Shown piece after piece: positions 1 to 64,000 of a stretch of 64,000 nt of DNA. The stretch covers positions 62,001 to 126,000 of the forward strand of contig NZ_JACYOT010000013.1 in assembly GCF_014858005.1 (NCBI RefSeq). The letters run 5' to 3'. The stretch is from Propioniciclava soli (GTDB taxonomy: Bacteria; Actinomycetota; Actinomycetes; Propionibacteriales; Propionibacteriaceae). Position 1 is the first letter of the stretch. Every line of letters begins with the position of its first letter. The position numbers and the translations under genes are program-made. Below the pieces are notes generated by a model. That model was given only the letters and a program-made list of their open reading frames with translations, was not told the DNA's origin and did no database searches.

Positions 1-767
1 CGGTGCCCCTCCGCATCTACCGACCCGCCTCGGGCGAGGCGTCCGGCGTGGGGCTGGTGTGGTTCCACGGCGGGGCGTTCCTCGGCGGCGACCTCGACAT
101 GCCGGAGGCCGACCTGGCCTCGCGCGGCCTCGTCACCCGGACGGGCGGCGTCGTCGTCTCGGTCGACTACCGCCTGTGTCAGGGCGGCGTTCATCACCCC
201 GTGCCGCACGACGACTGCTGGGCCGCGTGGAGCTGGACGCACGCCCACGCCGACGACCTCGGCATCGACCCGACCCGCCTGGCCGTCGGCGGCACCTCGG
301 CGGGCGGCAACCTGGCCGCCGGCGTGGCGCTGCGGTCGATCACCGAGGATCCCCGGCCCGCGCAGGCGCTGCTGGTCTATCCGGTCGCGCACGCGCCGCT
401 GCCGCAGCCCAGCGCCGAGCTCGCCGCCTGTATCGCCCAGATGCCGCCGGTGTTGACGTTCACCAACGAGACCGACGCCATCAACGAGAACTACCTGGGC
501 GGGCCTTCGGCGACGCACGCGGTGCCGCTCGCCTTCCCCGGGCACGCCGACGACCTGGCGGGCTACCCGCGCACCTACATCGAGAACTGCGAGTTCGACG
601 ACCTCCGGGCCTCCGGTGAACGGTTCGGCCGCCAGCTCGCCGAGGCCGGCGTGGACGTCACGGTCGTCACGGCCGCGGGGGTGCCGCACGGGCACCTCAA
701 CGCGATCGGCTCCCCGCTCACCCACGCCTCCCTGGACCGGCTGGCCAACCGGCTCACCGACGCCTGA
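1..767 (+). CDS. alpha/beta hydrolase fold-3 (HSL-like) esterase, 5' end outside window
   Basis: Carboxylesterase/lipase-type hydrolase of the hormone-sensitive-lipase group. The oxyanion-hole motif HGGAF lies about 22 residues from the first visible codon, and the nucleophile motif GTSAGG (Ser in GxSxG), an Asp in the FDDLR region and a His in the PHGHLN region follow in the family order. Members normally carry 50-80 residues before the HGGG motif, so the GTG at base 3 is probably not the true start and the gene is cut by the window edge. The stop is 51 bases before the rhamnosidase gene on the same strand, so it may deacylate sugars or aglycones in the same pathway; that role is inferred. 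Confidence 0.8.
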   Translation, partial: VPLRIYRPASGEASGVGLVWFHGGAFLGGDLDMPEADLASRGLVTRTGGVVVSVDYRLCQGGVHHPVPHDDCWAAWSWTHAHADDLGIDPTRLAVGGTSAGGNLAAGVALRSITEDPRPAQALLVYPVAHAPLPQPSAELAACIAQMPPVLTFTNETDAINENYLGGPSATHAVPLAFPGHADDLAGYPRTYIENCEFDDLRASGERFGRQLAEAGVDVTVVTAAGVPHGHLNAIGSPLTHASLDRLANRLTDA

Positions 768-818
768 CCCGCGGCCGCGCCACCCGACACCCGACACCCG
801 ATCCCGCCAGGAGCACCG

Positions 819-3611
819 ATGATCTGCACGGCCCTCACGTTCGAACAGCGCAGCCCGGGCGAGCCCGCCCTCGGCGTCGGGACGCCCACGCCGCGGCTGA
901 CGTGGGCGGTGGCCGACGCGCCCGACGACGTACGGCAGGCCTCGGCGACGGTCGAGGTGACGCGGTCGCCGTGGGGCGGGGAGGCGTCCACCGAAACCGC
1001 CACCCTCGACTCCGATGCCCAGGTGCTCGTCGACTGGCCCTTCGCGCCGCTGGCCTCCCGCGAGCGGGCCGAGGTGCGCGTCCGCGTCCACGCGACGGAT
1101 GGTGCGGACAGTGAGTGGTCCGAGCCGGCGGTCGTGGAGGCCGGCCTGTTGGCCACCTCCGACTGGGGGGACGCCCGGCTCATCAGCCCGGCCGGCGTGG
1201 GCGGCCTGGACGAGCCGGCCCCCGCGCTGGTCGCCACCTGGGAGCTGCCGGCCGGCGTGCGCGCCGCGCGGCTGCACCTCACCGCGCACGGGTGGTACGA
1301 GGTGCTGATCAACGGACGCCGCGTCGGGGAGGACTGGTTCGGCCCCGGCTGGACGGCGTATGAGGATCGGCTGCGGTACTACACCCACGACGTCACCGAC
1401 CTGCTGACGGCGGGTGAGAACACCGTGCAGATCCTGCTCGGCAACGGCTGGTGGCGCAGCCCGCTCACCTGGAACATGGAGCGCATGTACGGCGACCGCC
1501 TCGCGGCGCTGGCCCGGCTCGAGGTGGTCACCGGCGACGGCGCCACGCACGCGCTCGTCACCGACGGAACCTGGGCCGCCCGCACGACGCACATCACCGC
1601 CAACGACCTGTACGGCGGCGAGACCCAGGACCTGCGGCGTCCGCTCATCGCCGACGCCGACCACCCGGTGGAGGTCGTGGACCTCGACCTCGACACCCTG
1701 GTGGCGGCGCGCGGCCCGGCGGTGCGGGTCACCGAGGTGGTGGACGCCCAGCGCGTGTGGCGCAGCCCCGCGGGCAAGCTGCTGGTCGACTTCGGTCAGA
1801 ACCTGGTCGGCGTCACGCGCCTCACGGTGCGCGGGCTGGCGTCCGGCGACGCGGTGACGATTCGCCACGCGGAGGTGCTCGAGCACGACGAGCTGGGCAC
1901 CCGGCCGCTGCGCAACGCGCGGGCCACGGCGAGCTACACCGTCGCCGGGCCCCAGGAGACGGTGCTGGCGCCCCACTTCACGTTCTTCGGGTTCCGCTAC
2001 GCCGAGGTCACCGGTGTCGACGAGCTGGCCGCCGAGGACATCAGCGCGCTGGTGCTGCACTCCGCGATGACGCGGACGGGCTGGTTCACCAGCTCCCACG
2101 ACCTGCTCAACCAGCTGCACGAGAACGTCGTGTGGGGCATGCGCGGCAACTTCCTCGATGTGCCGACCGACTGCCCCCAGCGCGACGAGCGACTGGGCTG
2201 GACCGGTGACATCCAGGTGTTCAGCCCGACCGCCCTGATCCTGCACGACGCGGCGGGCTTCCTCGGCAGCTGGCTGGAGGATCTGGCGGCCGAGCAGGAC
2301 GACAGCGGCGCCGTGCCCATCGTCGTGCCCCACGTGCTGCGCGGCGGTCTGGGCGGGCGCCCGGCGGCCGCCTGGGGTGACGCGGCGTCCGTGGTGCCGT
2401 GGAACGTCTACGCGGCCACCGGTGACGCTGAGGTGCTCCGCCGCCAGCTGCCCAGCATGAAGGCGTGGGTCGACTGCGTCGCGGCGGCCGCGGGAGAGGA
2501 CCATCTCTGGACCGGCGACTTCCAGTTCGGCGACTGGCTCGACCCGGACGCCCCGCCCGAGAAGCCGGGTGACTCGAAGGTCGACAAGGATCTCGTGGCC
2601 ACCGCCTGCCTCGTCCGCAGCGCGCGGCTCACCGCCGATGCGTGCGCCGCCGTGGGCGACGAGGAGGGCCGCGCCCACTACGCCGGGCTGGCGGACGCCG
2701 TCCGCACCGCCCTGCGCAACCGCTGGATCACCGCCGACGGGCTCGTGCACAGCGATTCGCCGACCGGCTACGCCATGGCGATCTGCTGGGATCTGCTGGA
2801 CGACGCGCAGCGCGTGTTCGCCGGCGCTCGGCTGGCCGACCTCGCGCGGCTCAACAGCTTCCGCGTCAGCACCGGCTTCGTCGGCACGCCGCTGATCTGC
2901 CAGGCCCTGCACGACACCGGGCACACCGACGTCGCCTACCGGTTGTTGCTGGAGGAGGGCTGCCCCAGCTGGCTCTACCCCGTGACGATGGGGGCCACCA
3001 CCATCTGGGAGCGCTGGGACTCGATGCTGCCCGACGGCACGATCAACCCCGGCGAGATGACGTCGTTCAACCACTACGCGCTGGGCGCGGTGGCGGAGTT
3101 CCTCCACCAGGTGGTCGCGGGTCTCACCGTGGACGCCGTGGCCCGCCACGTCGAGCTTGCCCCGGCACCCACCCACCTGCTCGAGCACGCCTCCTCGCGC
3201 CGGCTGACGCCCTGGGGCGAGGCCAGCGGTAGCTGGCGGCGCGAGGGTGGCGAGCTCATCGTCGAGGCGACGATTCCCGTCGGCCTGCGCGGCACCGTGG
3301 TCACCCCCGGCGGGGAACGCCACGAGGTCGGCCCCGGCACGCACCGGTTCGAGGTGGCCGCGCCGCCCGCCCCGGACGCCCCCGCGACCGTTCGCGACTA
3401 CGTCAGCTCGGACGCCTGGCCGCGCGCGTCGGCGGCCCTGCTGGAGGTGCTTCCCCTGGACGACGCCCGCCAGATCGCCCAGGGCCTTGGTGCCTTCCTG
3501 GACGTCCCCGTGGACCAGCTTGGCATGGCGCTCACGATGGGCGGCATGTTCGGCCCCGCCGCCGAGGTTCAGGCCGTCGTGGACGCCTCGCTCGCGCCGT
3601 CGGCGTCCTGA
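819..3611 (+). CDS. alpha-L-rhamnosidase (GH78)
   Basis: Hydrolyses terminal alpha-L-rhamnose from plant glycosides or polysaccharides. The 930-residue protein has the family order: an N-terminal beta domain, the rhamnosidase N domain (about 130-310, WYEVLINGRRVG), a concanavalin-like domain (about 310-420), a six-hairpin catalytic barrel (about 430-770) and a C-terminal beta domain. The catalytic region shows DCPQRDERLGWTGD near residue 450 (general acid Asp) and TTIWERWDS near 730 (Glu). No signal peptide is visible, so it is probably cytoplasmic and acts on imported oligosides. A tail of about 75 residues after the usual end (VRDYVSSDAWPRAS onward) is unusual and unassigned. The start follows AGGAG at 809-813. 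A GH1 glucosidase follows 28 bases downstream, probably in one operon. Confidence 0.93.
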   Translation: MICTALTFEQRSPGEPALGVGTPTPRLTWAVADAPDDVRQASATVEVTRSPWGGEASTETATLDSDAQVLVDWPFAPLASRERAEVRVRVHATDGADSEWSEPAVVEAGLLATSDWGDARLISPAGVGGLDEPAPALVATWELPAGVRAARLHLTAHGWYEVLINGRRVGEDWFGPGWTAYEDRLRYYTHDVTDLLTAGENTVQILLGNGWWRSPLTWNMERMYGDRLAALARLEVVTGDGATHALVTDGTWAARTTHITANDLYGGETQDLRRPLIADADHPVEVVDLDLDTLVAARGPAVRVTEVVDAQRVWRSPAGKLLVDFGQNLVGVTRLTVRGLASGDAVTIRHAEVLEHDELGTRPLRNARATASYTVAGPQETVLAPHFTFFGFRYAEVTGVDELAAEDISALVLHSAMTRTGWFTSSHDLLNQLHENVVWGMRGNFLDVPTDCPQRDERLGWTGDIQVFSPTALILHDAAGFLGSWLEDLAAEQDDSGAVPIVVPHVLRGGLGGRPAAAWGDAASVVPWNVYAATGDAEVLRRQLPSMKAWVDCVAAAAGEDHLWTGDFQFGDWLDPDAPPEKPGDSKVDKDLVATACLVRSARLTADACAAVGDEEGRAHYAGLADAVRTALRNRWITADGLVHSDSPTGYAMAICWDLLDDAQRVFAGARLADLARLNSFRVSTGFVGTPLICQALHDTGHTDVAYRLLLEEGCPSWLYPVTMGATTIWERWDSMLPDGTINPGEMTSFNHYALGAVAEFLHQVVAGLTVDAVARHVELAPAPTHLLEHASSRRLTPWGEASGSWRREGGELIVEATIPVGLRGTVVTPGGERHEVGPGTHRFEVAAPPAPDAPATVRDYVSSDAWPRASAALLEVLPLDDARQIAQGLGAFLDVPVDQLGMALTMGGMFGPAAEVQAVVDASLAPSAS

Positions 3612-3639
3612 CGCAGCCCTTGCAGCCGAGGAGGAAACC

Positions 3640-4887
3640 ATGACCACCACACCTTTCCCCGCCGACTTTCTCTGGGGTGCGGCGTCCGCCGGCCACCAGG
3701 TGGAGGGCCAGAACACGAGCAGCGACGTCTGGCTGCTCGAGCACGTCGAGGGCTCGATCTTCGCCGAGAAGTCCGGCGACGCCTGCGACAGCTACCACCG
3801 CTGGCCAGACGATCTCGATCTCGTCGCCGGGTTGGGGCTGAACAGTTACCGCTTCTCCCTCGAGTGGGCCCGCATCGAGCCCGAGCCGGGGGAGTTCTCC
3901 CTCGCGGCGCTCGACCACTACCGACGCGTGCTCGAGGGCTGCCACGCCCGGGGTCTGACGCCGATCGTCACGTTCCACCACTTCGTCTCGCCGCGCTGGC
4001 TGCTCGGCGCCGGTGGCTGGGAGGCGCCGGAGACGGCCGAGCGGTTCGCCGCGTTCTGCGGCCGCGCCACCGAGCACCTGGGGGATCTCATCGGGCTCGC
4101 CTGCACCATGAACGAGCCCAACCTCCCCGACCTGCTGGCCGTGCTCGGCGTGGCGGGCGGGCCGCGGGGGGCACGGGCGCACTTCCCGATGTTCGCCCAC
4201 GCCGCGGCGGCCCTGGGGGTGGACCCGAGCACCATCGCGCCCTTCCAGCTCACGTCCTCCGACGAGGCGTTCGCCGTGAAGCTCGCCGCGCACCGGGCCG
4301 GACGGGACGCCATCACGGCGGTGCGGGGCGACCTGCCGGTGGGCTGGACGCTGGCGAACACCGACTACCACGCCACCGAGGGGGCCGAGGACGTCGTCGC
4401 CGACATCCGGGCCCGCATCAACGGCCGCTACCTCGTGGAGTCCCGCGACGACGACTTCGTGGGCGTCCAGACCTACAACCGGACGCTGCTCGGCCCCGAC
4501 GGCCGGCCCGCCCCCGTGCCGGAGGGAGCGCTGCTCAACTCGACCGGCGAGGAGATCTACCCGTGGGCGCTGGAGTCGGTCATCCGCGAGGCAGCCGACA
4601 TCGCCGGCGTGCCCGTGTACGTCACCGAGAACGGCCTGAGCACCGACGACGACACCCAGCGCGTCGCGTTCTTCGACGAGGCGATCGGCTGCGTGGCGCG
4701 CTGCCTGGCCGACGGGATCGACGTGCGGGGCTATGTTGCCTGGACGCTGCTCGACAACTTCGAGTGGATCTTCGGCTACGGCCCGAAGTTCGGGCTCGCG
4801 GCGGTGGATCGCACCACCTTCGCCCGGACGCCGAAGCCGAGCGCCGCCCACCTCGGGGGGATCGCCCGGGCCAACGGCCTCGCCTGA
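3640..4887 (+). CDS. GH1 beta-glucosidase
   Basis: Retaining beta-glucosidase that releases glucose from beta-glucosides. The N-terminal family signature FLWGAASAGHQVEG, the acid/base TMNEPN near residue 160 and the nucleophile motif YVTENG near residue 329 are all present, and LLDNFEW forms the substrate-binding end. At 415 residues it is shorter than the usual 440-480. The start ATG 3640 follows GAGGAGG and begins right at the family start; the open frame extends upstream only because of high GC. With the neighbouring rhamnosidase it could strip rhamnose then glucose from rutinosides or similar diglycosides (inference). Confidence 0.92.
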   Translation: MTTTPFPADFLWGAASAGHQVEGQNTSSDVWLLEHVEGSIFAEKSGDACDSYHRWPDDLDLVAGLGLNSYRFSLEWARIEPEPGEFSLAALDHYRRVLEGCHARGLTPIVTFHHFVSPRWLLGAGGWEAPETAERFAAFCGRATEHLGDLIGLACTMNEPNLPDLLAVLGVAGGPRGARAHFPMFAHAAAALGVDPSTIAPFQLTSSDEAFAVKLAAHRAGRDAITAVRGDLPVGWTLANTDYHATEGAEDVVADIRARINGRYLVESRDDDFVGVQTYNRTLLGPDGRPAPVPEGALLNSTGEEIYPWALESVIREAADIAGVPVYVTENGLSTDDDTQRVAFFDEAIGCVARCLADGIDVRGYVAWTLLDNFEWIFGYGPKFGLAAVDRTTFARTPKPSAAHLGGIARANGLA

Positions 4888-4930
4888 CGCGCCCCACGTC
4901 GGGCCCCCCTGCGGCCGGGCGGCGCCGGCG

Positions 4931-5911
4931 TCAGCGGCCCTCGCGCCAGGACGCCGCCGCCGCGGCCAGGTGGGCGTCCATGATCGCGCGGGCGTTGACG
5001 CTGAGCGCCGACCACCGCGGGTCCATGGCGCCGGCGGCCACGAGGTCGCAGAAGTCGGCGATCTCATGGTGCATGGTGTCGGCCGGGGAGGTCGTGGCCC
5101 CCTCCCACAGCACCCGCTCGGAGCCGGTGCGGGGGTGGAGGACGATGCGCGTCAGGTCGGCGGGGTCGTCGAAGGTCAGCGAGGCGTCCTCGCCGGTGAT
5201 GACGCTCGGGCCGAGACCGCGCGCGATCTTCGACCAGGCGAGGTCGACCACCAGCGAGCCGTGGTCGAGGTACAGGCTGCCGCCCGCCTCGAAGCCGTTG
5301 TCGAGGAAGACGCTGGCCCCGCCCAGGTTGCGCGGGGCGCCGAACAGGTCGAGGGCGGGCTGCAGACAGTAGATGCCGATGTCGGCCAGCGCCGAGTTGC
5401 CCAGGCCGGGGTCGAAGGCGTTGAGCACCTCCCCGGCGCGGAAGGCGTCGTAGCGGGAGGAGTACTGGAGCTTCTCCAGCCGCGCGTACCGCAGCTCGCC
5501 CAGCTCGCCCAGGACATCGCGGATCAATCCGTGGGTCGGGGCGTGCACGTTGCGGACGGCCTCGAGCGCCACCACGCCGGCGGCCTCGGCGGCCTCAAGG
5601 ATCTCGACGACCTCACCGGCATTCGTGCCCATCGTCTTCTCGACCAGGACGTGGCGGCCGGCGGCGATGGCGGCGAGGGCCTGCTCGCGGTGGGCCCCGA
5701 TCGGGCTGGCGACATAGACCGCGTCCACGGCGTCGAACAGGGCGTCGAGGGTGTCGACGGCCACCCCCAGCCCGTGGCGTGCGGCGAACTCCTCGGCCCG
5801 GGCGCGCCCCCGGGAGTGGACGGCGACCGGCTCGGCCCGGCCCCCGGTGGCCCGGCAGGCGCGGACGAAGGCGTCGGAGATGACGTTGGTGCCGATGATG
5901 CCGAACCGCAT
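4931..5911 (-). CDS. Gfo/Idh/MocA family oxidoreductase
   Basis: NAD(P)-dependent sugar or inositol dehydrogenase-like protein of 326 residues. The N-terminal Rossmann fold starts GIIGTNVIS; the second half is the alpha/beta domain that binds the sugar. The usual EKP motif appears as VEKT, so Pro is replaced by Thr. The start ATG at 5911 has AAGGAG upstream (minus strand). It converges on the GH1 gene, and its position beside glycosidases suggests a role in oxidising a released sugar; the substrate cannot be read from sequence. Confidence 0.85.
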   Translation of the reverse strand: MRFGIIGTNVISDAFVRACRATGGRAEPVAVHSRGRARAEEFAARHGLGVAVDTLDALFDAVDAVYVASPIGAHREQALAAIAAGRHVLVEKTMGTNAGEVVEILEAAEAAGVVALEAVRNVHAPTHGLIRDVLGELGELRYARLEKLQYSSRYDAFRAGEVLNAFDPGLGNSALADIGIYCLQPALDLFGAPRNLGGASVFLDNGFEAGGSLYLDHGSLVVDLAWSKIARGLGPSVITGEDASLTFDDPADLTRIVLHPRTGSERVLWEGATTSPADTMHHEIADFCDLVAAGAMDPRWSALSVNARAIMDAHLAAAAASWREGR

Positions 5912-5974
5912 GGGTTTCTCCTTGGGTGGGGGCGGCGGGGTGATCGCCGCAGGTCTGGGTGGCCCCAGGACGCC

Positions 5975-6607
5975 TCAGGCGTCGAGGAAGCCGAACACGG
6001 TGGCGTTGAACGCCGCGGGCGCCTCGGTGTGCGGGCTCTGCCGGGCGCCGGGGACGATCTCGAGGGTGGCGTCGGGAATCGCGGCGGCGAGCTTGGCCGC
6101 CGCGGGGTGGCCGGCGTCGTCCTGGGCGCCGACGACGACCAGGGTGCGCGCAGTGACGTCGCCGAGCCGGTCGGTGGGGTCGACGCCCTCGAGGGCGTCC
6201 AGCGCCGCGCGGAGCCGCTCCTTGTCGATGCCGAGCCGCGCCAGACGCTTGGCGGGGGTGAGCCGCAGCGCCAGCCGCTGCGCGCGCAGATCGCTCTTCG
6301 GGGGCGCCAGCTGGGCCGCGCTGAGCACGAGTTGGGCGACCGTCTCGGGGGCGCGCACGGCGATGTCGAGCGCCACCATGCCGCCGACGCCCGAGCCGAT
6401 CAGCGTCAGCTGCTCGACCCCGTGCGTGTTCAGCAGGGAGAGCACGTCATCGCCGGCGGCGCTCACGCCGAAGGCGTCGTCGCGCCCGGGCCGCAGGCCG
6501 CGCAGCCACGGCGCGACGGCCTTGGCGCCGGGAGGCAGGGCGACGACCTGGTCCTGCCAGACCTGCGGGGTCTCGCCCACGCCGTGGAGGAACACGATGA
6601 GGCTCAT
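5975..6607 (-). CDS. alpha/beta-hydrolase-fold protein lacking the nucleophile serine
   Basis: A 210-residue alpha/beta-hydrolase fold. The oxyanion region HGVGET is at residues 8-13, the elbow is LIGSGVGGMVAL around 69-80, acidic residues D163/D164 fall in the acid strand and H193 in SPHTE is the catalytic-His position. Alignment with the common GHSMGGMVAL elbow puts Gly73 where the nucleophile Ser should be, with Ser72 one place earlier. It may therefore be a pseudoenzyme or cofactor-free oxygenase-like member rather than an esterase. The start at 6607 follows a leaderless-type -10 (TAGGGT) by 7 nt. Confidence 0.75.
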   Translation of the reverse strand: MSLIVFLHGVGETPQVWQDQVVALPPGAKAVAPWLRGLRPGRDDAFGVSAAGDDVLSLLNTHGVEQLTLIGSGVGGMVALDIAVRAPETVAQLVLSAAQLAPPKSDLRAQRLALRLTPAKRLARLGIDKERLRAALDALEGVDPTDRLGDVTARTLVVVGAQDDAGHPAAAKLAAAIPDATLEIVPGARQSPHTEAPAAFNATVFGFLDA

Positions 6608-6620
6608 AGGGTCGACCCTA
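6607..6620. promoter_or_regulatory. 14-bp perfect palindrome over promoter and start codon
   Basis: TAGGGTCGACCCTA is fully self-complementary. It contains the minus-strand -10 hexamer of the hydrolase-fold gene at 6615-6620 (start codon 6607, spacing 7) and runs into that start codon. It could be an operator or simply a chance symmetry of the -10 hexamer. Confidence 0.4.
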
Positions 6621-6646
6621 GTCGGGCCCGCCGGGGCGGGGCGGGT

Positions 6647-7075
6647 TCAGCTGCGGAAGATGAGCGTGCGCTGGATGACGAAGTTGATGGTCGTCGCCAA
6701 CCCCTGCGCGATGACGAACCCCACCACCTGGGCCGCGGCCGTGCCGAGCGCCATCTCCAGGGGCGGGTAGATGAGGGCGAACGTGCCGACCTGGACGGCG
6801 AAGGTGGTGCCGTACAGCACGGCGACCGCGGCGAACTTCAGGCGCGAGCCGGCGGCTCCGAAGGTCCAGCGGCTGTTGAGCGCGTAGGCCGTCATCGTGC
6901 CGAACACCCAGCTGACGGCCTTGGCCGGGGTGTGCGCCCAGCCGGCCAGGTTCATCCCGGCCACGAGCAACCCGTAGTCGACGACCGCCGCCACCACCCC
7001 GACGAGCACGAAGCGGGTGAGCTGCGTCGCCAGGGGCACCGGGGCGCGGCGGTCGGTCTGGGTCACACCAGCCAT
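6647..7075 (-). CDS. GtrA family membrane protein
   Basis: A small four-helix membrane protein of 142 residues with the GtrA fold: VRFVLVG-type first helix (TRFVLVGVVAAVVDYGLL), conserved Asp-Tyr in helix 1 and the WTFG motif after helix 2. The family is involved in moving polyprenyl-phosphate-linked sugars across the membrane for glycosylating wall polymers. The start chosen is ATG 7075; the open frame extends to 7681 but that part is antisense to purK. It is divergent from purK across 22 bases, the same pairing as Rv3277/purK in mycobacteria. Confidence 0.88.
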   Translation of the reverse strand: MAGVTQTDRRAPVPLATQLTRFVLVGVVAAVVDYGLLVAGMNLAGWAHTPAKAVSWVFGTMTAYALNSRWTFGAAGSRLKFAAVAVLYGTTFAVQVGTFALIYPPLEMALGTAAAQVVGFVIAQGLATTINFVIQRTLIFRS

Positions 7076-7083
7076 GCTCCCAC

Positions 7084-7089
7084 TAGACT
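7084..7089 (+). promoter_or_regulatory. -10 hexamer of purK (leaderless)
   Basis: TAGACT ends 8 nt before the GTG start of purK. The overlapping complement CAGTCT lies 9 nt before the gtrA start, so the two divergent genes may share one promoter core. Confidence 0.55.
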
Positions 7090-7097
7090 GCCGCCTC

Positions 7098-8279
7098 GTG
7101 GCGGACCTGAGAATCGGTGTCATCGGCGGCGGCCAGCTCGCGCGCATGATGCAGGAGGCGGCCCTGCCGCTCGGCCTGCAGCTGCGCCTCTTGGCCGAGG
7201 GCCCCCAGACCTCCGCGGCGCTGGCCGTGCCCCACGCCGCGGTGGGCGACTTCGCCGACGCCGACGCGGTGACCGCCTTCGCGCGCGACGTGGACGTCCT
7301 CACCTTCGACCACGAGCACGTGCCCACGGGCCTGCTGCACGCGTTGCAGGACGCCGGCGTGGCCGTCCGGCCCGGCCCGGACGCCCTCGTGCACGCCCAG
7401 GACAAGGCGGTGATGCGCCGGGCCATGGCCGAGCTGGACGCCCCCAACCCGCGGTGGCGCGTGGTGGCGGACGCCGACGCGCTGGTCGCGTTCGGCGAGG
7501 AGACGGGCTGGCCGGTCATCGCCAAGACCTCGCGCGGCGGGTATGACGGCAAGGGCGTGTGGCGCATCGACGGGCCGGACGCCGCCGCGACGCCGTTCGC
7601 CGCGCTCGCCGGCCCGCAGGGCCCCACCGAGGCCCAGCGCGAGGCCGACGCCGGCGTCGTCATCCTCGCCGAGGAGTTCATCGACTTCGCCCGCGAGCTC
7701 AGCGTGCTGGTGGCGCGCCGGCCCGGTGGCGAGGCCGTGGTCTACCCGGTGAGCGAGACGGTGCAGCGCGACGGAATCTGCCACGAGACGACCACCCCCG
7801 CGCCCGGCCTGCCCCCGCAGCGGGCCGCCGAGCTCCAGCGGCTGGCGCTGCGCATCGCCGAGGCGCTCGGCGTCGTGGGCATCCTCGCCGTCGAGCTCAT
7901 GGAGCGTCGCGACGGCACCGTGGTGGTCAACGAATTGGCCATGCGCCCGCACAACACCGGCCACTGGAGCATCGAGGGCGCGGTGACCTCCCAGTTCGAG
8001 AACCACCTGCGCGCCGTTGCCGACCTGCCGCTGGGTTCCCCGGCCCCCGTGGCGCCGGTGGTCGTCATGAGCAACGTGCTCGGCGGCACGAACGACGACC
8101 TCCTCGGCACGTTGCCGGCCGTGCTCGCCGACCCGGGCACCCGCGTCCACCTCTACGGCAAGGCGGTCAAACCGGGCCGCAAGGTGGGCCACGTCACGGT
8201 CTGCGGCGACGACGTCGCCACCACCCGGGACGCCGCACGCGCGGCGTCCGCCCTGCTGGAAGGAGCATCGGATGGCTGA
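7098..8279 (+). CDS. purK: N5-carboxyaminoimidazole ribonucleotide synthetase
   Basis: ATP-grasp enzyme of de novo purine synthesis that carboxylates AIR to N5-CAIR using bicarbonate and ATP. The 393 residues show the N-terminal [12 protein letters not shown] motif, the ATP-grasp core ([12 protein letters not shown], about 150-160) and [18 protein letters not shown] at about 277-294. The GTG at 7098 was chosen because family members start just before RIGVIGGGQ and a leaderless -10 sits 8 nt upstream. It overlaps purE by 8 bases. Confidence 0.96.
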
Positions 8280-8766
8280 ACAACCCCGCGTGGGCATCGT
8301 CATGGGCTCGGACTCGGACTGGCCCACCATGGAGGCGGCGGCGCTCGCCCTTGATGAATTCGGGGTGGCGTACGAGGCCGACGTGGTCTCGGCCCACCGG
8401 ATGCCGGAGGAGATGGTGCGTTACGGCCGCGAGGCCCACGGCCGCGGGCTGGGCGTCCTCATCGCCGGGGCCGGGGGAGCGGCCCATCTGCCCGGCATGC
8501 TGGCGGCCCTGACGCCGCTGCCGGTGATCGGCGTCCCCGTGCCGCTGAAGCACCTGGACGGCCTCGACTCGCTGCTCTCGATCGTCCAGATGCCGGCGGG
8601 GGTGCCCGTCGCCACCGTCGCCGTCGGCAATGCGCGCAACGCCGGACTGCTCGCCGTGCGCATGCTGGGGCTCGCCGAATCCGACCTGGTGGAGCAGATG
8701 GTGGCGTTCCAGGACGACCTGCGGGCCGCGGCCGCCGCGAAAGGTGAGCGCATCCGCAACCGCTGA
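8272..8766 (+). CDS. purE: N5-CAIR mutase
   Basis: Class I PurE that rearranges N5-CAIR to CAIR, acting directly after PurK. The 164-residue protein has the signature [14 protein letters not shown] and the [11 protein letters not shown] active-site loop. Its ATG lies inside the end of purK and has AAGGAG upstream, so the two are translationally coupled. Confidence 0.97.
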
Positions 8767-8861
8767 CCCGGCCCGGGGACACGCCGCCTTCCCTCCGGGG
8801 TGACGGTGGCGAGGGAGGAAATACTGGGGCCAAGCTCCCCCCCTTCCCCGAGGAGATGCAC

Positions 8862-10538
8862 GTGTCGACCGTCCACCCCAGCGCCCTCGCCGAGCCGGAC
8901 CTCGCGCCCGGCGACCCGGCTCGGGCCGACGGAGTCTCCTCACCCGACGACGCGGAACGGGAGCAGACCCCCCAGGAGCGCAGCGAACGGCTGGCGTTCC
9001 GCCGCGGCGTGTCGCTGCTGGTGTTGACCCTGCTGGTGCCGGGCTCGGCCCAGGTGATCGCGGGCGGCAAGGGGCTGGGGCGGTTCGCGATGCGGCTGTG
9101 GCTGGGAGTGCTCGGCGTCCTCGGATTGTTCGCCCTGCTGTTCGCACTCCACCGCAACGCCGCGATCGCCGTCTACGCCCACCCCTTCACGCAGTGGCTC
9201 GGCTCCAGCGTCGTGCTGGTGCTCGGCATCGGCTGGGCGCTGCTGCTCCTGGACGCCTGGCGGCTCTCCCGGCCGGGCCTCATGGGCCGGCCCCGCACGT
9301 ACTGGATGGCCGCCCTCGCCGGGGTGCTGGCGCTCGGCCTGGCGGCCGGGGCCACGCAGGTCTCGGCGCTCGGGCGCTCGCAGGCCACCCTGTTCGGCAG
9401 CGTGTTCGCCGGCGGCGGGTTCACCGCGCCGACCGACGGGCGCATCAACGTGCTGCTCATCGGGGCCGACGCTGAGCCCGACCGCCCCGGCATCCGCACC
9501 GACACCATGATGGTGGCCTCGGTCAGCGCCACCACCGGGCGCACCGTGCTGTTCAGCCTGCCCCGCAACCTGCAGTGGGCGCCCTTCCCGGCGGACTCGC
9601 CGTTGCGCGAGCTGTACCCGAAGGGCTACTGGTGTGAGGACCAGTCGTGCCTGCTGAATGCCGTCTACAACCTCGCCGAGCAACACCCCGACCTCTACCC
9701 GGGGGCGGAGCGCCCGGGCCTGGTGGCGCTCCGCGAGGTCGTCTCCGAGATTCTGGGGCTGCGCATCAACTACCACGCCATGATCGACATGACGGGTTTC
9801 GAGCAGCTCATCGACGCCATGGGCGGGGTGACGCTCGACATCGCCAAGGCGGTGCCCATCGGAGGGGGCAGCGCGCCGGTGGAGGGCTACATCCAACCCG
9901 GTGAGAACGTGCGGCTCGGCGGGTTCGAGGCGCTGTGGTTCGCCCGCAGCCGGCACGGGGCGTCCGACTACGAACGCATGGCCCGGCAGAAGTGCATCGT
10001 CAATGCGGTGGCCAAGCAGGCGACACCGACGACGCTCATCACGCGCTTCAACGAGCTGGCCGCGGCGGGGGCGTCCGTGCTGACCACCGACGTGCCCACA
10101 TCGGAGATCGGCCGCCTCGTCGAGCTCGCGGACGCCGGGCGGCGCCTCCCCATCGCCTCGGTGAGCTTCGCCCCTCCCCTGATCGAGCCCGTGAAGCCCG
10201 ACTTCGCCGTCATCACGGACACGGTCGACGAGCAGATCCGGGCCTCCGTCGCGGCCGACGAGGACGCCGCGCGCGCCGCGGCCCAGGCGGCGGCGGCCGA
10301 GCAGGCGGGCGACGAGCAGGCCGACACCGCCCAGGCCGGCGCGGCGCCGGCCCAGGCCGCACCGGCGGAAGGTGCTCCGGCCCAGGCCGCTCCGACGGAG
10401 GCGGCACCCCAGGGCGAGCCGGCTGCGGCCACGGAACCGACGGAGGTGGTGGTCGCGGACGCGGGTCCCTCGGGCACGGGCGGGTTCAGCGAGGAGCGGC
10501 AGACCGACGACCTCACCGCGATCTGCAGCGTCGACTGA
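8862..10538 (+). CDS. LytR-CpsA-Psr (LCP) family cell-wall glycopolymer transferase
   Basis: Membrane enzyme that transfers lipid-linked glycopolymers (such as arabinogalactan or teichoic-acid-like polymers) to peptidoglycan. The LCP domain spans roughly 190-375 of 558 residues, with INVLLIGAD, the IRTDTMM motif, FSLPRN and RSRHGASDYERMARQ carrying the conserved Arg and Asp residues. Ahead of it are about four hydrophobic segments (about 48-165), more than the single anchor usual for the family. The tail (about 450-540) is Ala/Gln/Pro/Glu-rich and probably disordered. AGGAG at 8851-8855 directly abuts ATG 8856, so the GTG six bases later is the better start. Confidence 0.9.
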   Translation: MSTVHPSALAEPDLAPGDPARADGVSSPDDAEREQTPQERSERLAFRRGVSLLVLTLLVPGSAQVIAGGKGLGRFAMRLWLGVLGVLGLFALLFALHRNAAIAVYAHPFTQWLGSSVVLVLGIGWALLLLDAWRLSRPGLMGRPRTYWMAALAGVLALGLAAGATQVSALGRSQATLFGSVFAGGGFTAPTDGRINVLLIGADAEPDRPGIRTDTMMVASVSATTGRTVLFSLPRNLQWAPFPADSPLRELYPKGYWCEDQSCLLNAVYNLAEQHPDLYPGAERPGLVALREVVSEILGLRINYHAMIDMTGFEQLIDAMGGVTLDIAKAVPIGGGSAPVEGYIQPGENVRLGGFEALWFARSRHGASDYERMARQKCIVNAVAKQATPTTLITRFNELAAAGASVLTTDVPTSEIGRLVELADAGRRLPIASVSFAPPLIEPVKPDFAVITDTVDEQIRASVAADEDAARAAAQAAAAEQAGDEQADTAQAGAAPAQAAPAEGAPAQAAPTEAAPQGEPAAATEPTEVVVADAGPSGTGGFSEERQTDDLTAICSVD

Positions 10539-10550
10539 ACCGGGGCGGCC

Positions 10551-11429
10551 TCAGGTGAGGGTGCCCTCACCCATGATCGCGAACAGATGGGCGCCGACGG
10601 CGTCCACGAGCGTGCGACCCTCGTCGAAGGTGGGCATGCGGCACATGATGGCGGCGGTGTAGTCGCGCCCTTCGCCGACGACGTGGCCGATTGAGTTGAC
10701 CGCCCAGAGCTGGTCGAGGGACTGGAACTGCACCCAGCCGTTCTTCATCTGCACGTGGACGTGGCTGCCGCGGTCGTGGCCCACGCCCCAGGTCTGCTCG
10801 GCATTGGTCTTGCTCATCAGGTCGAGCAGGTACATCCGGTCCTCGGTGGCCACCGCGGGCGTCCCGTCGACGAGAGCGTCGACGAGGGCGCGCTGGTCGT
10901 CGGGGGTCGTGTTGGTCCAGGACCAGAACTCGCTGCGGTCGTCGCCGTGGGTGTCGGGCAGGCCGAGCTCGGCGGCCAGCTCGGTGTAGGGCTGCTTGCC
11001 GCCGACCCATGCCCACAGCGCGTCCGCGGCGTCGTTGTCGGAGTTGATGATCGCCTGGGAGGCCAGGCCGTACTGCTCGAAGGTCAGCTGCTCACCGGCG
11101 GCCCGCGCCCGGCGCAGCGCCAGGAGCACGATCATGACCTTGGCGATCGAGGCGCTCTGGGTGGCGTAGTCGCCGCGGTAGGCGTAGGTCGCGCCGCTGC
11201 GCAGGTCGCGCACCGACAGACCGAGCAGGTCGGTGTTGGCCGAGGCAGTCGTCATCATCGCTTCGAGCTGTTCGCGGACGGTGCCGCCGGCGTCCGGCAC
11301 GGGTGTCGGCAGCACGAGCTGTGTGGCGGGGTTGGCACACCCGCCCAGGCCCAGCCCGGCCAACCCCGCGCCCGCCAGGCCGAGCAGGAGGGTGCGGCGG
11401 GTGAGGGGTGGGGTCATGGCGTCCATCAT
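10551..11429 (-). CDS. serine hydrolase lipoprotein, class A beta-lactamase-like
   Basis: Exported penicillin-recognising or beta-lactamase-related hydrolase of 292 residues. The N-terminus has a twin-arginine-like LTRRTLLLG signal followed by a lipobox ending GLGGC. The SxxK motif SIAK and the SDN motif (NSDND) are clear; KNG takes the place of KTG. Class A enzymes and D-alanyl-D-alanine peptidase-like proteins share this set, so the substrate is open. The ATG at 11429 overlaps the stop of the upstream TIGR03089 gene (ATGA), indicating coupling. Confidence 0.8.
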   Translation of the reverse strand: MMDAMTPPLTRRTLLLGLAGAGLAGLGLGGCANPATQLVLPTPVPDAGGTVREQLEAMMTTASANTDLLGLSVRDLRSGATYAYRGDYATQSASIAKVMIVLLALRRARAAGEQLTFEQYGLASQAIINSDNDAADALWAWVGGKQPYTELAAELGLPDTHGDDRSEFWSWTNTTPDDQRALVDALVDGTPAVATEDRMYLLDLMSKTNAEQTWGVGHDRGSHVHVQMKNGWVQFQSLDQLWAVNSIGHVVGEGRDYTAAIMCRMPTFDEGRTLVDAVGAHLFAIMGEGTLT

Positions 11430-12127
11430 GGCAGCAGCCGTGCGTGCTCCGAGGCCGCCACGCGCCCGGCATCCACCTCCGGGTCGTCCACCAGCACCAC
11501 CGAACCGCCGCCGAGCACCGCGCCGGCGAGGAGGGTCAGCGCGGTCGCGGCGTCCGGTGCGGCGGCGCAGACGCGTTCGGTGACGGACGCGAGCGCAGCG
11601 ACGTCGGCGTGGGTGCGGACGCCGGCGTGGTCGAACCAGGCCGGGGCGTCGGGGTCGGTGGGCACGCCGGGGAAGAAGTCGGGCTGGGCGAGGGCCTCCC
11701 CGGCGAAGTCGGCCACCCCGGCGGGCAGATCGCCCAGGGGGCGTCCCCACGGGTCGAGCGAGCAGGCGTAGGTCACGTCGCCGACGGGCGCGGGCTCGCG
11801 CGGCCCGATGACGGCCAGATCGGCACCGGCGGCGTCCGCGCGGGACGCGACGCGGACGCTCAGGCCCGCCCGCCAGCAGGCGAACGGCCACACCCAGGCC
11901 ATCCAGTGGGCGGGGGCCTCACCCAGGACGGGCAGGGCGACATCGGCGTCCGGCTCGAGATCCAGCTCACCCAGCAGGTTCGCTGTCTTGTCGACCCAGT
12001 TCGCGAAGCTGGCGACGGAGAGTTCGGTCCGCGCGCCCCCGGGGCCGTAGTGGGTGAGCAGGACGGCGCCGCCGTCGCGGGCCGCACGGTGGTGCAACTG
12101 GCTGCTGACGGGCGTTGCGTGGGGCAC
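11426..12127 (-). CDS. TIGR03089 family protein
   Basis: Actinobacterial protein of 233 residues related to the N-terminal part of AMP-binding (acyl-adenylating) enzymes but too short to hold a complete adenylation domain; function unknown. The start GTG 12127 lies 6 nt after a minus-strand TAAGCT hexamer. It is divergent from GDP-mannose pyrophosphorylase, and neighbours LCP and wall-sugar genes as Rv3268 does in mycobacteria. Confidence 0.75.
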   Translation of the reverse strand: MPHATPVSSQLHHRAARDGGAVLLTHYGPGGARTELSVASFANWVDKTANLLGELDLEPDADVALPVLGEAPAHWMAWVWPFACWRAGLSVRVASRADAAGADLAVIGPREPAPVGDVTYACSLDPWGRPLGDLPAGVADFAGEALAQPDFFPGVPTDPDAPAWFDHAGVRTHADVAALASVTERVCAAAPDAATALTLLAGAVLGGGSVVLVDDPEVDAGRVAASEHARLLP

Positions 12128-12133
12128 GGCGCC

Positions 12134-12139
12134 AGCTTA
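12134..12139 (-). promoter_or_regulatory. -10 hexamer of TIGR03089 gene (leaderless)
   Basis: On the minus strand TAAGCT ends 6 nt before GTG 12127. It is back to back with the manC hexamer at 12148-12153. Confidence 0.5.
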
Positions 12140-12147
12140 GGCGCCGG

Positions 12148-12153
12148 TAGCAT
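12148..12153 (+). promoter_or_regulatory. -10 hexamer of GDP-mannose pyrophosphorylase (leaderless)
   Basis: TAGCAT ends 7 nt before ATG 12161. The alternative ATG 12152 overlaps this hexamer, which argues for 12161 as the start. Confidence 0.5.
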
Positions 12154-12160
12154 GACCGCC

Positions 12161-13237
12161 ATGCGTTACGTCGTGATCATGGCGGGCGGGTCCGGCACAC
12201 GCCTGTGGCCCCTCTCGCGGCAGGGGACCCCGAAGCAGCTGCTGCCGCTCATCGGGGGGCGGAGTCTGCTCCGGCTGGCCTATGAGCGGGCCGTTGAGCT
12301 GGTCCCCGCCGAGCGGGTGCTCGTGGTCACCGGCGCAGCCCACCTCGACGCCGTGCGGGCCGACCTGCCGGAGGTGGCGGAGGCCAACCTGCTCGGCGAG
12401 CCCGTCGGACGCGACTCCCTCAACGCGATGGCGTGGCCCGCGGCCGTGCTCGCCCGGCGCGACCCCGACGCGGTGATCGCACAGCTGACCGCCGATCAGC
12501 TGATCGAGCCGCTCGACGCATTCGTCACGGCAGTCGATGCGGCGTTCCGGCTGGCCGAGGCCAAGCCGGACGCCCTCGTCACGCTGGGTGTGGTGCCCAC
12601 CTCGGCCCACACGGGGTACGGCTACCTGCAGCGGGGCGACGCGGTGGCGGGGTTCGCGGGGGCCTGCGTCGTGCGCGAGTTCCGCGAGAAGCCGGACGCG
12701 CAGACCGCGGCCGCCTATGTCGCGTCCGGTGACTTCTGGTGGAACGCCGGCATGTTCGTCTTCCGGGCCGCCACCTTCCTGGAGCAGGTGCGGCTGCTGG
12801 AGCCCGCGGTGCACGCCGGCGTCCTCGGCCTGGCCGAGGCGCCGGAGAGGCTGGGTGAGGTCTTCGGGACCTTGAAGAGGATCTCGGTCGACTACGCCGT
12901 GTTCGAGCCGGTGAGTCGCGGGCAGGGCTCGGCGCGGGTGCTGGCCGTCCCGTTGCCGATCTCGTGGAAGGACGTGGGCGGCTATGCGAGCCTCGCCGAG
13001 GTGCTCGAGCACGACGACGACGGCAACACGGTCGATGGACGGGGGCTGGCCGTCGACACCACGGACAGCCTCGTGATGAACACCGACGAGGGACACGTCG
13101 TGGCCGTCCTCGGCGTGACCGGTCTGGTCGTGGTGCACACGCCCGACGCCACGTTGGTGACCACGCTGGAGCACGCCGAGCAGGTCAAGGGTCTGGTGGC
13201 GCGCGTCGCCGAGACCGCTGGGCCCGAATTCGTCTGA
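12161..13237 (+). CDS. manC: mannose-1-phosphate guanylyltransferase
   Basis: Makes GDP-mannose from mannose-1-phosphate and GTP for mannosylated wall lipids and glycans. The 358 residues start with the nucleotidyltransferase signature VIMAGGSGTRLWPLSR and continue with TPKQLLPL; GYGYLQRG, FREKPD, WWNAGMF and ISVDYAVFE are conserved family positions. It is the short form without the C-terminal isomerase domain. In-frame ATG 12152 is an alternative start. Together with the phosphomannomutase at 15461 it gives a mannose activation route. Confidence 0.92.
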   Translation: MRYVVIMAGGSGTRLWPLSRQGTPKQLLPLIGGRSLLRLAYERAVELVPAERVLVVTGAAHLDAVRADLPEVAEANLLGEPVGRDSLNAMAWPAAVLARRDPDAVIAQLTADQLIEPLDAFVTAVDAAFRLAEAKPDALVTLGVVPTSAHTGYGYLQRGDAVAGFAGACVVREFREKPDAQTAAAYVASGDFWWNAGMFVFRAATFLEQVRLLEPAVHAGVLGLAEAPERLGEVFGTLKRISVDYAVFEPVSRGQGSARVLAVPLPISWKDVGGYASLAEVLEHDDDGNTVDGRGLAVDTTDSLVMNTDEGHVVAVLGVTGLVVVHTPDATLVTTLEHAEQVKGLVARVAETAGPEFV

Positions 13238-13265
13238 TCGATCGCGGGAGCGAACTGACCCGAGC

Positions 13266-13287
13266 GGTGCCGGCGCGGCCGGTCACC
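13266..13287. terminator. possible hairpin after manC
   Basis: GGTGCCGGC and GCCGGTCACC form a 9-bp stem with one bulged T and a 3-nt loop just before the next gene. No T-run follows. Confidence 0.25.
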
Positions 13288-13291
13288 GGGG

Positions 13292-13987
13292 ATGGAGTGT
13301 GTGGTGGTTGACAACCTGAGGCGTCTGCGGGAGCCGGCAGCGTGGGTCGTCCTCGCGGTGACCGCGGCCAGCATCGTGCTGGCACTGGTGCGGTTCGGCG
13401 TGGCGGTGAGCCTGGGGGAGCCGTTCACCCCAGCGGCGCAGACCGTGGCGCTCGACGCGATGAACCTGACCCTCGTGGTGGTGGTCGTGGGGCTCGCCTG
13501 GGCCTGCGTGTTCGTGGCGCCCCCCACCCCTCGTGCCCGGCGGGTCGTGCTGCTCAGCGCGGTGATCGTCACGCTCGGCACCCTGCTGACCCTGGCGGGG
13601 GCCGTGGCGGCGGTCGTCAGCGCCGTCGGCGGGGCGCTGGGGGTGGTGCTCGAACTGGTCGGGGGACTGCTGGACATCATCCTCAAGGGCGTCGGCGCCG
13701 TGACCCTGTGGCTGGTGCACCGCGGCCTGCGCGGGGGGCGTATCGGAGTTGCCGCCGTGGAGCCCGCGCCCGCCGTGGCCGCCGTCGAGGTGGCCCCGGA
13801 GCCGCCCCGAGCGCCGACCACGTGGACGCCGGACGCGGCGGCCGGCAGCGTGTGGACCTCGGCCTCGGACGCTGCCGCCGGCGCCCCCGCCAGTGGCTTC
13901 GGCCGGCAGGGTGACCAGGCCGGCTGGCACCCGGTGGCGCGTCCCGACGACCCGCACGACACGGATTCTCCACCGAACCGGCTCTGA
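13292..13987 (+). CDS. hypothetical membrane protein
   Basis: A 231-residue protein of no recognised family. Hydrophobic segments are seen at about 17-37, 51-74, 85-108 and 112-135, followed by a hydrophilic Ala/Pro/Trp-rich tail of about 85 residues that is probably cytoplasmic and disordered. The start is uncertain: ATG 13292 or the GTGs at 13301 and 13304 are possible. It lies between manC and whiB2 on the same strand. Confidence 0.65.
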   Translation: MECVVVDNLRRLREPAAWVVLAVTAASIVLALVRFGVAVSLGEPFTPAAQTVALDAMNLTLVVVVVGLAWACVFVAPPTPRARRVVLLSAVIVTLGTLLTLAGAVAAVVSAVGGALGVVLELVGGLLDIILKGVGAVTLWLVHRGLRGGRIGVAAVEPAPAVAAVEVAPEPPRAPTTWTPDAAAGSVWTSASDAAAGAPASGFGRQGDQAGWHPVARPDDPHDTDSPPNRL

Positions 13988-14052
13988 CTGCACGCTCCGT
14001 CCGCTCGGGCCGGCGACACGCCGGCGTTGTGGATACTGAAATCCACCCGGGC

Positions 14053-14082
14053 TTGACGAACGGCTAATGACACGGGTGTAAT
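14053..14082 (+). promoter_or_regulatory. putative whiB2 promoter
   Basis: TTGACG (14053-14058) and TGTAAT (14077-14082) are separated by 18 bases, upstream of a GAGGAGGT ribosome site at 14112-14119. This gives a leadered mRNA, unlike most neighbours. Confidence 0.35.
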
Positions 14083-14129
14083 TCAGGTGTCAAGCATGAA
14101 GGCGGCGCGTCGAGGAGGTACACCGGACC

Positions 14130-14387
14130 ATGCGCGAACTGATGATCGTGGTGCCGGAGGACGAAGGAGTCCTCGGCTGGCAGGAGCGGGCGCTGTGCGC
14201 CCAGACCGACCCGGAGGCGTTCTTCCCCGAGAAGGGTGGCTCCACGCGCGAGGCGAAGAAGGTGTGCCAGACGTGTGAGGTGCGCGCCGACTGCCTCGAA
14301 TACGCTCTCGAGCACGACGAGCGGTTCGGCATCTGGGGTGGCCTCTCCGAGCGCGAGCGGCGCCAGCTCAAGCGGCGGGCGGTCTGA
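14130..14387 (+). CDS. whiB2: WhiB2/WhmD-type iron-sulfur transcriptional regulator
   Basis: An 85-residue Wbl protein with a [4Fe-4S] cluster that controls septation and division in relatives. The four cluster ligands are C23, C46, C49 and C55 (CxxC in CQTC), followed by GIWGG at 67-71 and a basic C-terminus RRQLKRR. WhmD-specific wording (WQERALCAQTDPEAFFPEKG) supports the WhiB2 assignment. It sits beside the metallopeptidase-like gene and DUF3499 as Rv3260c does next to Rv3259-Rv3258c. Confidence 0.93.
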   Translation: MRELMIVVPEDEGVLGWQERALCAQTDPEAFFPEKGGSTREAKKVCQTCEVRADCLEYALEHDERFGIWGGLSERERRQLKRRAV

Positions 14388-14537
14388 GCCGCTGGGGTGG
14401 GACCGCACCAACGGATCCACGCCCCCATTGGTGAATTGAGTCCTCGGGGCAGGGAGGCGACGGGGGCAGCGGTTTGAGAGGCGCCGGTGTACGAGAAGTG
14501 CCGGTGATCGAGGGCTGCCGGCGGTCACCGGGTGGCG

Positions 14538-14990
14538 TCAGTCGTCCCAGTCGTCCTCGGAGCCCCGGTGCCCCAGCGGATCGATCTCGTCCACCGCGAT
14601 GCCGGTGGCCTCGCTGAGCTGCTCGACGATCGTGCGGAAAACCAAGATGCGCAGCCCGCGGCGCGTCCGGGCCCGCCGTTCGAGCGGGCGTCGGTAGACC
14701 ACCACGGTGCCGTTGGTGTTCGGTGTGGCGGACACGGCGGCGGCCAGCGGGACGCGGTTCGGCGCCCAGGCGGGGATCACGCCCGGCACGTCCTCGACGC
14801 CGATGTCGATGCCGGCCAGGGCGCGGGGGCAGTGGTCGGAGATCTGGGTCAGCGCGTCGTGCACGCACATCGTGAAGTACTCGGCCTTGTTCTGCCGCCC
14901 ACGCAGGGGGGCGGGCGCGCCGGTGTAGGGGTTGGGGAGCGCGAGGCGTCCGCGCAGGCCGCGCTGGTGCCGGTCACGTGCAGAACCCAT
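14538..14990 (-). CDS. metallopeptidase-family protein without HExxH motif
   Basis: A 150-residue protein that resembles the zincin-like family (PF06262) by its position next to whiB2 and its architecture, with VEDVP and LVVYRRPLE-like segments. Where active members carry HExxH, this one reads FRTIVEQLSEATG, so no zinc-binding helix is visible. The C-terminus is acidic (GSEDDWDD). The start ATG 14990 follows a minus-strand TACAGT by 6 nt. A structural or regulatory role is more likely than proteolysis. Confidence 0.65.
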   Translation of the reverse strand: MGSARDRHQRGLRGRLALPNPYTGAPAPLRGRQNKAEYFTMCVHDALTQISDHCPRALAGIDIGVEDVPGVIPAWAPNRVPLAAAVSATPNTNGTVVVYRRPLERRARTRRGLRILVFRTIVEQLSEATGIAVDEIDPLGHRGSEDDWDD

Positions 14991-14996
14991 GGCCGA

Positions 14997-15002
14997 ACTG
15001 TA
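14997..15002 (-). promoter_or_regulatory. -10 hexamer of metallopeptidase-like gene (leaderless)
   Basis: Minus-strand TACAGT ends 6 nt before ATG 14990, with no ribosome site between. Confidence 0.5.
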
Positions 15003-15057
15003 GACGCTCGCGCAGCGACACCCCGCCCCAATACCCCGGGGGCGGCACGTCGACGGG

Positions 15058-15063
15058 TAGCGT
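15058..15063 (+). promoter_or_regulatory. -10 hexamer of DUF3499 gene (leaderless)
   Basis: TAGCGT ends 7 nt before GTG 15071. Confidence 0.5.
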
Positions 15064-15070
15064 GCAGCGG

Positions 15071-15451
15071 GTGAAGCCGCGCCAGTGCTCCCGGACGGGC
15101 TGTCAGCGACGCTCGGTGGCCACGTTGACCTACGTCTACGCCGATTCGGTGGCCGTCATCGGCCCGTTGGCGCTGCGCGCCGAGCCGGGCACCTACGACC
15201 TGTGCGAGCAGCACGGCGCCACGGTCTCGACGCCGCGCGGCTGGGAGCTCATCCGCCTGCCCCTGGATGACGCGGACCCGGGCCCGCACCACGATGACCT
15301 GCTCGCGCTGGCCGACGCCGTGCGCGAGGTGGGCTTCACCTGGGACGCCCCCGCCACGGCCCCCGCGGCACCGGCGGGTCCCCAGCCGGCCCTGACGCGA
15401 CGCAAGGGGCACCTCGGCGTCGTGGCGGATCCGGGTGACGCGGCCCGGTAG
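15071..15451 (+). CDS. DUF3499 domain protein
   Basis: Actinobacterial protein of 126 residues, function unknown. The N-terminus has a CSRTGCQRRSVATLTYVYADS segment with two Cys, and a third Cys and a His occur in LCEQHG, so a small metal-binding site is possible. GTG 15071 was chosen because the family starts immediately before the first Cys and the leaderless hexamer is 7 nt away. Its TAG stop forms the first three bases of the manB -10. Confidence 0.82.
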   Translation: MKPRQCSRTGCQRRSVATLTYVYADSVAVIGPLALRAEPGTYDLCEQHGATVSTPRGWELIRLPLDDADPGPHHDDLLALADAVREVGFTWDAPATAPAAPAGPQPALTRRKGHLGVVADPGDAAR

Positions 15452-15454
15452 GCT
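15449..15454 (+). promoter_or_regulatory. -10 hexamer of manB overlapping a stop codon
   Basis: TAGGCT ends 6 nt before GTG 15461; its TAG is also the DUF3499 stop codon. Confidence 0.6.
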
Positions 15455-15460
15455 GGGGCG

Positions 15461-16822
15461 GTGATCGACAGCGTCATCTTCAAGGCCAACGACATTCGGG
15501 GCGTCATCGGGGTCGACGGAGCGGAGTGGGATCTCGAGGGTGCCCGTCAGATCGGTGCCGCCTACGTGCACGTCTTCGACCTCGCGGGGCAGACCTTCGT
15601 GATGGGCCGCGACATGCGCGTCACCGGCCCGGAGGTGTCTGCGGCCTTCGCCGACGGGGCGTTGGCGCAGGGCGCGAACGTCATCGACGTGGGGCTGGCC
15701 AGCACCGATGCCCTCTGGTACGCCTCCGGCACCCTCGGGCTGCACGGGGTGCAGTTCACCGCCTCCCACAATCCGGCCAGCTACAACGGTGTGAAGTTCT
15801 GCCTCCCGGGGGCGGCCCCGGTGACCACCGACGACCTGCTCCGGCTGCGCGAGCGGGCGATGGGCGCTCCGATCCCCGACGCCGACAGCCGCGGCACGCT
15901 GACGCGGCAGGACATCCTCACCGGCTACAGCGAACACCTGCACTCGTTGGTGGACCTGACGGGCCTGCGGCCGCTCAAGGTCGTCGTGGACGCCGGCAAC
16001 GGCATGGCGGGCCTGACCACGCCGGCGGTCCTGGGCCCGCTGGGCCTGGAGCTCGTGCCGCTCTTCCTCGATCTCGACGGCACGTTCCCGAACCACATGC
16101 CCAACCCGCTGATCGAGGAGAACCTCGTGGACGCCCAGGCCGCCGTCCGTGCGCATGGCGCGGACCTGGCGCTGGTGTTCGACGGTGACGCCGACCGCTG
16201 CTTCGTCATCGACGAGCACGGTGAGGTCGTCAGCCCCTCCGTCATCACCGCGCTGATCGCCGCGCAGGAGTTGCGTCGCGAACCGGGCGGCACCATCGTC
16301 ATCAACACGATCACCTCGCGGGCGGTGGGGGAGGTCGTGGGTCGTCTGGGCGGTGAGTTGGTCATCAGCCACGTCGGCCACACGTCGGTGAAGGCGCACA
16401 TGGCCGCCCACGACGCCGTGTTCGGTGGCGAGCACTCCGCCCACTACTACTTCCGGGACTTCTGGGGCGCGGACACGGGCATGCTCGCCGCGCTGCACAT
16501 CCTGGCCATGCTCGGCCGGTCGGACGCCACCATGTCCGAGCTCGCGGGGCAGTTCGCCGGTTACGTCGGCTCGGGCGAGATCAACTCCGTCGTCGCGTCG
16601 GTGCCGCCGGTGCTGGCGCGCGTGGTTGCGGCGTTCGAGGGACGCGGCAGCATCGACACCGGCGACGGCGTCACGGTGGCCGGCGACGACTGGTGGGTGA
16701 ACGTGCGGCCGTCCAACACCGAACCGCTGTTGCGCCTGAACGTGGAGGCGCGCGACGCGGCGCACATGGCGGCGCTGCGCGACGAAGCACTGGCCATCAT
16801 CCGAGAAGGGAACCCCCAATGA
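15461..16822 (+). CDS. manB: phosphomannomutase/phosphoglucomutase
   Basis: Interconverts mannose-6-phosphate and mannose-1-phosphate, feeding GDP-mannose synthesis. The 453 residues carry the phosphoserine loop TASHNPASYNGVK (about 103-115), the metal loop FDGDADRCF (about 241-249), GGEHSAHYYF (about 324-333) for sugar binding and the RPSNTEPLLR phosphate site near 421-430. It is leaderless and overlaps the next gene by four bases (ATGA). Confidence 0.95.
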   Translation: MIDSVIFKANDIRGVIGVDGAEWDLEGARQIGAAYVHVFDLAGQTFVMGRDMRVTGPEVSAAFADGALAQGANVIDVGLASTDALWYASGTLGLHGVQFTASHNPASYNGVKFCLPGAAPVTTDDLLRLRERAMGAPIPDADSRGTLTRQDILTGYSEHLHSLVDLTGLRPLKVVVDAGNGMAGLTTPAVLGPLGLELVPLFLDLDGTFPNHMPNPLIEENLVDAQAAVRAHGADLALVFDGDADRCFVIDEHGEVVSPSVITALIAAQELRREPGGTIVINTITSRAVGEVVGRLGGELVISHVGHTSVKAHMAAHDAVFGGEHSAHYYFRDFWGADTGMLAALHILAMLGRSDATMSELAGQFAGYVGSGEINSVVASVPPVLARVVAAFEGRGSIDTGDGVTVAGDDWWVNVRPSNTEPLLRLNVEARDAAHMAALRDEALAIIREGNPQ

Positions 16823-17004
16823 GCGATCTCGTCCCCGGCGTCCTCGAACTGCTGGTCTGCCCCGCCTGCCGCGCGCAGCTCACGTGGGCCTACGAGGCGT
16901 CCGAGCTGGTGTGCACCGGCGCGGACTGCGGCCTGGCCTACCCGGTGCGTGGCGGCATCCCGATCCTCGTCATCGACGAGGCGCGGGCCCCGCACGGGAA
17001 CTGA
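16819..17004 (+). CDS. Trm112-like zinc-ribbon protein
   Basis: A 61-residue Trm112/UPF0434-type protein. It has LLVCPACR (CxxC) and a second pair in CTGADCGLAYPVRGGIPILV, the typical family ending. Trm112 proteins serve as small partners of methyltransferases in other organisms; here the role is unknown. It is coupled to manB through an ATGA overlap and precedes the SIS-like gene by 6 bases. Confidence 0.85.
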   Translation: MSDLVPGVLELLVCPACRAQLTWAYEASELVCTGADCGLAYPVRGGIPILVIDEARAPHGN

Positions 17005-17010
17005 CCCCCC

Positions 17011-18042
17011 GTGCCCGAGTTCGACGACGGCCGGCTCGACGACGCCGACGTCCTCGCAGCGGCGGACGGGCTGCTGCGGCCCCTCGCCGAGGCGGGCGCC
17101 CGCGTCCGCCGCGAGGCGTCCCTGGCCGCGGACGCCCTGGCCGGGCTGACCGACGAGTCGCGTCCCCGCGCGGTGATCGCCATCGGCCCCGAGGCCCGGT
17201 TGCTCCGCGCCTTGCTGGAGCCGGTGTGCCCCGTGCCGTTCCTGGCCTGGCCGAGCCTGGGCCTGCCCGGCTGGGTCGGTCCCCTCGACCTCGTGGTGGT
17301 GCTCGGTGGCACCGGTCAGCACGCCGGCTCGGCCGTCGCCGAGGCCCTGCGACGCGGCAGCCGGCTGCTCGTGGTGGCGCCGGAGGGCTCCACCCTGGCG
17401 CGCCAATCCGCGTCCCGGGCGGCGACGCTGCTCCCCGTGTCTGCCTCGTCGGACCCGTTCCCCGTCGCGCTCACCGCGCTGGCCGCGCTGCACGCCTTCG
17501 GGCTCGGGCCGGCCGTCTCGGCCGAGGGCGTCGCCGACGCCTTCGACGCGGTTGCGCGCGCCTGCGGCCACGGCCGCGACCTTGCCGAAAACCCGGCCAA
17601 GCGGCTCGCTTTGGAGCTGGCGGACGCCGAGCCCTTCATCTGGGGCGGCTCGGTGCTGGCGGCCCGGGCCTCGCGCCGCATCGCCGAGGCGGTGCGCACG
17701 GCGTCCGGCCGGGTGGCCCTGGCGGCGGACGCGGGGGAGCTGCTTCCGCTGCTGGCGGCGACGCCGCCGCGGGATCCGTTCGCCGACCCGTTCGCCGATC
17801 CCGCCGACGCCGGAGCACCGCTGCGCCCGACCCTTGTCGTGGTCGACGACGACCTGGGCGATGCCGAAACCGCCGAGCAGCGCGCCGCGCTGGAGCAGAA
17901 CGCCGAGGCGGTCGACGTCCGCGTCTCCCGGGTGGAACAGGTCAGCGGCGAGCCGTTGGAGCGCTACGCCACCGTCCTCGCCACGGGCCTGTTCGCTGCC
18001 GCCTACCTGCAGATCGGCCTCGCGCGCGACGAGCGACGGTGA
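17011..18042 (+). CDS. SIS-like (phosphosugar isomerase-related) protein, Rv3256c/TobH family
   Basis: A 343-residue protein matching the conserved gene after manB in Actinobacteria. The middle contains LDLVVVLGGTGQHAGSAVAEALRRGSRLLVVAP, like the SIS fold that handles phosphosugars, and a second half with FIWGGSVLAARASRRIAEA that resembles the bifunctional phosphoglucose/phosphomannose isomerase layout. Many mycobacteria also have manA next to this gene; here it is absent, so this protein is a candidate supplier of mannose-6-phosphate (inference). It starts with GTG and converges on the permease gene. Confidence 0.7.
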   Translation: MPEFDDGRLDDADVLAAADGLLRPLAEAGARVRREASLAADALAGLTDESRPRAVIAIGPEARLLRALLEPVCPVPFLAWPSLGLPGWVGPLDLVVVLGGTGQHAGSAVAEALRRGSRLLVVAPEGSTLARQSASRAATLLPVSASSDPFPVALTALAALHAFGLGPAVSAEGVADAFDAVARACGHGRDLAENPAKRLALELADAEPFIWGGSVLAARASRRIAEAVRTASGRVALAADAGELLPLLAATPPRDPFADPFADPADAGAPLRPTLVVVDDDLGDAETAEQRAALEQNAEAVDVRVSRVEQVSGEPLERYATVLATGLFAAAYLQIGLARDERR

Positions 18043-18063
18043 CGCCACCCCGCCCCGCGGAGG

Positions 18064-19563
18064 TCAGGACGCCGGAACCGCCGGAGCCACCGAGGTGACG
18101 GTCCGCATGAGCACGACGTAGACGGCCGCGCCGATGGCGGCCCCGATGACCCAGGCGAAGCCGCTGAGGAAGGCGAGCGCCGGCAGCCACACCGTGGCCA
18201 CCGAGAACACCGCGGCGATCGCGATGGTCGCGATGGCGCGGGCGTTCCAGCCTTTCTCGTAGTGATAGCGCCCCGCCGGATCCATCGAGTACAGGTCGGA
18301 GACGTCGAGGTGACGCCTGCGCACGATGTAGTAGTCGGCCACGAGCACCCCGTAGAGCGGGGCGAGGATCGCGCCGAGGGTGTCGACGAACATCGGCAGC
18401 CCGATCTGGCTGATGGTGGCGACCCACAGGGCGCCGACGACGAAACCGATCGCGGCCGTCAGGTAGCCGCCGGCCTGGAAGCTGATGCGCTGCGGCGCGA
18501 GGTTCGACAGGTCGTAGGCGGGCGGGATGAAGTTGGCGACGAGGTTGATGCCCACCGTGGCGATGACGAAAGTGACGGCGGCGACGACGGTGAGCGCGAC
18601 GTTGCCGACGAGCCCGACGATGTCGGCGGGGTTGGTGAGCGGCTCACCCTGGCCGCCCTGGAGCACGATGAACGACCCTGCGGTGATGAACAGGCTGAGG
18701 AACGTGAAGAACGTGAGGCTGACCGGGAGGCCGAGGAAGTTGCCCCGACGCATGGTGGCCTGGCTGCGGGAGAACCGGGCGAAGTCGCCGAAGTTGATGA
18801 CCACCGCCGAGAAGTACGCGATCATCGTGCCGATGACCCCGACGAAGGCCGAGACCGCGGCCCAGCCCTGCACCTGGTTGTTGTTGAAGATCTGGCCGAC
18901 CGCGGGCAGCAGCCGGTCGCCGGCCTGGATCCAGATCATCACCAGCAGCGCCACCATCACGACGTAGACGGCCGGCCCGGCGACGTTGAGGAACCGCTCG
19001 ATCCAGGTGATGCCCCGGACGAACAAGACGATCTGCAGCGCTGCCACCGCGACGTAGGACACCCAGTCGACCCAGGTCATGCCCAAGAACGTCGCGGTCG
19101 CCGGGCTACCCAGGATGGCGTTCAGGGCGAGTGAAACCGCGGTGGAGGCAAAGTAGGTCTGCGCGCCGTACCAGAAGATGGCCACGACGCCGCGGATCAG
19201 GGCGGGGAACTGGGCCCCGCGCACTCCCATGCTGGCGCGGGCCATGACGGCGTAGGGAATGCCGTACTTCACGCTGGGCTGGCCCGTGAGGTTGACCAGC
19301 CAGTTCACGAACAGCCCGGCGAGGATGATCGCGGTGAACACCCACCACCCGTTGATGCCGGCGGTGATGAACAGGCTCGCCGCCAGCGTGTAGCCGGCCA
19401 GACTCTGCACGTCGTTGGTCCACACGTTGAAGATCTCGAACGATCCCCAGCGCCGCTGCTCGCGCGGGAGCGGCAGGAGGTCGTCGTTGGTCAGGGCCGG
19501 GTGTCCTGACACGGTGAGGGTCGTGTCGAACTCCGGTGTGACAGCCGCGTCGGTCACGGTCAT
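18064..19563 (-). CDS. NCS1 family purine/pyrimidine/allantoin-type permease
   Basis: A 499-residue transporter of about 12 membrane helices in the nucleobase-cation symporter-1 family. The N-terminal signature [21 protein letters not shown], then a GINGWWVF turn and a Pro-rich [17 protein letters not shown] loop are characteristic of Mhp1, PucI and FurA-like members. The substrate (hydantoin, allantoin, uracil or thiamine) cannot be decided here. No linked catabolic genes are present. It interrupts the otherwise mycobacterial-like manB-sahH order. Confidence 0.88.
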
Positions 19564-19748
19564 CTCAGTGCCTCTCAGTGATCAGATGGGCACCGGGGGC
19601 CCGGGCCGTGACTGACGTTAGGGACGCCGGCCCCACCCCCCGTGTCGGCGGCGTAACGTCGTCGTTAAGGTGGCATATATCCGCTCTGGCGCGGGCCGGG
19701 ACGCCTCCGCTGCCAAGCGACCTTCGAGGGCCGGTAGGCTGGCGCGTC
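19564..19748. other. divergent intergenic region between permease and sahH
   Basis: It holds an inverted repeat TAACG/CGTTA with a 4-nt spacer (19654-19667), a further CGTTA nearby at 19616-19620, an AT-rich CATATATCC at 19674-19682 and the sahH -10 at 19735. The repeat could be an operator for the permease; no SAM- or SAH-riboswitch-like structure was recognised. Confidence 0.35.
19735..19740 (+). promoter_or_regulatory. -10 hexamer of sahH (leaderless)
   Basis: TAGGCT ends 8 nt before GTG 19749. Confidence 0.55.
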
Positions 19749-21164
<1,416 letters not shown>

Positions 21165-21215
21165 CCGGCGCCCCGGCGTCGCCGCCGGCACCGTGACGGG
21201 GCTGGCACGTTTCCC

Positions 21216-21821
21216 TCAGAGGTCCAGGACGTACGCGGTGCCCTCGCGGTGGAAGCCCATCATCTCGAGGTAGGTGCGGTGCACCGTCGTGTGCGCGTGG
21301 GCGACGAGGCGTTCGTAGCCGTCCTCGGTGAACGTGGACCGCCCGGCGCCGAACAGCCAGGCCGCGACGCGGGAGTCGCGGAAGGCGGGCGTCACGTAGT
21401 CGAGCTTCACGAGCAACTCGTTGCCGACGGGTTCGGCCATGAAGACTCCGGCAGGCAGGCCGTCGCGCGTCAGCAGGCGCACGAAGGAGTCCCGCGGGGA
21501 GGGGTGGTAGTCCGGCTGGCTGTTCGTGATCTCGATGGCGTTGGCGTCGAGGAAGTCGCGCAGGAACGGCTCGTCGTGCGCCACGGGCACCGCCGCCATC
21601 TGCGTCGCCGGCGTCAGTTCCCGCCGGAGGTACCACACGTTGATGACGGCGATGGCGGCGTTCGACACGATGACCGGGATGGCCCCGATGGCCACGCCGT
21701 AGATGACGAACACGATCGAGCCGATCAACGACACCGTCCGCAACCGCACCACCGAGCGCATCGCCAGTGACGCGACGATGAGGGCCGAGGCGAGGTACCC
21801 GACGATGTCGATGCCCGTCAT
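21216..21821 (-). CDS. YgjV-like membrane protein with C-terminal acyltransferase-like domain
   Basis: A 201-residue protein. The first 80 residues form three hydrophobic helices (IVGYLASALIVASLAM, TVSLIGSIVFVIYGV, AIPVIVSNAAIAVINVWYL) like the YgjV inner-membrane family; residues about 95-200 look like a degenerate GNAT domain (LDYVTPAFRDSRVAAWLF, then ARTxYLEMMGFHREGTAYVLDL-type ending). ATG 21821 overlaps the sixA stop (ATGA). The function is unknown. Confidence 0.7.
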   Translation of the reverse strand: MTGIDIVGYLASALIVASLAMRSVVRLRTVSLIGSIVFVIYGVAIGAIPVIVSNAAIAVINVWYLRRELTPATQMAAVPVAHDEPFLRDFLDANAIEITNSQPDYHPSPRDSFVRLLTRDGLPAGVFMAEPVGNELLVKLDYVTPAFRDSRVAAWLFGAGRSTFTEDGYERLVAHAHTTVHRTYLEMMGFHREGTAYVLDL

Positions 21822-22318
21822 CCCCGGGGCACCTCGAACGCGACCAGGTCGGCGGTGCCGGGGGCGAGGGCCTCCCACGCGGCGTCGTGGGTGAGGACGG
21901 CGACGCCGCAGGTGGGGAACTTCGTCGCGATGCGCGCACGCACGGGGGAGGCGTCCTCACCGGCCAGCGTGAGCACGAGGTCGCTGGCGGTCGGCTCGTG
22001 CCCGATCAGCAGCACCTTGTGGGCGGACGCCGGGAGTTCGTTGAGCACCGCGATCACCTGGGGCGTCCAGGCGTGGTACAGGTCGTCGGTCACCCGCACG
22101 TCGTCGGCGTGGACGCCCGCCATGGCCAGGCAGTCCCAGGTCTGGGACGTCCGGGCGGCCGGGGAGAGGAGCACCACGTCGAACCGCGTGCCCGCCAGCC
22201 GCTGACCCGCGACGACGGCATCCCGGGTGCCACGCCCTGAGAGGGGCCGGTCGAGGTCGGTGTCGTTGGTCTTCCACGACGACTTGGCGTGCCGCATCAC
22301 CACGAGGCTGCGGGTCAC
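21818..22318 (-). CDS. SixA-like histidine phosphatase
   Basis: A 166-residue phosphohistidine-type phosphatase of the small SixA branch. The catalytic RHG-like motif is VVMRHAKSSW, and the second His appears in LLIGHEPT. Such proteins dephosphorylate phosphohistidine or small phosphoesters. GTG 22318 overlaps the DUF3039 stop (GTGA), and the downstream gene overlaps in turn, so the three minus-strand genes form one coupled unit. Confidence 0.85.
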   Translation of the reverse strand: MTRSLVVMRHAKSSWKTNDTDLDRPLSGRGTRDAVVAGQRLAGTRFDVVLLSPAARTSQTWDCLAMAGVHADDVRVTDDLYHAWTPQVIAVLNELPASAHKVLLIGHEPTASDLVLTLAGEDASPVRARIATKFPTCGVAVLTHDAAWEALAPGTADLVAFEVPRG

Positions 22319-22584
22319 TGGTCCCCCCCGCCACCCTCACCGGGGTTGAGCGTCGCCCAGATCTCCTTGCACTCGGGGCAGACGGGGAACTTGTCGGGAT
22401 TGCGGCTCGGCACCCACACCTTGCCGCAGAGCGCGACGACGGGGGTGCCCATCACCATGGCCTCGGTGAGTCGGTTCTTGGGCACGAAGTGACTGAAGCG
22501 TTCGTGGTCACCCTCGTCGAGACGGACATCGGTGCGCTCCTCGACGATCGTCTGCGACCCGGGAGCCGGCGTGAGCTGAGTCAT
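22315..22584 (-). CDS. DUF3039 protein with zinc-ribbon-like cysteines
   Basis: An 89-residue actinobacterial protein of unknown function. It has the DUF3039 core with ERFSHFVPKNRL, the metal-binding pattern CGKVW then CPECKEIW and a Gly-rich end. The start ATG 22584 is 7 nt after a minus-strand TAGGAT; the alternative ATG 22593 overlaps that hexamer. Confidence 0.85.
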   Translation of the reverse strand: MTQLTPAPGSQTIVEERTDVRLDEGDHERFSHFVPKNRLTEAMVMGTPVVALCGKVWVPSRNPDKFPVCPECKEIWATLNPGEGGGGDQ

Positions 22585-22591
22585 GCGTTTC

Positions 22592-22597
22592 ATCCTA
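22592..22597 (-). promoter_or_regulatory. -10 hexamer of DUF3039-sixA operon (leaderless)
   Basis: Minus-strand TAGGAT ends 7 nt before ATG 22584. Confidence 0.5.
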
Positions 22598-22616
22598 GAC
22601 ACATGCGCGTGGTGGA

Positions 22617-23966
22617 ATGCCCCTCGTGCCTGCGAACCGACTGATGACGGCCGGCCTGCTCCTCTGTGTGCTGGCCGTGGCCTTCGAGACCCAGGCCGTG
22701 TTGACCGCCATGCCGGCGGCGGCCGACGATCTGGGGGACCTCCAGCTCTACGCGTGGGCGTTCACTGCGGTGATGATCCCGCAGATCGTCGCGATCGCGG
22801 TGGCGGGGCGCTGGTGCGACACCCGGGGCCCGCTGCCGGCGTTCTCGACCGGGCTCGTGCTGTTCGCCGTGGGCATCGTCATCGCCGCGCTGGCACCGAC
22901 GATGGCCGTCCTGCTGGTGGGCCGGGTCGTCCAGGGGCTGGGGGCGGGCGGCATCAACCTCTCCCTCATGGTGGTGACCGGCCGGGCCTACGCGCCGGCC
23001 GACCGCGCGCGGGTCATGACGTGGTTCTCGGCGTGCTGGATGCTGCCGTCGTTCCTCGGCCCGGTCGTCGCGGCCTGGCTCAGCGAAAATCTGTCGTGGC
23101 ACTGGGTGTTCTGGTCGGTGCTGCCGTTCCTCGCGCTCGGCGCGGCGTTCCTGCTGCCGGGGCTGGTCCGGCTGCCGCACCACGGTGAAACGGGGGACGG
23201 CGACCACGTGCCCGTCCACGCCGCGCTGGGCGTCGCGGTGGGCATCGCGCTGATCCAGGTGGCCGGCCAGCGTCTGGAACCGCTGTCGGTGCTCTGGGCG
23301 CTGCTCGGCTTCGTTGCGCTCGGTGTGTGGGCGCGGCGACTGATGCCCCGGGGTTTCAGCCTGACCGGTGCCGGCCTGAGCAGCACCGTGCTGGCCCGCC
23401 TCGTGACCGCCGGCTCGTTCATGGGCATGCAGGCGTTCCTGCCCCTGATGCTCGTGCAGCGCGGCGCGTCGCTGCTGATGGCCGGAGCGGCCATCACCGT
23501 CGCCTCGGTCGGCTGGATGGCCGGCTCCTGGCTGCAGTCGCGGCCGTGGCTGCTCCTGTCGCGCGACCGGATCATCGTGCTGGGTGCCGTCTGCGTGGCT
23601 GCCGGGCTGGCCGTGGTGACCCTCGGTGCCGGTGGGGCGGCCGGCGGCGCGTGGCTGCCGGTGACCGGCTTCACCGTGGCGGGCCTCGGCATGGGGCTGG
23701 CCACCGCGTCCACCTCGTTGGTGGTCATGCAGCTCTCCCCGGTGGTTGAACTCGGGCGCAACACGAGCTCCCTGCAGGTGGGCGAGATGGTGGGCAACGC
23801 GCTGCTCGCCGGCGCGGCGGGCACCCTGTTCGCCGCGCTGGGCCCGCGCGGGAGCACGGAGTTGACGTTCGGCAGCATTGCCGGCCTGCTCACGGCCACG
23901 GCGCTGCTGGCCGTGCTCATCGCCAGCCGCATCGGCCATGTGCAGAACCACTCCGCGCGGGCGTAG
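22617..23966 (+). CDS. MFS transporter, drug-efflux type
   Basis: A 449-residue major-facilitator protein with about 12-14 helices, closest in style to EmrB/QacA-like multidrug exporters. The loop 2-3 motif reads GRWCDTRGPLP, and GRVVQGLGAGGINLSLMVV and LPSFLGPVVAAWLSENLSWHWVFW are typical. The start is uncertain: ATG 22617 is used, but GTG 22626 lies 7 nt after TGGAAT. A MarR regulator follows on the same strand and may control it. Confidence 0.85.
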   Translation: MPLVPANRLMTAGLLLCVLAVAFETQAVLTAMPAAADDLGDLQLYAWAFTAVMIPQIVAIAVAGRWCDTRGPLPAFSTGLVLFAVGIVIAALAPTMAVLLVGRVVQGLGAGGINLSLMVVTGRAYAPADRARVMTWFSACWMLPSFLGPVVAAWLSENLSWHWVFWSVLPFLALGAAFLLPGLVRLPHHGETGDGDHVPVHAALGVAVGIALIQVAGQRLEPLSVLWALLGFVALGVWARRLMPRGFSLTGAGLSSTVLARLVTAGSFMGMQAFLPLMLVQRGASLLMAGAAITVASVGWMAGSWLQSRPWLLLSRDRIIVLGAVCVAAGLAVVTLGAGGAAGGAWLPVTGFTVAGLGMGLATASTSLVVMQLSPVVELGRNTSSLQVGEMVGNALLAGAAGTLFAALGPRGSTELTFGSIAGLLTATALLAVLIASRIGHVQNHSARA

Positions 23967-23997
23967 GGCCGCGTCGTTGCACGCGGCGTCCTCGCAC

Positions 23998-24003
23998 TAG
24001 ACT
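23998..24003 (+). promoter_or_regulatory. -10 hexamer of marR-like gene
   Basis: TAGACT lies 34 nt before the chosen start, leaving room for a short leader with AGGAGG at 24026-24031; this promoter is therefore not leaderless. Confidence 0.45.
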
Positions 24004-24037
24004 CCGGGCCGACGGCTGGGTGAAGAGGAGGACGTGG

Positions 24038-24526
24038 GTGGACGAGGTCGATCGCATCGTCGCCGCCTGGGCCCGTGAGGCCCCCGAGCTCGACGTCACG
24101 CCCATGCAGGTCCTCTCCCGGGTCACGCGCCTGGCGCGTCACCTCGATCTGGCGCGGCGGGACGCGTTCGCCGTCCACGCCCTCGACGTGTGGGAGTTCG
24201 ACGTCCTCGCCGCGCTGCGGCGCGAGGGCCCGCCCTATGAGTTGTCGCCCGGGCAGCTCATCGCCCAGACCCTGTCGACCTCGGGCACGATGACGAACCG
24301 GATCGATCGGCTGGCCGGCCGGGAGCTGGTGGAGCGCCGCCCGGACCCGAGCGACCGGCGCGGCGTCCGCGTCCGGCTGTTGCCCGCCGGCCAGGCGGTG
24401 GTGGACGCGGCCCTGGCCGATCTGCTGGCGCGCGAACGGGCCATCCTGGACGCCCTCGCCCCGGCGGAGCGGGACGCGGTGGCCGCCCTGTTGAGACGCC
24501 TCGTGCAACCCTTCGAGACCGAATAG
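24038..24526 (+). CDS. MarR family transcriptional regulator
   Basis: A 162-residue winged-helix regulator. The recognition region LSPGQLIAQTLSTSGTMTNRIDRLAGRELVERRPDPSDRRGVRVRL is characteristic, with the DxRG wing (SDRRG). GTG 24038 was chosen because AGGAGG at 24026-24031 sits 6 nt upstream; the longer frame would have the ribosome site inside the gene. Ligand unknown. It could regulate the MFS exporter just upstream. Confidence 0.88.
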   Translation: MDEVDRIVAAWAREAPELDVTPMQVLSRVTRLARHLDLARRDAFAVHALDVWEFDVLAALRREGPPYELSPGQLIAQTLSTSGTMTNRIDRLAGRELVERRPDPSDRRGVRVRLLPAGQAVVDAALADLLARERAILDALAPAERDAVAALLRRLVQPFETE

Positions 24527-24546
24527 GCCGGCACCGGCAACCCCGG

Positions 24547-24552
24547 TAGGCT
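24547..24552 (+). promoter_or_regulatory. -10 hexamer of malQ (leaderless)
   Basis: TAGGCT ends 7 nt before ATG 24560. Confidence 0.55.
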
Positions 24553-24559
24553 GCCGCGC

Positions 24560-26704
24560 ATGCCGCTCTCCAACCCGACGCTCGGCGCGCTCGCCGAGGC
24601 GTTCAGCATCGCCTGTGAGTTCTGGGACTGGAAGGGGCGGCACACCGAGGTCGACGACGCCACCGTGATCGGCATCCTGGCCGGCATGGGCGTCGATGCG
24701 GGCAGCGACGAGGCGGCTGCCGCGGCGCTGCGCGAGCACGGCCTGCGGCACTGGCGGCGGGCGCTGCCGCCCTGCACGGTGGTGCAGCAGGGGCGTCAGG
24801 AACGCATTGCGGTGCACGTGCCGGCCGGCCATCCGGCCGACGTGGTCGTCCGCCTGGAGGAGGGCGGCTCCGTCACGCTGTCGCAGGCGGACAACGAGGT
24901 GCCGGACGCCGAGGTGGACGGGCGGCTGACGGGTGAGGCGACCTTCGTCGTCCCCGAGAACCTGCCGCTGGGGTACCACCGGCTGCACCTCACCACCACC
25001 GACTGGACGGCCGAGGCGTCGCTGGTGGTCACCCCCGCGTTCCTGGGGTTCCCCGCGTCGATGGGCGAGCGTCGCGTGTGGGGGTACGCCACGCAGCTGT
25101 ACAGCGTGCGGTCGGCGAACTCGTGGGGCATGGGCGACCTGTCGGATCTGGCCGACCTCGCGACCTGGTCGGGCACCCAGCACTTCGCCGGCTACGTGCT
25201 GGTCAATCCGCTGCACGCGGCCGAGCCGATGCCGCCGCTGGAGCCGTCGCCGTACCTGCCGAGCAGCCGGCGCTACGTGAACCCGTTGTACCTGCGCCCC
25301 GAGGCGATCGCCGAGTATGCGGGGTTGGCCGAGCACAAGCGGGAGCGGATCCGGCAGCTGCGGCTCGGGCTGGAGCGGACGCTGGCGGGCTCCGACCACA
25401 TCCAGCGGGACCCGATCTGGGAGGCCAAGATCGAGGCGCTGCGCGTGGTCTACGACGAGGGGCTCTCCGAGGTGCGGCACATGGCCAAGGAGCACTTCGT
25501 GCGTGCGGAGGGGCGTCCGCTGGCCCAGTTCGCGACGTGGTGCGCGCTGGTGAACACGTTCGGCATGAACTGGCGCGACTGGCCCGTCGAGTATCGGCGG
25601 CCCAGCTCGCCGCAGGTGGCGGCCTTCGCTGCCGAGCACGCCCGCGAGATCGACTTCTACGTGTGGCTGCAGTGGCAGGCCGACAACCAGCTGCGCAGCG
25701 CCCAGTCGGCGGCGCGCGGGGCGGGCATGCGGGTCGGCGTCATGAACGACCTGGCGGTGGGGGTGTCGAAGGAGTCCGCGGAGGCGTGGATCCTGGGCGA
25801 AGCCTTCGCGCAGGGCGTCAGCGTCGGCGCGCCGCCCGACCACTACAACCAGCTGGGGCAGGACTGGGATCAGGCGCCCTGGCGTCCGGACCGGTTGGAG
25901 GAGCTGAGCTACCAGCCGTTCCGCGCCATGGTGGCGGGCATCCTGCGGCACTCCGGGGGGGTGCGGGTCGACCACATCATGGGGTTGTTCCGGCTGTGGT
26001 GGATTCCCGACGGCCTGCCGCCGACCCGGGGTGCGTACGTGCGCTACGACCACGAGGCCATGGTCGGCATCCTGTGCCTGGAGGCGCACCGCGCCGGCGC
26101 GCTGGTGGTGGGTGAGGATCTGGGCACGGTCGAGCCATGGGTGCGCGACTACCTGCGCGGACGCGGCATCCTCGGCACCTCGGTGGCGTGGTTCGAGGCC
26201 GGGGCGGACGGACGCCCCCTGCCGCCGGAGGACTACCGCGAGTACTGCATGGCGTCGGTGACGACGCACGACATGCCGCCCACCGCCGGGTACCTGGCGT
26301 GCGACCACATCCGGCTGCAGCACTCGCTCGGCATGCTCACGGAGGGGCTGGACGAGGAGCTCGCCGCGGCCGACCAGCAGTTCGCCACGTGGCGCGAGGT
26401 GCTCACCGAGCGCGGCCTGCTGGCGGCGGGGGAGACCGACGTGGCCGAGCAGATGCTTGCGATGCACCGGTTCATCGTGGACACGCCGGCCCGCGTCCTG
26501 TGCGCGGCGCTCACCGACGCCGTGGGTGACCGGCTCACCCAGAACCAGCCCGGCACGGTGGACGAGTACCCCAACTGGCGCGTGCCGCTGTCCGGGCCGG
26601 ACGGGTTGCCGCTGACGCTGGAGGACGTCTTCACCTCCGAGCGGGCGGCCCGGTTGGCCGCCGTGATGAACGACTTCCGGATCCAGGCCATCGGGCGGCG
26701 CTGA
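24560..26704 (+). CDS. malQ: 4-alpha-glucanotransferase (GH77)
   Basis: Amylomaltase that moves alpha-1,4-glucan segments between maltodextrins and frees glucose in glycogen and maltose metabolism. At 714 residues it is the long actinobacterial form with an N-terminal beta extension (about 1-165). The GH77 core starts at VWGYATQLYSVRSANSWGMGDLSDL and contains SPYLPSSRRYVNPLYL, MNDLAVGVS, GAPPDHYNQLGQDW, the nucleophile region VRVDHIMGLFRLWWIP, the acid/base GEDLGTVEPWVRD and the conserved TTHDMPPTAGYL. Confidence 0.95.
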   Translation: MPLSNPTLGALAEAFSIACEFWDWKGRHTEVDDATVIGILAGMGVDAGSDEAAAAALREHGLRHWRRALPPCTVVQQGRQERIAVHVPAGHPADVVVRLEEGGSVTLSQADNEVPDAEVDGRLTGEATFVVPENLPLGYHRLHLTTTDWTAEASLVVTPAFLGFPASMGERRVWGYATQLYSVRSANSWGMGDLSDLADLATWSGTQHFAGYVLVNPLHAAEPMPPLEPSPYLPSSRRYVNPLYLRPEAIAEYAGLAEHKRERIRQLRLGLERTLAGSDHIQRDPIWEAKIEALRVVYDEGLSEVRHMAKEHFVRAEGRPLAQFATWCALVNTFGMNWRDWPVEYRRPSSPQVAAFAAEHAREIDFYVWLQWQADNQLRSAQSAARGAGMRVGVMNDLAVGVSKESAEAWILGEAFAQGVSVGAPPDHYNQLGQDWDQAPWRPDRLEELSYQPFRAMVAGILRHSGGVRVDHIMGLFRLWWIPDGLPPTRGAYVRYDHEAMVGILCLEAHRAGALVVGEDLGTVEPWVRDYLRGRGILGTSVAWFEAGADGRPLPPEDYREYCMASVTTHDMPPTAGYLACDHIRLQHSLGMLTEGLDEELAAADQQFATWREVLTERGLLAAGETDVAEQMLAMHRFIVDTPARVLCAALTDAVGDRLTQNQPGTVDEYPNWRVPLSGPDGLPLTLEDVFTSERAARLAAVMNDFRIQAIGRR

Positions 26705-26731
26705 CCGGCCGGTGCGGGCTCGTGCGCTCAC

Positions 26732-26772
26732 ACTCCGGTTCGGGGCTCAAACGCCGTCTCCGGAACCGGAGT
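26732..26772. terminator. nested inverted repeats between convergent malQ and pncA
   Basis: ACTCCGGTTC (26732-26741) and GAACCGGAGT (26763-26772) form a perfect 10-bp stem with a 21-nt loop. A second pair, CTCAAAC (26745-26751) and GTTTGAG (26771-26777), competes with it. Likely a bidirectional terminator. Confidence 0.5.
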
Positions 26773-26779
26773 TTGAGAC

Positions 26780-27370
26780 TCAAGCGAGCGTGTCGGCAGC
26801 GTTCGTGGGGGCGCCGGGGGTGACCCAGATGCCGGCGTCGGCCCAGGCCTCGACCAGCGCGGGAACCGCGGCCGGGGTGACCGCGGCGGTGAGCCCCAGC
26901 AGCACGGTGGTGTCGAAGCCGGCGGCCAGGGCGTCGGTGGCCGTGGCCCGGACGCAGTGGTCGGTGGCGATACCGCAAACGTCGACGCTCGCCACGGCGT
27001 GGGAGCGCAGGAAGTCGGCCAGCCCAACGCCGAGCGCGTGGTCGCGGCCCTCGAAGCCCGAATAGGCGGCGGCGTACTCGCCCTTGTCGAAGATGCCGGC
27101 GAAGCCCGGTGCGCCCAGGTTGGGGTGGAAGTCGGCCCCCGGCGTTCCGGCCACGCAGTGCGGCGGCCAGGAGTCCACGTGGTCGGGCTGGTCGGAGAAG
27201 TGGGCACCGGGATCGATGTGGTGGTCCCGCGTCGCCACCACGACGTCGTAGCCGTGGTCACCGGCGAGCAGGTCGGCGATCGCGGTCGCGGTCGCCGCCC
27301 CACCCGCCACGGCGAGGGAGCCGCCCTCGCAGAAGTCGTTCTGGACGTCGACGACGATGAGCGCGCGCAC
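26780..27370 (-). CDS. pncA: nicotinamidase
   Basis: Isochorismatase-fold enzyme converting nicotinamide to nicotinate (and activating pyrazinamide in relatives). The 196 residues hold the catalytic triad D8, K96 (FDKGEY) and C139 (ATDHCVRATA) and the metal ligands D49, H51, H57 and H71. Its GTG start is one base after the pncB stop, so the two salvage enzymes form a coupled operon: nicotinamide to nicotinate to nicotinate mononucleotide. Confidence 0.95.
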   Translation of the reverse strand: MRALIVVDVQNDFCEGGSLAVAGGAATATAIADLLAGDHGYDVVVATRDHHIDPGAHFSDQPDHVDSWPPHCVAGTPGADFHPNLGAPGFAGIFDKGEYAAAYSGFEGRDHALGVGLADFLRSHAVASVDVCGIATDHCVRATATDALAAGFDTTVLLGLTAAVTPAAVPALVEAWADAGIWVTPGAPTNAADTLA

Positions 27371-27371
27371 G

Positions 27372-28715
27372 TCAGGCCTCCGGTGCGTAGGGGTTGAAGG
27401 TGGCCTCGCCCTCGGCGTCGAGCATCACCGTGACGATGGCGGGGTAACCGCGGCTCATCTTGAACGCCGAGCTGGGCAGCTCCCCCCGGGAGCGGTGGTG
27501 CCGCTCGCGGGCGGCGTCCAGGGGCTCGCGCCCGACGATCTCACCTTGGCGCACGAGTTCGACGAGCAGCGGCCGGTCGTTGTGGTCACCCTCGGGCGGG
27601 GCGCCGATGCCCACGACCTCCGCCTCGGCGATCCCGTGCTCGTTCAGCCGGCGCAGGGCGAACTTCCGACCCCCCACCGAGCCCTTGTTGGTCGACTTCT
27701 TGGCCACCGGTTCGAGCGGTGCGTCCGGATCCTGCGACGCCGCGCGCGACACGAGCTTGTAGACGAACCCGCAGGCGGGGTGGCCCGAGCCGGTGACGAG
27801 CTGCGTCCCCACGCCGTAGCCGTTCACGGGCGCGGCCCGCAGGGCGGCGATCTGGAACTCGTCGAGGTCGGAGGTCACGATGATGCGGGTGTTCACCGCG
27901 CCCAGGGAGTCCAGCAGCTTGCGGACGTCGACCGCCTGGGTCAGCAGGTCACCGGAGTCGAGCCGCACGGCGCCGAGCCGGCCGTTGGTGAGTTCGACGC
28001 CCCGGGTGACGGCCTCGGTCACGTCGTAGGTGTCGACCAGCAGGGTGGTGTCGGCCCCGAGCGCGGCGATCTGGGCGCGGAAGGCGTCCTCCTCGGTGTC
28101 GTGCAGCAGGGTGAAGCTGTGCGCGGCCGTCCCCGCGGTGGGGACGCCGAAGCGTCGGCCGGCCGCCAGGTTCGAGGTGGACGCGAACCCCGCCACATAG
28201 GCGGCCCGGGCGGCGACGACGGCCGACCACTCGTTGGTGCGGCGTGAGCCCATCTCGATGCAGGGCCGCTCGCCCGCCATGGCGGTCATGCGCGAGGCGG
28301 CCGAGGCGACGGCGGAGTCGTAGTTGTAGATGCTCAGCAGCAGCGTCTCGAGGATGCAGGCCTCGGCGAAGGTGCCCTCGACGCTGAGGATCGGCGAGCC
28401 CGGGAAGTACAGCTCGCCGTCGGGATACCCCCAGATGTCGCCGGAGAACCGGTAGGACGCGAGCCACGCGGCGAGGTCGTCGTCCACCACGCCGGTCTCG
28501 AGCAGGAACGAGACGTCCTCGTCACCGAAACGGAAGTTCTCGAGGGCGTCCAGCACCCGTCCGGTGCCCGCCACGACGCCGTAGCGGCGCCCCTCGGGCA
28601 GGCGGCGCGGGAACAGTTCGAACACCGACCGCCTGAACGCCGTGCCAGAACCCATGGCGGCCCGCACCATCGTGAGCTCGTAGTGGTCGGTCAGCAGCGC
28701 CGTGGACGCATTCAT
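27372..28715 (-). CDS. pncB: nicotinate phosphoribosyltransferase
   Basis: Makes nicotinate mononucleotide from nicotinate and PRPP for NAD salvage. The 447 residues begin TALLTDHYELTMVRAA, followed by FELFPRRLPEGRRYGVVAGTGR, MGSRRTNEWSAV, GTAAHSF and VRLDSGDL, all family hallmarks. The ATG at 28715 was chosen over the longer frame because it begins at the family start and a minus-strand TAGGCT lies 7 nt upstream. It is divergent from clpS, as Rv1330c/Rv1331 are. Confidence 0.95.
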   Translation of the reverse strand: MNASTALLTDHYELTMVRAAMGSGTAFRRSVFELFPRRLPEGRRYGVVAGTGRVLDALENFRFGDEDVSFLLETGVVDDDLAAWLASYRFSGDIWGYPDGELYFPGSPILSVEGTFAEACILETLLLSIYNYDSAVASAASRMTAMAGERPCIEMGSRRTNEWSAVVAARAAYVAGFASTSNLAAGRRFGVPTAGTAAHSFTLLHDTEEDAFRAQIAALGADTTLLVDTYDVTEAVTRGVELTNGRLGAVRLDSGDLLTQAVDVRKLLDSLGAVNTRIIVTSDLDEFQIAALRAAPVNGYGVGTQLVTGSGHPACGFVYKLVSRAASQDPDAPLEPVAKKSTNKGSVGGRKFALRRLNEHGIAEAEVVGIGAPPEGDHNDRPLLVELVRQGEIVGREPLDAARERHHRSRGELPSSAFKMSRGYPAIVTVMLDAEGEATFNPYAPEA

Positions 28716-28722
28716 GGCGGTC

Positions 28723-28728
28723 AGCCTA
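28723..28728 (-). promoter_or_regulatory. -10 hexamer of pncB-pncA (leaderless)
   Basis: Minus-strand TAGGCT ends 7 nt before ATG 28715. On the other strand CAGAAT (28742-28747) lies 7 nt before clpS and may be its weaker counterpart. Confidence 0.5.
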
Positions 28729-28754
28729 GCGAGAGGGCATGACAGAATGGGGGC

Positions 28755-29066
28755 ATGTCGAGTCCCGAGGTTCCTGTGACGCCGGCGGGCGGCACCGCCG
28801 TGGCCGAGCGTCCGGCGGAGGTCACCGCCGACCTCACCGGCTGGAACACCCTCGTGTGGGACGACCCGATCAACCTGATGAGCTACGTCACCCACGTGTT
28901 CGTCACCTACTTCAAGTTCAGCCATGCCAAGGCCACGCGGCTGATGATGCAGGTGCACACCGAGGGCCGGTCGGTGGTGGCGACGGGCACGCGGGAGGAG
29001 ATGGAGACCCACGTCAACGCCCTCCACGCCTACGGGCTGTGGGCGACCGTGGAGCGGTCGGAGTGA
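28755..29066 (+). CDS. clpS: ClpS adaptor for ClpAP/ClpCP protease
   Basis: Delivers N-degron substrates to the Clp ATPase. The 103-residue protein has a flexible N-terminus and the ClpS core NTLVWDDPINLMSYVTHVF, with the acidic pocket Asp residues, then HAKATRLMMQVHTEGRSVVATGTREEME. The DUF2017 gene overlaps its stop by GTGA, the conserved partner in Actinobacteria. Confidence 0.95.
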   Translation: MSSPEVPVTPAGGTAVAERPAEVTADLTGWNTLVWDDPINLMSYVTHVFVTYFKFSHAKATRLMMQVHTEGRSVVATGTREEMETHVNALHAYGLWATVERSE

Positions 29067-29626
29067 TCGGCTTCCGGCGCGAGGGCGACGCGCTGGTCGC
29101 CGAGTTCGAGGAGGTCGAGGTCGCCCTCGTCTCCTCGCTGGTCGCGCAGGTGGACGAGTTGCTGGGCGGCGGCCAGGTGGGGGTGGCGCCCGGCCCCAGC
29201 GAGGATCCCTTCGACGCGTGGGCGGGCGAGTTCGGTGACGGGGTCGCGCTGGACGACGCCGACCCGGTCATCGCCCGGCTGTTCCCCGACCCGTACCCCG
29301 ACGATCCGGTCGCCTCCGCGGAGCACAAGCGGTACACGCGCGACGCGCTGCGCCGGGGGCGCGTCGACGACGCCCAGCACGTGCTGTCCGACCTCGACGC
29401 CACCCAGGGGGGCGAGCACCCGCTGGTGGTGGACCTCGCGCATGCCGAGGCGTGGATCAAGACGTTGAACGGGGTGCGGTTGAGTCTGGCGGTGCGCCTG
29501 GGCATCGAGTCCGACGCCGACCACCGGGGTCTGGAGCGCATGTCGCCGCGCGACCCGCGCTACCAGGTGGTCGCGATCTACGACTGGCTGGCGGTCGTCC
29601 TGGAATCCCTGCTCGAGTCGCTCTGA
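29063..29626 (+). CDS. DUF2017 protein, ClpS partner gene
   Basis: A 187-residue protein of unknown function, always found after clpS in Actinobacteria (Rv1332-like). It begins GFRREGDALVAEFEEVEVALVSSLVAQVDELL and is mainly helical, ending IYDWLAVVLESLLESL. The start is the GTG that overlaps the clpS stop; the longer frame upstream is antisense or out-of-frame noise. Confidence 0.85.
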   Translation: MIGFRREGDALVAEFEEVEVALVSSLVAQVDELLGGGQVGVAPGPSEDPFDAWAGEFGDGVALDDADPVIARLFPDPYPDDPVASAEHKRYTRDALRRGRVDDAQHVLSDLDATQGGEHPLVVDLAHAEAWIKTLNGVRLSLAVRLGIESDADHRGLERMSPRDPRYQVVAIYDWLAVVLESLLESL

Positions 29627-29635
29627 GACGACCGC

Positions 29636-29660
29636 GGGTGCCCCGCACGTGAGGGCACCC
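29636..29660. terminator. bidirectional terminator hairpin
   Basis: GGGTGCCC and GGGCACCC form a perfect 8-bp stem with a 9-nt loop between the convergent DUF2017 and lysE genes. Confidence 0.6.
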
Positions 29661-29661
29661 C

Positions 29662-30261
29662 TCAGTGAGCCAGGGCGAGCCGGAGGGCGAGCACCAGCAC
29701 CACGACCCCGATCACGGTGTCGACCACGCGCCAGGCGCGTGGGGACGCGGCCAGGGGGGCCAGCGCGCGGGCGCCGGTGCCGAGGCCGACGAACCAGATG
29801 ACCGACGCCGCCATGGCCCCGAGGGAGAAGGACCAGGCGTGCTCGGCCTGGTGGGCCAATGTGCCCAGCAGGGCGACCGTGTCCAGGTAGACCCCGGGGT
29901 TCAGCAACGTGATCGTCAGCGTGGTGGCCAGCACGGCGGACGCCCCGCGCGCGCCGTCACCGGCGTGCAGCCCCTCGGCGGCCCAGGCCGAGCGGAACGA
30001 CTGGCAGGCGAACCAGACCAGGTAGGCGGCCCCGCCCCAGCGCAGGACGTCGGTCAACCACGGCAGCGCGGTCACCAGCGCGCCGATGCCCAGGTTGCCG
30101 GCGAGGATCAGCAGGCAGTCCGCCACGGCACACACCGCGATGACCAGCCCGACATGCTGACGGGCCAACCCCTGGCGCAGGACGAAGGCGTTCTGCGGGC
30201 CGACGGCGACGATGAGGGACCAACTGGCGAGGGCGCCCGAGACGGCGCTGGAGAACATCAC
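29662..30261 (-). CDS. lysE: LysE/ArgO family amino-acid exporter
   Basis: Exports basic amino acids (lysine or arginine). The 199-residue protein has six hydrophobic segments, the LysE motif WSLIVAVGPQNAFVLRQGL near the start and LLNPGVYLDTVALLGTLA in the middle. GTG 30261 is 7 nt after TAACGT on the minus strand, and the adjacent ATG 30258 is an alternative. It is divergent from a LysG-type regulator, the classical arrangement in corynebacteria. Confidence 0.9.
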   Translation of the reverse strand: MMFSSAVSGALASWSLIVAVGPQNAFVLRQGLARQHVGLVIAVCAVADCLLILAGNLGIGALVTALPWLTDVLRWGGAAYLVWFACQSFRSAWAAEGLHAGDGARGASAVLATTLTITLLNPGVYLDTVALLGTLAHQAEHAWSFSLGAMAASVIWFVGLGTGARALAPLAASPRAWRVVDTVIGVVVLVLALRLALAH

Positions 30262-30268
30262 GTCGTCG

Positions 30269-30274
30269 ACGTTA
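30269..30274 (-). promoter_or_regulatory. -10 hexamer of lysE (leaderless)
   Basis: Minus-strand TAACGT ends 7 nt before GTG 30261. Confidence 0.45.
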
Positions 30275-30319
30275 GGGCCCGCACGGGGTGAAGTACAGCG
30301 AAAGAATCTGCAGCTGGTG

Positions 30320-30325
30320 CAGTAT
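30320..30325 (+). promoter_or_regulatory. -10 hexamer of lysG-like regulator (leaderless)
   Basis: CAGTAT ends 6 nt before ATG 30332. It overlaps TGCAGCTGGTGCAG (30309-30322), a repeat of TGCAG that could be the LysR-type autoregulatory site. Confidence 0.4.
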
Positions 30326-30331
30326 TGCTTC

Positions 30332-31204
30332 ATGCAGCTGGAGCAGTTGCGAGCGTTCGCCACCGCGATCGATCTCGGCACCCTGGACGCCGCCGCCCGT
30401 GAGCTCTCGCTCACCCCCTCGGCGATGAGCCAGCGCCTCCGCGCCCTCGAGGCGTCCGCCGGCGCAGTGCTGCTGGAGCGGACCACGCCGGTGCGACCGA
30501 CGGCCGCCGGCGAGGTCGTGCTGCGGCTGGCGCGCCAGGTGCTGCTCCTGCAGGCCGAGGCGCGCAGCGAACTCGACGGCGGGCTCGGTGTGGAGGGTGG
30601 GGCCGGGGGCCGCGTGACCGTGGTGCGCGTCGTGGTGAACGCGGACTCCCTCGCCACCTGGTTCCCGGCCGTGTTCGACGAGGCCGCGGGCTGGGCGGAC
30701 ATCGCGCTGCACCTCACGGTGGCCGACCAGGCGGTGGCCGCCGAGCATCTCTCCCGCGGCGCGGCGATGGCGGCCGTCACGTCGCGTCCGCGGGCGGCGC
30801 CGGGCTGCCGCTCGGTTCCGCTCGGGGTGATGCGCTACCACGCGATGGCCCGGGCCGACCTGGTGGCGTCCGGACTGGGGCCCGCCGATCTGCCCATGGT
30901 CAACTTCGGCCCGGACGACGACCTGCAGGATGCGCGACTGGCCCAGCTGGGCGTGGGGCGTCCGCCCCGGGTGACCCAGGTGCCCAGTGCGGAGGGCTTC
31001 CTGGCCGCGGTGGCGGCAGGCCTGGGGTGGGGGATGGTGCCGGCCGGCATGCTCGCCCGGACGGACGCCGACCTGTGCCAGCTGCGGGTGGGTGGCACGG
31101 TCGAGGTGCCCCTGTTCTGGCACCGGTGGCGCCTCGCGTCCGAGCCGCTGGACCGGCTCAGCGCCGCGGTGGAGAAGTTCGCCAACATCCACCTTGCGAA
31201 ATAA
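30332..31204 (+). CDS. lysG: LysR-type regulator, LysG/ArgP branch
   Basis: Regulator that senses intracellular basic amino acids and activates the exporter. The 290 residues start with the helix-turn-helix MQLEQLRAFATAIDLGTLDAAARELSLTPSAMSQRLRALE, followed by the effector domain with VRVVVNADSLATWFPAVF, the ArgP/LysG style. The ATG at 30332 is the family start and sits 6 nt from a CAGTAT hexamer. It lies back to back with lysE. Confidence 0.9.
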   Translation: MQLEQLRAFATAIDLGTLDAAARELSLTPSAMSQRLRALEASAGAVLLERTTPVRPTAAGEVVLRLARQVLLLQAEARSELDGGLGVEGGAGGRVTVVRVVVNADSLATWFPAVFDEAAGWADIALHLTVADQAVAAEHLSRGAAMAAVTSRPRAAPGCRSVPLGVMRYHAMARADLVASGLGPADLPMVNFGPDDDLQDARLAQLGVGRPPRVTQVPSAEGFLAAVAAGLGWGMVPAGMLARTDADLCQLRVGGTVEVPLFWHRWRLASEPLDRLSAAVEKFANIHLAK

Positions 31205-31233
31205 CGGACTACTACTGGCGGTCGTAGGGTTGG

Positions 31234-31252
31234 TTAGGTTAGCCTCACCATT
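31234..31252. promoter_or_regulatory. DtxR/IdeR iron box at feoABC promoter
   Basis: TTAGGTTAGCCTCACCA (31234-31250) agrees with the consensus TTAGGTTAGGCTAACCTAA in most positions, with one half-site perfect. It covers the presumed -10 TAGCCT (31240-31245) and ends at the feoA start (31253), so iron-loaded DtxR would block transcription. Confidence 0.75.
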
Positions 31253-31498
31253 GTGAATGCGTCGATCACCCTCGATCGCGCCCCGCTCGGGACGCCCCTG
31301 GTCATTTGGTCCACCCATCCGGACGCCGTCGTCGCCCGGCGACTCTCCCGCTTCGGGGTGCGCCGGGGGGCCCGCCTGACGGTGGTGCAGAAGCTGGTCG
31401 CCGGGGGCCGGGTCGTGTCCGTCGGTGGGGGGCGGCTGGCGCTGGACGCGGGCGTGCTGGCCGGCGTGGCGGTGGCCCCGGAGGCGAGCGCCGCGTGA
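31253..31498 (+). CDS. feoA: FeoA ferrous-iron transport accessory protein
   Basis: An 81-residue SH3-like protein that supports FeoB in ferrous-iron uptake. The order ARRLSRFGVRRGARLTVVQKLVAGGRVVSVGGGRLALDAGVLAGVAV fits the FeoA fold. The GTG start is 7 nt after the presumed -10. It overlaps feoB by GTGA. Confidence 0.85.
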   Translation: MNASITLDRAPLGTPLVIWSTHPDAVVARRLSRFGVRRGARLTVVQKLVAGGRVVSVGGGRLALDAGVLAGVAVAPEASAA

Positions 31499-33525
31499 CC
31501 GCCACCGGCACGCGCCGCCTCAAAGTCGCACCCGCGCTGCCCACGATCCAGGCGGCCTGCCACGGCCCGGCGGGCCGGGGGGCGGGCGAGGGGGCACCCG
31601 TGGTGGCGCTGGCGGGGGCGCCCAACGTCGGCAAGTCGACGCTCTTCAACGCGCTCACGGGTCTCCGCGCGACGACGGGCAACTGGCCCGGGACGACCGT
31701 CGACGTGGGCCGGGGGGTGTGGCGCTTCCGGGCGGGGGACCGCGTCTGCGCCTGCGCGCACTGCGAAGGAACCTGCGCGGCCCACCAACCGAGCGAGTTC
31801 ACGCTGGTCGACCTGCCCGGTGCCTACAGCCTCGACCCGATCAGCCCGGACGAGGAGCTGACCCGGGCGCTCCTGGTGGACGCACCGGCGGCCGAGCGAC
31901 CCGATGCGGTCGTGGTGGTGGTGGACGCGGCACACCTCGCCCGCTCCCTCCACCTCGTGTGCCAGCTCCGTGAGTCGACGCATCGCGTCGTCGTCGCGCT
32001 CACGATGACCGACGTGGCTCGGCAGGCCGGGGTCGAGGTCGACAGCCATGCCCTGGCGGAGGCGGTCGGCTGCCCCGTGGTGGTGGTCGATCCGCGGCGC
32101 CGCACCGGCCTGGACAACCTCACCCGCTTCGTGCGGGAGTCCCTGGCGCGGCCGCGACCCACCGCCCGGGTCGTGGCGCTGGCGTCCGACGACCTCGCGC
32201 GCGAGGACGAGCGGTTCGGATGGATCGAGGCCGCGGTCGACGCCGGCACCACGACATCGGGGGCGCAGCGCATGAGCTTCTCCGACCGGGTCGACCGCGT
32301 GGCCCTCCACCCGGTGGCCGGGCCGCTGCTCTTCCTGGCCGTCATGTGGCTGGTGTTCCAGATCACCACGACCGTCGCGGCCCCCCTGCAGGATGCGCTC
32401 GACGGGCTCTTCACCGGGCCGGTGTCGGACGCGGTGCGCGCCGGCCTGGGCCTCGTCGGGCTCGGGGGCACCTGGGTGGAGGGTCTGCTGGTCGACGGGC
32501 TCGTCGCCGGGGTGGGGATGTTGCTGACGTTCGTGCCGCTCATGGCGCTGATGTTCGTGCTGCTGGCCCTGCTGGAGGACTCGGGCTACTTGGCGCGCGC
32601 GGCGGTGGTGAGCAACAAGTTGATGCGCAGCATCGGGCTGCCGGGCAAGGCGTTCCTGCCGCTCATCGTGGGGTTCGGCTGCAACGTGCCCGCGATCAGC
32701 GCCACCAGAATCCTCGGCGACGCGCGGCAGCGCATCCTGACCGCCCTGCTCGTCCCGTTCACCTCCTGCACGGCCCGCCTGACCGTCTACGTCATGGTGG
32801 GCACCATTTTCTTCGGGCGCGCGGCCGGCACGGTGGTGTTCGTGATGTACCTGTTGTCGATCCTGTTCGTGGTGGGGGTGGGCCTCGCGCTGCGCGCCAC
32901 CTTGTGGCGGACGATGGGCGCCGAGCCGCTCGTGCTCGACCTGCCGCCCTACCAGGCGCCCACGCTACGGCTCACGGCCAGCGTCACGTGGACGCGGCTG
33001 CAGGGCTTCCTGCGCACGGCGTCCGGGATCATCGTGGTGACGGTGTGCGCGGTCTGGCTGCTGCAGTCGATTCCCACCCAGCAGGGCGAATCCTTCGGCT
33101 CGGTGCCGGTGGAGGACTCGGTGTACGCCGCCGGGGCGCGAGCCGTCGCGCCGGTGTTCGCGCCGGCCGGGTTCGACGCCTGGCAGACCACCTCGGCCCT
33201 GGTGGTGGGCTTCGTCGCCAAGGAGGCGGTGATCAGCTCCTGGGCGCAGATTTACGCCGTGACCGAGCCAGCCGAAGGGGAGGATCCGGGGGATCTCGGC
33301 GCCGCGATCATGGGTGCCTTCGAGGAGTCCTCGGGTGGGCACCCCCTGCCGGCCGTGTGGGCGTTCCTCATCTTCCTGATGGCCTACACCCCCTGCGTCG
33401 CGACGGTGGCGGCGCAGCACCGCGAGATCGGGTTGCGGTGGACGCTGTTCGGCATCGCGGTGCAACTCGCCGTCGCCTGGACGGCCGCCGTGGCCGTCTT
33501 CCAGATCGGCCGGTTGTTCTGGTGA
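31495..33525 (+). CDS. feoB: FeoB ferrous-iron transporter
   Basis: Membrane GTPase-coupled Fe(II) transporter of 676 residues. The G domain has GAPNVGKST (G1, from 41), TGNWPGTT (G2) and DLPGAYSLDP (G3); the G4 NxxD motif is changed to T170-M-T-D173. A short insertion with C85, C87, C90 and C94 (CxCx2Cx3C) lies between G2 and G3. The C-terminal part has about eight helices with the Gate motifs PLIVGFGCNVPAI and FMAYTPC-like LIFLMAYTPCVAT. The start is the GTG overlapping feoA. Confidence 0.93.
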   Translation: MTATGTRRLKVAPALPTIQAACHGPAGRGAGEGAPVVALAGAPNVGKSTLFNALTGLRATTGNWPGTTVDVGRGVWRFRAGDRVCACAHCEGTCAAHQPSEFTLVDLPGAYSLDPISPDEELTRALLVDAPAAERPDAVVVVVDAAHLARSLHLVCQLRESTHRVVVALTMTDVARQAGVEVDSHALAEAVGCPVVVVDPRRRTGLDNLTRFVRESLARPRPTARVVALASDDLAREDERFGWIEAAVDAGTTTSGAQRMSFSDRVDRVALHPVAGPLLFLAVMWLVFQITTTVAAPLQDALDGLFTGPVSDAVRAGLGLVGLGGTWVEGLLVDGLVAGVGMLLTFVPLMALMFVLLALLEDSGYLARAAVVSNKLMRSIGLPGKAFLPLIVGFGCNVPAISATRILGDARQRILTALLVPFTSCTARLTVYVMVGTIFFGRAAGTVVFVMYLLSILFVVGVGLALRATLWRTMGAEPLVLDLPPYQAPTLRLTASVTWTRLQGFLRTASGIIVVTVCAVWLLQSIPTQQGESFGSVPVEDSVYAAGARAVAPVFAPAGFDAWQTTSALVVGFVAKEAVISSWAQIYAVTEPAEGEDPGDLGAAIMGAFEESSGGHPLPAVWAFLIFLMAYTPCVATVAAQHREIGLRWTLFGIAVQLAVAWTAAVAVFQIGRLFW

Positions 33526-33538
33526 GCGGGTCGTTTCG

Positions 33539-33826
33539 ATGAGCGGGCCGTTGAGCCGGGTGCTGGACGCCTTCGGCGCCGGTGCGTCGTCGCTGACCGA
33601 GGTGGGGGAGCGCACCGGGCTGGCAGCGGACGTGGTGCGGGCCAGTGTGGAGCACCTGGTCCGGCTGGGCCGGATCGAGGCGAAGGCGTTGGCGGCGGGG
33701 TGCCCCGCCGGGGGCTGCGGCGGGTGTGCGTCCGGGGGGCCGGGCGGCTCCCCGGGCTGCGGGGCGGCGTCGCCCTCCTCGGCCCGGACCGGGCCCGTCC
33801 TCGTCGCGCTGACGCTCCGCCGCTGA
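33539..33826 (+). CDS. feoC: FeoC-like winged-helix protein with cysteine cluster
   Basis: A 95-residue protein 13 bases after feoB. Residues 1-50 form a small winged helix (LSRVLDAFGAGASSLTEVGERTGLAADVVRASVEHLVRLGRIEAKAL), then CPAGGCGGC with two more Cys downstream, and a Gly/Ser-rich tail. FeoC proteins have a winged helix with a Cys-rich, iron-sulfur-binding wing, and the position is right; homology is moderate. Confidence 0.7.
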   Translation: MSGPLSRVLDAFGAGASSLTEVGERTGLAADVVRASVEHLVRLGRIEAKALAAGCPAGGCGGCASGGPGGSPGCGAASPSSARTGPVLVALTLRR

Positions 33827-33827
33827 T

Positions 33828-33875
33828 CGCACCGAGCGCCACCGGGGTCGCCGACGTCCCCGTGCGGGTGGTGCG
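33828..33875. terminator. possible terminator between convergent feoC and membrane-protein gene
   Basis: CGCACC (33828-33833) and GGTGCG (33870-33875) form the outer stem, with a GGGG/CCCC pairing inside. No T-run. Confidence 0.35.
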
Positions 33876-33888
33876 GCCAATGATTTCC

Positions 33889-34332
33889 TCAGGCGCCGAA
33901 GGCGAGATTCACCACAGCAACGATGGAACCGGCGATGGCCGCCATGACGGCCATGGAGGCGACATTCTTGTCCCGGCCGCGCAGCTGCAGGGCCAGCAGG
34001 GCCAGACCGAAGCTGCCGGGGATGAGCAGCCATCCGGGCGTCGCGTCGGTCTGAATGAGGGCCAGGATGCCGCCGACGACGGCGAGGAGGAGCGCGACGA
34101 CGCCGAGCGGGTTGCGACGGGCCTCCGGGAACTCCCACCCGTTGTACGGGGTGATGGGCGAAGTCAGATCCACATCGGGGGTCGAGGTCCACGTCACGGA
34201 GACCTCGGGTGCCGCGACGCGCTGGGCGGCCGGGCCGGCGGAGCGGACTGCCACCTGGGGGGCGGCCGGGATCACGGTGCGCACCGGCGTGCGGGCGGGC
34301 GTGAGGCGGAGGCCGGTGGTGATGGCGGTCAT
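33889..34332 (-). CDS. hypothetical membrane protein
   Basis: A 147-residue protein, no family recognised. Residues 1-70 are hydrophilic and Ala/Pro/Val-rich, and residues about 75-147 form three helices (NPLGVVALLLAVVGGILALI, PGWLLIPGSFGLALLALQL, MAVMAAIAGSIVAVVNLAF). GAGGAG upstream of ATG 34332 supports the start. Two matching palindromic sites lie just upstream, so it is probably under a dedicated repressor. Confidence 0.65.
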   Translation of the reverse strand: MTAITTGLRLTPARTPVRTVIPAAPQVAVRSAGPAAQRVAAPEVSVTWTSTPDVDLTSPITPYNGWEFPEARRNPLGVVALLLAVVGGILALIQTDATPGWLLIPGSFGLALLALQLRGRDKNVASMAVMAAIAGSIVAVVNLAFGA

Positions 34333-34345
34333 GGGTGCTCCTCGT

Positions 34346-34390
34346 AAGTTAAATGAAGGTTCAACTTTCCTTGCTCCATGAAGCTTCAAC
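34346..34390. promoter_or_regulatory. tandem operator-like repeats before membrane-protein gene
   Basis: ATGAAGGTTCAAC (34353-34365) and ATGAAGCTTCAAC (34378-34390) are direct repeats 25 bases apart. The second contains the perfect palindrome TTGAAGCTTCAA on either strand when read with its flanks (TGAAGCTTCA exact); the first is flanked by AAGTT and AACTT. The 25-bp spacing is about two and a half helical turns. MarR-family operators often look like this; the regulator is not identified. Confidence 0.45.
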
Positions 34391-34544
34391 CGTCAGGCCG
34401 AAGGGTGTCAATTCTTCATCGAGCCGGTTGCCAAGGTTGCCATGGCGGCGTCACCGGGCCGTCCCCCCGCAGGTGACCGGGCCCGTTCGCGGGCTGCGGA
34501 GCGGGCGGGTTGGCATCGACGGCGCGATTGACCATGCTGGGGTC

Positions 34545-35642
34545 ATGCAGCAGGTACAGGCCGTCGTCTCGCGGAGCAAGGACGCCCCGGTTGAACTCGT
34601 CACCATCACCGTTCCCGATCCCGGCCCCGGCGAGGCGGTGGTGCGCGTGCAGGCGTGCGGGGTCTGCCACACCGACCTCCACTACGTGCAGGGTGGCATC
34701 GGGGACGACTATCCCTACCTGCTGGGCCACGAGGCGTCCGGCATCGTCGAGGCGGTGGGTGAGGGCGTCAGCGAGGTCGCGCCCGGCGACTTCGTGATCC
34801 TGAACTGGCGGGCGGTGTGTGGCGAGTGCCGCGCGTGTCGGCGGGGCCGGCCCTGGTACTGCTTCAACACCCACAACGCGACGCAGCGCATGACGCTCGA
34901 GGACGGCACGGAGTTGACCCCGGCGCTCGGCATCGGCGCGTTCGCCGAGAAGACCCTCGTGGCCGCCGGCCAGTGCACGAAGGTGGATCCGGCCGCCCGG
35001 CCGGCCGCCGCGGGCCTCCTCGGCTGCGGCGTCATGGCGGGCATCGGTGCCGCGCTCAACACGGGCAACGTCGGCCGCGGTGACTCCGTGGCGGTGATCG
35101 GCTGCGGGGGCGTGGGCATGGCCGCGGTGGTCGGGGCGGACCTGGCCGGTGCCGCGCGGATCATCGCCGTCGACGTCGACCCCCGCAAGCTCGACCGAGC
35201 GCGTGAGCTGGGCGCGACCGATGCGGTCAACGCACGGGAGGCGGACCCGGTCGAGGCGATCCGTGCGCTCACCGGCGGCTTCGGGGCCGACGTGGTGATC
35301 GACGCGGTGGGGCGTCCGGAAACCTGGCGACAGGCGTTCTACGCGCGCGACCTGGCGGGCACCGTGGTGCTCGTCGGCGTCCCCACGCCCGAGATGGAGC
35401 TGACCGTGCCGCTGCTGGACGTCTTCGGACGCGGCGGCTCGCTGAAGTCCAGCTGGTACGGCGACTGCCTGCCGAGTCGGGACTTCCCGATGCTGATCGA
35501 CCTCTACACCCGGGGTCGGCTGCCGTTGGATGCGTTCGTCAGCGAGGAGATCGGCATCGGCGAGATCGACGACGCGTTCGCGAAGATGCACCGCGGTGAG
35601 GTGCTGCGCAGCGTCGTCGTCATGGCAGGATCGCCGGCATGA
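34545..35642 (+). CDS. mscR: S-(hydroxymethyl)mycothiol dehydrogenase
   Basis: Zinc- and NAD-dependent class III alcohol dehydrogenase-type enzyme that oxidises the formaldehyde-mycothiol adduct (and can reduce S-nitrosomycothiol). The 365 residues have the catalytic zinc ligands C41 and H62-E63 (GHE), structural zinc Cys C92, C95, C98 and C106, and the nucleotide fold [29 protein letters not shown]. The sequence follows the mycothiol type rather than the glutathione type. ATG 34545 is 6 nt after CATGCT, a weak -10, so the mRNA may be leaderless. It indicates that the host makes mycothiol. Confidence 0.93.
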
Positions 35643-36268
35643 GCGCCCGCATCGACCACGCCGTCACCTCCGGCACGTTCACCCTCGACGGGGAGACCTT
35701 CGACGTCGACAACAACGTCTGGGTGGTGGGCGACGACACCGAGTGCGTCGTCATCGACGCCCCGCACGACGTCGGTGCCATCACCGAGCTGGTCGGCGAG
35801 CGGGCGGTGAAGGCGATCGTCTGCACCCACGCGCACGACGACCACGTCCGCCACGCCCACGCGCTGGGGGACGCGATGGGCGCGCCGGTGTGGCTGCACC
35901 CCGACGACCTCGTCGTGTGGCGGCTCACCCACGACGTCGAGCCGGACGGTGAGTTGGCCGACGGCCAGGTCATCGAGGTGGCCGGCACGACGCTGACGGT
36001 GCTCCACACGCCGGGGCACTCCCCGGGGTCGGTGTGCCTGTACGCCCCCGAGCTCGGGGTCGTCTTCACCGGCGACACCCTCTTCGAGGACGGGCCGGGC
36101 GCGACGGGGCGCAGCTACTCGAGCTGGGACGTGATCCTGCGCTCGATCGACCACGTGTTGTTTGCCCTGCCCGACGAGACGGTGGTCAAGACCGGTCACG
36201 GTGCGGACACCACCATCGCCGCGGAGCGGGCGACGGTGCCGGGCCCGGGCTCGCCCAGGCCCGAATGA
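35639..36268 (+). CDS. metallo-beta-lactamase-fold hydrolase linked to mscR
   Basis: A 209-residue MBL-fold protein with THAHDDH (H64, H66, D68, H69), then [13 protein letters not shown] and [21 protein letters not shown], ending with the TGHG metal His. The ATG overlaps the mscR stop (ATGA). The same pairing is known as Rv2259-Rv2260 in mycobacteria. A glyoxalase-II-like role in hydrolysing S-formylmycothiol is an attractive inference from position. Confidence 0.85.
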
Positions 36269-37086
36269 GGCGGGGTGGTGTGAGCGTCGTCGACGCGCCG
36301 GTCGGCATCTTCGACTCGGGGTTCGGCGGGCTCACCGTGGCCCGCGCGGTGTGGGACCAGCTGCCCGCGGAGGACACGATCTATCTCGGCGACACGGCCC
36401 GGGCGCCCTACGGGCCACTGCCGATCTCGCAGGTGCGCGAGTACGCCCTGGAGTGCCTCGACCACCTGGTGGGGCGCGGCGTGAAGGCCCTGGTCATCGC
36501 CTGCAATTCGGCCTCGTCGGCCGTGCTGCGCGATGCCCGGGAGCGCTACGACGTGCCGGTGATCGAGGTGATCCTGCCGGCGGCGCGGCGGGCGGTGAAG
36601 GTCACGAAGAACGGCCACATCGGCGTCATCTGCACGGTGGCGACCGCCACGTCGCAGAGCTATGACGACGCGCTGGCCGCGGTGCCGGGGGTGCGGCTGC
36701 ACACCGCTCCGTGCCCGCAGTTCGTGGACTACGTCGAGCGCGGCGTCACCGGCGGCGAGGAGTTGCTGGCGTTGGCCCGGGGGTACCTGGCGCCCCTGCA
36801 GGAGGCCGGCGTGGACACCCTGATCCTCGGGTGCACGCACTACCCCCTGTTGGCCGGCGTGCTCAGCTACGTGCTGGGTGATGCGGTGACGCTCGTGAGC
36901 AGCTCCGAGGAGTGCGCCAAGCAGGTCTACGCGTCCCTGACCGATCTCGGGCTGGCACGCGCGGGCCACGTGGGCCGGCGTCTGTTCGAGACGACGGGCA
37001 ATCCCGAGCGGTTCTCCGGCATCGGACGCCGCCTCATCGGCTCCGACCTGGACGCCGTCGAGCAGCTGGTGTCCCTGGGTGTCTGA
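36265..37086 (+). CDS. murI: glutamate racemase
   Basis: Makes D-glutamate for peptidoglycan. The 273 residues show [17 protein letters not shown] and both catalytic cysteines in ACNSASS and [12 protein letters not shown] 36265 overlaps the upstream stop (ATGA); GTG 36280 is an alternative start. Downstream rph and rdgB reproduce the order found at Rv1338-Rv1341. Confidence 0.95.
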
Positions 37087-37095
37087 GCAGCCGGT

Positions 37096-37101
37096 TAGGG
37101 T
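37096..37101 (+). promoter_or_regulatory. -10 hexamer of rph (leaderless)
   Basis: TAGGGT ends 6 nt before ATG 37108. Confidence 0.55.
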
Positions 37102-37107
37102 GGGCGG

Positions 37108-37833
37108 ATGACCACCACCCGTGCCGACGGCCGCGCGGCCGACCAGCTCCGCCCCGTCTCCCTCACCCGCAACTGGCTCGACCACGCCGAGGGGTCGGTG
37201 CTCGTCGAGTTCGGCGGCACCCGCGTGCTTGTGGCGGCGTCCGTCACCGAGGGCGTCCCCCGCTGGCGCAGGGGCAGCGGGCTCGGCTGGGTGACGGCGG
37301 AGTACGAGATGTTGCCGCGCGCCACGCACACGCGGTCGGACCGCGAATCGCGCAAGGGGCGGGTGGGTGGCCGGACGCACGAGATCTCCCGCCTGATCGG
37401 CCGGGCACTGCGCGGCGTGATCGACTACCAGGCGCTCGGTGAGAACACCATCGTCATCGACTGCGACGTGCTGCAGGCCGACGGCGGCACCCGCACGGCC
37501 GCCATCACGGGCGCCTACGTGGCGCTCGCGGACGCCGTCGCCTGGCTCCGCGCCCGGGGCGCGTTGGCGGGCGAGCCGCTGCGCGGATCGGTGGCGGCCA
37601 TCAGCGTGGGCGTGGTCAACGGGACGCCGGTGCTCGACCTGCCGTACGTGGAGGATTCCGCGGCGGAGGTCGACATGAACGTGGTCTGCACCGGCGACGG
37701 CCGGCTCGTCGAGGTGCAGGGCACCGCCGAGGGGGAGCCGTTCGACCGGGCCCTGCTCGACCAGCTGCTGGATCTGGCCCAGGCCGGGTGCGCCGAGCTC
37801 ACGCGGCTGCAGGCGGAGGCGCTGGCAGGCTGA
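37108..37833 (+). CDS. rph: ribonuclease PH
   Basis: Phosphate-dependent 3'-exoribonuclease that trims tRNA 3' ends. The 241 residues contain [49 protein letters not shown], the phosphate site [12 protein letters not shown] and the [15 protein letters not shown] metal site. Its last 35 bases overlap the end of the convergent CDF gene. Confidence 0.96.
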
Positions 37834-38941
37834 GGCTCGGCCCGCAGGCGACCCCGTCGGGCTCGACGTGGACGCTGACGCGATCGAGGTGGCGGACGGC
37901 GCGCAGGAGGGTGCTGTGCACCTCGACCGCGATGGTGTGTGCGGCCGCGACCGTGAGCCCCGGATCGACGGCGATGTCGAGATCGGCCTCCATGCGGTGG
38001 CCGCTCCATCGGGCGCGGGAACGCTCGACGCGGCGGACCCCGGGCACGTCGGCGGCGGTGCGCTCGATCTGGTCGAGCGTGCCGTCCTCGACACCGTCCA
38101 TGAGGCGCCGCACGGTGACCCTCACGGTGCTGATGAGGACGCCCACGATGACGGCCCCCATGAGGAGCCCCACGAGGGCGTCCACCTGGGGGAACCCGGC
38201 CCACGTCCCCCCGACTCCGCCGATCACGGCCAGCGAGGTGAGGGCGTCGGTGCGCGCGTGCTGGCCCTCGGCGATCAGCGCGGCCGAGCCGATGCGCCGG
38301 CCGGTGCGGATGCGGTAGATGGCCACGATCTCGTTGCCGGCGGCTCCGATCAGGGCAGCGGCCAGCACCCAGGCGGGGTTGGTCATGGGCCTCGGGTCCA
38401 CCAGGGCGCGAACGGATTCGGCGATGATCAGCGCGGCCGAGATCGCGATGACCAGGCCGATCAGGAGGCCGACGAGATCCTCCGCGCGCCGCAGGCCGAA
38501 GGGGTAGCGCCGGGTCGGGGCGCGGCGTCCGAGCCGGAACGCGATGATGAGCGGGATGGTCGTGACCAGGTGGCCGAGGTTGTGCAGGGTGTCGGCCAGC
38601 AGCCCGATCGAGCCGCTCACGGCGACGATCACCAGTTGGAGCGCGGCGGTGGCGGCCATGCCGGCCAAGCTGATCCACGCCGTCCGAATGCCCTCCTTGC
38701 TGGCCTCCTCCGCGGTCGGCATGGCCTCGGCGTGGTCGTGGGAGTGGGGGGTGATCGCGTGCCGCACGCGCGCCCACCAGTCGTCGCCGTGGTGGTGGTC
38801 GTGGTCGTGCGCGCCGTGGTGGTGGTGCTGGTGTTCGTCGTGCTCGTGCTGGTGTTTGTCGTGCTCGTGCTCGTGCTCGTGCTCCTGCTCCTGGTGCTGG
38901 TGTGCCTGGCGCTGCGGGTGGGCGTCCCGACGGGGATTCAT
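37799..38941 (-). CDS. cation diffusion facilitator with histidine-rich N-terminus
   Basis: Zinc/cobalt-type exporter of 380 residues. Its first 70 residues hold 24 histidines in HEHEHEHD and [16 protein letters not shown] runs, a likely metal buffer or sensor. Six helices follow from about 87. Metal site A has HNLGH (H120, H124) in helix 2 where most relatives have HxxxD, plus H228-D232 (HxxxD) in helix 5. The C-terminal cytoplasmic domain ends at about 375. It is divergent from an ArsR/SmtB gene with a palindromic operator between them, and overlaps rph 3' ends. Confidence 0.9.
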
Positions 38942-38950
38942 GGGCTCAAG

Positions 38951-38972
38951 TATTTGCGCAACTGCTCAAACA
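38951..38972. promoter_or_regulatory. ArsR/SmtB operator
   Basis: TATTTGCGCA, a 2-nt centre (AC) and TGCTCAAACA form a 10-2-10 inverted repeat with 8 of 10 positions matched. This resembles the operators of NmtR/KmtR-type metal sensors. It lies between the divergent exporter and regulator start codons, so one repressor can govern both. Confidence 0.7.
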
Positions 38973-38984
38973 AGCAACCATGGC

Positions 38985-38990
38985 TAGGCT
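38985..38990 (+). promoter_or_regulatory. -10 hexamer of arsR/smtB gene (leaderless)
   Basis: TAGGCT ends 6 nt before GTG 38997. Confidence 0.55.
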
Positions 38991-38996
38991 GGGCGG

Positions 38997-39386
38997 GTGC
39001 ACGAGTCGCCGCTGCTGGACGTCCCCGACGACGAGCATGCTCGGCTGGCGAGCGCGATGTTCCGGATGCTGGCCGATCCCACCCGGGTGAAGCTGTTGTG
39101 GGCGCTGCTGCAGGGCGAATCCAGCGTGGGTGCCCTGGTGGAGATGGTGCAGTCGACGGCACCGGCGGTGAGCCAGCACCTGTCCAAGCTGCGGCTGGCC
39201 GGGTTGGTGACCAGCCGCCGGGAGGGCGCGTTCGTCTTCTACTCGGCCTCGGACGCCCACGTGCGGCGTTTGCTGGGGGAGGCTCTCTCGCACGCCGAGC
39301 ACCAGTCCGGTCTCCTCGAGGGGTCGACCCCCCATCGGTACCGCGTGGCACCAGAGGAGCCCCACCCGAGGCCCCGGGTAGGGTGA
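38997..39386 (+). CDS. ArsR/SmtB family metal-sensing repressor
   Basis: A 129-residue winged-helix repressor. The helix-turn-helix TAPAVSQHLSKLRLAGLVTSRREG is clear, and helix 5 carries D86-x-H88-x10-H99-x2-H102, the zinc/cobalt/nickel site of SmtB, CzrA and NmtR relatives. It has no CxC arsenic motif. It is divergent from the CDF exporter. The rdgB -10 overlaps its last codons. Confidence 0.9.
   Translation: MHESPLLDVPDDEHARLASAMFRMLADPTRVKLLWALLQGESSVGALVEMVQSTAPAVSQHLSKLRLAGLVTSRREGAFVFYSASDAHVRRLLGEALSHAEHQSGLLEGSTPHRYRVAPEEPHPRPRVG
39379..39384 (+). promoter_or_regulatory. -10 hexamer of rdgB (leaderless)
   Basis: TAGGGT ends 7 nt before ATG 39392 and overlaps the last codons and first stop base of the arsR gene. 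Confidence 0.55.
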
Positions 39387-39391
39387 CCCTC

Positions 39392-40024
39392 ATGTCGCCG
39401 ACCGCACCCGTGTCCTCGGTGGTGTTGGCCACCCACAACCCCAAGAAGTTGGCGGAGCTGCGACGGATCGTGGCGGCGTCCGGCCTGGAGGTCGCGGTGC
39501 TGGGGCTGGACGACGTGGCGTCCTACCCCGAACCGGCCGAGACGGAACCCACCTTCGAGGGCAACGCGCTGATCAAGGCGCGGGCGGCGGTGGCGGTCAC
39601 GGGGCTGCCGGCGTTGGCCGATGACTCCGGCCTGGAGGTGGACGTCCTCAACGGCATGCCGGGGGTGCGCACGGCGCGCTGGGCGGGGGCGAAGGCGTCC
39701 GATGAGGAGAACCGCCGCCTCGTGCTCGCGCAGATCGACGACGTGCCCGACGACGCGCGCGGAGCCCGGTTCGTGTGCTGTCTGGCGCTGGTGCTGCCCG
39801 ACGGCACCGAGGAGGTGGTGCGCGCCGACTGGCCGGGCCGGATCGCCCACGAGGAGTCGGGTGACCAGGGTTTCGGGTACGACCCGATCTTCGTCGCCGA
39901 GGGTCAGACAGTCACGAACGCGGAGCTGTCGGCGGAGGAGAAGGACGCGCTCAGCCACCGGGGCCGAGCGGTGCGTGCGATGGTGGAGCGCCTGCGGCTG
40001 CTGGGCGCCGAGGAGGAGCAGTGA
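39392..40024 (+). CDS. rdgB: XTP/dITP diphosphatase (RdgB/HAM1)
   Basis: Hydrolyses non-canonical purine triphosphates, cleansing the nucleotide pool. The 210 residues show [62 protein letters not shown] and [11 protein letters not shown]. The true start is ATG 39392; the long open frame before it is antisense to the CDF gene. Its stop overlaps thyA by GTGA. Confidence 0.95.
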
Positions 40025-40830
40025 CCAACGACGCGGACGCGGCCTACCTGGGCCTGGTGCGGCGGATTCTGGCCGAGGGGGCCGAGAAGACCGACCGGAC
40101 GGGCACCGGCACGCTCAGCGTGTTCGGCCACCAGCTGCGGTTCGACCTGGCGCAGGGCTTTCCGCTGCTCACGACCAAGAAGTTGCACACCCGCAGCATT
40201 TTCGGCGAACTGCTGTGGTTCCTGCGCGGCGACACCAACATCGCGTGGCTGCACGAGAACGGCATCACGATCTGGGACGAGTGGGCCGACGAGCAGGGCG
40301 ATCTGGGCCCGATCTACGGCTACCAATGGCGCAGCTGGCCGACGCCGGAGGGCGCCCACGTCGACCAGCTCGCCGACGTCATCGCGCAGATCCGCACCCA
40401 ACCGGACTCGCGGCGTCACGTCGTCGTGGCGTGGAACCCCGCGATGGTGGACGCCATGGCGCTGCCGCCCTGCCACATGATGTTCCAGTTCTACGTGGCT
40501 GACGGGCGGTTGAGCTGCCAGATGTACCAGCGCTCGGCCGACGTGTTCCTGGGGGTGCCCTTCAACATCGCGAGCTACGCCCTGCTGACGCACATGGTGG
40601 CGCAGGTCACGGGGCTGGAGGTGGGTGACTTCGTCCACACCTTCGGCGACGCGCACCTCTACCTCAACCACCTCGAGCAGGCGCGCGAGCAGCTCGGGCG
40701 CACGCCACGCACGCTGCCGACGCTGCACCTGAACCCGGCCGTGTCGGCCATCGACGCGTTCGAGTTGCGCGACATCGAGGTGCGCGGGTATGACCCGCAC
40801 CCCGTGATCAAGGCCCCGATCGCCGTCTGA
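40021..40830 (+). CDS. thyA: thymidylate synthase
   Basis: Methylates dUMP to dTMP with methylene-tetrahydrofolate, producing dihydrofolate. The 269 residues carry [11 protein letters not shown], the catalytic C151 in [36 protein letters not shown] and the nucleotide-binding [12 protein letters not shown]. It starts on the rdgB stop (GTGA) and its own stop overlaps the next start (TGATG). Confidence 0.97.
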
Positions 40831-41648
40831 TGCTGGACGACCTCGACCACCTCGAGCACCTGGATCGTCTCGATCGTCTGGACCCCCCCGACCACCTCGA
40901 GCAGTGCGACCTCGACATCGGGGGTGTGACGGTGCACGTGTGGACCACCCCGCAGCAGGAGGGGCCGGCCTTCGTACTCGTGCACGGGCTGGGGGTCTCC
41001 TCGACCTACTTGGGCCCGCTGGCGGCGGAGCTGGCCGAACGGGGACGCGTGGTGCTGTTCGACCTGCCCGGTTTCGGGGGGACGCCCGACCCGGAACGCC
41101 CGTTCGGAATCGAGGCGTTCGCGTCCGTGGTCGCGGAGGCGGCCGAGCGGCTGAAGGTGGCGGATGCGGTGTGGCTCGGGCACTCGATGGGCGCACAGAT
41201 CGTCGTGGACGCCGTCGCTCACCACCCGGGGGTGGCGCGCGCCGTGGCGCTGGCGTCCCCCGTGGTGACGCACGGGGCACGCTCGGTGCGGAAACAGACG
41301 TGGGCGTTCCTGAAGTCGTCGGCCCGGGAGCGGTTCTCCGAGGCGCTGCTGTCGGTGCAGGGGTACCTGCGGGCCGGCCTGGTGTGGCCGCTGGAGGTGC
41401 TGCCCGCCATGCTGGAGTACCGCGTCGAGGAGCGGATGCCTTCCCTGACCCAGCACCTCGTGCTGCTGCGGGGGTCACGGGACGCGGTGACACCGCAGTC
41501 GTGGATCGAGGAGCTGGGCGCGGCCGCGGGTGCGGCGGCGTCCGTGCGGCTGGTCGTGGTGGCGGGCGCCTCGCACCAGCTCGTGGTGGGGCACGCGGGC
41601 GTGGTGGCGAGGGAGCTGCTCGAGCTGGCCGAGCGCGCCGCCTCATGA
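40830..41648 (+). CDS. alpha/beta hydrolase between thyA and folA
   Basis: A 272-residue serine hydrolase with VHGLG (oxyanion), FDLPGFGG, nucleophile S119 in WLGHSMGAQ, Asp in GSRDAVTPQ and His in GASHQLV. The substrate is unknown. Its first 28 residues are an unusual leucine/aspartate repeat (LDHLEHLDRLDRLD) encoded by repeated GATCGTCT units. It starts inside the thyA stop and overlaps the next gene by ATGA. Confidence 0.82.
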   Translation: MLDDLDHLEHLDRLDRLDPPDHLEQCDLDIGGVTVHVWTTPQQEGPAFVLVHGLGVSSTYLGPLAAELAERGRVVLFDLPGFGGTPDPERPFGIEAFASVVAEAAERLKVADAVWLGHSMGAQIVVDAVAHHPGVARAVALASPVVTHGARSVRKQTWAFLKSSARERFSEALLSVQGYLRAGLVWPLEVLPAMLEYRVEERMPSLTQHLVLLRGSRDAVTPQSWIEELGAAAGAAASVRLVVVAGASHQLVVGHAGVVARELLELAERAAS

Positions 41649-42340
41649 ACGTGCGCGAGAAGGTCGGCATCGTGGTGCGGGACTGGCTGCACGTGGCGGG
41701 CCGTCAGGTGGCTGCGCTGCTCGATCGGACGCCGGCGCGGCGGCTGTTGGCGGTGCCGCGCCCCTGCCCCGAGGGGCGCATCCCCGTGCTGTTGCTGCCG
41801 GGCGTCTACGAGCCGTGGCGCTACCTCAAACCCCTGGGTGAGTTCCTGCGGGACGCTGGCCACCCCGTCCACGTCGTCGACCAGCTCGGCTGGAATGTGA
41901 GTTCCCTGGAAGCCGCGGCGGACGTGGTGGAGGCGTTCGTGGCGGATCGGGGGCTCGAACGGTGCGTCGTGGTGGCGCACTCGAAGGGTGGGCTGATCGG
42001 GCTGCTGACGATGACCCGGCCGGGTCTCGACGCGCGCATCGCCGGGGTGGTGGCGGTGGCGTCGCCCTTCCGGGGTTCCTCGCGGGGGCTGCGTCTGGCG
42101 GCGCTCAGTCATCTGCGCGAATTCGCACCCACGGCGTCCGGCATCACGACGATCGCGGCGCTGGACGTGGCGCAGCGCCGGGTGTCATCGCTGGTGCCGG
42201 CGTGGGACGAGATGATTCCGGAGGGGTCGACGCTGGAGGGGGCGCGCAATGTGCCGCTGGCGGCGTCCGGGCACTTCCTGCCGTTGATGGACGAGCGGGT
42301 GTGGTGGAAGGTGCACGCCGAGGTGCACCGATGGGCGTGA
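41645..42340 (+). CDS. esterase/lipase-like hydrolase, tandem copy 1
   Basis: A 231-residue alpha/beta hydrolase. LLLPGVYEPWRYLKPL (about 49-64) forms the oxyanion region, S113 in AHSKGGLIGL is the nucleophile, and ASGHFLPLMD supplies the His. It shares the PGVYEPWRYL, HSKGGLIG and PAWDExIP blocks with the next gene, so the two are tandem duplicates. The start overlaps the previous stop (ATGA). No signal peptide is evident. Confidence 0.8.
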   Translation: MNVREKVGIVVRDWLHVAGRQVAALLDRTPARRLLAVPRPCPEGRIPVLLLPGVYEPWRYLKPLGEFLRDAGHPVHVVDQLGWNVSSLEAAADVVEAFVADRGLERCVVVAHSKGGLIGLLTMTRPGLDARIAGVVAVASPFRGSSRGLRLAALSHLREFAPTASGITTIAALDVAQRRVSSLVPAWDEMIPEGSTLEGARNVPLAASGHFLPLMDERVWWKVHAEVHRWA

Positions 42341-43047
42341 ACGGGTGGGGATCCACGGTGCGCACGCTCGCCTGGGAGGCGGTGCACGTGGTGCCGCACC
42401 GGGCTCGGATCACGGTGGATCGGACGCCGCCGGACGCCTTCGCTTCCGGGTGGCGGGCGCCGGTGGTGTTGCTGCCCGGCGTCTACGAGCCGTGGCGCTA
42501 TTTGCTGCCGTGGGCGCGGGCGTTGCACGAGCGGGGGCATCCGGTGGTGGTGGTGCCGGAGTTGGGGTACCAGCGGCTGGCGTTCGAGCGAGCTGTGGCG
42601 GTGGCGGCGTCCGCCGTGGTGGCGGCCGACGTACGGGGCGGCGTCCTGGTGGGACATTCGAAGGGTGGGCTGATCGGCAAGGCGCTGCTGCTGGAGGCGG
42701 GTATCGCTGACCGGGTGGCGGGGTTGGTGGCGGTGTGCACGCCGTGGGTGGGATCAGCGCGGATGGGCGGCCTTCGGGGGCGGGCGCTGCGGCGGACGGC
42801 CCTGGGGGTCTTCGCGCCGGGTGGGGCGGAGCTGGGCTGGTTGGCCGCGCTGACCCAGGCTGACGCGCGGATCACGTCGATCCAGCCGGCCTGGGACGAG
42901 TTCATCCCGGCGGTGGCCGGGGGAGCCGGGCCGCCGGGGAGCCGTACGATCACCCTCGGCGTCAACGGGCATTTCCGGCCGGTGGTCGATCCCGGTGTTC
43001 ATCGCGTGCTGGCCGCCGAGGTGGCGCGGCTGGCGGAGGGGAGCTGA
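42331..43047 (+). CDS. esterase/lipase-like hydrolase, tandem copy 2
   Basis: A 238-residue paralogue of the preceding protein, with LLPGVYEPWRYLLP, nucleophile S110 in VGHSKGGLIGK, PAWDEFIP and VNGHFRPV (His). Divergence between the copies is large, so the duplication is old. ATG 42331 gives a 10-base overlap; GTG 42337 would give a neater GTGA overlap. folA begins 2 bases after its stop. Confidence 0.8.
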   Translation: MGVNGWGSTVRTLAWEAVHVVPHRARITVDRTPPDAFASGWRAPVVLLPGVYEPWRYLLPWARALHERGHPVVVVPELGYQRLAFERAVAVAASAVVAADVRGGVLVGHSKGGLIGKALLLEAGIADRVAGLVAVCTPWVGSARMGGLRGRALRRTALGVFAPGGAELGWLAALTQADARITSIQPAWDEFIPAVAGGAGPPGSRTITLGVNGHFRPVVDPGVHRVLAAEVARLAEGS

Positions 43048-43048
43048 G

Positions 43049-43564
43049 ATGGCGACGAAGGTGATCGCGATCGCGATTGTTGCGTCCAACGGGGTGCTCG
43101 GGGACGGGGAGAAGCAGCCGTTCTCGTTCGCCGAGGACTGGGCGCGCTACAAGCGGGTGACCCTGGGCCACCCGATGGTGATGGGCCGCGCGACGCACGA
43201 TGCTATCGGTCGCTGGCTGCCGGGGCGGACGACCATCGTCGTGACGCGGACGCCGTCGGCCGTGTCGTTGCCGCCCGCGGGCTCGACCGCGGTGGGGTTG
43301 GTGGCCACCTCGGTGGAGGAGGCGTTGGCCGTCGCTGCCGGTCTGGATGACGTGGTGTACGTGGCCGGGGGCGGGGAGATCTACCGGCAGGCGTGGCCGT
43401 GGCTCACCGAACTGGATCTGACCGAGGTGCCCGTGGCGGCCGAGGGGTCCGTGACGTTTCCGGAGCTCGACCCGGCTGAGTGGTCCGAGGTTCGCCGGGA
43501 ACCACGCGAGGGGTTCGACTTCGTCGGGTACGAGCGACGCGGAACTGCTGCGCCGATGGTGTGA
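43049..43564 (+). CDS. folA: dihydrofolate reductase
   Basis: Regenerates tetrahydrofolate, which ThyA uses up. The 171 residues have IAIVASNGVLGDG, the acidic active-site residue in FAEDWARYKRVT, the NADPH segments MVMGRATHDAIGRWLPGR and VVTRT and the YVAGGGEIYRQ motif. GGAGGGGAGC precedes the ATG. The DHFR loop after GVLG is slightly unusual (DGEKQPFSF) but intact. Confidence 0.94.
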   Translation: MATKVIAIAIVASNGVLGDGEKQPFSFAEDWARYKRVTLGHPMVMGRATHDAIGRWLPGRTTIVVTRTPSAVSLPPAGSTAVGLVATSVEEALAVAAGLDDVVYVAGGGEIYRQAWPWLTELDLTEVPVAAEGSVTFPELDPAEWSEVRREPREGFDFVGYERRGTAAPMV

Positions 43565-43590
43565 GGGTTGGGAGGCCTGGGACGCCGCGC

Positions 43591-43911
43591 TCAGAGGAAG
43601 GCGAACACGAGCAGCGTGGCGGCGAGCACGAGGACCAGGGTGATGCCGGCGACGAACCACGGCTTGCCACCCCTGGCGAGGAACACCCCCAGCGGGGCGG
43701 CGATGGCGGCGCCGAGAAGCACGGTGGCGAGGCCGATGCCGATCCACTGCAGGGACGCCGACCCGACGGCGGCGGTCATGGTGATGATGCCGGTGCCGGC
43801 CAGACCCAGGGGAAACAGCGTGGCCATCCCCGCGAGCAGTCGCGCCCAACCGGGCCCCCACGGCGGGGTTGCGGGACGGCGGGCGTAGGTGTTGTCGGAT
43901 CGCGCGGTCAT
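43591..43911 (-). CDS. hypothetical three-helix membrane protein
   Basis: A 106-residue protein with a charged N-terminus and three hydrophobic segments at about 27-50, 55-77 and 84-105. No family recognised. The start ATG 43911 has CACACT 7 nt upstream, a weak leaderless signal. It converges on folA. Confidence 0.6.
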   Translation of the reverse strand: MTARSDNTYARRPATPPWGPGWARLLAGMATLFPLGLAGTGIITMTAAVGSASLQWIGIGLATVLLGAAIAAPLGVFLARGGKPWFVAGITLVLVLAATLLVFAFL

Positions 43912-44042
43912 GGGCTCCAGTGTGCCGGGTGCCCGCAGACGCGGTTGTTCGCCGTGGCTGTGGACAACTCTTGGAAGGGGTGGGGTGGGTCTTTGGTGCT
44001 GTGTCATGCTGGGTTGGTCGTCGTTGACGTAGGGGGATTCGC

Positions 44043-44627
44043 GTGGTGAAGCCGATGACTGTTGCCGGTGCCGTGGTGTGCTGGGGCGTGCTGTTGGTGG
44101 GGTGCACGCCCGCCGGAGGGTCGACGCCCTCGCCTGAGCCGACTCCGGAGCCGACGTTCCAGTGCACACCGGAGGCGGGTGGTGAGGCATACGCGTGCGA
44201 TGAGGCTGAGCACGAGCGCATGGTGGCGCGGGATGAGCAGTACGCGGAGGCGGAGCGTGTGTACCGGCGCGCCATGGAGACTGCCAACGACCTCTTGATC
44301 GCGAAAGAAGCCATGAGCGATGGCCTGCGAGACCTCACCGTAGGTGCGGCACAGGAAGACTTGGAGAAGACGCTTCTTGAGGCCAGTAGATCCGATGTGG
44401 CATATAGTGGAGAGATGGAGATTGAGTGGGTTCGACCTACGAATATCGCTGATCGGGGATCTGATCTCGCTCTTGAGATTTGCAGCTCGCCTGGAACGCA
44501 GAGTTTCACTGCAAATGGCGAGACGACTGCAATTGCTAGCTACGTACTTGAAGATGTGTTCTTTACGAAAACGGACGGTGGAATCAAGCTCTCCAGCATC
44601 AAGGGGGCGGAGGTGGAGGAATGCTGA
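44043..44627 (+). CDS. hypothetical lipoprotein
   Basis: A 194-residue secreted lipoprotein. The signal peptide ends in the lipobox LLVGC (Cys about residue 21), then a Pro/Thr/Glu linker PSPEPTPEPT. Two Cys follow in CTPEAGGEAYACDEAE, and the C-terminal part (SSIKGAEVEEC) ends with a Cys. From about 44280 on the DNA is clearly AT-richer than its surroundings and uses AGA, ATA and AGT codons, suggesting a recent arrival or relaxed selection. It overlaps the next gene by 7 bases. Confidence 0.7.
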   Translation: MVKPMTVAGAVVCWGVLLVGCTPAGGSTPSPEPTPEPTFQCTPEAGGEAYACDEAEHERMVARDEQYAEAERVYRRAMETANDLLIAKEAMSDGLRDLTVGAAQEDLEKTLLEASRSDVAYSGEMEIEWVRPTNIADRGSDLALEICSSPGTQSFTANGETTAIASYVLEDVFFTKTDGGIKLSSIKGAEVEEC

Positions 44628-45559
44628 GGCGTCTCTGGGTTGGACTCGTTGTCGTCGCGTGCATCTTCTCTGGGTCGTCTGCCATGGAGGCAGGAGCTGC
44701 TGGCCGCAGGCAGCCCCCTCCGCCGCCGCCCCCGACGCCTACGCCTGCACCTACACCTAAACCCGTGGTGAAAAAGGATGGGGTGGGTCGAATTCAGGTG
44801 ATTGCTACAGCACCGGAAAGGGCTGTAGCCGCGGTTCACGAAGGTGTCGGACGCGAATCGTCAGCTGGTAATAGGCGCTCGCCCAGCGGCGCCGGCAAGG
44901 ATATCGCTGCGACAGATAGCGCTCGCTCTCCCGCTTTGGAGCAGGAGCAGTGGAAGATGTTCATTTCTCGGATTCCTGAGTGTGAGGGGTTGTTGCGTTA
45001 TAGCGCGGAGTGTCAGCTTGCGGTGGCTGATCCTGCTGTGGCTGAGGCGGCTGGTCAGCCGGGTCCGGTGGTGCCGTCGGAGGCGGTGGTTCGGTCGTTG
45101 GCGCGTGAGGTGGTGTTGTCGATGACTTTGCCGCATCCGGAGGTGATGGTGGGTCCGGATCCGAGTGTGAATGAGTGGGACATGGCGGTGGTGGGGTATC
45201 CGTTGTGGTTGTGGACGGAGACCCCGGCTGCGTTGCAGTCGTCGACCACGCAGTACGGGATCACGATTTCGATGTCGGCGGTTCGGGAGCGGGTGGTGTT
45301 TGCGATGGGTGATGGCAAGTCGGTCACGTGTTCGTCGATGTCGCCGCTGCCCTCCGGTACGAAGCCGGGGACGCCGTCGCCTGATTGTGGGTATGTCTAT
45401 GAGGGGGCGTCGTTGCCGGAGGGCTCCTACACGGTGACGGCGTCGAGTCATTGGTCGGTGGCGTGGTCGGCGTTGGGGTACAGCGGTACGGTGCCGGTGG
45501 TGGTGTCGGCGTCGCGGGAGTTGCCGGTGGGTGAGCTCCAGGCCGTGATCGTCGGGTGA
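44621..45559 (+). CDS. secreted protein with PKD-like C-terminal domain
   Basis: A 312-residue exported protein: a signal peptide (about 1-28), a Pro-rich stretch (QPPPPPPPTPTPAPTPKP), a low-complexity region, then a folded C-terminal half (about 150-310). That half reads PLWLWTE, VVFAMGDGKSVTC, PDCGYVYEGASLPEGSYTVTASSHWSVAW, a PKD-like beta sandwich with a Cys pair. Related actinobacterial proteins exist but are poorly characterised. It pairs with the upstream lipoprotein by a 7-base overlap, and its first 200 bases share the lower GC. Confidence 0.7.
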   Translation: MLRRLWVGLVVVACIFSGSSAMEAGAAGRRQPPPPPPPTPTPAPTPKPVVKKDGVGRIQVIATAPERAVAAVHEGVGRESSAGNRRSPSGAGKDIAATDSARSPALEQEQWKMFISRIPECEGLLRYSAECQLAVADPAVAEAAGQPGPVVPSEAVVRSLAREVVLSMTLPHPEVMVGPDPSVNEWDMAVVGYPLWLWTETPAALQSSTTQYGITISMSAVRERVVFAMGDGKSVTCSSMSPLPSGTKPGTPSPDCGYVYEGASLPEGSYTVTASSHWSVAWSALGYSGTVPVVVSASRELPVGELQAVIVG

Positions 45560-45609
45560 GCGAACGCCATCAGCCTGCACCGACGTCGGTCTCGTAGAAC
45601 GGAGTGCCC

Positions 45610-46470
45610 ATGGTCACGGTCCGCCCCATGCGGGACTCTGAGCGGGACGCCGTCCTGGATCTGATCGTCGGGCAGCAGAGCGACCCCGCCCGAGCGTGCA
45701 CCTACGCCGGCACCGAGCGCGACGGGGTGGCGTCCGAGTTGGATGATCTCGGCGACTGGACGGCATTCACCTGGGTGTCCGATCATGACGGTCACCTCAC
45801 CGGCGTCGTCATCGCCGACTCAGACGAGTCGCTGGGCCGCAGCTGGATCCACGGTCCGTGGGTTGCGGGTGAGTGGCTTCGCGACGCCCGCCCCCTGCTG
45901 GACGCAGCGCTCCATGCGCTGCCGCCCGGCGTCACCCGTCACGAGATCTCCGCCGATGTCGCCCACACCGCCATGGCCGCGCTCGCAGCGGGGCGCGGCT
46001 GGGCGGCCACGGAGGCGAACCACCTCTACGTCACCTCGGACGCCTCCGCGTGGCCGGACGAGGGCGCCCGCGTCCGCACCGCCCGCACCTCCGACGCAGC
46101 AGCCATCGAATCCCTGCACCAGGCCGAATTCCCCGACACCTATTACTCCGTCAGCCAGTTGCTCGACCCCGAGCGTGGCTTCATCGTGGTCGTCGCCGAG
46201 AACCGGGGGGCCTTCGCGGGCTACGCCGCCGGCCGCGTGCAGGCCGACGGCTCCGGCTATCTCGACTACGTGGCCGTCACGGACGCAGCCCGCGGGCTCG
46301 GCCTGGGACGCGCCCTCGTCGCTGCGGCGGGACGGCGCATCGCGGTCGCGGCACCCCAGCATGATCTCAACCTCACGGTCCAGGAGAGCCGCACACCGGC
46401 GTGTGCCCTCTATGAAGCCCTGGGAATGCGGCGGGTGGCGTCTCTGGTCGCCTATAGGCACGGATTCTGA
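45610..46470 (+). CDS. tandem-GNAT N-acetyltransferase
   Basis: A 286-residue protein with two GNAT folds. The C-terminal copy has the acetyl-CoA loop VTDAARGLGLGRALVAAAG and the ending ALYEALGMRRVASLVAYRHGF, so it should be active; the N-terminal copy lacks a clear loop and is likely a substrate or structural domain. GGAG 5 nt before ATG 45610 fixes the start. Substrate unknown. Confidence 0.82.
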   Translation: MVTVRPMRDSERDAVLDLIVGQQSDPARACTYAGTERDGVASELDDLGDWTAFTWVSDHDGHLTGVVIADSDESLGRSWIHGPWVAGEWLRDARPLLDAALHALPPGVTRHEISADVAHTAMAALAAGRGWAATEANHLYVTSDASAWPDEGARVRTARTSDAAAIESLHQAEFPDTYYSVSQLLDPERGFIVVVAENRGAFAGYAAGRVQADGSGYLDYVAVTDAARGLGLGRALVAAAGRRIAVAAPQHDLNLTVQESRTPACALYEALGMRRVASLVAYRHGF

Positions 46471-46532
46471 GCCGCAGCGGACAACTGGCCGAACCAGACA
46501 ACCAGAACGCGCGCGGAGGCCTCCGGACCCAC

Positions 46533-46538
46533 TACGGT
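46533..46538 (+). promoter_or_regulatory. -10 hexamer of DEAD-box gene (leaderless)
   Basis: TACGGT ends 6 nt before GTG 46545. A 10-bp palindrome GGAGGCCTCC lies just upstream at 46516-46525. Confidence 0.5.
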
Positions 46539-46544
46539 CGTGGG

Positions 46545-48311
46545 GTGAGCGAAACCGAGGCTGAGGCCCCCACCACCACGTTTGCCGATCTCGGCATTGA
46601 CGATCGCCTGCTCAAGGCGATCCGCGAGTTGGGTTATGAGCGGCCCAGCCCCATCCAGGCCGAGACGATCCCGGCGTTGCTGGCCGGCCGCAACGTCATG
46701 GGCCTGGCCCAAACGGGCACGGGAAAGACGGCCGCCTTCGCTCTGCCCATCCTGAACGGCCTCGACCTCAAGCAGAAGGCACCGCAGGCCCTCGTGCTGG
46801 CGCCCACCCGCGAGCTGGCCCTCCAGGTGTGCGAGGCGTTCGAGAGCTACGCCTCCCATCACAAGGGCGTCCACGTCCTGCCCGTCTACGGCGGCCAGGG
46901 TTACGGCATCCAGCTGAGCGCGCTCGCGCGCGGCGTCCACGTGGTGGTGGGCACGCCGGGTCGCATCATCGACCACCTGGAGCGCGGCACGCTCGACCTC
47001 ACCCAGCTGCGCTTCCTCGTGCTCGACGAGGCCGACGAGATGCTCAACATGGGCTTCGCCGAGGACGTCGAGCAAATTCTCGCCGACACCCCGACCGACA
47101 AGCAGGTCGCGCTCTTCTCCGCGACGATGCCGAAGGCCATCCGGACGCTCGCCGCGACCTACCTCACCGACCCGCTCGAGGTGCGGGTCGAGGGCCAGAC
47201 GCGCACCGCGCCGAACATCAAGCACCGCTATCTGATCGTCTCCTACCCGCAGAAGGTGGACGCCCTCACGCGCATCCTCGAGGTGGAGAACTTCGACGGC
47301 ATGATCGTGTTCGTCCGCACCAAGAACGACACCGAGACGGTCGCCGAGAAGCTGCGCGCCCGTGGCTTCGCCGCCGCGGCCATCAACGGCGATCTGGCCC
47401 AGGCGCAGCGGGAGCGGACGGTCAACCAGCTGAAGAGCGGCAAGCTCGACATCCTGGTCGCCACCGACGTCGCCGCCCGCGGCCTGGACGTCGAGCGGGT
47501 GAGCCACGTGGTGAATTTCGACATCCCGACCGACACCGAGAGCTACGTCCACCGCATCGGCCGCACCGGCCGCGCCGGGCGCTCCGGGGACGCCATCTCG
47601 TTCGTCACCCCTCGCGAACGCCGGCTGCTCAAGGCGATCGAGCGCGCCACCGGCCAGGAGCTCACGGCCATGGCGCTACCCACCGCCGATGACATCAACG
47701 CCACCCGGTTGTCCCGCTTCGACGAGGCCATCACCGCGGCGCTGGGCGAGCGCGCCAAGATCGACTTCTTCCGCGATGTCGTGGCTCACTACGTGCGCGA
47801 GCACGATGTTCCCGAGGTGGACGTGGCCGCCGCCCTCGCCGCAGTGCAGCAGGGTGACGAGCCCATGCTCATGGATCCCGAGCCCCCGGCCGCCGTCCGC
47901 TCCTTCTCCGACGACGACGGCGGACGCCGCGGGCGCGGCGCGGCCGGTGACCGGGAAGATCGCCCAAGGCGCACCCGGGAAGGCTCAGGCGGCCCGCTCG
48001 TCACCTACCGCATCGCTGTCGGGCGCCGCCAGCGCGTGGCCCCTCGCATGATCGTGGGGGCTCTGGCCAACGAGGGCGGCCTCGGCCGTGGTGATTTCGG
48101 ACGCATCGACATCCGGGCGGATCACACGCTGGTCGACCTGCCGGCCCAGATGCCCCAGGAGGTGTGGGACGCGCTGCGCTCGACCCGGATCTCCGGCAAG
48201 CTCATCGAGCTCGAACGGGACAACGGCCGGCATTCCGGCAGGGGCGATTCGTCGAGGCGCGAGTACGGCGACAAGCCGAAGTTCCGGAAGTCCGCCGACC
48301 GTCGGAGCTGA
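46545..48311 (+). CDS. deaD: DEAD-box RNA helicase with DbpA-type RNA-binding domain
   Basis: ATP-dependent RNA helicase for ribosome assembly and cold-stress RNA remodelling. The 588 residues contain the Q motif region YERPSPIQ, AQTGTGKT (I), VLDEADEML (II), FSATMP (III) and HRIGRTGRAGRSG (VI). After about residue 485 the DbpA/CsdA RNA-binding fold is seen (TYRIAVGRRQRVAPRMIVGALANEGG), then a basic Arg/Ser-rich end. The stop overlaps the dinB start (TGATG). Confidence 0.94.
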   Translation: MSETEAEAPTTTFADLGIDDRLLKAIRELGYERPSPIQAETIPALLAGRNVMGLAQTGTGKTAAFALPILNGLDLKQKAPQALVLAPTRELALQVCEAFESYASHHKGVHVLPVYGGQGYGIQLSALARGVHVVVGTPGRIIDHLERGTLDLTQLRFLVLDEADEMLNMGFAEDVEQILADTPTDKQVALFSATMPKAIRTLAATYLTDPLEVRVEGQTRTAPNIKHRYLIVSYPQKVDALTRILEVENFDGMIVFVRTKNDTETVAEKLRARGFAAAAINGDLAQAQRERTVNQLKSGKLDILVATDVAARGLDVERVSHVVNFDIPTDTESYVHRIGRTGRAGRSGDAISFVTPRERRLLKAIERATGQELTAMALPTADDINATRLSRFDEAITAALGERAKIDFFRDVVAHYVREHDVPEVDVAAALAAVQQGDEPMLMDPEPPAAVRSFSDDDGGRRGRGAAGDREDRPRRTREGSGGPLVTYRIAVGRRQRVAPRMIVGALANEGGLGRGDFGRIDIRADHTLVDLPAQMPQEVWDALRSTRISGKLIELERDNGRHSGRGDSSRREYGDKPKFRKSADRRS

Positions 48312-49654
48312 TGGCAGGTGGTCACCGCGTGAGGCTCGCCGCCTCGATCCTGCACCTCGACCTGGACGCCTTCTTCGCCGCCGTCGAGCAACGCGACAAG
48401 CCGTCGCTGCGCGGGAAGCCGGTGATCGTCGGGGGAGTGGGCTCCCGCGGAGTGGTGTCGACGGCCTCCTACGAGGCGCGCGTGTTCGGCGTCCACTCGG
48501 CGATGCCCATGCACGAAGCGCGCCGGCTGTGCCCGCACGCGGCGTTCCTGTCCGGACGTTTCCGCGCCTACCGCGAGAGTTCCCAGATCGTGATGGGTCT
48601 GCTGCGCGAGCTCAGCCCTCTCGTCGAACCCCTCAGCCTCGACGAGGCGTTCGTCGATCTCACGGGTGGGGCGCACCCCGACGTGAGCCCCGCGGCGGTC
48701 ACCAAGCTCGCCGAGGACCTGCGCGCCCGCGTCCAGGCGGACACCCACGGCCTCACGGCGTCCGTGGGGGTGGGCACGAGTAAATTCATCGCCAAGGTCG
48801 GCAGTGAGCTGGCCAAGCCGGACGGGTTGCGTGTGATCGAGCCCGGGACGGAGCTGGACACCATCGCTGACCTGCCGGCGAGGGCCATCCCCGGTGTGGG
48901 CCCCGCCACCATGGAGCGACTCAGCCGCCTGGGCGTGCGTACCGTGGCCGACATTCGCGCGCTCAGCCACGGCGAGGTTGTCCGCGAGCTCGGCAAGGCC
49001 AACGGCGAATGGGTGCACCACTTGGCCTTCGCCCGGGACGATCGCCCCGTGAGCCCCGACCGGGAAGCGAAGTCCATCTCGGTGGAGGACACGTTCTCGA
49101 CCGACGTCCGCGACCGCGACGAGCTGGACGCCGTCATCGAACGCGATGCCCGCATCGTGGCCGAGCGTGTGGCCCAGCAGGGCCTGTTCGCCCGCACGAT
49201 CACGCTCAAGGTGAAGCGTCCCGATTTCACCATCCTCTCCCGATCGCTGACCCTCAACGGGGCCACGGATCGGGCATCCACCATCGCTCGCATCGCGCGA
49301 CGGCTGCTCGACGACGTGGCCGTCGAGGACGGGTTCCGCCTGCTCGGCGTCGGCGTCGCCGGCTTCACCCCTGCCGCCCAGGAGGAACTCTTCGAGCCGG
49401 ACGCCGAGGGCGCGGTGGTGACCCACACCGACGCCGATCTGCCGCTTCCGGACGCTCCGGCGCCCGAGGCCGTCCGCCCCCGCTGGGTGCCGTCGTTCAC
49501 CCCGGGCGCCGACGTCGTCCACGACGAGCACGGTGCCGGCTGGGTGTGGGGCGCCGGCCTGGGGCGGGTGACCGTCCGCTTCGAGACCCGCGAGACAGGC
49601 CCGGGCCCGGTTCGTACGCTCTCGGCGGACGACCCTGCCCTGCACCTCGTGTGA
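48311..49654 (+). CDS. dinB: DNA polymerase IV (Y family)
   Basis: Error-prone translesion polymerase of 447 residues. ILHLDLDAFFAAVEQRDKP and LSLDEAFVDLTG hold the catalytic carboxylates, and GVGTSKFIAKVGSELAKP and a helix-hairpin-helix (IPGVGPATMERLSRLGVRTVADI) follow. The C-terminal part has the little-finger domain and an extra segment of about 80 residues ending PSFTPGADVVHDEHGAGWVWG, typical of the actinobacterial DinB. ATG 48311 is used; GTG 48329 is possible. Confidence 0.93.
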   Translation: MAGGHRVRLAASILHLDLDAFFAAVEQRDKPSLRGKPVIVGGVGSRGVVSTASYEARVFGVHSAMPMHEARRLCPHAAFLSGRFRAYRESSQIVMGLLRELSPLVEPLSLDEAFVDLTGGAHPDVSPAAVTKLAEDLRARVQADTHGLTASVGVGTSKFIAKVGSELAKPDGLRVIEPGTELDTIADLPARAIPGVGPATMERLSRLGVRTVADIRALSHGEVVRELGKANGEWVHHLAFARDDRPVSPDREAKSISVEDTFSTDVRDRDELDAVIERDARIVAERVAQQGLFARTITLKVKRPDFTILSRSLTLNGATDRASTIARIARRLLDDVAVEDGFRLLGVGVAGFTPAAQEELFEPDAEGAVVTHTDADLPLPDAPAPEAVRPRWVPSFTPGADVVHDEHGAGWVWGAGLGRVTVRFETRETGPGPVRTLSADDPALHLV

Positions 49655-49671
49655 TCTGGTGAGATGGAGGC

Positions 49672-50550
49672 ATGCAGACGCACTCCTTCGGTTCCACCGG
49701 CCTCATGGTGTCCCCCCTCGGGTTGGGCGCGGGCCAGATCGGCTACGGCGGCATGGACGACGACGCGGCCGGCCGCGTCCTCAGCCACGCCCTCGACCTG
49801 GGCATCACGCTCATCGACACCGCCCACTGCTACGGCGACAGCGAGGAGCGCATCGGCCGCCACATCAGCCACCGCCGCGACGAGTTCGTGCTGTCGAGCA
49901 AGTGCGGCCACGCCATCGCCGGTCACGACGACTGGACGCCCGGCATCATCCGGCCGGGCGTGGAGGACTCCCTGCGGCGCCTGCGCACCGAGTGCATCGA
50001 CATCATGCACCTCCACTCCTGCGACGCCCGCCACCTCGAGGACGGCTCGCTCGCCGACGAGCTCGACGCCCTCTCCCGCGAGGGCAAGATCCGCGTCGTC
50101 GCCTACTCGGGCGACAACGAGGACCTGGCCGCCGCCGTCGCGTCCTGCCGCTTCGCCTCGATCGAGACGTCGGTCAACATCGCTGACCAGCACAACCTGC
50201 GCGCCACCGTGCCGGACGCCGCCGCGGCCGGTCTCGGGATCATCGCCAAGCGTCCCCTCGCCAACGGGATGTGGCGCCACGCGGAGCGTCCGACGGGGGA
50301 GTACGGCGATTACTACTGGGACCGCCTGCGGGAACTCGCCTACGACGTCGACCTCGACATGGGCGAGTTTGCGCTCCGTTTCAGCGCCTTCGCCCCTGGC
50401 GTCTGCTCGGCCATCGTCGGGACGACGAGCGTGGACAACCTGTCGAAGGCGGCGGACGCCGTCGATGCCGGGCCTCTGCCGGACGCCGTGATCGCCCACG
50501 TGGCCGAGCGGTGGCACGCCGTGAGCGAGGGCTGGGACAGCCGCACGTAG
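49672..50550 (+). CDS. aldo/keto reductase
   Basis: NADPH-dependent oxidoreductase of 292 residues with a TIM-barrel fold. The catalytic tetrad is visible as Asp (LIDTAHCYGDSEE), Tyr in the same segment, Lys in LSSKCG and His in MHLHSC. AKRs reduce varied aldehydes and ketones; the substrate is unknown. GGAGG lies very close to the ATG. Its TAG stop is part of a TAGACT hexamer before tRNA-Leu. Confidence 0.9.
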   Translation: MQTHSFGSTGLMVSPLGLGAGQIGYGGMDDDAAGRVLSHALDLGITLIDTAHCYGDSEERIGRHISHRRDEFVLSSKCGHAIAGHDDWTPGIIRPGVEDSLRRLRTECIDIMHLHSCDARHLEDGSLADELDALSREGKIRVVAYSGDNEDLAAAVASCRFASIETSVNIADQHNLRATVPDAAAAGLGIIAKRPLANGMWRHAERPTGEYGDYYWDRLRELAYDVDLDMGEFALRFSAFAPGVCSAIVGTTSVDNLSKAADAVDAGPLPDAVIAHVAERWHAVSEGWDSRT

Positions 50551-50553
50551 ACT
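50548..50553 (+). promoter_or_regulatory. -10 hexamer of tRNA-Leu overlapping a stop codon
   Basis: TAGACT ends 11 nt before the first tRNA base, the expected distance for a short 5' leader; its TAG is the stop of the aldo/keto reductase gene. Confidence 0.45.
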
Positions 50554-50564
50554 TCCCACCGCCG

Positions 50565-50646
50565 GCCGGAGTGGTGGAACTGGTAGACACGCAGGATTTA
50601 GGTTCCTGTGCCTTCGGGTGTGAGGGTTCGAGTCCCTTCTCCGGCA
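50565..50646 (+). tRNA. tRNA-Leu (anticodon UAG)
   Basis: The acceptor arms GCCGGAG (50565-50571) and CTCCGGC (50639-50645) pair perfectly, with discriminator A at 50646. The anticodon stem CAGGA/TCCTG encloses the loop TTTAGGT, so the anticodon is TAG at 50599-50601, reading CUA/CUG. A long class II variable arm and GGTTCGAGTCC T arm follow. No CCA is encoded (ACGA follows). Confidence 0.96.
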
Positions 50647-50660
50647 CGATTAGGCACCCC

Positions 50661-50684
50661 CGCCCCGAGCCGAGGCTCGGGGCG
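50661..50684. terminator. strong bidirectional terminator
   Basis: CGCCCCGAGC and GCTCGGGGCG form a perfect 10-bp stem with a 4-nt CGAG loop, between tRNA-Leu and the convergent HNH gene. Confidence 0.7.
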
Positions 50685-50697
50685 GCTCGTCGTCCGC

Positions 50698-52035
50698 TCA
50701 GGCCGCCGTGGGCCAGATCAGGTCGATCCGCACCGGACGCGGCGGGCCGCGCCGCTCGGGGGGTGCCACCGGTGACGCGGGTGGGTCGGGGGCGCGAGTC
50801 CGCACCACCTGGCCTGCCGGTGTGGTGAGCTCCACCGGGGCATGCGGGCCGGGCCGGGGGAGTGTCTTCCAGCCGATCGCCTGCTTGTGGTGGTTGCAGG
50901 CTTCGCAGAGCCCCTGGCCATTGCCCAGGGACGTGGCTCCGCCGCCGGCGTGGGGAACCACGTGGTCGATGTGCCGGATCGGGGCATCGCACCAAGGCGT
51001 GCGGCACGTCTGGTCCCGCACACCGATCCAGTCAGCCAGACCCGCGGGGAACACCCGGCTGCGCGCGTCCAGCCCCACGAGCTCGGCGTCCCCGGGGCGC
51101 TGGTACAGCCGGCGCACCCACGCCGCCACGCCGGCGTCCACCGCGCGCGTCACGAGGGCCCGGGCGAGGGGAGCGGGCAGCGAGCCGTGCCCCACCACCT
51201 GGGCCGGTTCGGTGCCGGCGTCCAGCAGCGTCGCGTCCGACATGAGCAGGTACACGCCGACGCCCACCGCGTCCGCCGCGGCCTGGCCGGTGAGGCGCTG
51301 GACGAGGAGGTCGGCCCGGATCTGCCCCCGTGACCGAGGGTCACCGGCCGCCAGCACGGTGTCCGCACCCCGCACGAGGGCGGCGTACGCGGCCACGCCC
51401 TGGGTCAGCGGGAGCAGAGCGGTGAGGTAGGTCATGCCGTCGGGAGCAGGACGCAGGCTCACGCAGCGCTCCTCCACCGCCCGGCGATGACGTTCCACGC
51501 TGGACGCCGGATCGAGCCGCTGCGCGATGCGACGCGCCTCCGCCGCGATCCGGCGGTTGCCCCAGGTGGCCAGCTGGGCCGGGTCGGCGCACACCTGGGC
51601 GTCGACGGCGGCGCGATCCTCCCGGCTGAGGCAGGCCGTCTCGCGCACCAGCAACGTCGCCCGGTACTCGCTCAGCACCCCGGCGCTCAGCAGCGCGAGC
51701 GTGTGCGGCATCTCGGCCGTGATCGCCTTGGCGAAGCCCAGCCAGCGGTCGCCCGCGTGCGGGGACTCGCGCCGGGCCACCGCGATCGCGGCACCCACCC
51801 CACGCCCCAGGCGTGCGGCGGGCACGCCCCCGGCCCGCTGCTCCGCGACCAGCACCTCGGACAGGGCCACCGAGGCGCGCGCCTGGATCGCCGCAGCAGT
51901 GGCCTTCAGCTCCTCCAGCCCCGTGAGCAGCTCGGCGAGCGCATCCGCGTCCCGCGGCAGCGCACCGCGCGCGAGGTCGTCGGCCAGCGCGTTCACGCTG
52001 TCACGACTCACCACCCCGGCTGCTCCCGTGCTCAT
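50698..52035 (-). CDS. DUF222 and HNH endonuclease domain protein
   Basis: A 445-residue actinobacterial protein with the DUF222 helical region (about 25-300) followed by an HNH nuclease (CRTPWCDAPIRHIDHVVPHAGGGATSLGNGQGLCEACNHHKQ, about 345-385), where the HNH histidines and Cys pairs are intact. These are multicopy families of unclear role, possibly mobile-element related. GGAGG precedes ATG 52035. It is beside a tRNA gene, but no attachment repeats were seen. Confidence 0.88.
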   Translation of the reverse strand: MSTGAAGVVSRDSVNALADDLARGALPRDADALAELLTGLEELKATAAAIQARASVALSEVLVAEQRAGGVPAARLGRGVGAAIAVARRESPHAGDRWLGFAKAITAEMPHTLALLSAGVLSEYRATLLVRETACLSREDRAAVDAQVCADPAQLATWGNRRIAAEARRIAQRLDPASSVERHRRAVEERCVSLRPAPDGMTYLTALLPLTQGVAAYAALVRGADTVLAAGDPRSRGQIRADLLVQRLTGQAAADAVGVGVYLLMSDATLLDAGTEPAQVVGHGSLPAPLARALVTRAVDAGVAAWVRRLYQRPGDAELVGLDARSRVFPAGLADWIGVRDQTCRTPWCDAPIRHIDHVVPHAGGGATSLGNGQGLCEACNHHKQAIGWKTLPRPGPHAPVELTTPAGQVVRTRAPDPPASPVAPPERRGPPRPVRIDLIWPTAA

Positions 52036-52209
52036 GACACCATCCTCCAACCCGCCTCTGACATTTTTCGCACCACTCCATCGGGTCAGTCGCCCCAGCC
52101 ACTCCCCGTTGCCCTCGCCGGACGGCGTTTCGCCCCGGCGCCGCTGTGTCGCCCTCGCGTGAGGCGCCCGGTGCGGGAAGGTGGTGCCAGCCCCAGCAAA
52201 GGATCCGCG

Positions 52210-54498
52210 ATGACCCACACGCCCGGCCCGGACGCCGGCCGCGCACCCGCTGCGTCCAGCCAGAGCCTCGACGACCCGGACGCCATCACCGCGCGCATCC
52301 GGGGCGAGATCGCCGAGGTGTCCCGCGGTCTGGTGCGCCTGGCCGGCGATCTGGACGCCCTCGCGGGCGCCCTCGCCCTGCAGCAGCGCACAGTGGCCGG
52401 GGACGCCGCGGCACAGGATGCCGCGGCGCGCGACGCGCCAGGTCAGGACACGCCAGGTCAGGGCGCGCCAGGTCAGGGCGCATCCGGACAGGGCACATCC
52501 GGACAGGGCACATCGGGACAGGGAACATCGGGACAGGGCACATCGAGACAGGACGCGCCGGGACGCCCACCGCTGGGGACCGCGCCCTTCCCCGGCAGGC
52601 CCGCGGGGCAGGCGCCCTTCCCCGCGGCCGTGCCCTGGGGTCCACCGCAAGTCGTCCCGGGCCGGCCCGGCCCGGCCCAGGACGCGCCGGCCCGAGGCCC
52701 CGGATCCCCGGCGCCCCAGCCCACCCCGGCGACCCAGCCCACCCCGGCGCACCCCTCCCAGCGCCCGGCAGCCCAGCTCCCCGCGCCGCCCCGCTCGCCC
52801 CGCCCACCCAGCCCGCCCCGCCCGCCCCGGCGCCCGGTGTCCCTCGCGGAGATCTTTGCGATCGTCGGCTCCGGGGTGACGCTCATCGGCGTGGCCCTGG
52901 TGCTGCTCATGCCGCAGGACGGCTTCCTGGGCCCCCTCGCCCGCACCACGATCGGCCTCAGCCTCGCCGCGGCCGCCGTCGCGGCGGCCTTCTGGCAGCA
53001 CCGCTTTGACCCGAAGAACATCGGCGCCCAAGCCCTGTTCGCCACCGGCGTGGCCTCAACCTTCCTGTGCCTCGTCGCGCTCACGGCCATCTTCACCGAT
53101 CCGGCCGGACGCCCCCTGCTCGCGGTGCTGCCCGGGCTGGTGCTCGCCGGCCTCGTCAGCCTCGCCGGGGTGTGGGTCGCCGTCTCCTGGCGAAGCCAGT
53201 GGTTGGCGGTCCTGGCCATGTTGGGCAGCTTGGTACTGGCGCCCCTGCTGTCGCAGAACGACCGGCTGGCCGTGCTCGCCTTCATGCTCGTGCTGACCGT
53301 CGCCTCCGGCGCGTTCCAACGCGCCGTCGACTGGCCCGTCCTGGTGCTGGCGCGCACGCTGCCCACCGGGCTGGTGTTCCTCGCCATGACCATCGACGAA
53401 CTCCTCATCCTGGCCCGGGGCGGGGCCGACTCTCTGATCCTGCTCGCCCTGGTCACCGCGCTCGCGCTGTGCGGTCTCCTCATCGCGGTGATGCACCAGC
53501 GCAATGACGCCGGCACCCGCGTCGCGGCCGTGATCGCGTTCGTGCTGTTCTGCGGTCCGCTGCTGGTCGGCGGCTGGAACGTCGACAAGCTCCCCTCCGT
53601 GGCCGCCTACGTCGTCGTCGGGGCGGTGGCCACCGCTGCCGGATTCTGGCCGCAGCGCGTGCACACCTGGGTCCGGGCCGCGGCCATCCCCCTGGGGGCG
53701 CTCTTCCTCGCCGTGGCCGCGCTGCGCGCCTTCGATGCTGCGCACCAGGGCTACCTGTGGTTCGGCCTCGCGATCGCCTACCTCGCGGTGGCCGAGCGGG
53801 TCCGCTTCCGCCCCGTGATGGTCGTGGGCGTCCTGCTCGCCGGGGTCGGCGCCCTGGTGTGGCTGCCCAGTCTGGTTTCCCTCGTGTCCTTGCAGGCCGT
53901 GGCCGACGGCCGGCTCGGCATCGAGCACGTGGTGCAGTCCGTGCTGGGGCTGGTCGCCACGCTGCTGGTGGTCCGCGCCCTCCGCCTGGACTGGCCCGAG
54001 GGAGGCCATGTTCTCAACTACGCGGTGTGGGTCGGCACGGTGCTCTTCGGGACCGTGGCGGTGGTGCTGGCGGGCACACTCCTCGGCCACACTCTCGGCG
54101 ACGTCGCGAACGGCTTCCAGGTCGCGCACGCCGTCGCCACGGTCAGCTGGATGGCCCTCAGCGTCGCCCTGCTCTCCCGAGGGCTGCGTCGGGCCTCGGA
54201 CGCCCAAGCGGCCCGTCACATCGCCATCGCGCTGGCCGCCGCCGCCGTCGCCAAGCTGTTCCTCTTCGACCTGGGTGCCCTGCCCGGCCTCGCCCGCGCG
54301 CTCGCCTTTATCGTCGTCGGCATCCTGTTGCTGGTGATCGGCACCTGGTACCACGGCCAGCTCGAGAAGGTGCGCCGGGCGACTGCGGAGCCCACACCGG
54401 GGGCGGACGCCGACCCGGCCGTCCAGCCCGCACCGGCCGTCCAGCCCGATCCGTCCGCCGCGCCAGCGCCGGGCCCGGACGCCGATCCGATGCGTTAG
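52210..54498 (+). CDS. DUF2339-type multi-helix membrane protein with pentapeptide repeats
   Basis: A 762-residue protein. Residues 1-70 are helical and charged. Residues about 75-118 hold pentapeptide repeats of the GQGTS/GQGAP type, then a Pro/Gly-rich linker to about 215. From about 218 there are roughly 16 hydrophobic helices in the manner of DUF2339 (ARTTIGLSLAAAAVAAAFWQ, LFLFDLGALPGLARALAFIVVGILLL), ending in a Pro/Ala/Asp tail. ATG 52210 was chosen because the frame before it is antisense to the HNH gene. Function unknown. Confidence 0.75.
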   Translation: MTHTPGPDAGRAPAASSQSLDDPDAITARIRGEIAEVSRGLVRLAGDLDALAGALALQQRTVAGDAAAQDAAARDAPGQDTPGQGAPGQGASGQGTSGQGTSGQGTSGQGTSRQDAPGRPPLGTAPFPGRPAGQAPFPAAVPWGPPQVVPGRPGPAQDAPARGPGSPAPQPTPATQPTPAHPSQRPAAQLPAPPRSPRPPSPPRPPRRPVSLAEIFAIVGSGVTLIGVALVLLMPQDGFLGPLARTTIGLSLAAAAVAAAFWQHRFDPKNIGAQALFATGVASTFLCLVALTAIFTDPAGRPLLAVLPGLVLAGLVSLAGVWVAVSWRSQWLAVLAMLGSLVLAPLLSQNDRLAVLAFMLVLTVASGAFQRAVDWPVLVLARTLPTGLVFLAMTIDELLILARGGADSLILLALVTALALCGLLIAVMHQRNDAGTRVAAVIAFVLFCGPLLVGGWNVDKLPSVAAYVVVGAVATAAGFWPQRVHTWVRAAAIPLGALFLAVAALRAFDAAHQGYLWFGLAIAYLAVAERVRFRPVMVVGVLLAGVGALVWLPSLVSLVSLQAVADGRLGIEHVVQSVLGLVATLLVVRALRLDWPEGGHVLNYAVWVGTVLFGTVAVVLAGTLLGHTLGDVANGFQVAHAVATVSWMALSVALLSRGLRRASDAQAARHIAIALAAAAVAKLFLFDLGALPGLARALAFIVVGILLLVIGTWYHGQLEKVRRATAEPTPGADADPAVQPAPAVQPDPSAAPAPGPDADPMR
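52432..52563 (+). repeat. 15-bp tandem repeat encoding GQGxx pentapeptides
   Basis: About eight units such as GGACAGGGCACATCG lie in frame, with slight drift at both ends. Because the unit is five codons long, copy-number changes alter length without frameshifts. Confidence 0.8.
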
Positions 54499-54501
54499 TC
54501 T
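54496..54501 (+). promoter_or_regulatory. -10 hexamer of btu operon overlapping a stop codon
   Basis: TAGTCT places the transcription start at about 54508, exactly at the riboswitch 5' end; its TAG is the stop codon of the DUF2339 gene. Confidence 0.5.
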
Positions 54502-54506
54502 GGCCG

Positions 54507-54620
54507 GGTCCCCGCAACCAGTGGGGGCGTCGTGGATGCCAGTGAAGTCCGGTGAAAATCCGGCGCTGTGCCGCAACTGTGATGCCGACCGTCGGTCGGA
54601 TGAGCCAGGTCACCTGCCCC
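54507..54620 (+). promoter_or_regulatory. cobalamin riboswitch
   Basis: The aptamer carries the conserved GCAACTGTGATGCCGACCG-like core (from 54573) and the B12 box GAGCCAGGTCACCTGCC (54602-54618), preceded by the typical TCCGGTGAAAATCCGG hairpin. It precedes btuFCD-cobO on the same strand, matching known targets. Confidence 0.93.
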
Positions 54621-54640
54621 ACGACCACGTTCAGGTCCTC

Positions 54641-54726
54641 GGACGAAGGGCCGTCCGTGCGCAGTGGGCCCCCGCCCGTTGCGGCTGACGACTTCGTCCT
54701 CCGCAACGAATCGGAGGATGCTGGTG
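54641..54726 (+). promoter_or_regulatory. riboswitch expression platform with competing helices
   Basis: GGACGAAG (54641-54648) can pair with CTTCGTCC (54692-54699). The overlapping CCTCCG (54698-54703) can instead pair with CGGAGG (54712-54717), the btuF ribosome site. The two pairings exclude each other, so ligand binding could close the ribosome site. Confidence 0.55.
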
Positions 54727-55737
54727 ATCCAGCCCCACACCCCATCAACTCGCACGCGCCCTGCGCGCCTCACCTGGCTCGGCGCCGCCGCGCTCGCGCT
54801 GGCCCTGGCGGCCTGCGGATCGCCGGCGACGCCCAGCGCGAGCGGCACGACCGACGCCCCGGCCGCCACCACCCCGGCCACCACGACCCCGGCTGCCGCA
54901 TCCTTCCCCGTCGACGTCGTCACCGGCGCCGGTGACAGCACCGAGACGGTCACCATCGCTGAGCGCCCCGACGCGATCGTCTCGCTGAGCCCGACCGCCA
55001 CGGAGTCGCTGTTCGCGATCGGAGCGGGCGACCAGGTCGTCGCCGTCGACTCGCAGTCCGACTACCCGGCCGAGGCGCCGATCACCGACCTGTCGGGGTA
55101 CACCCCCAACGTGGAGGCCATCCTGGCCCACGAGCCCGACCTCGTGGTCGCCTCGACGCGGGACGCCGACCTGATCGGCAGCCTCGCCAACGCCGGCGTC
55201 CCGACGCTCGCCCTCCCGTCCGCCCAGACGCTGGACGAGGCCTACGGGCAGATCGAGCGGCTCGGCACCGCCACGGGGCACCTGGCCGATGCCAAGGCCG
55301 TGGTCGCGCAGATGGACGAGCGCATCCAGGCCGCCGTCGACGCCACCCCGAAGGCTGAAGGGGCCACCTACTTCCACGAGCTCGACCCGACGCTCTACAC
55401 CGTCACCAGTGACACGTTCATCGGTGAGGTCTACGGCATGTTCGGGCTGACCAGCATCGCGGACGCCGCCGGGACGACCGACTTGTACCCCCAGCTCTCC
55501 GAGGAGTACGTCGTGGCCGCCGACCCCGACCTCATCTTCCTGTCCGACACCCAGTGTTGCGGCGTCACGCCCGCATCGCTCGGTGAGCGCGCCGGGTGGG
55601 CCGGCCTCTCCGCCGTCACCGGTGACCGGGTCCACGTCCTCGACGAGGACGTCGCGAGCCGCTGGGGGCCGCGGGTGGTCGACTTCGTCGAGACCGTCTC
55701 CGATCACGTGACCGCGTTGCAGACAGCCCACGCATGA
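54724..55737 (+). CDS. btuF: cobalamin-binding lipoprotein of B12 ABC transporter
   Basis: Periplasmic-binding-protein-type lipoprotein of 337 residues that delivers cobalamin to BtuCD. The signal peptide ends at lipobox LAAC (C31), and the mature part shows PDAIVSLSPTATESLFAIG and a DLIFLSDTQ-type second lobe. GTG 54724 is used because the GGAGG ribosome site abuts ATG 54718, and the GTG has 6-nt spacing. The riboswitch upstream indicates B12 rather than heme or siderophore as the ligand. Confidence 0.9.
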   Translation: MIQPHTPSTRTRPARLTWLGAAALALALAACGSPATPSASGTTDAPAATTPATTTPAAASFPVDVVTGAGDSTETVTIAERPDAIVSLSPTATESLFAIGAGDQVVAVDSQSDYPAEAPITDLSGYTPNVEAILAHEPDLVVASTRDADLIGSLANAGVPTLALPSAQTLDEAYGQIERLGTATGHLADAKAVVAQMDERIQAAVDATPKAEGATYFHELDPTLYTVTSDTFIGEVYGMFGLTSIADAAGTTDLYPQLSEEYVVAADPDLIFLSDTQCCGVTPASLGERAGWAGLSAVTGDRVHVLDEDVASRWGPRVVDFVETVSDHVTALQTAHA

Positions 55738-56819
55738 GTGCGACCCCGAGGACGCCGTCCCTGGCCCGGGTCCGCCGGCTCGACGTGCCACGCCTTGGCC
55801 GTGGCATCGGTCGGTCGGGCCGCTGGCTGGTCGCGGGCTGCGTCCTCGGGATCGCGCTGCTCACCGGCGTCATGATCGGGCCGGCCGGCCTGACGGCGTC
55901 GGGCGTCGCCCTCGAGCTGGTCAACGCGATCCCCGGCGTGACGCTCGATTCGGGCCTGACGAGCCAGCAGCAGGCCATCTTGTGGCAGATCCGGCTGCCG
56001 CGCATGGTGCTGGGCGCCCTGGTGGGCGCCACGCTGGCTGTCGCCGGCGCCGCGTACCAGGGCGTCTTCCGCAACCCGCTCGCTGACCCGTACCTGCTCG
56101 GCGTCTCGGCCGGCGCGGGTCTCGGCGCCACGCTCGCCATCACGCAGGGGGGCGGGATCGGCCCGTTCGGGGTGCCGCTGGCCGCCTTCGCCGGCGGCCT
56201 GCTGGCGGTGAGCGCCACCTACGCCCTCGGTGCCAGCGTGGGGGGCCACCGCAGCTCGACCATCATCGTGCTCGCCGGCGTGGCCGTCGCGGCGTTCTTC
56301 AGCGCCGTGCAGACCTTCGTGCAGCAGTGGTTCGACGACTCGCTGCTCGCTGTCTACAGCTGGATGCTCGGCCGGCTGAGCACCAACGGGTGGAGCGACG
56401 TCATCATGGTGCTGCCGTACGTGCTCGCGAGCTGGGTGCTGTTGCTGCTGCACCGCCGCACGCTCGACGTGCTCGCCGTCGGCGACGTGGAGGCCGCCAG
56501 CCTCGGCATCAACGTCCCGCGGGTGCGGCTCGTGCTCGTGCTGGTCGCCACGCTCGGCACCACCGCGGTCGTGGCGGTGAGCGGGCTCATCGGGTTCGTC
56601 GGCATCGTCGTGCCCCACGCCGTCCGGCTGATCTTCGGCACCTCCCACCGCCTCCTCCTTCCGCTGGCCATGCTGTTCGGGGCGGCCTTCCTCGTGCTCG
56701 CCGATGTCGCTGCCCGCTCGGTCGTGGCGCCCGCCGAGTTGCCGATCGGCGTCGTCACCGCCTTCGTCGGCGCGCCCTTCTTCCTGGTCGTCCTCCGCCG
56801 GAACCGGAGCATGACGTGA
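55734..56819 (+). CDS. btuC: cobalamin ABC transporter permease
   Basis: FecCD/BtuC-type permease of 361 residues with about ten helices. IRLPRMVLGALVGATLAVAGAAYQGVFRNPLADPYLLGVSAGAGLGA and the coupling segment GFVGIVVPHAVRLIFG are family hallmarks. Start and stop overlap the neighbours (ATGA and GTGA), so the operon is tightly coupled. Confidence 0.94.
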   Translation: MSATPRTPSLARVRRLDVPRLGRGIGRSGRWLVAGCVLGIALLTGVMIGPAGLTASGVALELVNAIPGVTLDSGLTSQQQAILWQIRLPRMVLGALVGATLAVAGAAYQGVFRNPLADPYLLGVSAGAGLGATLAITQGGGIGPFGVPLAAFAGGLLAVSATYALGASVGGHRSSTIIVLAGVAVAAFFSAVQTFVQQWFDDSLLAVYSWMLGRLSTNGWSDVIMVLPYVLASWVLLLLHRRTLDVLAVGDVEAASLGINVPRVRLVLVLVATLGTTAVVAVSGLIGFVGIVVPHAVRLIFGTSHRLLLPLAMLFGAAFLVLADVAARSVVAPAELPIGVVTAFVGAPFFLVVLRRNRSMT

Positions 56820-57595
56820 GCGTGCTGGAGTGTCGCGGCCTCGGCGTCCGCCGGGGGGAGGCGCAGGTCGTCCACGACCTCGATCTCGTGGTGGACGCCG
56901 GCGCCTGGGTCGCCGTCGTCGGGCCCAACGGGGCGGGCAAGACCTCGCTGCTGCACGGCATCGCCGCGCTCACCCCCGTCACCGGCCACCTCCGCCTCGG
57001 AAACGACGATCCGCACCAGCTCTCCCGGCGTGCGCTCGCTCGGCGGGTGGCCCTCATGGCCCAGCAGCCCGTCGTGCCCACCGGCATGACCGTGCGCGAG
57101 TTGGTGGCCCTCGGCCGGACGCCCTTCCTGCGCCGCTTCGGCACCGAGTCGGCCACCGACCGGGCCGCCGTGCAGCACGAGCTCACCCGGCTCGGCCTGG
57201 CCACGCTCGCCGACCGCCCCGCCGACCGGCTCTCCGGCGGCGAACTGCAGCGCGTCATGCTGGCCCGTGCCCTGTGCCAACAGCCGACCCTGCTGCTGCT
57301 CGACGAGCCGACCAGCGCCCTCGACATCGGGCACCAGCAGTCGGTGCTGGACCTGGTGGACGAGCAGCGCCACGAGCGAGGGCTCACCGTGCTGGCCGCC
57401 ATGCACGACCTCACGCTGGCCGCCCAGTACGCCGACCGCATGGTGCTGCTCGACCGCGGCGTCCTCGTGCAGGACGGCCCCCCCGCGGACGTGCTGGACG
57501 CCCGCCAACTGAACGAGACCTATGGCGCCCGCGTCGACGTGCTGCCCCGCCCCGCCGGCCCCGCCGTCATCCCCGTCCGCCCGGTGAGCCGCTGA
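56816..57595 (+). CDS. btuD: cobalamin ABC transporter ATPase
   Basis: ABC ATPase of 259 residues with Walker A GPNGAGKTS, signature LSGGELQRVMLARAL, Walker B LLLLDEPTSALD and the H-loop His (AAMHDLTLA). Energises BtuFC. The GTG start overlaps the btuC stop. Confidence 0.94.
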   Translation: MSVLECRGLGVRRGEAQVVHDLDLVVDAGAWVAVVGPNGAGKTSLLHGIAALTPVTGHLRLGNDDPHQLSRRALARRVALMAQQPVVPTGMTVRELVALGRTPFLRRFGTESATDRAAVQHELTRLGLATLADRPADRLSGGELQRVMLARALCQQPTLLLLDEPTSALDIGHQQSVLDLVDEQRHERGLTVLAAMHDLTLAAQYADRMVLLDRGVLVQDGPPADVLDARQLNETYGARVDVLPRPAGPAVIPVRPVSR

Positions 57596-57631
57596 CGCGC
57601 ACGCCCATCCCATCCCCGCAAGGAGCCCCCT

Positions 57632-58195
57632 GTGACCGACCTGCCGACACACGACCGCCCCCTGCCGCCGCGCCGGGACGTTGACTCGCTGGTGTTCGTC
57701 AACACCGGCGACGGCAAGGGGAAGTCGACCGCCGCCTTCGGCATGCTGATGCGCGCCGCCGCCCGCGGCTGGCCGTCCTGCGTGGTGCAGTTCATGAAGT
57801 CGGGACGCTGGCGCGTGGGGGAGGCGGAGTCGGCCCGCCGCCTGGGGGTCGACTGGTTCACCCACGGCGACGGCTTCACCTGGGAGAGCGACGACCTCGA
57901 CCGGAGCGCCGGCATCGCCCGCGAGGCGTGGCGTCTGGCCGACCGCGTGTTGACGTCCGGGGAGTACCGCCTCGTCGTGCTCGACGAGGTGACCTACCCG
58001 CTCACCTACGGCTGGCTCGACGCCGAGACGGTCGTGGCCCGGATCCGGGAGCGCGCGGCGTCCACCAACGTCATCTGCACCGGCCGCAACGCCCACGCCT
58101 CGCTGGTTGACCTGGCCGACACGGTCACCGAGATGCGCAACGTGAAGCACGCCCACGCCACCGGCGTCCGCGCGCGCCGCGGCATCGACTACTGA
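57632..58195 (+). CDS. cobO: cob(I)yrinic acid a,c-diamide adenosyltransferase
   Basis: CobA-type enzyme that transfers the adenosyl group to cob(I)alamin, making coenzyme B12. The 187 residues have the P-loop FVNTGDGKGKSTAAFGML, VQFMKSGRW and VVLDEVTYPLTYGWLD, and a Cys-containing INVICTGRNA. GTG 57632 follows AAGGAG. In the btu operon it adenosylates imported cobalamin. Confidence 0.93.
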   Translation: MTDLPTHDRPLPPRRDVDSLVFVNTGDGKGKSTAAFGMLMRAAARGWPSCVVQFMKSGRWRVGEAESARRLGVDWFTHGDGFTWESDDLDRSAGIAREAWRLADRVLTSGEYRLVVLDEVTYPLTYGWLDAETVVARIRERAASTNVICTGRNAHASLVDLADTVTEMRNVKHAHATGVRARRGIDY

Positions 58196-58266
58196 CGCCC
58201 GGGTCGCCCCGGTCGCCCCGGCGTCCGACCTGTGGGAAACGGCTGTGCGGACGCCGCTCGCGCCGC

Positions 58267-58272
58267 TAGTCT
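58267..58272 (+). promoter_or_regulatory. -10 hexamer of the polycysteine leader
   Basis: TAGTCT ends 6 nt before GTG 58279. Confidence 0.55.
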
Positions 58273-58278
58273 GACCCC

Positions 58279-58368
58279 GTGATCACGACGGCGCATTTCG
58301 ACACGCTGTCTCTCGTCATGCCCGGCTGTTGTCGGTGTTGTCGCCGCCCGCGCGGCGCCCACTCCTGA
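58279..58368 (+). CDS. polycysteine leader peptide (29 residues), cysteine attenuator candidate
   Basis: A leaderless ORF starting with GTG 6 nt after TAGTCT and ending TGA 58366-58368. It encodes 29 residues whose second half is MPGCCRCCRRPRGAHS, with Cys codons at 58327-58332 and 58336-58341. In mycobacteria, leaderless short ORFs with Cys-Cys-Arg-Arg-like runs are known to act as cysteine-responsive attenuators: ribosomes stall on the Cys codons when cysteine is scarce and change the downstream RNA fold. The next gene on the strand is the NIL-domain gene. Confidence 0.7.
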   Translation: MITTAHFDTLSLVMPGCCRCCRRPRGAHS

Positions 58369-58448
58369 TCCCCCCGGCGACCTGACCCGGCCGGTGGCCG
58401 GGAGTGTGGCTCTCAACCCCCACACCCACACCACCGCAGCCAGGAGCC
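58340..58448 (+). promoter_or_regulatory. candidate attenuator RNA structures after the polycysteine leader
   Basis: GTCGCCG (58340-58346, over Cys/Arg codons) can pair with CGGCGAC (58375-58381). CCCGGCC (58386-58392) and GGCCGGG (58396-58402) form a strong hairpin. GGCTCT (58408-58413) can pair with GGAGCC (58443-58448) and so hide the ribosome site AGGAG at 58442-58446. Confidence 0.45.
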
Positions 58449-58451
58449 GTC

Positions 58452-58673
58452 ATGACCCTCGATCTCGTCTTCGTCCAGCAGAGCGCCGCAGGCGCCACCT
58501 TCGCCCAGCTCGCCGCCGACCTCGGCGTCGAGCTCCGCCTGGTCGCCCAGCGCATCACCACCATGGAGATCTTCCCGGTGAGCGTGCTCACCGTCGAACT
58601 CACCGCGGAGCCAGGCCTCCTCGAGGCTGCGACGCGCTGGTTCGCCCAGCGGGGCATCCACCGGCTGGCCTAG
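58452..58673 (+). CDS. stand-alone NIL-domain protein
   Basis: A 73-residue ferredoxin-like NIL domain, the fold that senses methionine/cysteine-type ligands at the end of MetN transporters. The pattern VQQSAAGATFAQLAADLGVELRLVAQRI, then VSVLTVELT and EAATRWFAQRGI fits the family. ATG 58452 follows AGGAG by 5 nt. Standing alone behind a polycysteine leader, it is likely a sulfur-amino-acid sensor or binding protein (inference). Its TAG stop forms part of the next -10. Confidence 0.75.
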   Translation: MTLDLVFVQQSAAGATFAQLAADLGVELRLVAQRITTMEIFPVSVLTVELTAEPGLLEAATRWFAQRGIHRLA

Positions 58674-58676
58674 GCT
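58671..58676 (+). promoter_or_regulatory. -10 hexamer of oxidoreductase gene overlapping a stop codon
   Basis: TAGGCT ends 6 nt before ATG 58683; its TAG is the NIL gene stop. Confidence 0.6.
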
Positions 58677-58682
58677 GGGGCC

Positions 58683-59867
58683 ATGAGCCCGGACGAGGAC
58701 GTCACCCCGCTCCGCGTCGGCATCGTCGGCTGCGGCAACATTGCCCGCTCCCACGCCCGCGCGTACGCCGAGAACCCGCGCGTCCGGCTCGTCGCGTACC
58801 ACGACGTGGTGCCCGGCCGGGCCGAGGCCTTCGCCGACGCCCACGGCGGCAGCGCCGTCAGCTCCGTGGCCGAGGTGGTCGCGTCCGGTGTCGACCTCGT
58901 GTCCATCGCCACCCCGCCCGGGAGCCACGCCGACATCGCCTGCGCGCTGCTGTCCGCAGGGGTGAACGTGCTCATCGAGAAGCCCGCGACGATCAGCCTC
59001 GCCGAGCTCGACCGGGTGGCCGAGGCCGAACGGGCCGGCGGTGTCCAGGCCTACGTCGTCCTGCAGCACCGGCACGGCAGCGGCGCGGTGCGCGCCCGGC
59101 GGCTCATGGACGCCGGCTCGCTGGGCACCCCCCGCGTCGCCGTCTGCGAGACCCTCTGGTACCGCACCGACGGCTATTTCACCGACGTCGACTGGCGAGG
59201 CCTCTGGGCCGGTGAGGGCGGTGGGCCGACGCTCGGCCACGCCATCCACCAGATCGACCTGCTGCTGCACCTGATGGGGGAGTGGGAGAGCGTGGACGCC
59301 CGCGCCGTCCGGCTCGCGCGGCCCGTGCAGTTCGAGGACGCCTCGCTCGCCGTCGTCACCTTCGCCAGCGGCGCTGTGGCGAGCATCGTCACCAGCCTCG
59401 TCTCGCCGCGCGAGGTGAGCCGCATCCGGGTCGACACCGAGGGCGGCACCCTAGAGGTCAACCACCTGTACGGCTACCGTGACGCCGACTGGTCTTGGAC
59501 GCCCGTGCCCGATCCGGAGGTCGCCGCACGCTTCGGGTTGGATCCCGGCACGCAGGCGCGGCCGGGCGCCGCGGCCCGCCCGGCTGCGGGCGATCCGTGG
59601 GCCGCGAGCGCGGCCGACGTCGACGAGGTGCCCAGCAACCACGCCGCGCAGATCAACCGCCTGGTGGGCGACCTGCTGGCCGGACGCCGCCACGCCACGA
59701 CGTTGGAGAGCGCCCGGTCGACCATGGAGCTGGTGAGCGCCATCTACGCCTCCGGGTTGGGGGGAGGCACCGTGCGACGCGGCGACCTGACCCCGGGACA
59801 CCCCTTCCACGCGCGTCTCGACGGCGGGCTGGACGCCGCCGCGGTGGACGCCCGCCTGGTGCCCTGA
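58683..59867 (+). CDS. Gfo/Idh/MocA family oxidoreductase
   Basis: NAD(P)-dependent dehydrogenase of 394 residues. The N-terminal GIVGCGNIARSHARAYA (GxGxxA/H) and the EKP motif IEKPATISL are intact, and the sugar-binding half includes GGPTLGHAIHQIDLLLHLMG, the catalytic His position. Its substrate is likely a sugar or inositol but not determined. It is leaderless and unrelated in sequence detail to the earlier oxidoreductase at 4931. Confidence 0.88.
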   Translation: MSPDEDVTPLRVGIVGCGNIARSHARAYAENPRVRLVAYHDVVPGRAEAFADAHGGSAVSSVAEVVASGVDLVSIATPPGSHADIACALLSAGVNVLIEKPATISLAELDRVAEAERAGGVQAYVVLQHRHGSGAVRARRLMDAGSLGTPRVAVCETLWYRTDGYFTDVDWRGLWAGEGGGPTLGHAIHQIDLLLHLMGEWESVDARAVRLARPVQFEDASLAVVTFASGAVASIVTSLVSPREVSRIRVDTEGGTLEVNHLYGYRDADWSWTPVPDPEVAARFGLDPGTQARPGAAARPAAGDPWAASAADVDEVPSNHAAQINRLVGDLLAGRRHATTLESARSTMELVSAIYASGLGGGTVRRGDLTPGHPFHARLDGGLDAAAVDARLVP

Positions 59868-59880
59868 GCAGAGCCCGGCG

Positions 59881-60675
59881 TCAGGAGCCGGCGCGGGGCC
59901 GGTGCTCGTCTCCGATCTCGAGCACCATCGCATCGTGGATCGCCGAGTGGCGTTCGCGCACCGGGTGCTGCTGGCTCGGCGTCGGCCCCACCGTCTGGCC
60001 CGCCTCGACGACCGCGCCGGTGGTGATGAGGTAGCGGGCCGTGTCGGCGAGGAAGCGGAACAGGTCCGAGGGAGGCCGCCTGCTGTGCTCGATCACGAGG
60101 TCGCGCGCGCCGAAGGCGTCCAGCCCCAGGGTGTAGGCCGAGTGGGTGCCGTCGGGTTCGTCCATGACCCACACGGAGGTCCACAGGTCGGCCGGCACCT
60201 GCTTGGACTCCACCGCGGCGCTGAACCCGCGCGCATAGGCGTCCGCGGGGTACACGGCCGACGCCTGGGCACTGTGCACGGCCACGGCGCCGGGCAGCCC
60301 GGCCACGACCGTCGCGATGACCGACCAGATCGTCGCCTCCTGCAGCGCCTGGGCGCGCGGCTCGGGCACCTCGCCCGGGTGGAGCACGGTGATGACGACG
60401 TGGCTGCGGTGCTGGGCGACCGCGTCGGTCTGACCCTGCCACCACACGGGGTGACAGGCGCGCAGCGCGGCGGCAGCGTCCAGCGAGACGGCGTTGCCAG
60501 CCACCATCGCCCGCACCAGACCGGTCGAGACCACGGCCGCGTCCACCTTGCCCTTGCCCGGGATGTCGAGGGTCTGGGCCGACGCGCCGTCAGCGAACTC
60601 CTCGGCCAACGCCTCGGCGAGGTCGGACGCCATCGGCGCGGCCCCGGCGAACAGCACGGCCCCCGAAACCGTCAT
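59881..60675 (-). CDS. DUF4261 domain protein
   Basis: A 264-residue protein of unknown function. The DUF4261 region includes HSAQASAVYPADAY and LWTSVWVMDEPDGTHSAYTLGLDAFGARDLVIEHSRRPPSDLFRFLADTARYLITTG. The ATG overlaps the upstream bcp stop (ATGA). It converges on the oxidoreductase with 13 bases between stops. Confidence 0.85.
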   Translation of the reverse strand: MTVSGAVLFAGAAPMASDLAEALAEEFADGASAQTLDIPGKGKVDAAVVSTGLVRAMVAGNAVSLDAAAALRACHPVWWQGQTDAVAQHRSHVVITVLHPGEVPEPRAQALQEATIWSVIATVVAGLPGAVAVHSAQASAVYPADAYARGFSAAVESKQVPADLWTSVWVMDEPDGTHSAYTLGLDAFGARDLVIEHSRRPPSDLFRFLADTARYLITTGAVVEAGQTVGPTPSQQHPVRERHSAIHDAMVLEIGDEHRPRAGS

Positions 60676-61151
60676 GCGATGCCGAGGTCGCGGCGGAGCT
60701 TGGCGACGTGGCCCGTCGCCCTCACGTTGTACTGGGCGACCGAGATGGTCCCTGCCCCCGTCTCGTCCACGTCGACCACGAACGTGGAGCGGAGGACGCC
60801 GGTGATCTCCTTGCCATAGAGCAGCTTCGTTCCCCAGGCGCCGTACGCCTCGAGGGTGGTGCGCTCGGGGTCGGCGAGCAGGGTGATGGTGAGGGCCTCC
60901 TTCTCGCGGAACCCGGCCAGCTTGGCCACCGCATCCGGCGAGATGCCCAGCACGTCGAAGCCGGCCGCAGCGATCGCGTCGGCCGACGCCGTGAAGTCGA
61001 CGGCCTGGGTGGTGCACCCCGGCGTGGACGCGGCGGGGTAGAAATAGACGATGACCCGACGCCCCGCGTAGTCGGACAGCGACACGGTGGTGCCGTCGGC
61101 AGCAGGCAGGGTGAAGGGCGGGGCGGGGTCGCCCACCTGGAGTCTGGCCAT
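60672..61151 (-). CDS. bcp: PrxQ/Bcp-type peroxiredoxin, resolving cysteine absent
   Basis: Reduces peroxides with the peroxidatic C46 in TPGCTTQAVDF. The second Cys usual five positions on (CxxxxC) is Val51 here, so it should work as a 1-Cys enzyme and use an external thiol such as mycothiol or mycoredoxin. The 159 residues otherwise follow PrxQ, including YGAWGTKLLYGKEITGVLRSTFVVD. It is leaderless and heads a two-gene unit with DUF4261. Confidence 0.9.
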   Translation of the reverse strand: MARLQVGDPAPPFTLPAADGTTVSLSDYAGRRVIVYFYPAASTPGCTTQAVDFTASADAIAAAGFDVLGISPDAVAKLAGFREKEALTITLLADPERTTLEAYGAWGTKLLYGKEITGVLRSTFVVDVDETGAGTISVAQYNVRATGHVAKLRRDLGIA

Positions 61152-61157
61152 GACTCC

Positions 61158-61163
61158 ACCCTA
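61158..61163 (-). promoter_or_regulatory. -10 hexamer of bcp (leaderless)
   Basis: Minus-strand TAGGGT ends 6 nt before ATG 61151; its mirror image TAGGGT for DUF3618 is 10 bases away. Confidence 0.55.
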
Positions 61164-61173
61164 GCTTCTGGCA

Positions 61174-61179
61174 TAGGGT
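61174..61179 (+). promoter_or_regulatory. -10 hexamer of DUF3618 gene (leaderless)
   Basis: TAGGGT ends 7 nt before ATG 61187, which rules against the earlier GTG 61178 because that GTG lies on the hexamer. Confidence 0.55.
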
Positions 61180-61186
61180 GGGCCCC

Positions 61187-61465
61187 ATGCGGACCAAGGA
61201 AGAGATCCAGGCCGAGATCGCGGCGGCCCGGGCGCGACTCGCGAGCAATGTCGAAGGCCTCATCACCCAGGCCCACCCCCGCGCGGTCGCCGCGCGGACG
61301 GTGCAGGACGCCAAGGGGCTGCTCAGCTCCGAGGTGGACGCGGTGAAGTCGCAGTTCGTGGACCCGACGGGCGAGCCCCGCTATGAGCGGATCGGTGCGC
61401 TCGGTCTGGCGGTCGCCGCCTCGGTCGCGTTCCTCTTCGTGGTCCGCTCCATCGCGCAGGGCTGA
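61187..61465 (+). CDS. DUF3618 membrane protein
   Basis: A 92-residue actinobacterial protein: a charged helical start (RTKEEIQAEIAAARARLASNVEGL), then one membrane helix near the end (GALGLAVAASVAFLFVV). Function unknown. The start was moved from GTG 61178 to ATG 61187 on the leaderless signal. Divergent from bcp. Confidence 0.82.
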   Translation: MRTKEEIQAEIAAARARLASNVEGLITQAHPRAVAARTVQDAKGLLSSEVDAVKSQFVDPTGEPRYERIGALGLAVAASVAFLFVVRSIAQG

Positions 61466-61664
61466 GCCCCCCGCGGGCTGATCGCCCCCACGCGCCGGAC
61501 GCCGCACCCTTCGTGAGGTGGGGCGTCCGGCCGTGTTTGGTTCCAGTTCTATAACAAACGTTTACACACGTAATCCTCTGCTTTCGTGTGGGGTAGGTTG
61601 GCCCGGTCCGGGGTCAGTGCTCGTCCGCGGGCGCCGCTCCACCACCACACAGAAGTGAGGATTG
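61466..61664 (+). promoter_or_regulatory. promoter region of sugar ABC operon with LacI-type operator
   Basis: The region contains AACAAACGTTTACA (61554-61567), centred on AAACGTTT, which resembles LacI-family operators. TATAAC (61550-61555) next to it could be the -10. A ribosome site GTGAGGA lies just before the ATG 61665. Nothing else was recognised. Confidence 0.5.
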
Positions 61665-63050
61665 ATGTCGAAGAAGATGACGAGGGCCTTCGCCGTGGCC
61701 CTGTCCGCCGGGGCGCTGCTGACCGCCTCCGCCTGCTCCAGCGGAGGCACCGCCACGGCCCCCACAACCCCCACCCAAGAGGTCGACTGCTCGGCGTTCG
61801 AGACCTATGGCGACCTGAACGGCACGACGGTCACCGTCTACACCTCGATCGCCAGTGACGCCGAGGCGCAGCCGCACATCGACGCCTTCAAGCCGTTCGA
61901 GGAGTGCACCGGTGCCACGGTCGAGTACGAGGGCAGCCGCGAGTTCGAGGCCCAGCTCCCCGTGCGCGTCGCCGCGGGCAACGCCCCCGACCTGGCCTAC
62001 TTCCCCCAGCCCGGCCTGCTGCAGACCATCGTCAACGGCAACCCGGACGCCGTCGTGCCGGTCGGCGAGGCGGCCGCGGCGAACGTCGACCAGTACTACA
62101 ACGAGGCTTGGAAGATGTACGGGACGGTCAACGACACGTTCTACGGCATCCCGATCGGCGCGAACGCGAAGTCGTTCGTCTGGTACAGCCCGTCCGCCTT
62201 CGCGGACGCGGGCTACGAGGTGCCCACCACGTGGCAGGAGCTGATGGACCTGTCGCAGCAGATCGTCACCGACAACCCCGACGGCTCGGTGAAGCCGTGG
62301 TGCGCGGGCATCGAGTCCGGCGACGCCACCGGCTGGCCGGCCACCGACTGGGTCGAGGACATGATGCTGCGCGTCGGCACCCCGGAGCAGTACGACCAGT
62401 GGGTGACCCACGAGATCCCGTTCAACGACCCGGTCGTCGTCGAGGCCATCGACCAGGCCGGCTCGATCCTCAAGAACGCCGACTACGTCAACGGCGGCTT
62501 CGGCGACGTCCGCTCGATCGCCGCCACCCCGTTCACCGACGCGGGCTTCCCGATCGTCGACGGCACCTGCTTCATGCACCGTCAGGCGTCCTTCTACCAG
62601 GCGAACTGGCAGGAGGCCGGTGGCGACATCACCGTGGGTGAGGACGGCGACGTGTGGGCCTTCGCCCTGCCGGCCGAGACCACGGACAGCGTCCCGATGC
62701 TCGTGGGTGGCGAGTTCGCCATGGCCTTCCGCGACGCCCCCGAGGTCGCGGCGCTGCAGGCGTACCTGACGAGCCCCGAGTGGAGCAACGTCAAGGCGCA
62801 GACCACCCCGAACGGTGGCTGGCTCTCGGCGAACACCGAGCTCGACCCGTCGAACCTGGCCATGCCGATCGACCGGCTCTCCTACGAGCTGATCACCGAC
62901 CCGAACGCCGTGGTCCGCTTCGACGGCTCCGACCTGATGCCCAGCGCCGTCGGCGCCGGTTCCTTCTGGAAGGAGATGACGGACTGGATCGCCCTGGACA
63001 AGAGCTCCCAGGACGCCGCCAACGCCATCGAAGCCTCCTGGCCCGCCTGA
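61665..63050 (+). CDS. carbohydrate ABC transporter substrate-binding lipoprotein
   Basis: Family 1 extracellular solute-binding lipoprotein of 461 residues. The signal ends in LTASAC; the mature start is STAGGTATAPTTP-like low complexity after SSGG. NAPDLAYFPQPGLLQ, PIGANAKSFVWYSP and MLVGGEFAMAF follow the family of alpha-glucoside and related binders. ATG 61665 was chosen over TTG 61662. It is followed by a strong hairpin and then the permease, usual for such operons, where the binder is made in excess. Confidence 0.9.
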   Translation: MSKKMTRAFAVALSAGALLTASACSSGGTATAPTTPTQEVDCSAFETYGDLNGTTVTVYTSIASDAEAQPHIDAFKPFEECTGATVEYEGSREFEAQLPVRVAAGNAPDLAYFPQPGLLQTIVNGNPDAVVPVGEAAAANVDQYYNEAWKMYGTVNDTFYGIPIGANAKSFVWYSPSAFADAGYEVPTTWQELMDLSQQIVTDNPDGSVKPWCAGIESGDATGWPATDWVEDMMLRVGTPEQYDQWVTHEIPFNDPVVVEAIDQAGSILKNADYVNGGFGDVRSIAATPFTDAGFPIVDGTCFMHRQASFYQANWQEAGGDITVGEDGDVWAFALPAETTDSVPMLVGGEFAMAFRDAPEVAALQAYLTSPEWSNVKAQTTPNGGWLSANTELDPSNLAMPIDRLSYELITDPNAVVRFDGSDLMPSAVGAGSFWKEMTDWIALDKSSQDAANAIEASWPA

Positions 63051-63067
63051 TCGTCTGACCCTCTCGC

Positions 63068-63114
63068 ACCGGGGGCTCCGCCACGACCGCACCGGCCGTG
63101 GCGGGGCCCCCGGT
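63068..63114 (+). terminator. strong intercistronic stem-loop between binder and permease
   Basis: Arms 63068-63085 and 63097-63114 are 18 bases long and complementary apart from one G-U wobble; the loop is 11 nt. No T-run follows, so it may stabilise the upstream message or stop part of the transcripts. Confidence 0.65.
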
Positions 63115-63142
63115 CGACGACCCCTTCTGAAAGGAGGGCCCC

Positions 63143-64000
63143 ATGGACTGGCTCATGCAGCCGGACACCACGGTGGAGAAGTTCATCGTGATGTTCGTCG
63201 CGATCGCGCTCTTCGCCGCCGTCATGGCCGTGGTTCTGCTGGTGGTCGACCGCCCCAGCCTCCCGCGCTGGTTCGCCGCCCTGGGTTACCTCGGGCCGGC
63301 GCTGCTGCTCATCCTGCTCGGCCTGTTGATCCCCGCCATCATGACGGTGCGCAACTCGCTGTACTCCAACGACGGGTCGACCTTCGTCGGCCTTGACAAC
63401 TACGCCACGGTCTTCAGCCAGGACCTGTTCCTCATCGTGCTGCGGAACACCTTCTTCTGGGTGCTGCTCGTGCCGCTGGTCTCCACCGCGCTCGGCCTCG
63501 TCTACGCCGTCCTCGTCGACCGCACCCGGTTCGAGAAGTTCGCCAAGACCCTGGTCTTCCTGCCCATGGCCATCTCCATGGTGGGCGCGGGCATCATCTG
63601 GAAGTTCGTCTACGACGGCCAGGTCGGCCTGCTCAACGCGCTCCTCGGCCTGGGTGGGGTGCCCACCCAACAGTTCCTGCTGGACGCCCCGTACAACACC
63701 TTCTACCTGATCGTCGTCATGATCTGGATCCAGACCGGTTTCGCCATGACGGTGCTCTCCGCCGCCATCAAGGCCATCCCCGACGAGACCATCGAGGCCG
63801 CCAAGATGGACGGCGCGACCGGCATGCGGATGTTCTGGCAGATCACGGTGCCGAGCGTCCGGCCCGCGATCATCGTGGTCATCACCACGATCGCCATGGC
63901 CACCCTGAAGGCGTTCGACATCGTCCGCACCATGACGGGCGGCCAGTTCGACACCTCGATCGTCGCCCTGGAGTTCTACACCCAGACCTTCGGACGCCAG
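63143..64000 (+). CDS. carbohydrate ABC transporter permease, 3' end outside window
   Basis: MalF-type inner-membrane permease; 286 codons are visible. It has an extra N-terminal helix, then YLGPALLLILLGLLIPAIMTV, FLIVLRNTFFWVLLVPLVSTALGLVYAVLVD and the EAA loop (ETIEAAKMDGATGMRMFWQITVP) that contacts the ATPase. AAGGAGG at 63131-63137 precedes the ATG. The open frame runs to the last base, so a partner permease probably lies beyond the window. Confidence 0.92.
   Translation, partial: MDWLMQPDTTVEKFIVMFVAIALFAAVMAVVLLVVDRPSLPRWFAALGYLGPALLLILLGLLIPAIMTVRNSLYSNDGSTFVGLDNYATVFSQDLFLIVLRNTFFWVLLVPLVSTALGLVYAVLVDRTRFEKFAKTLVFLPMAISMVGAGIIWKFVYDGQVGLLNALLGLGGVPTQQFLLDAPYNTFYLIVVMIWIQTGFAMTVLSAAIKAIPDETIEAAKMDGATGMRMFWQITVPSVRPAIIVVITTIAMATLKAFDIVRTMTGGQFDTSIVALEFYTQTFGRQ

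Follow-up and report, generated by a model that had tools for sequence, protein, structure and literature searches.

The stand-alone NIL-domain gene of Propioniciclava soli described here is most likely the dedicated output of a cysteine-responsive translational attenuator in its leader, a reading to which we assign a probability of roughly 85%. The leader lies within a 64,000-nt stretch of DNA (hereafter the window, 72% G+C), and all of its elements are on the forward strand. A TAGTCT hexamer at 58267–58272, i.e., the −10 signature of a leaderless promoter, is found 6 nt before the GTG of a leaderless-type upstream ORF (uORF) of 29 codons, VITTAHFDTLSLVMPGCCRCCRRPRGAHS, which spans 58279–58368 including its stop. 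This uORF contains the candidate Cys sensor tract TGT TGT CGG TGT TGT (58327–58341), encoding CCRCC, and its stop is separated by 83 nt from the ATG (58452) of the predicted target, a gene for a 73-aa stand-alone NIL-domain protein (58452–58673) with an AGGAG Shine-Dalgarno (SD) sequence at 58442–58446. A preliminary description of the locus had already named the hexamer, its 6-nt gap to the GTG, the 29-codon ORF, the CCRCC run, and the stop, all of which agree with the sequence and the ORF list. It had also pointed to a hairpin and to a 73-residue NIL-domain protein with a ribosome site; the latter two are borne out by a match to PF09383 and by the AGGAG sequence.

In the mechanism that we propose, transcription would start at or beside the GTG at 58279, and the leaderless uORF would be translated. 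With ample Cys-tRNA, the ribosome would clear the four UGU codons and finish at the stop, after which the stretch immediately preceding the Cys tract would be free to base-pair with the start region of NIL and thereby hold its translation down. Under Cys-tRNA scarcity, by contrast, the first Cys codons would make the ribosome wait, so that it would cover this pre-Cys strand and the NIL start region would open. Leaderless transcription, stalling, and induction are the steps that we infer, and stand-alone NIL production would accordingly be expected when cysteine is short, which offers a clue to the role of these proteins.

The architecture is unlikely to have arisen by chance. Defined as TANNNT, 4–9 nt, RTG, and an ORF of 8–60 codons with 3 clustered Cys, it was found once in the 64-kb window with both strands counted, against a chance expectation averaging 0.07 per 64 kb in dinucleotide Markov sequences, and its four-Cys version appeared in none of 60 such sequences of window size. 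Across the window's genome, where the 14 and 13 matches from the pattern searches were all examined, only the NIL leader displayed this architecture; three other CCxCC-type ORFs (L050, L063, and L081) lacked a −10 element. A classical terminator attenuator was rejected because no intrinsic terminator was found at 58100–58800, and a known Rfam element was likewise rejected, as the single match was at chance level (13.5 of 90 bits) and none covered the leader.

Next to its anatomy, the leader is distinguished by its conservation. Among 147 Propionibacteriaceae genomes, the NIL protein was detected in 16, including the window's genome, spread over four genera (three loci had to be taken from the opposite strand). 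All 16 homologues were preceded by a uORF of 23–36 codons with 3–5 clustered Cys codons, ending 63–98 nt upstream of NIL, and in all 16 leaders a TANNNT hexamer was located 6–7 nt ahead of the ATG or GTG, the 5′ ends being predicted from sequence. The Cys run is thus conserved upstream of NIL homologues throughout the family sample, and this conservation, together with several RNA-level tests whose outcome is not uniform across leaders, supports the reading of the locus as a cysteine attenuator that the preliminary description had offered. Within the genus, NIL was present in 9 of 13 genomes and the leader in all 9. The tract TGTTGTC[C/G]GTGTTGT was listed in eight of these nine genomes and in none of the four without NIL; the ninth NIL-bearing genome (G123) has a 3-Cys form of the tract, and a near match in G103 (TGTTGTCGGTGTTGC, L064) is not embedded in the architecture. 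Many aligned leaders also contain GGGAG-type and CTCC-type segments related to the hairpin arms.

Outside of the family, the coupling was not observed. Nine of 293 genomes from the order matched the NIL family when the best 14–20 candidates per genome were scored, and all nine were Propionibacteriaceae, with one weak match (G024) in a 496-residue frame; in the class, the window's genome alone matched among 394 genomes, again with the best 14–20 candidates of each. No polycysteine uORF was found ahead of seven additional NIL genes that come from other families in the class; six of these occupy open frames of 82–145 aa, and the seventh (L102), although similar in look, has a longer frame. A 55-codon ORF with three scattered Cys upstream of one of them (L096) was judged to be a chance occurrence. 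Hence, a Cys-rich ORF upstream of NIL homologues, which the preliminary description had suggested looking for in other actinobacteria, holds for 16 of 16 loci in the family but 0 of 7 in other families, and we rejected the idea that polycysteine uORFs generally accompany stand-alone NIL genes.

The choice of Cys codons points to a constraint on the uORF at the RNA level, since TGT is strongly preferred there against a genomic preference for TGC. The 16 uORFs use TGT 60 times and TGC 6 times. In the window, the ratio of TGT to TGC was 11:96 for 30 ORFs selected by high GC3, a selection that itself favors TGC, 19:131 for the 39 ORFs of a looser selection, and 1:8 for five Pfam-matched ORFs.

This constraint can be placed alongside the predicted structure of the leader, which folds at −81 kcal/mol versus −71 kcal/mol for shuffled sequences (z = −2.4; 3 of 200 shuffles as good). 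In the minimum free energy fold, the predicted hiding strand, made of the codons before and within the Cys tract (58315–58341), pairs with 58428–58456, and the 3′ strand of the resulting long-range helix runs through the NIL start codon, hiding CATGAC and the bases right after the SD core. The AGG of the SD sits in a bulge while its final two bases are paired, and the helix encloses the inner hairpin, with arms at 58357–58367 and 58399–58410.

We evaluated this pairing across leaders through swap tests, in which the upstream strand of each leader was paired with its own or with other leaders' downstream segments. Since one leader (L007) was nearly identical to another (L006), it was dropped, leaving 15 leaders in the swap, recoding-scan, and footprint-variation tests, while all 16 entered the uORF survey, the codon count, the 5′-masking model, and the first footprint run. 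In a first version with 15 leaders, the pre-Cys strand paired with its own SD zone at −16.3 kcal/mol versus −14.9 kcal/mol with those of others, and 442 of 20,000 permutations were as strong. When a single leader was retained for each of 11 clades, assigned by eye, the values were −16.8 versus −14.1 kcal/mol with the start codon excluded (56 of 20,000 permutations as strong) and −19.8 versus −17.0 kcal/mol with the start codon included (151 of 20,000). Single leaders varied: the own SD zone of L015 ranked last of 15, and those of L004, L006, L013, and L017 were mid-ranked. For the Cys tract itself, own downstream segments were no better than swapped ones (5313 and 19,604 of 20,000 permutations), and because this own-segment preference is absent, the swap test lends no support to pairing by the tract as such.

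The effect of ribosome position was modeled by masking the ribosome footprint alone and computing the cost of opening the segment from the SD to the AUG. For 15 leaders, the mean cost fell from 10.2 kcal/mol in the free leader to 9.4 kcal/mol when a ribosome occupied the stop and to 7.0 kcal/mol when it waited at the first Cys codon (10.2, 9.5, and 6.8 kcal/mol, respectively, for all 16), and the corresponding values for the window were 11.0, 11.7, and 5.6 kcal/mol. When the ribosome was moved along the uORF, the mean cost was lowest with the A site between −24 and +6 nt relative to the first Cys codon. The minimum fell exactly on this codon in three of 15 leaders, the window's among them, 6–24 nt before it in eight, and elsewhere in four. 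We compared the relief with that of random synonymous recodings, which favored GC-ending codons, extended to the Cys codons, and left the peptide unchanged: mean relief was 3.16 kcal/mol as observed versus 0.32 kcal/mol in the recodings, and at most 1 in 30 recodings did as well in eight of 15 leaders, again including the window's. Four leaders (L005, L009, L012, and L017) had a relief close to or below zero, and in three others (L008, L016, and L018) it was small (1.1–1.6 kcal/mol).

The mean drop persisted over four footprints and two temperatures. Depending on these settings, the first-Cys state was >1 kcal/mol easier to open than the free leader in 9–11 of 15 leaders, and, depending on the footprint, >1 kcal/mol easier than with the ribosome at the stop in only 5–8 of 15. 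A cruder model, which masks all sequence 5′ of the ribosome, yielded no gain for the SD on stalling (unpaired 0.13–0.23 versus 0.26 in the free leader), and the start codon was slightly more open (0.64–0.68 versus 0.53). In the modeling, hiding of the NIL start and its release by stalling are clear for the window and for about half of the leaders, but the effect is absent in four of 15 and weak in three; it is seen with footprint-only masking, whereas release of the SD is not reproduced under 5′ masking. Energy models of this type leave co-transcriptional folding aside, and within that scope the modeling favors translational attenuation with good but not uniform support.

Several other readings of the locus have to be weighed against translational attenuation. 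One is a Rho-dependent, polarity-type attenuation, in which the position of the uORF ribosome would set Rho loading and thereby control completion of the transcript rather than NIL initiation. Seliverstov et al. 2005 (PMC1262725) suggested such a mechanism for the polycysteine leaders that precede cys operons of Mycobacterium and P. acnes, in which obvious terminators are absent, and no intrinsic terminator was found for the window leader either. However, a Rho mechanism would need neither the complementarity that extends to the NIL SD and start codon nor the dependence of relief on ribosome position observed in many leaders, and we consider it unlikely. Less probable still, and the least so of the readings considered, is that the uORF product is a functional small Cys-rich peptide, e.g., metal-binding or redox-active, which is co-expressed with NIL while regulation is incidental. 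An RMRGA(R/H)S-like tail after the CCxCC run in several uORFs would fit such a peptide, yet this tail is missing from the CCPCCRA group, its codons share bases with the upstream arm of the hairpin predicted for the window, and the uORFs vary in length (23–36 aa) and in sequence outside the Cys tract, with just 3 Cys in L004. The strong TGT preference also indicates a constraint on the RNA instead of the peptide.

It is similarly improbable, if marginally less so, that the true target is an operon represented by the Gfo/Idh/MocA-like gene at 58683–59867, with NIL as a passenger. This gene begins only 9 nt past the NIL stop, which amends the preliminary view of NIL as the only obvious target. 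It has, however, a likely leaderless −10 element of its own (TAGGCT-N6-ATG, 58671–58683), which overlaps the NIL stop codon, and no clear SD; moreover, relatives have other neighbors. At 10 loci where downstream neighbors were selected by ORF and GC3 filters and named with Pfam, we identified an ABC ATPase, an SLH protein, an acetyltransferase, DUF4261, a pectate-lyase-like protein, an Emfourin-domain protein, and an amino-acid permease, as well as a DNA ligase at three loci, twice on the opposite strand (once as a C-terminal piece) and once on the same strand. The ligase recurs inside the genus (also in L018, by eye) and not across genera. The nearest selected and named ORF was on the opposite strand at six of the 10 loci, and no downstream gene common to different genera was found among them. 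An operon shared by different genera and including NIL was thus rejected given these varying neighbors, and since neighbors differ across genera, NIL is the sole partner of the leader seen at 16 of 16 loci, in line with the part of the earlier claim that made a lone NIL gene the target. With the following gene frequently encoded on the opposite strand, the leader–NIL pair may also represent a clean system for leaderless attenuation without operon effects. On the other side of the leader, directly upstream in the window (54664–58195), we noted B12/iron-type importer genes for a periplasmic binding protein, a FecCD permease, and an ABC ATPase (named by eye), a gene set which ends with a CobO/CobA-type adenosyltransferase just before the leader.

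The window NIL protein matches PF09383 with 27.9 bits (cut-off 24, E = 2.1e-6), and 12 of the 16 family members match this model at E ≤ 0.001. Its AlphaFold model (mean pLDDT 84) displays a beta-alpha-beta-beta-alpha-beta fold, for which the best solved structural matches are the C2 domains of MetN (TMq 0.74–0.78). A possible link of the gene downstream of the leader to sulfur metabolism lies in the kinship of NIL with the domain by which a methionine importer is regulated. In E. coli MetN, binding of L-Met by the C2 domain inhibits import, and the N295A variant does not bind L-Met, as given in the available portion of PMC12357092. Like the NIL/C2 domain of MetN (PF09383; PDB 3dhx, 3tuz), the window protein combines a Pfam match with the corresponding predicted fold; unlike it, the protein is free-standing, shares ~15% identity, and, in an alignment at this low identity, has Arg29 at the place of the Met-contacting Asn295, a position held by Arg in 14 of the 16 homologues and by His and Glu in one each. 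Because of this Arg, a sulfur amino-acid ligand is only putative, as is the preliminary label of a sulfur amino-acid-binding protein. Arg at the Asn295-aligned place also occurs in the long-frame NIL protein of the window's genome, whereas the seven NIL proteins from other families display N-I-R there. Of the 16 genomes with a stand-alone NIL, 13 have a long-frame NIL protein listed, which shows no association, since such proteins are also found in many genomes lacking the stand-alone form. Speculatively, and at rather long odds, a free-standing MetN-type regulatory domain induced by cysteine scarcity may act in trans, e.g., on the subunit of a MetN-type importer; if so, a detached allosteric domain under the control of a translational sensor would rebalance sulfur amino-acid uptake. 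We also observed that the seven NIL proteins from other families (L096–L102) form a second stand-alone-looking group, with PNIRRA in six of seven (TNIRRA in L101) and an (E/D)GD..AG tail in six of seven, none having a polycysteine leader.

The principle of the proposed mechanism is known from mycobacteria, in which polycysteine leaderless short ORFs reportedly act as attenuators according to Canestrari et al. 2020, whose model is said to involve a stalled ribosome that prevents a structure from hiding the downstream ribosome site. P. acnes, also discussed for such leaders, belongs to the wider family in which our NIL loci are found. The NIL leader resembles the mycobacterial ORFs in being a leaderless-type short ORF with clustered Cys codons ahead of a presumed target; it differs in belonging to another actinobacterial order and in having a lone NIL gene, not cysteine-metabolism operons, as its constant target. 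In 2005, Seliverstov et al. (PMC1262725) predicted polycysteine leaders for Mycobacterium as well as for P. acnes and B. longum, and in 2015 ribosome profiling of M. smegmatis supported one such leader (PMC4633059). The 2005 leaders, that of P. acnes included, likewise carry Cys runs toward the end of a short ORF, but precede cys operons or cbs, with no conserved hairpins reported (PMC1262725), whereas here the target is NIL and pairing with its start region is statistically supported. The Ms4527A-family leader and cis_reg_atten models (NCBIfam NF042936, NF042934) have the regulatory idea in common with the NIL leader, and the 11 of 16 leader peptides compared with NCBIfam models (the window's and 10 other uORFs) gave no match. 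We found no paper linking the NIL domain to cysteine in actinobacteria or to attenuation, although subscription papers might describe such a link. Within the sources searched, both the target and the leader family are new. The locus adds evidence, from comparison of genomes and at the RNA level, that leaderless polycysteine attenuation reaches beyond mycobacteria, and extends it from cysteine operons to one small gene kept with its leader in four genera.

A few additional ORFs emerged from the pattern searches. In the window's own genome (G000:C11), a leaderless-type uORF (L078:8101–8199; TACGCT-N6-GTG; VSAVNRARGAVPLVGRAHVDFLRVRSSLCRVS) precedes genes for a sulfite reductase, cysH, cysD, and cysN, the latter two named by eye. 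It resembles the Ms4527A family below the cut-offs (20.3 of 45 and 15.7 of 27 bits), and has a single Cys, in HVDFLRVRSSLCR, compared to the CCRCC of the NIL leader. The search across the genus yielded 110 matches, about half of which were examined, such that other leaders in congeners may be missed. A match at L016:307–369 was of the chance type, and a CCPRCC ORF (L072), which lacked a −10 element and was followed by no recognized sulfur gene, was judged a chance occurrence. In a congener without the NIL family (G034), a leaderless-type polycysteine uORF, MFNATRTAGVADVRVGSCCRCC, at L060:1450–1518 precedes a DUF4395 gene, a domain looked for and not found in the window's genome, and a thioredoxin-like gene, and is probably another cysteine attenuator.
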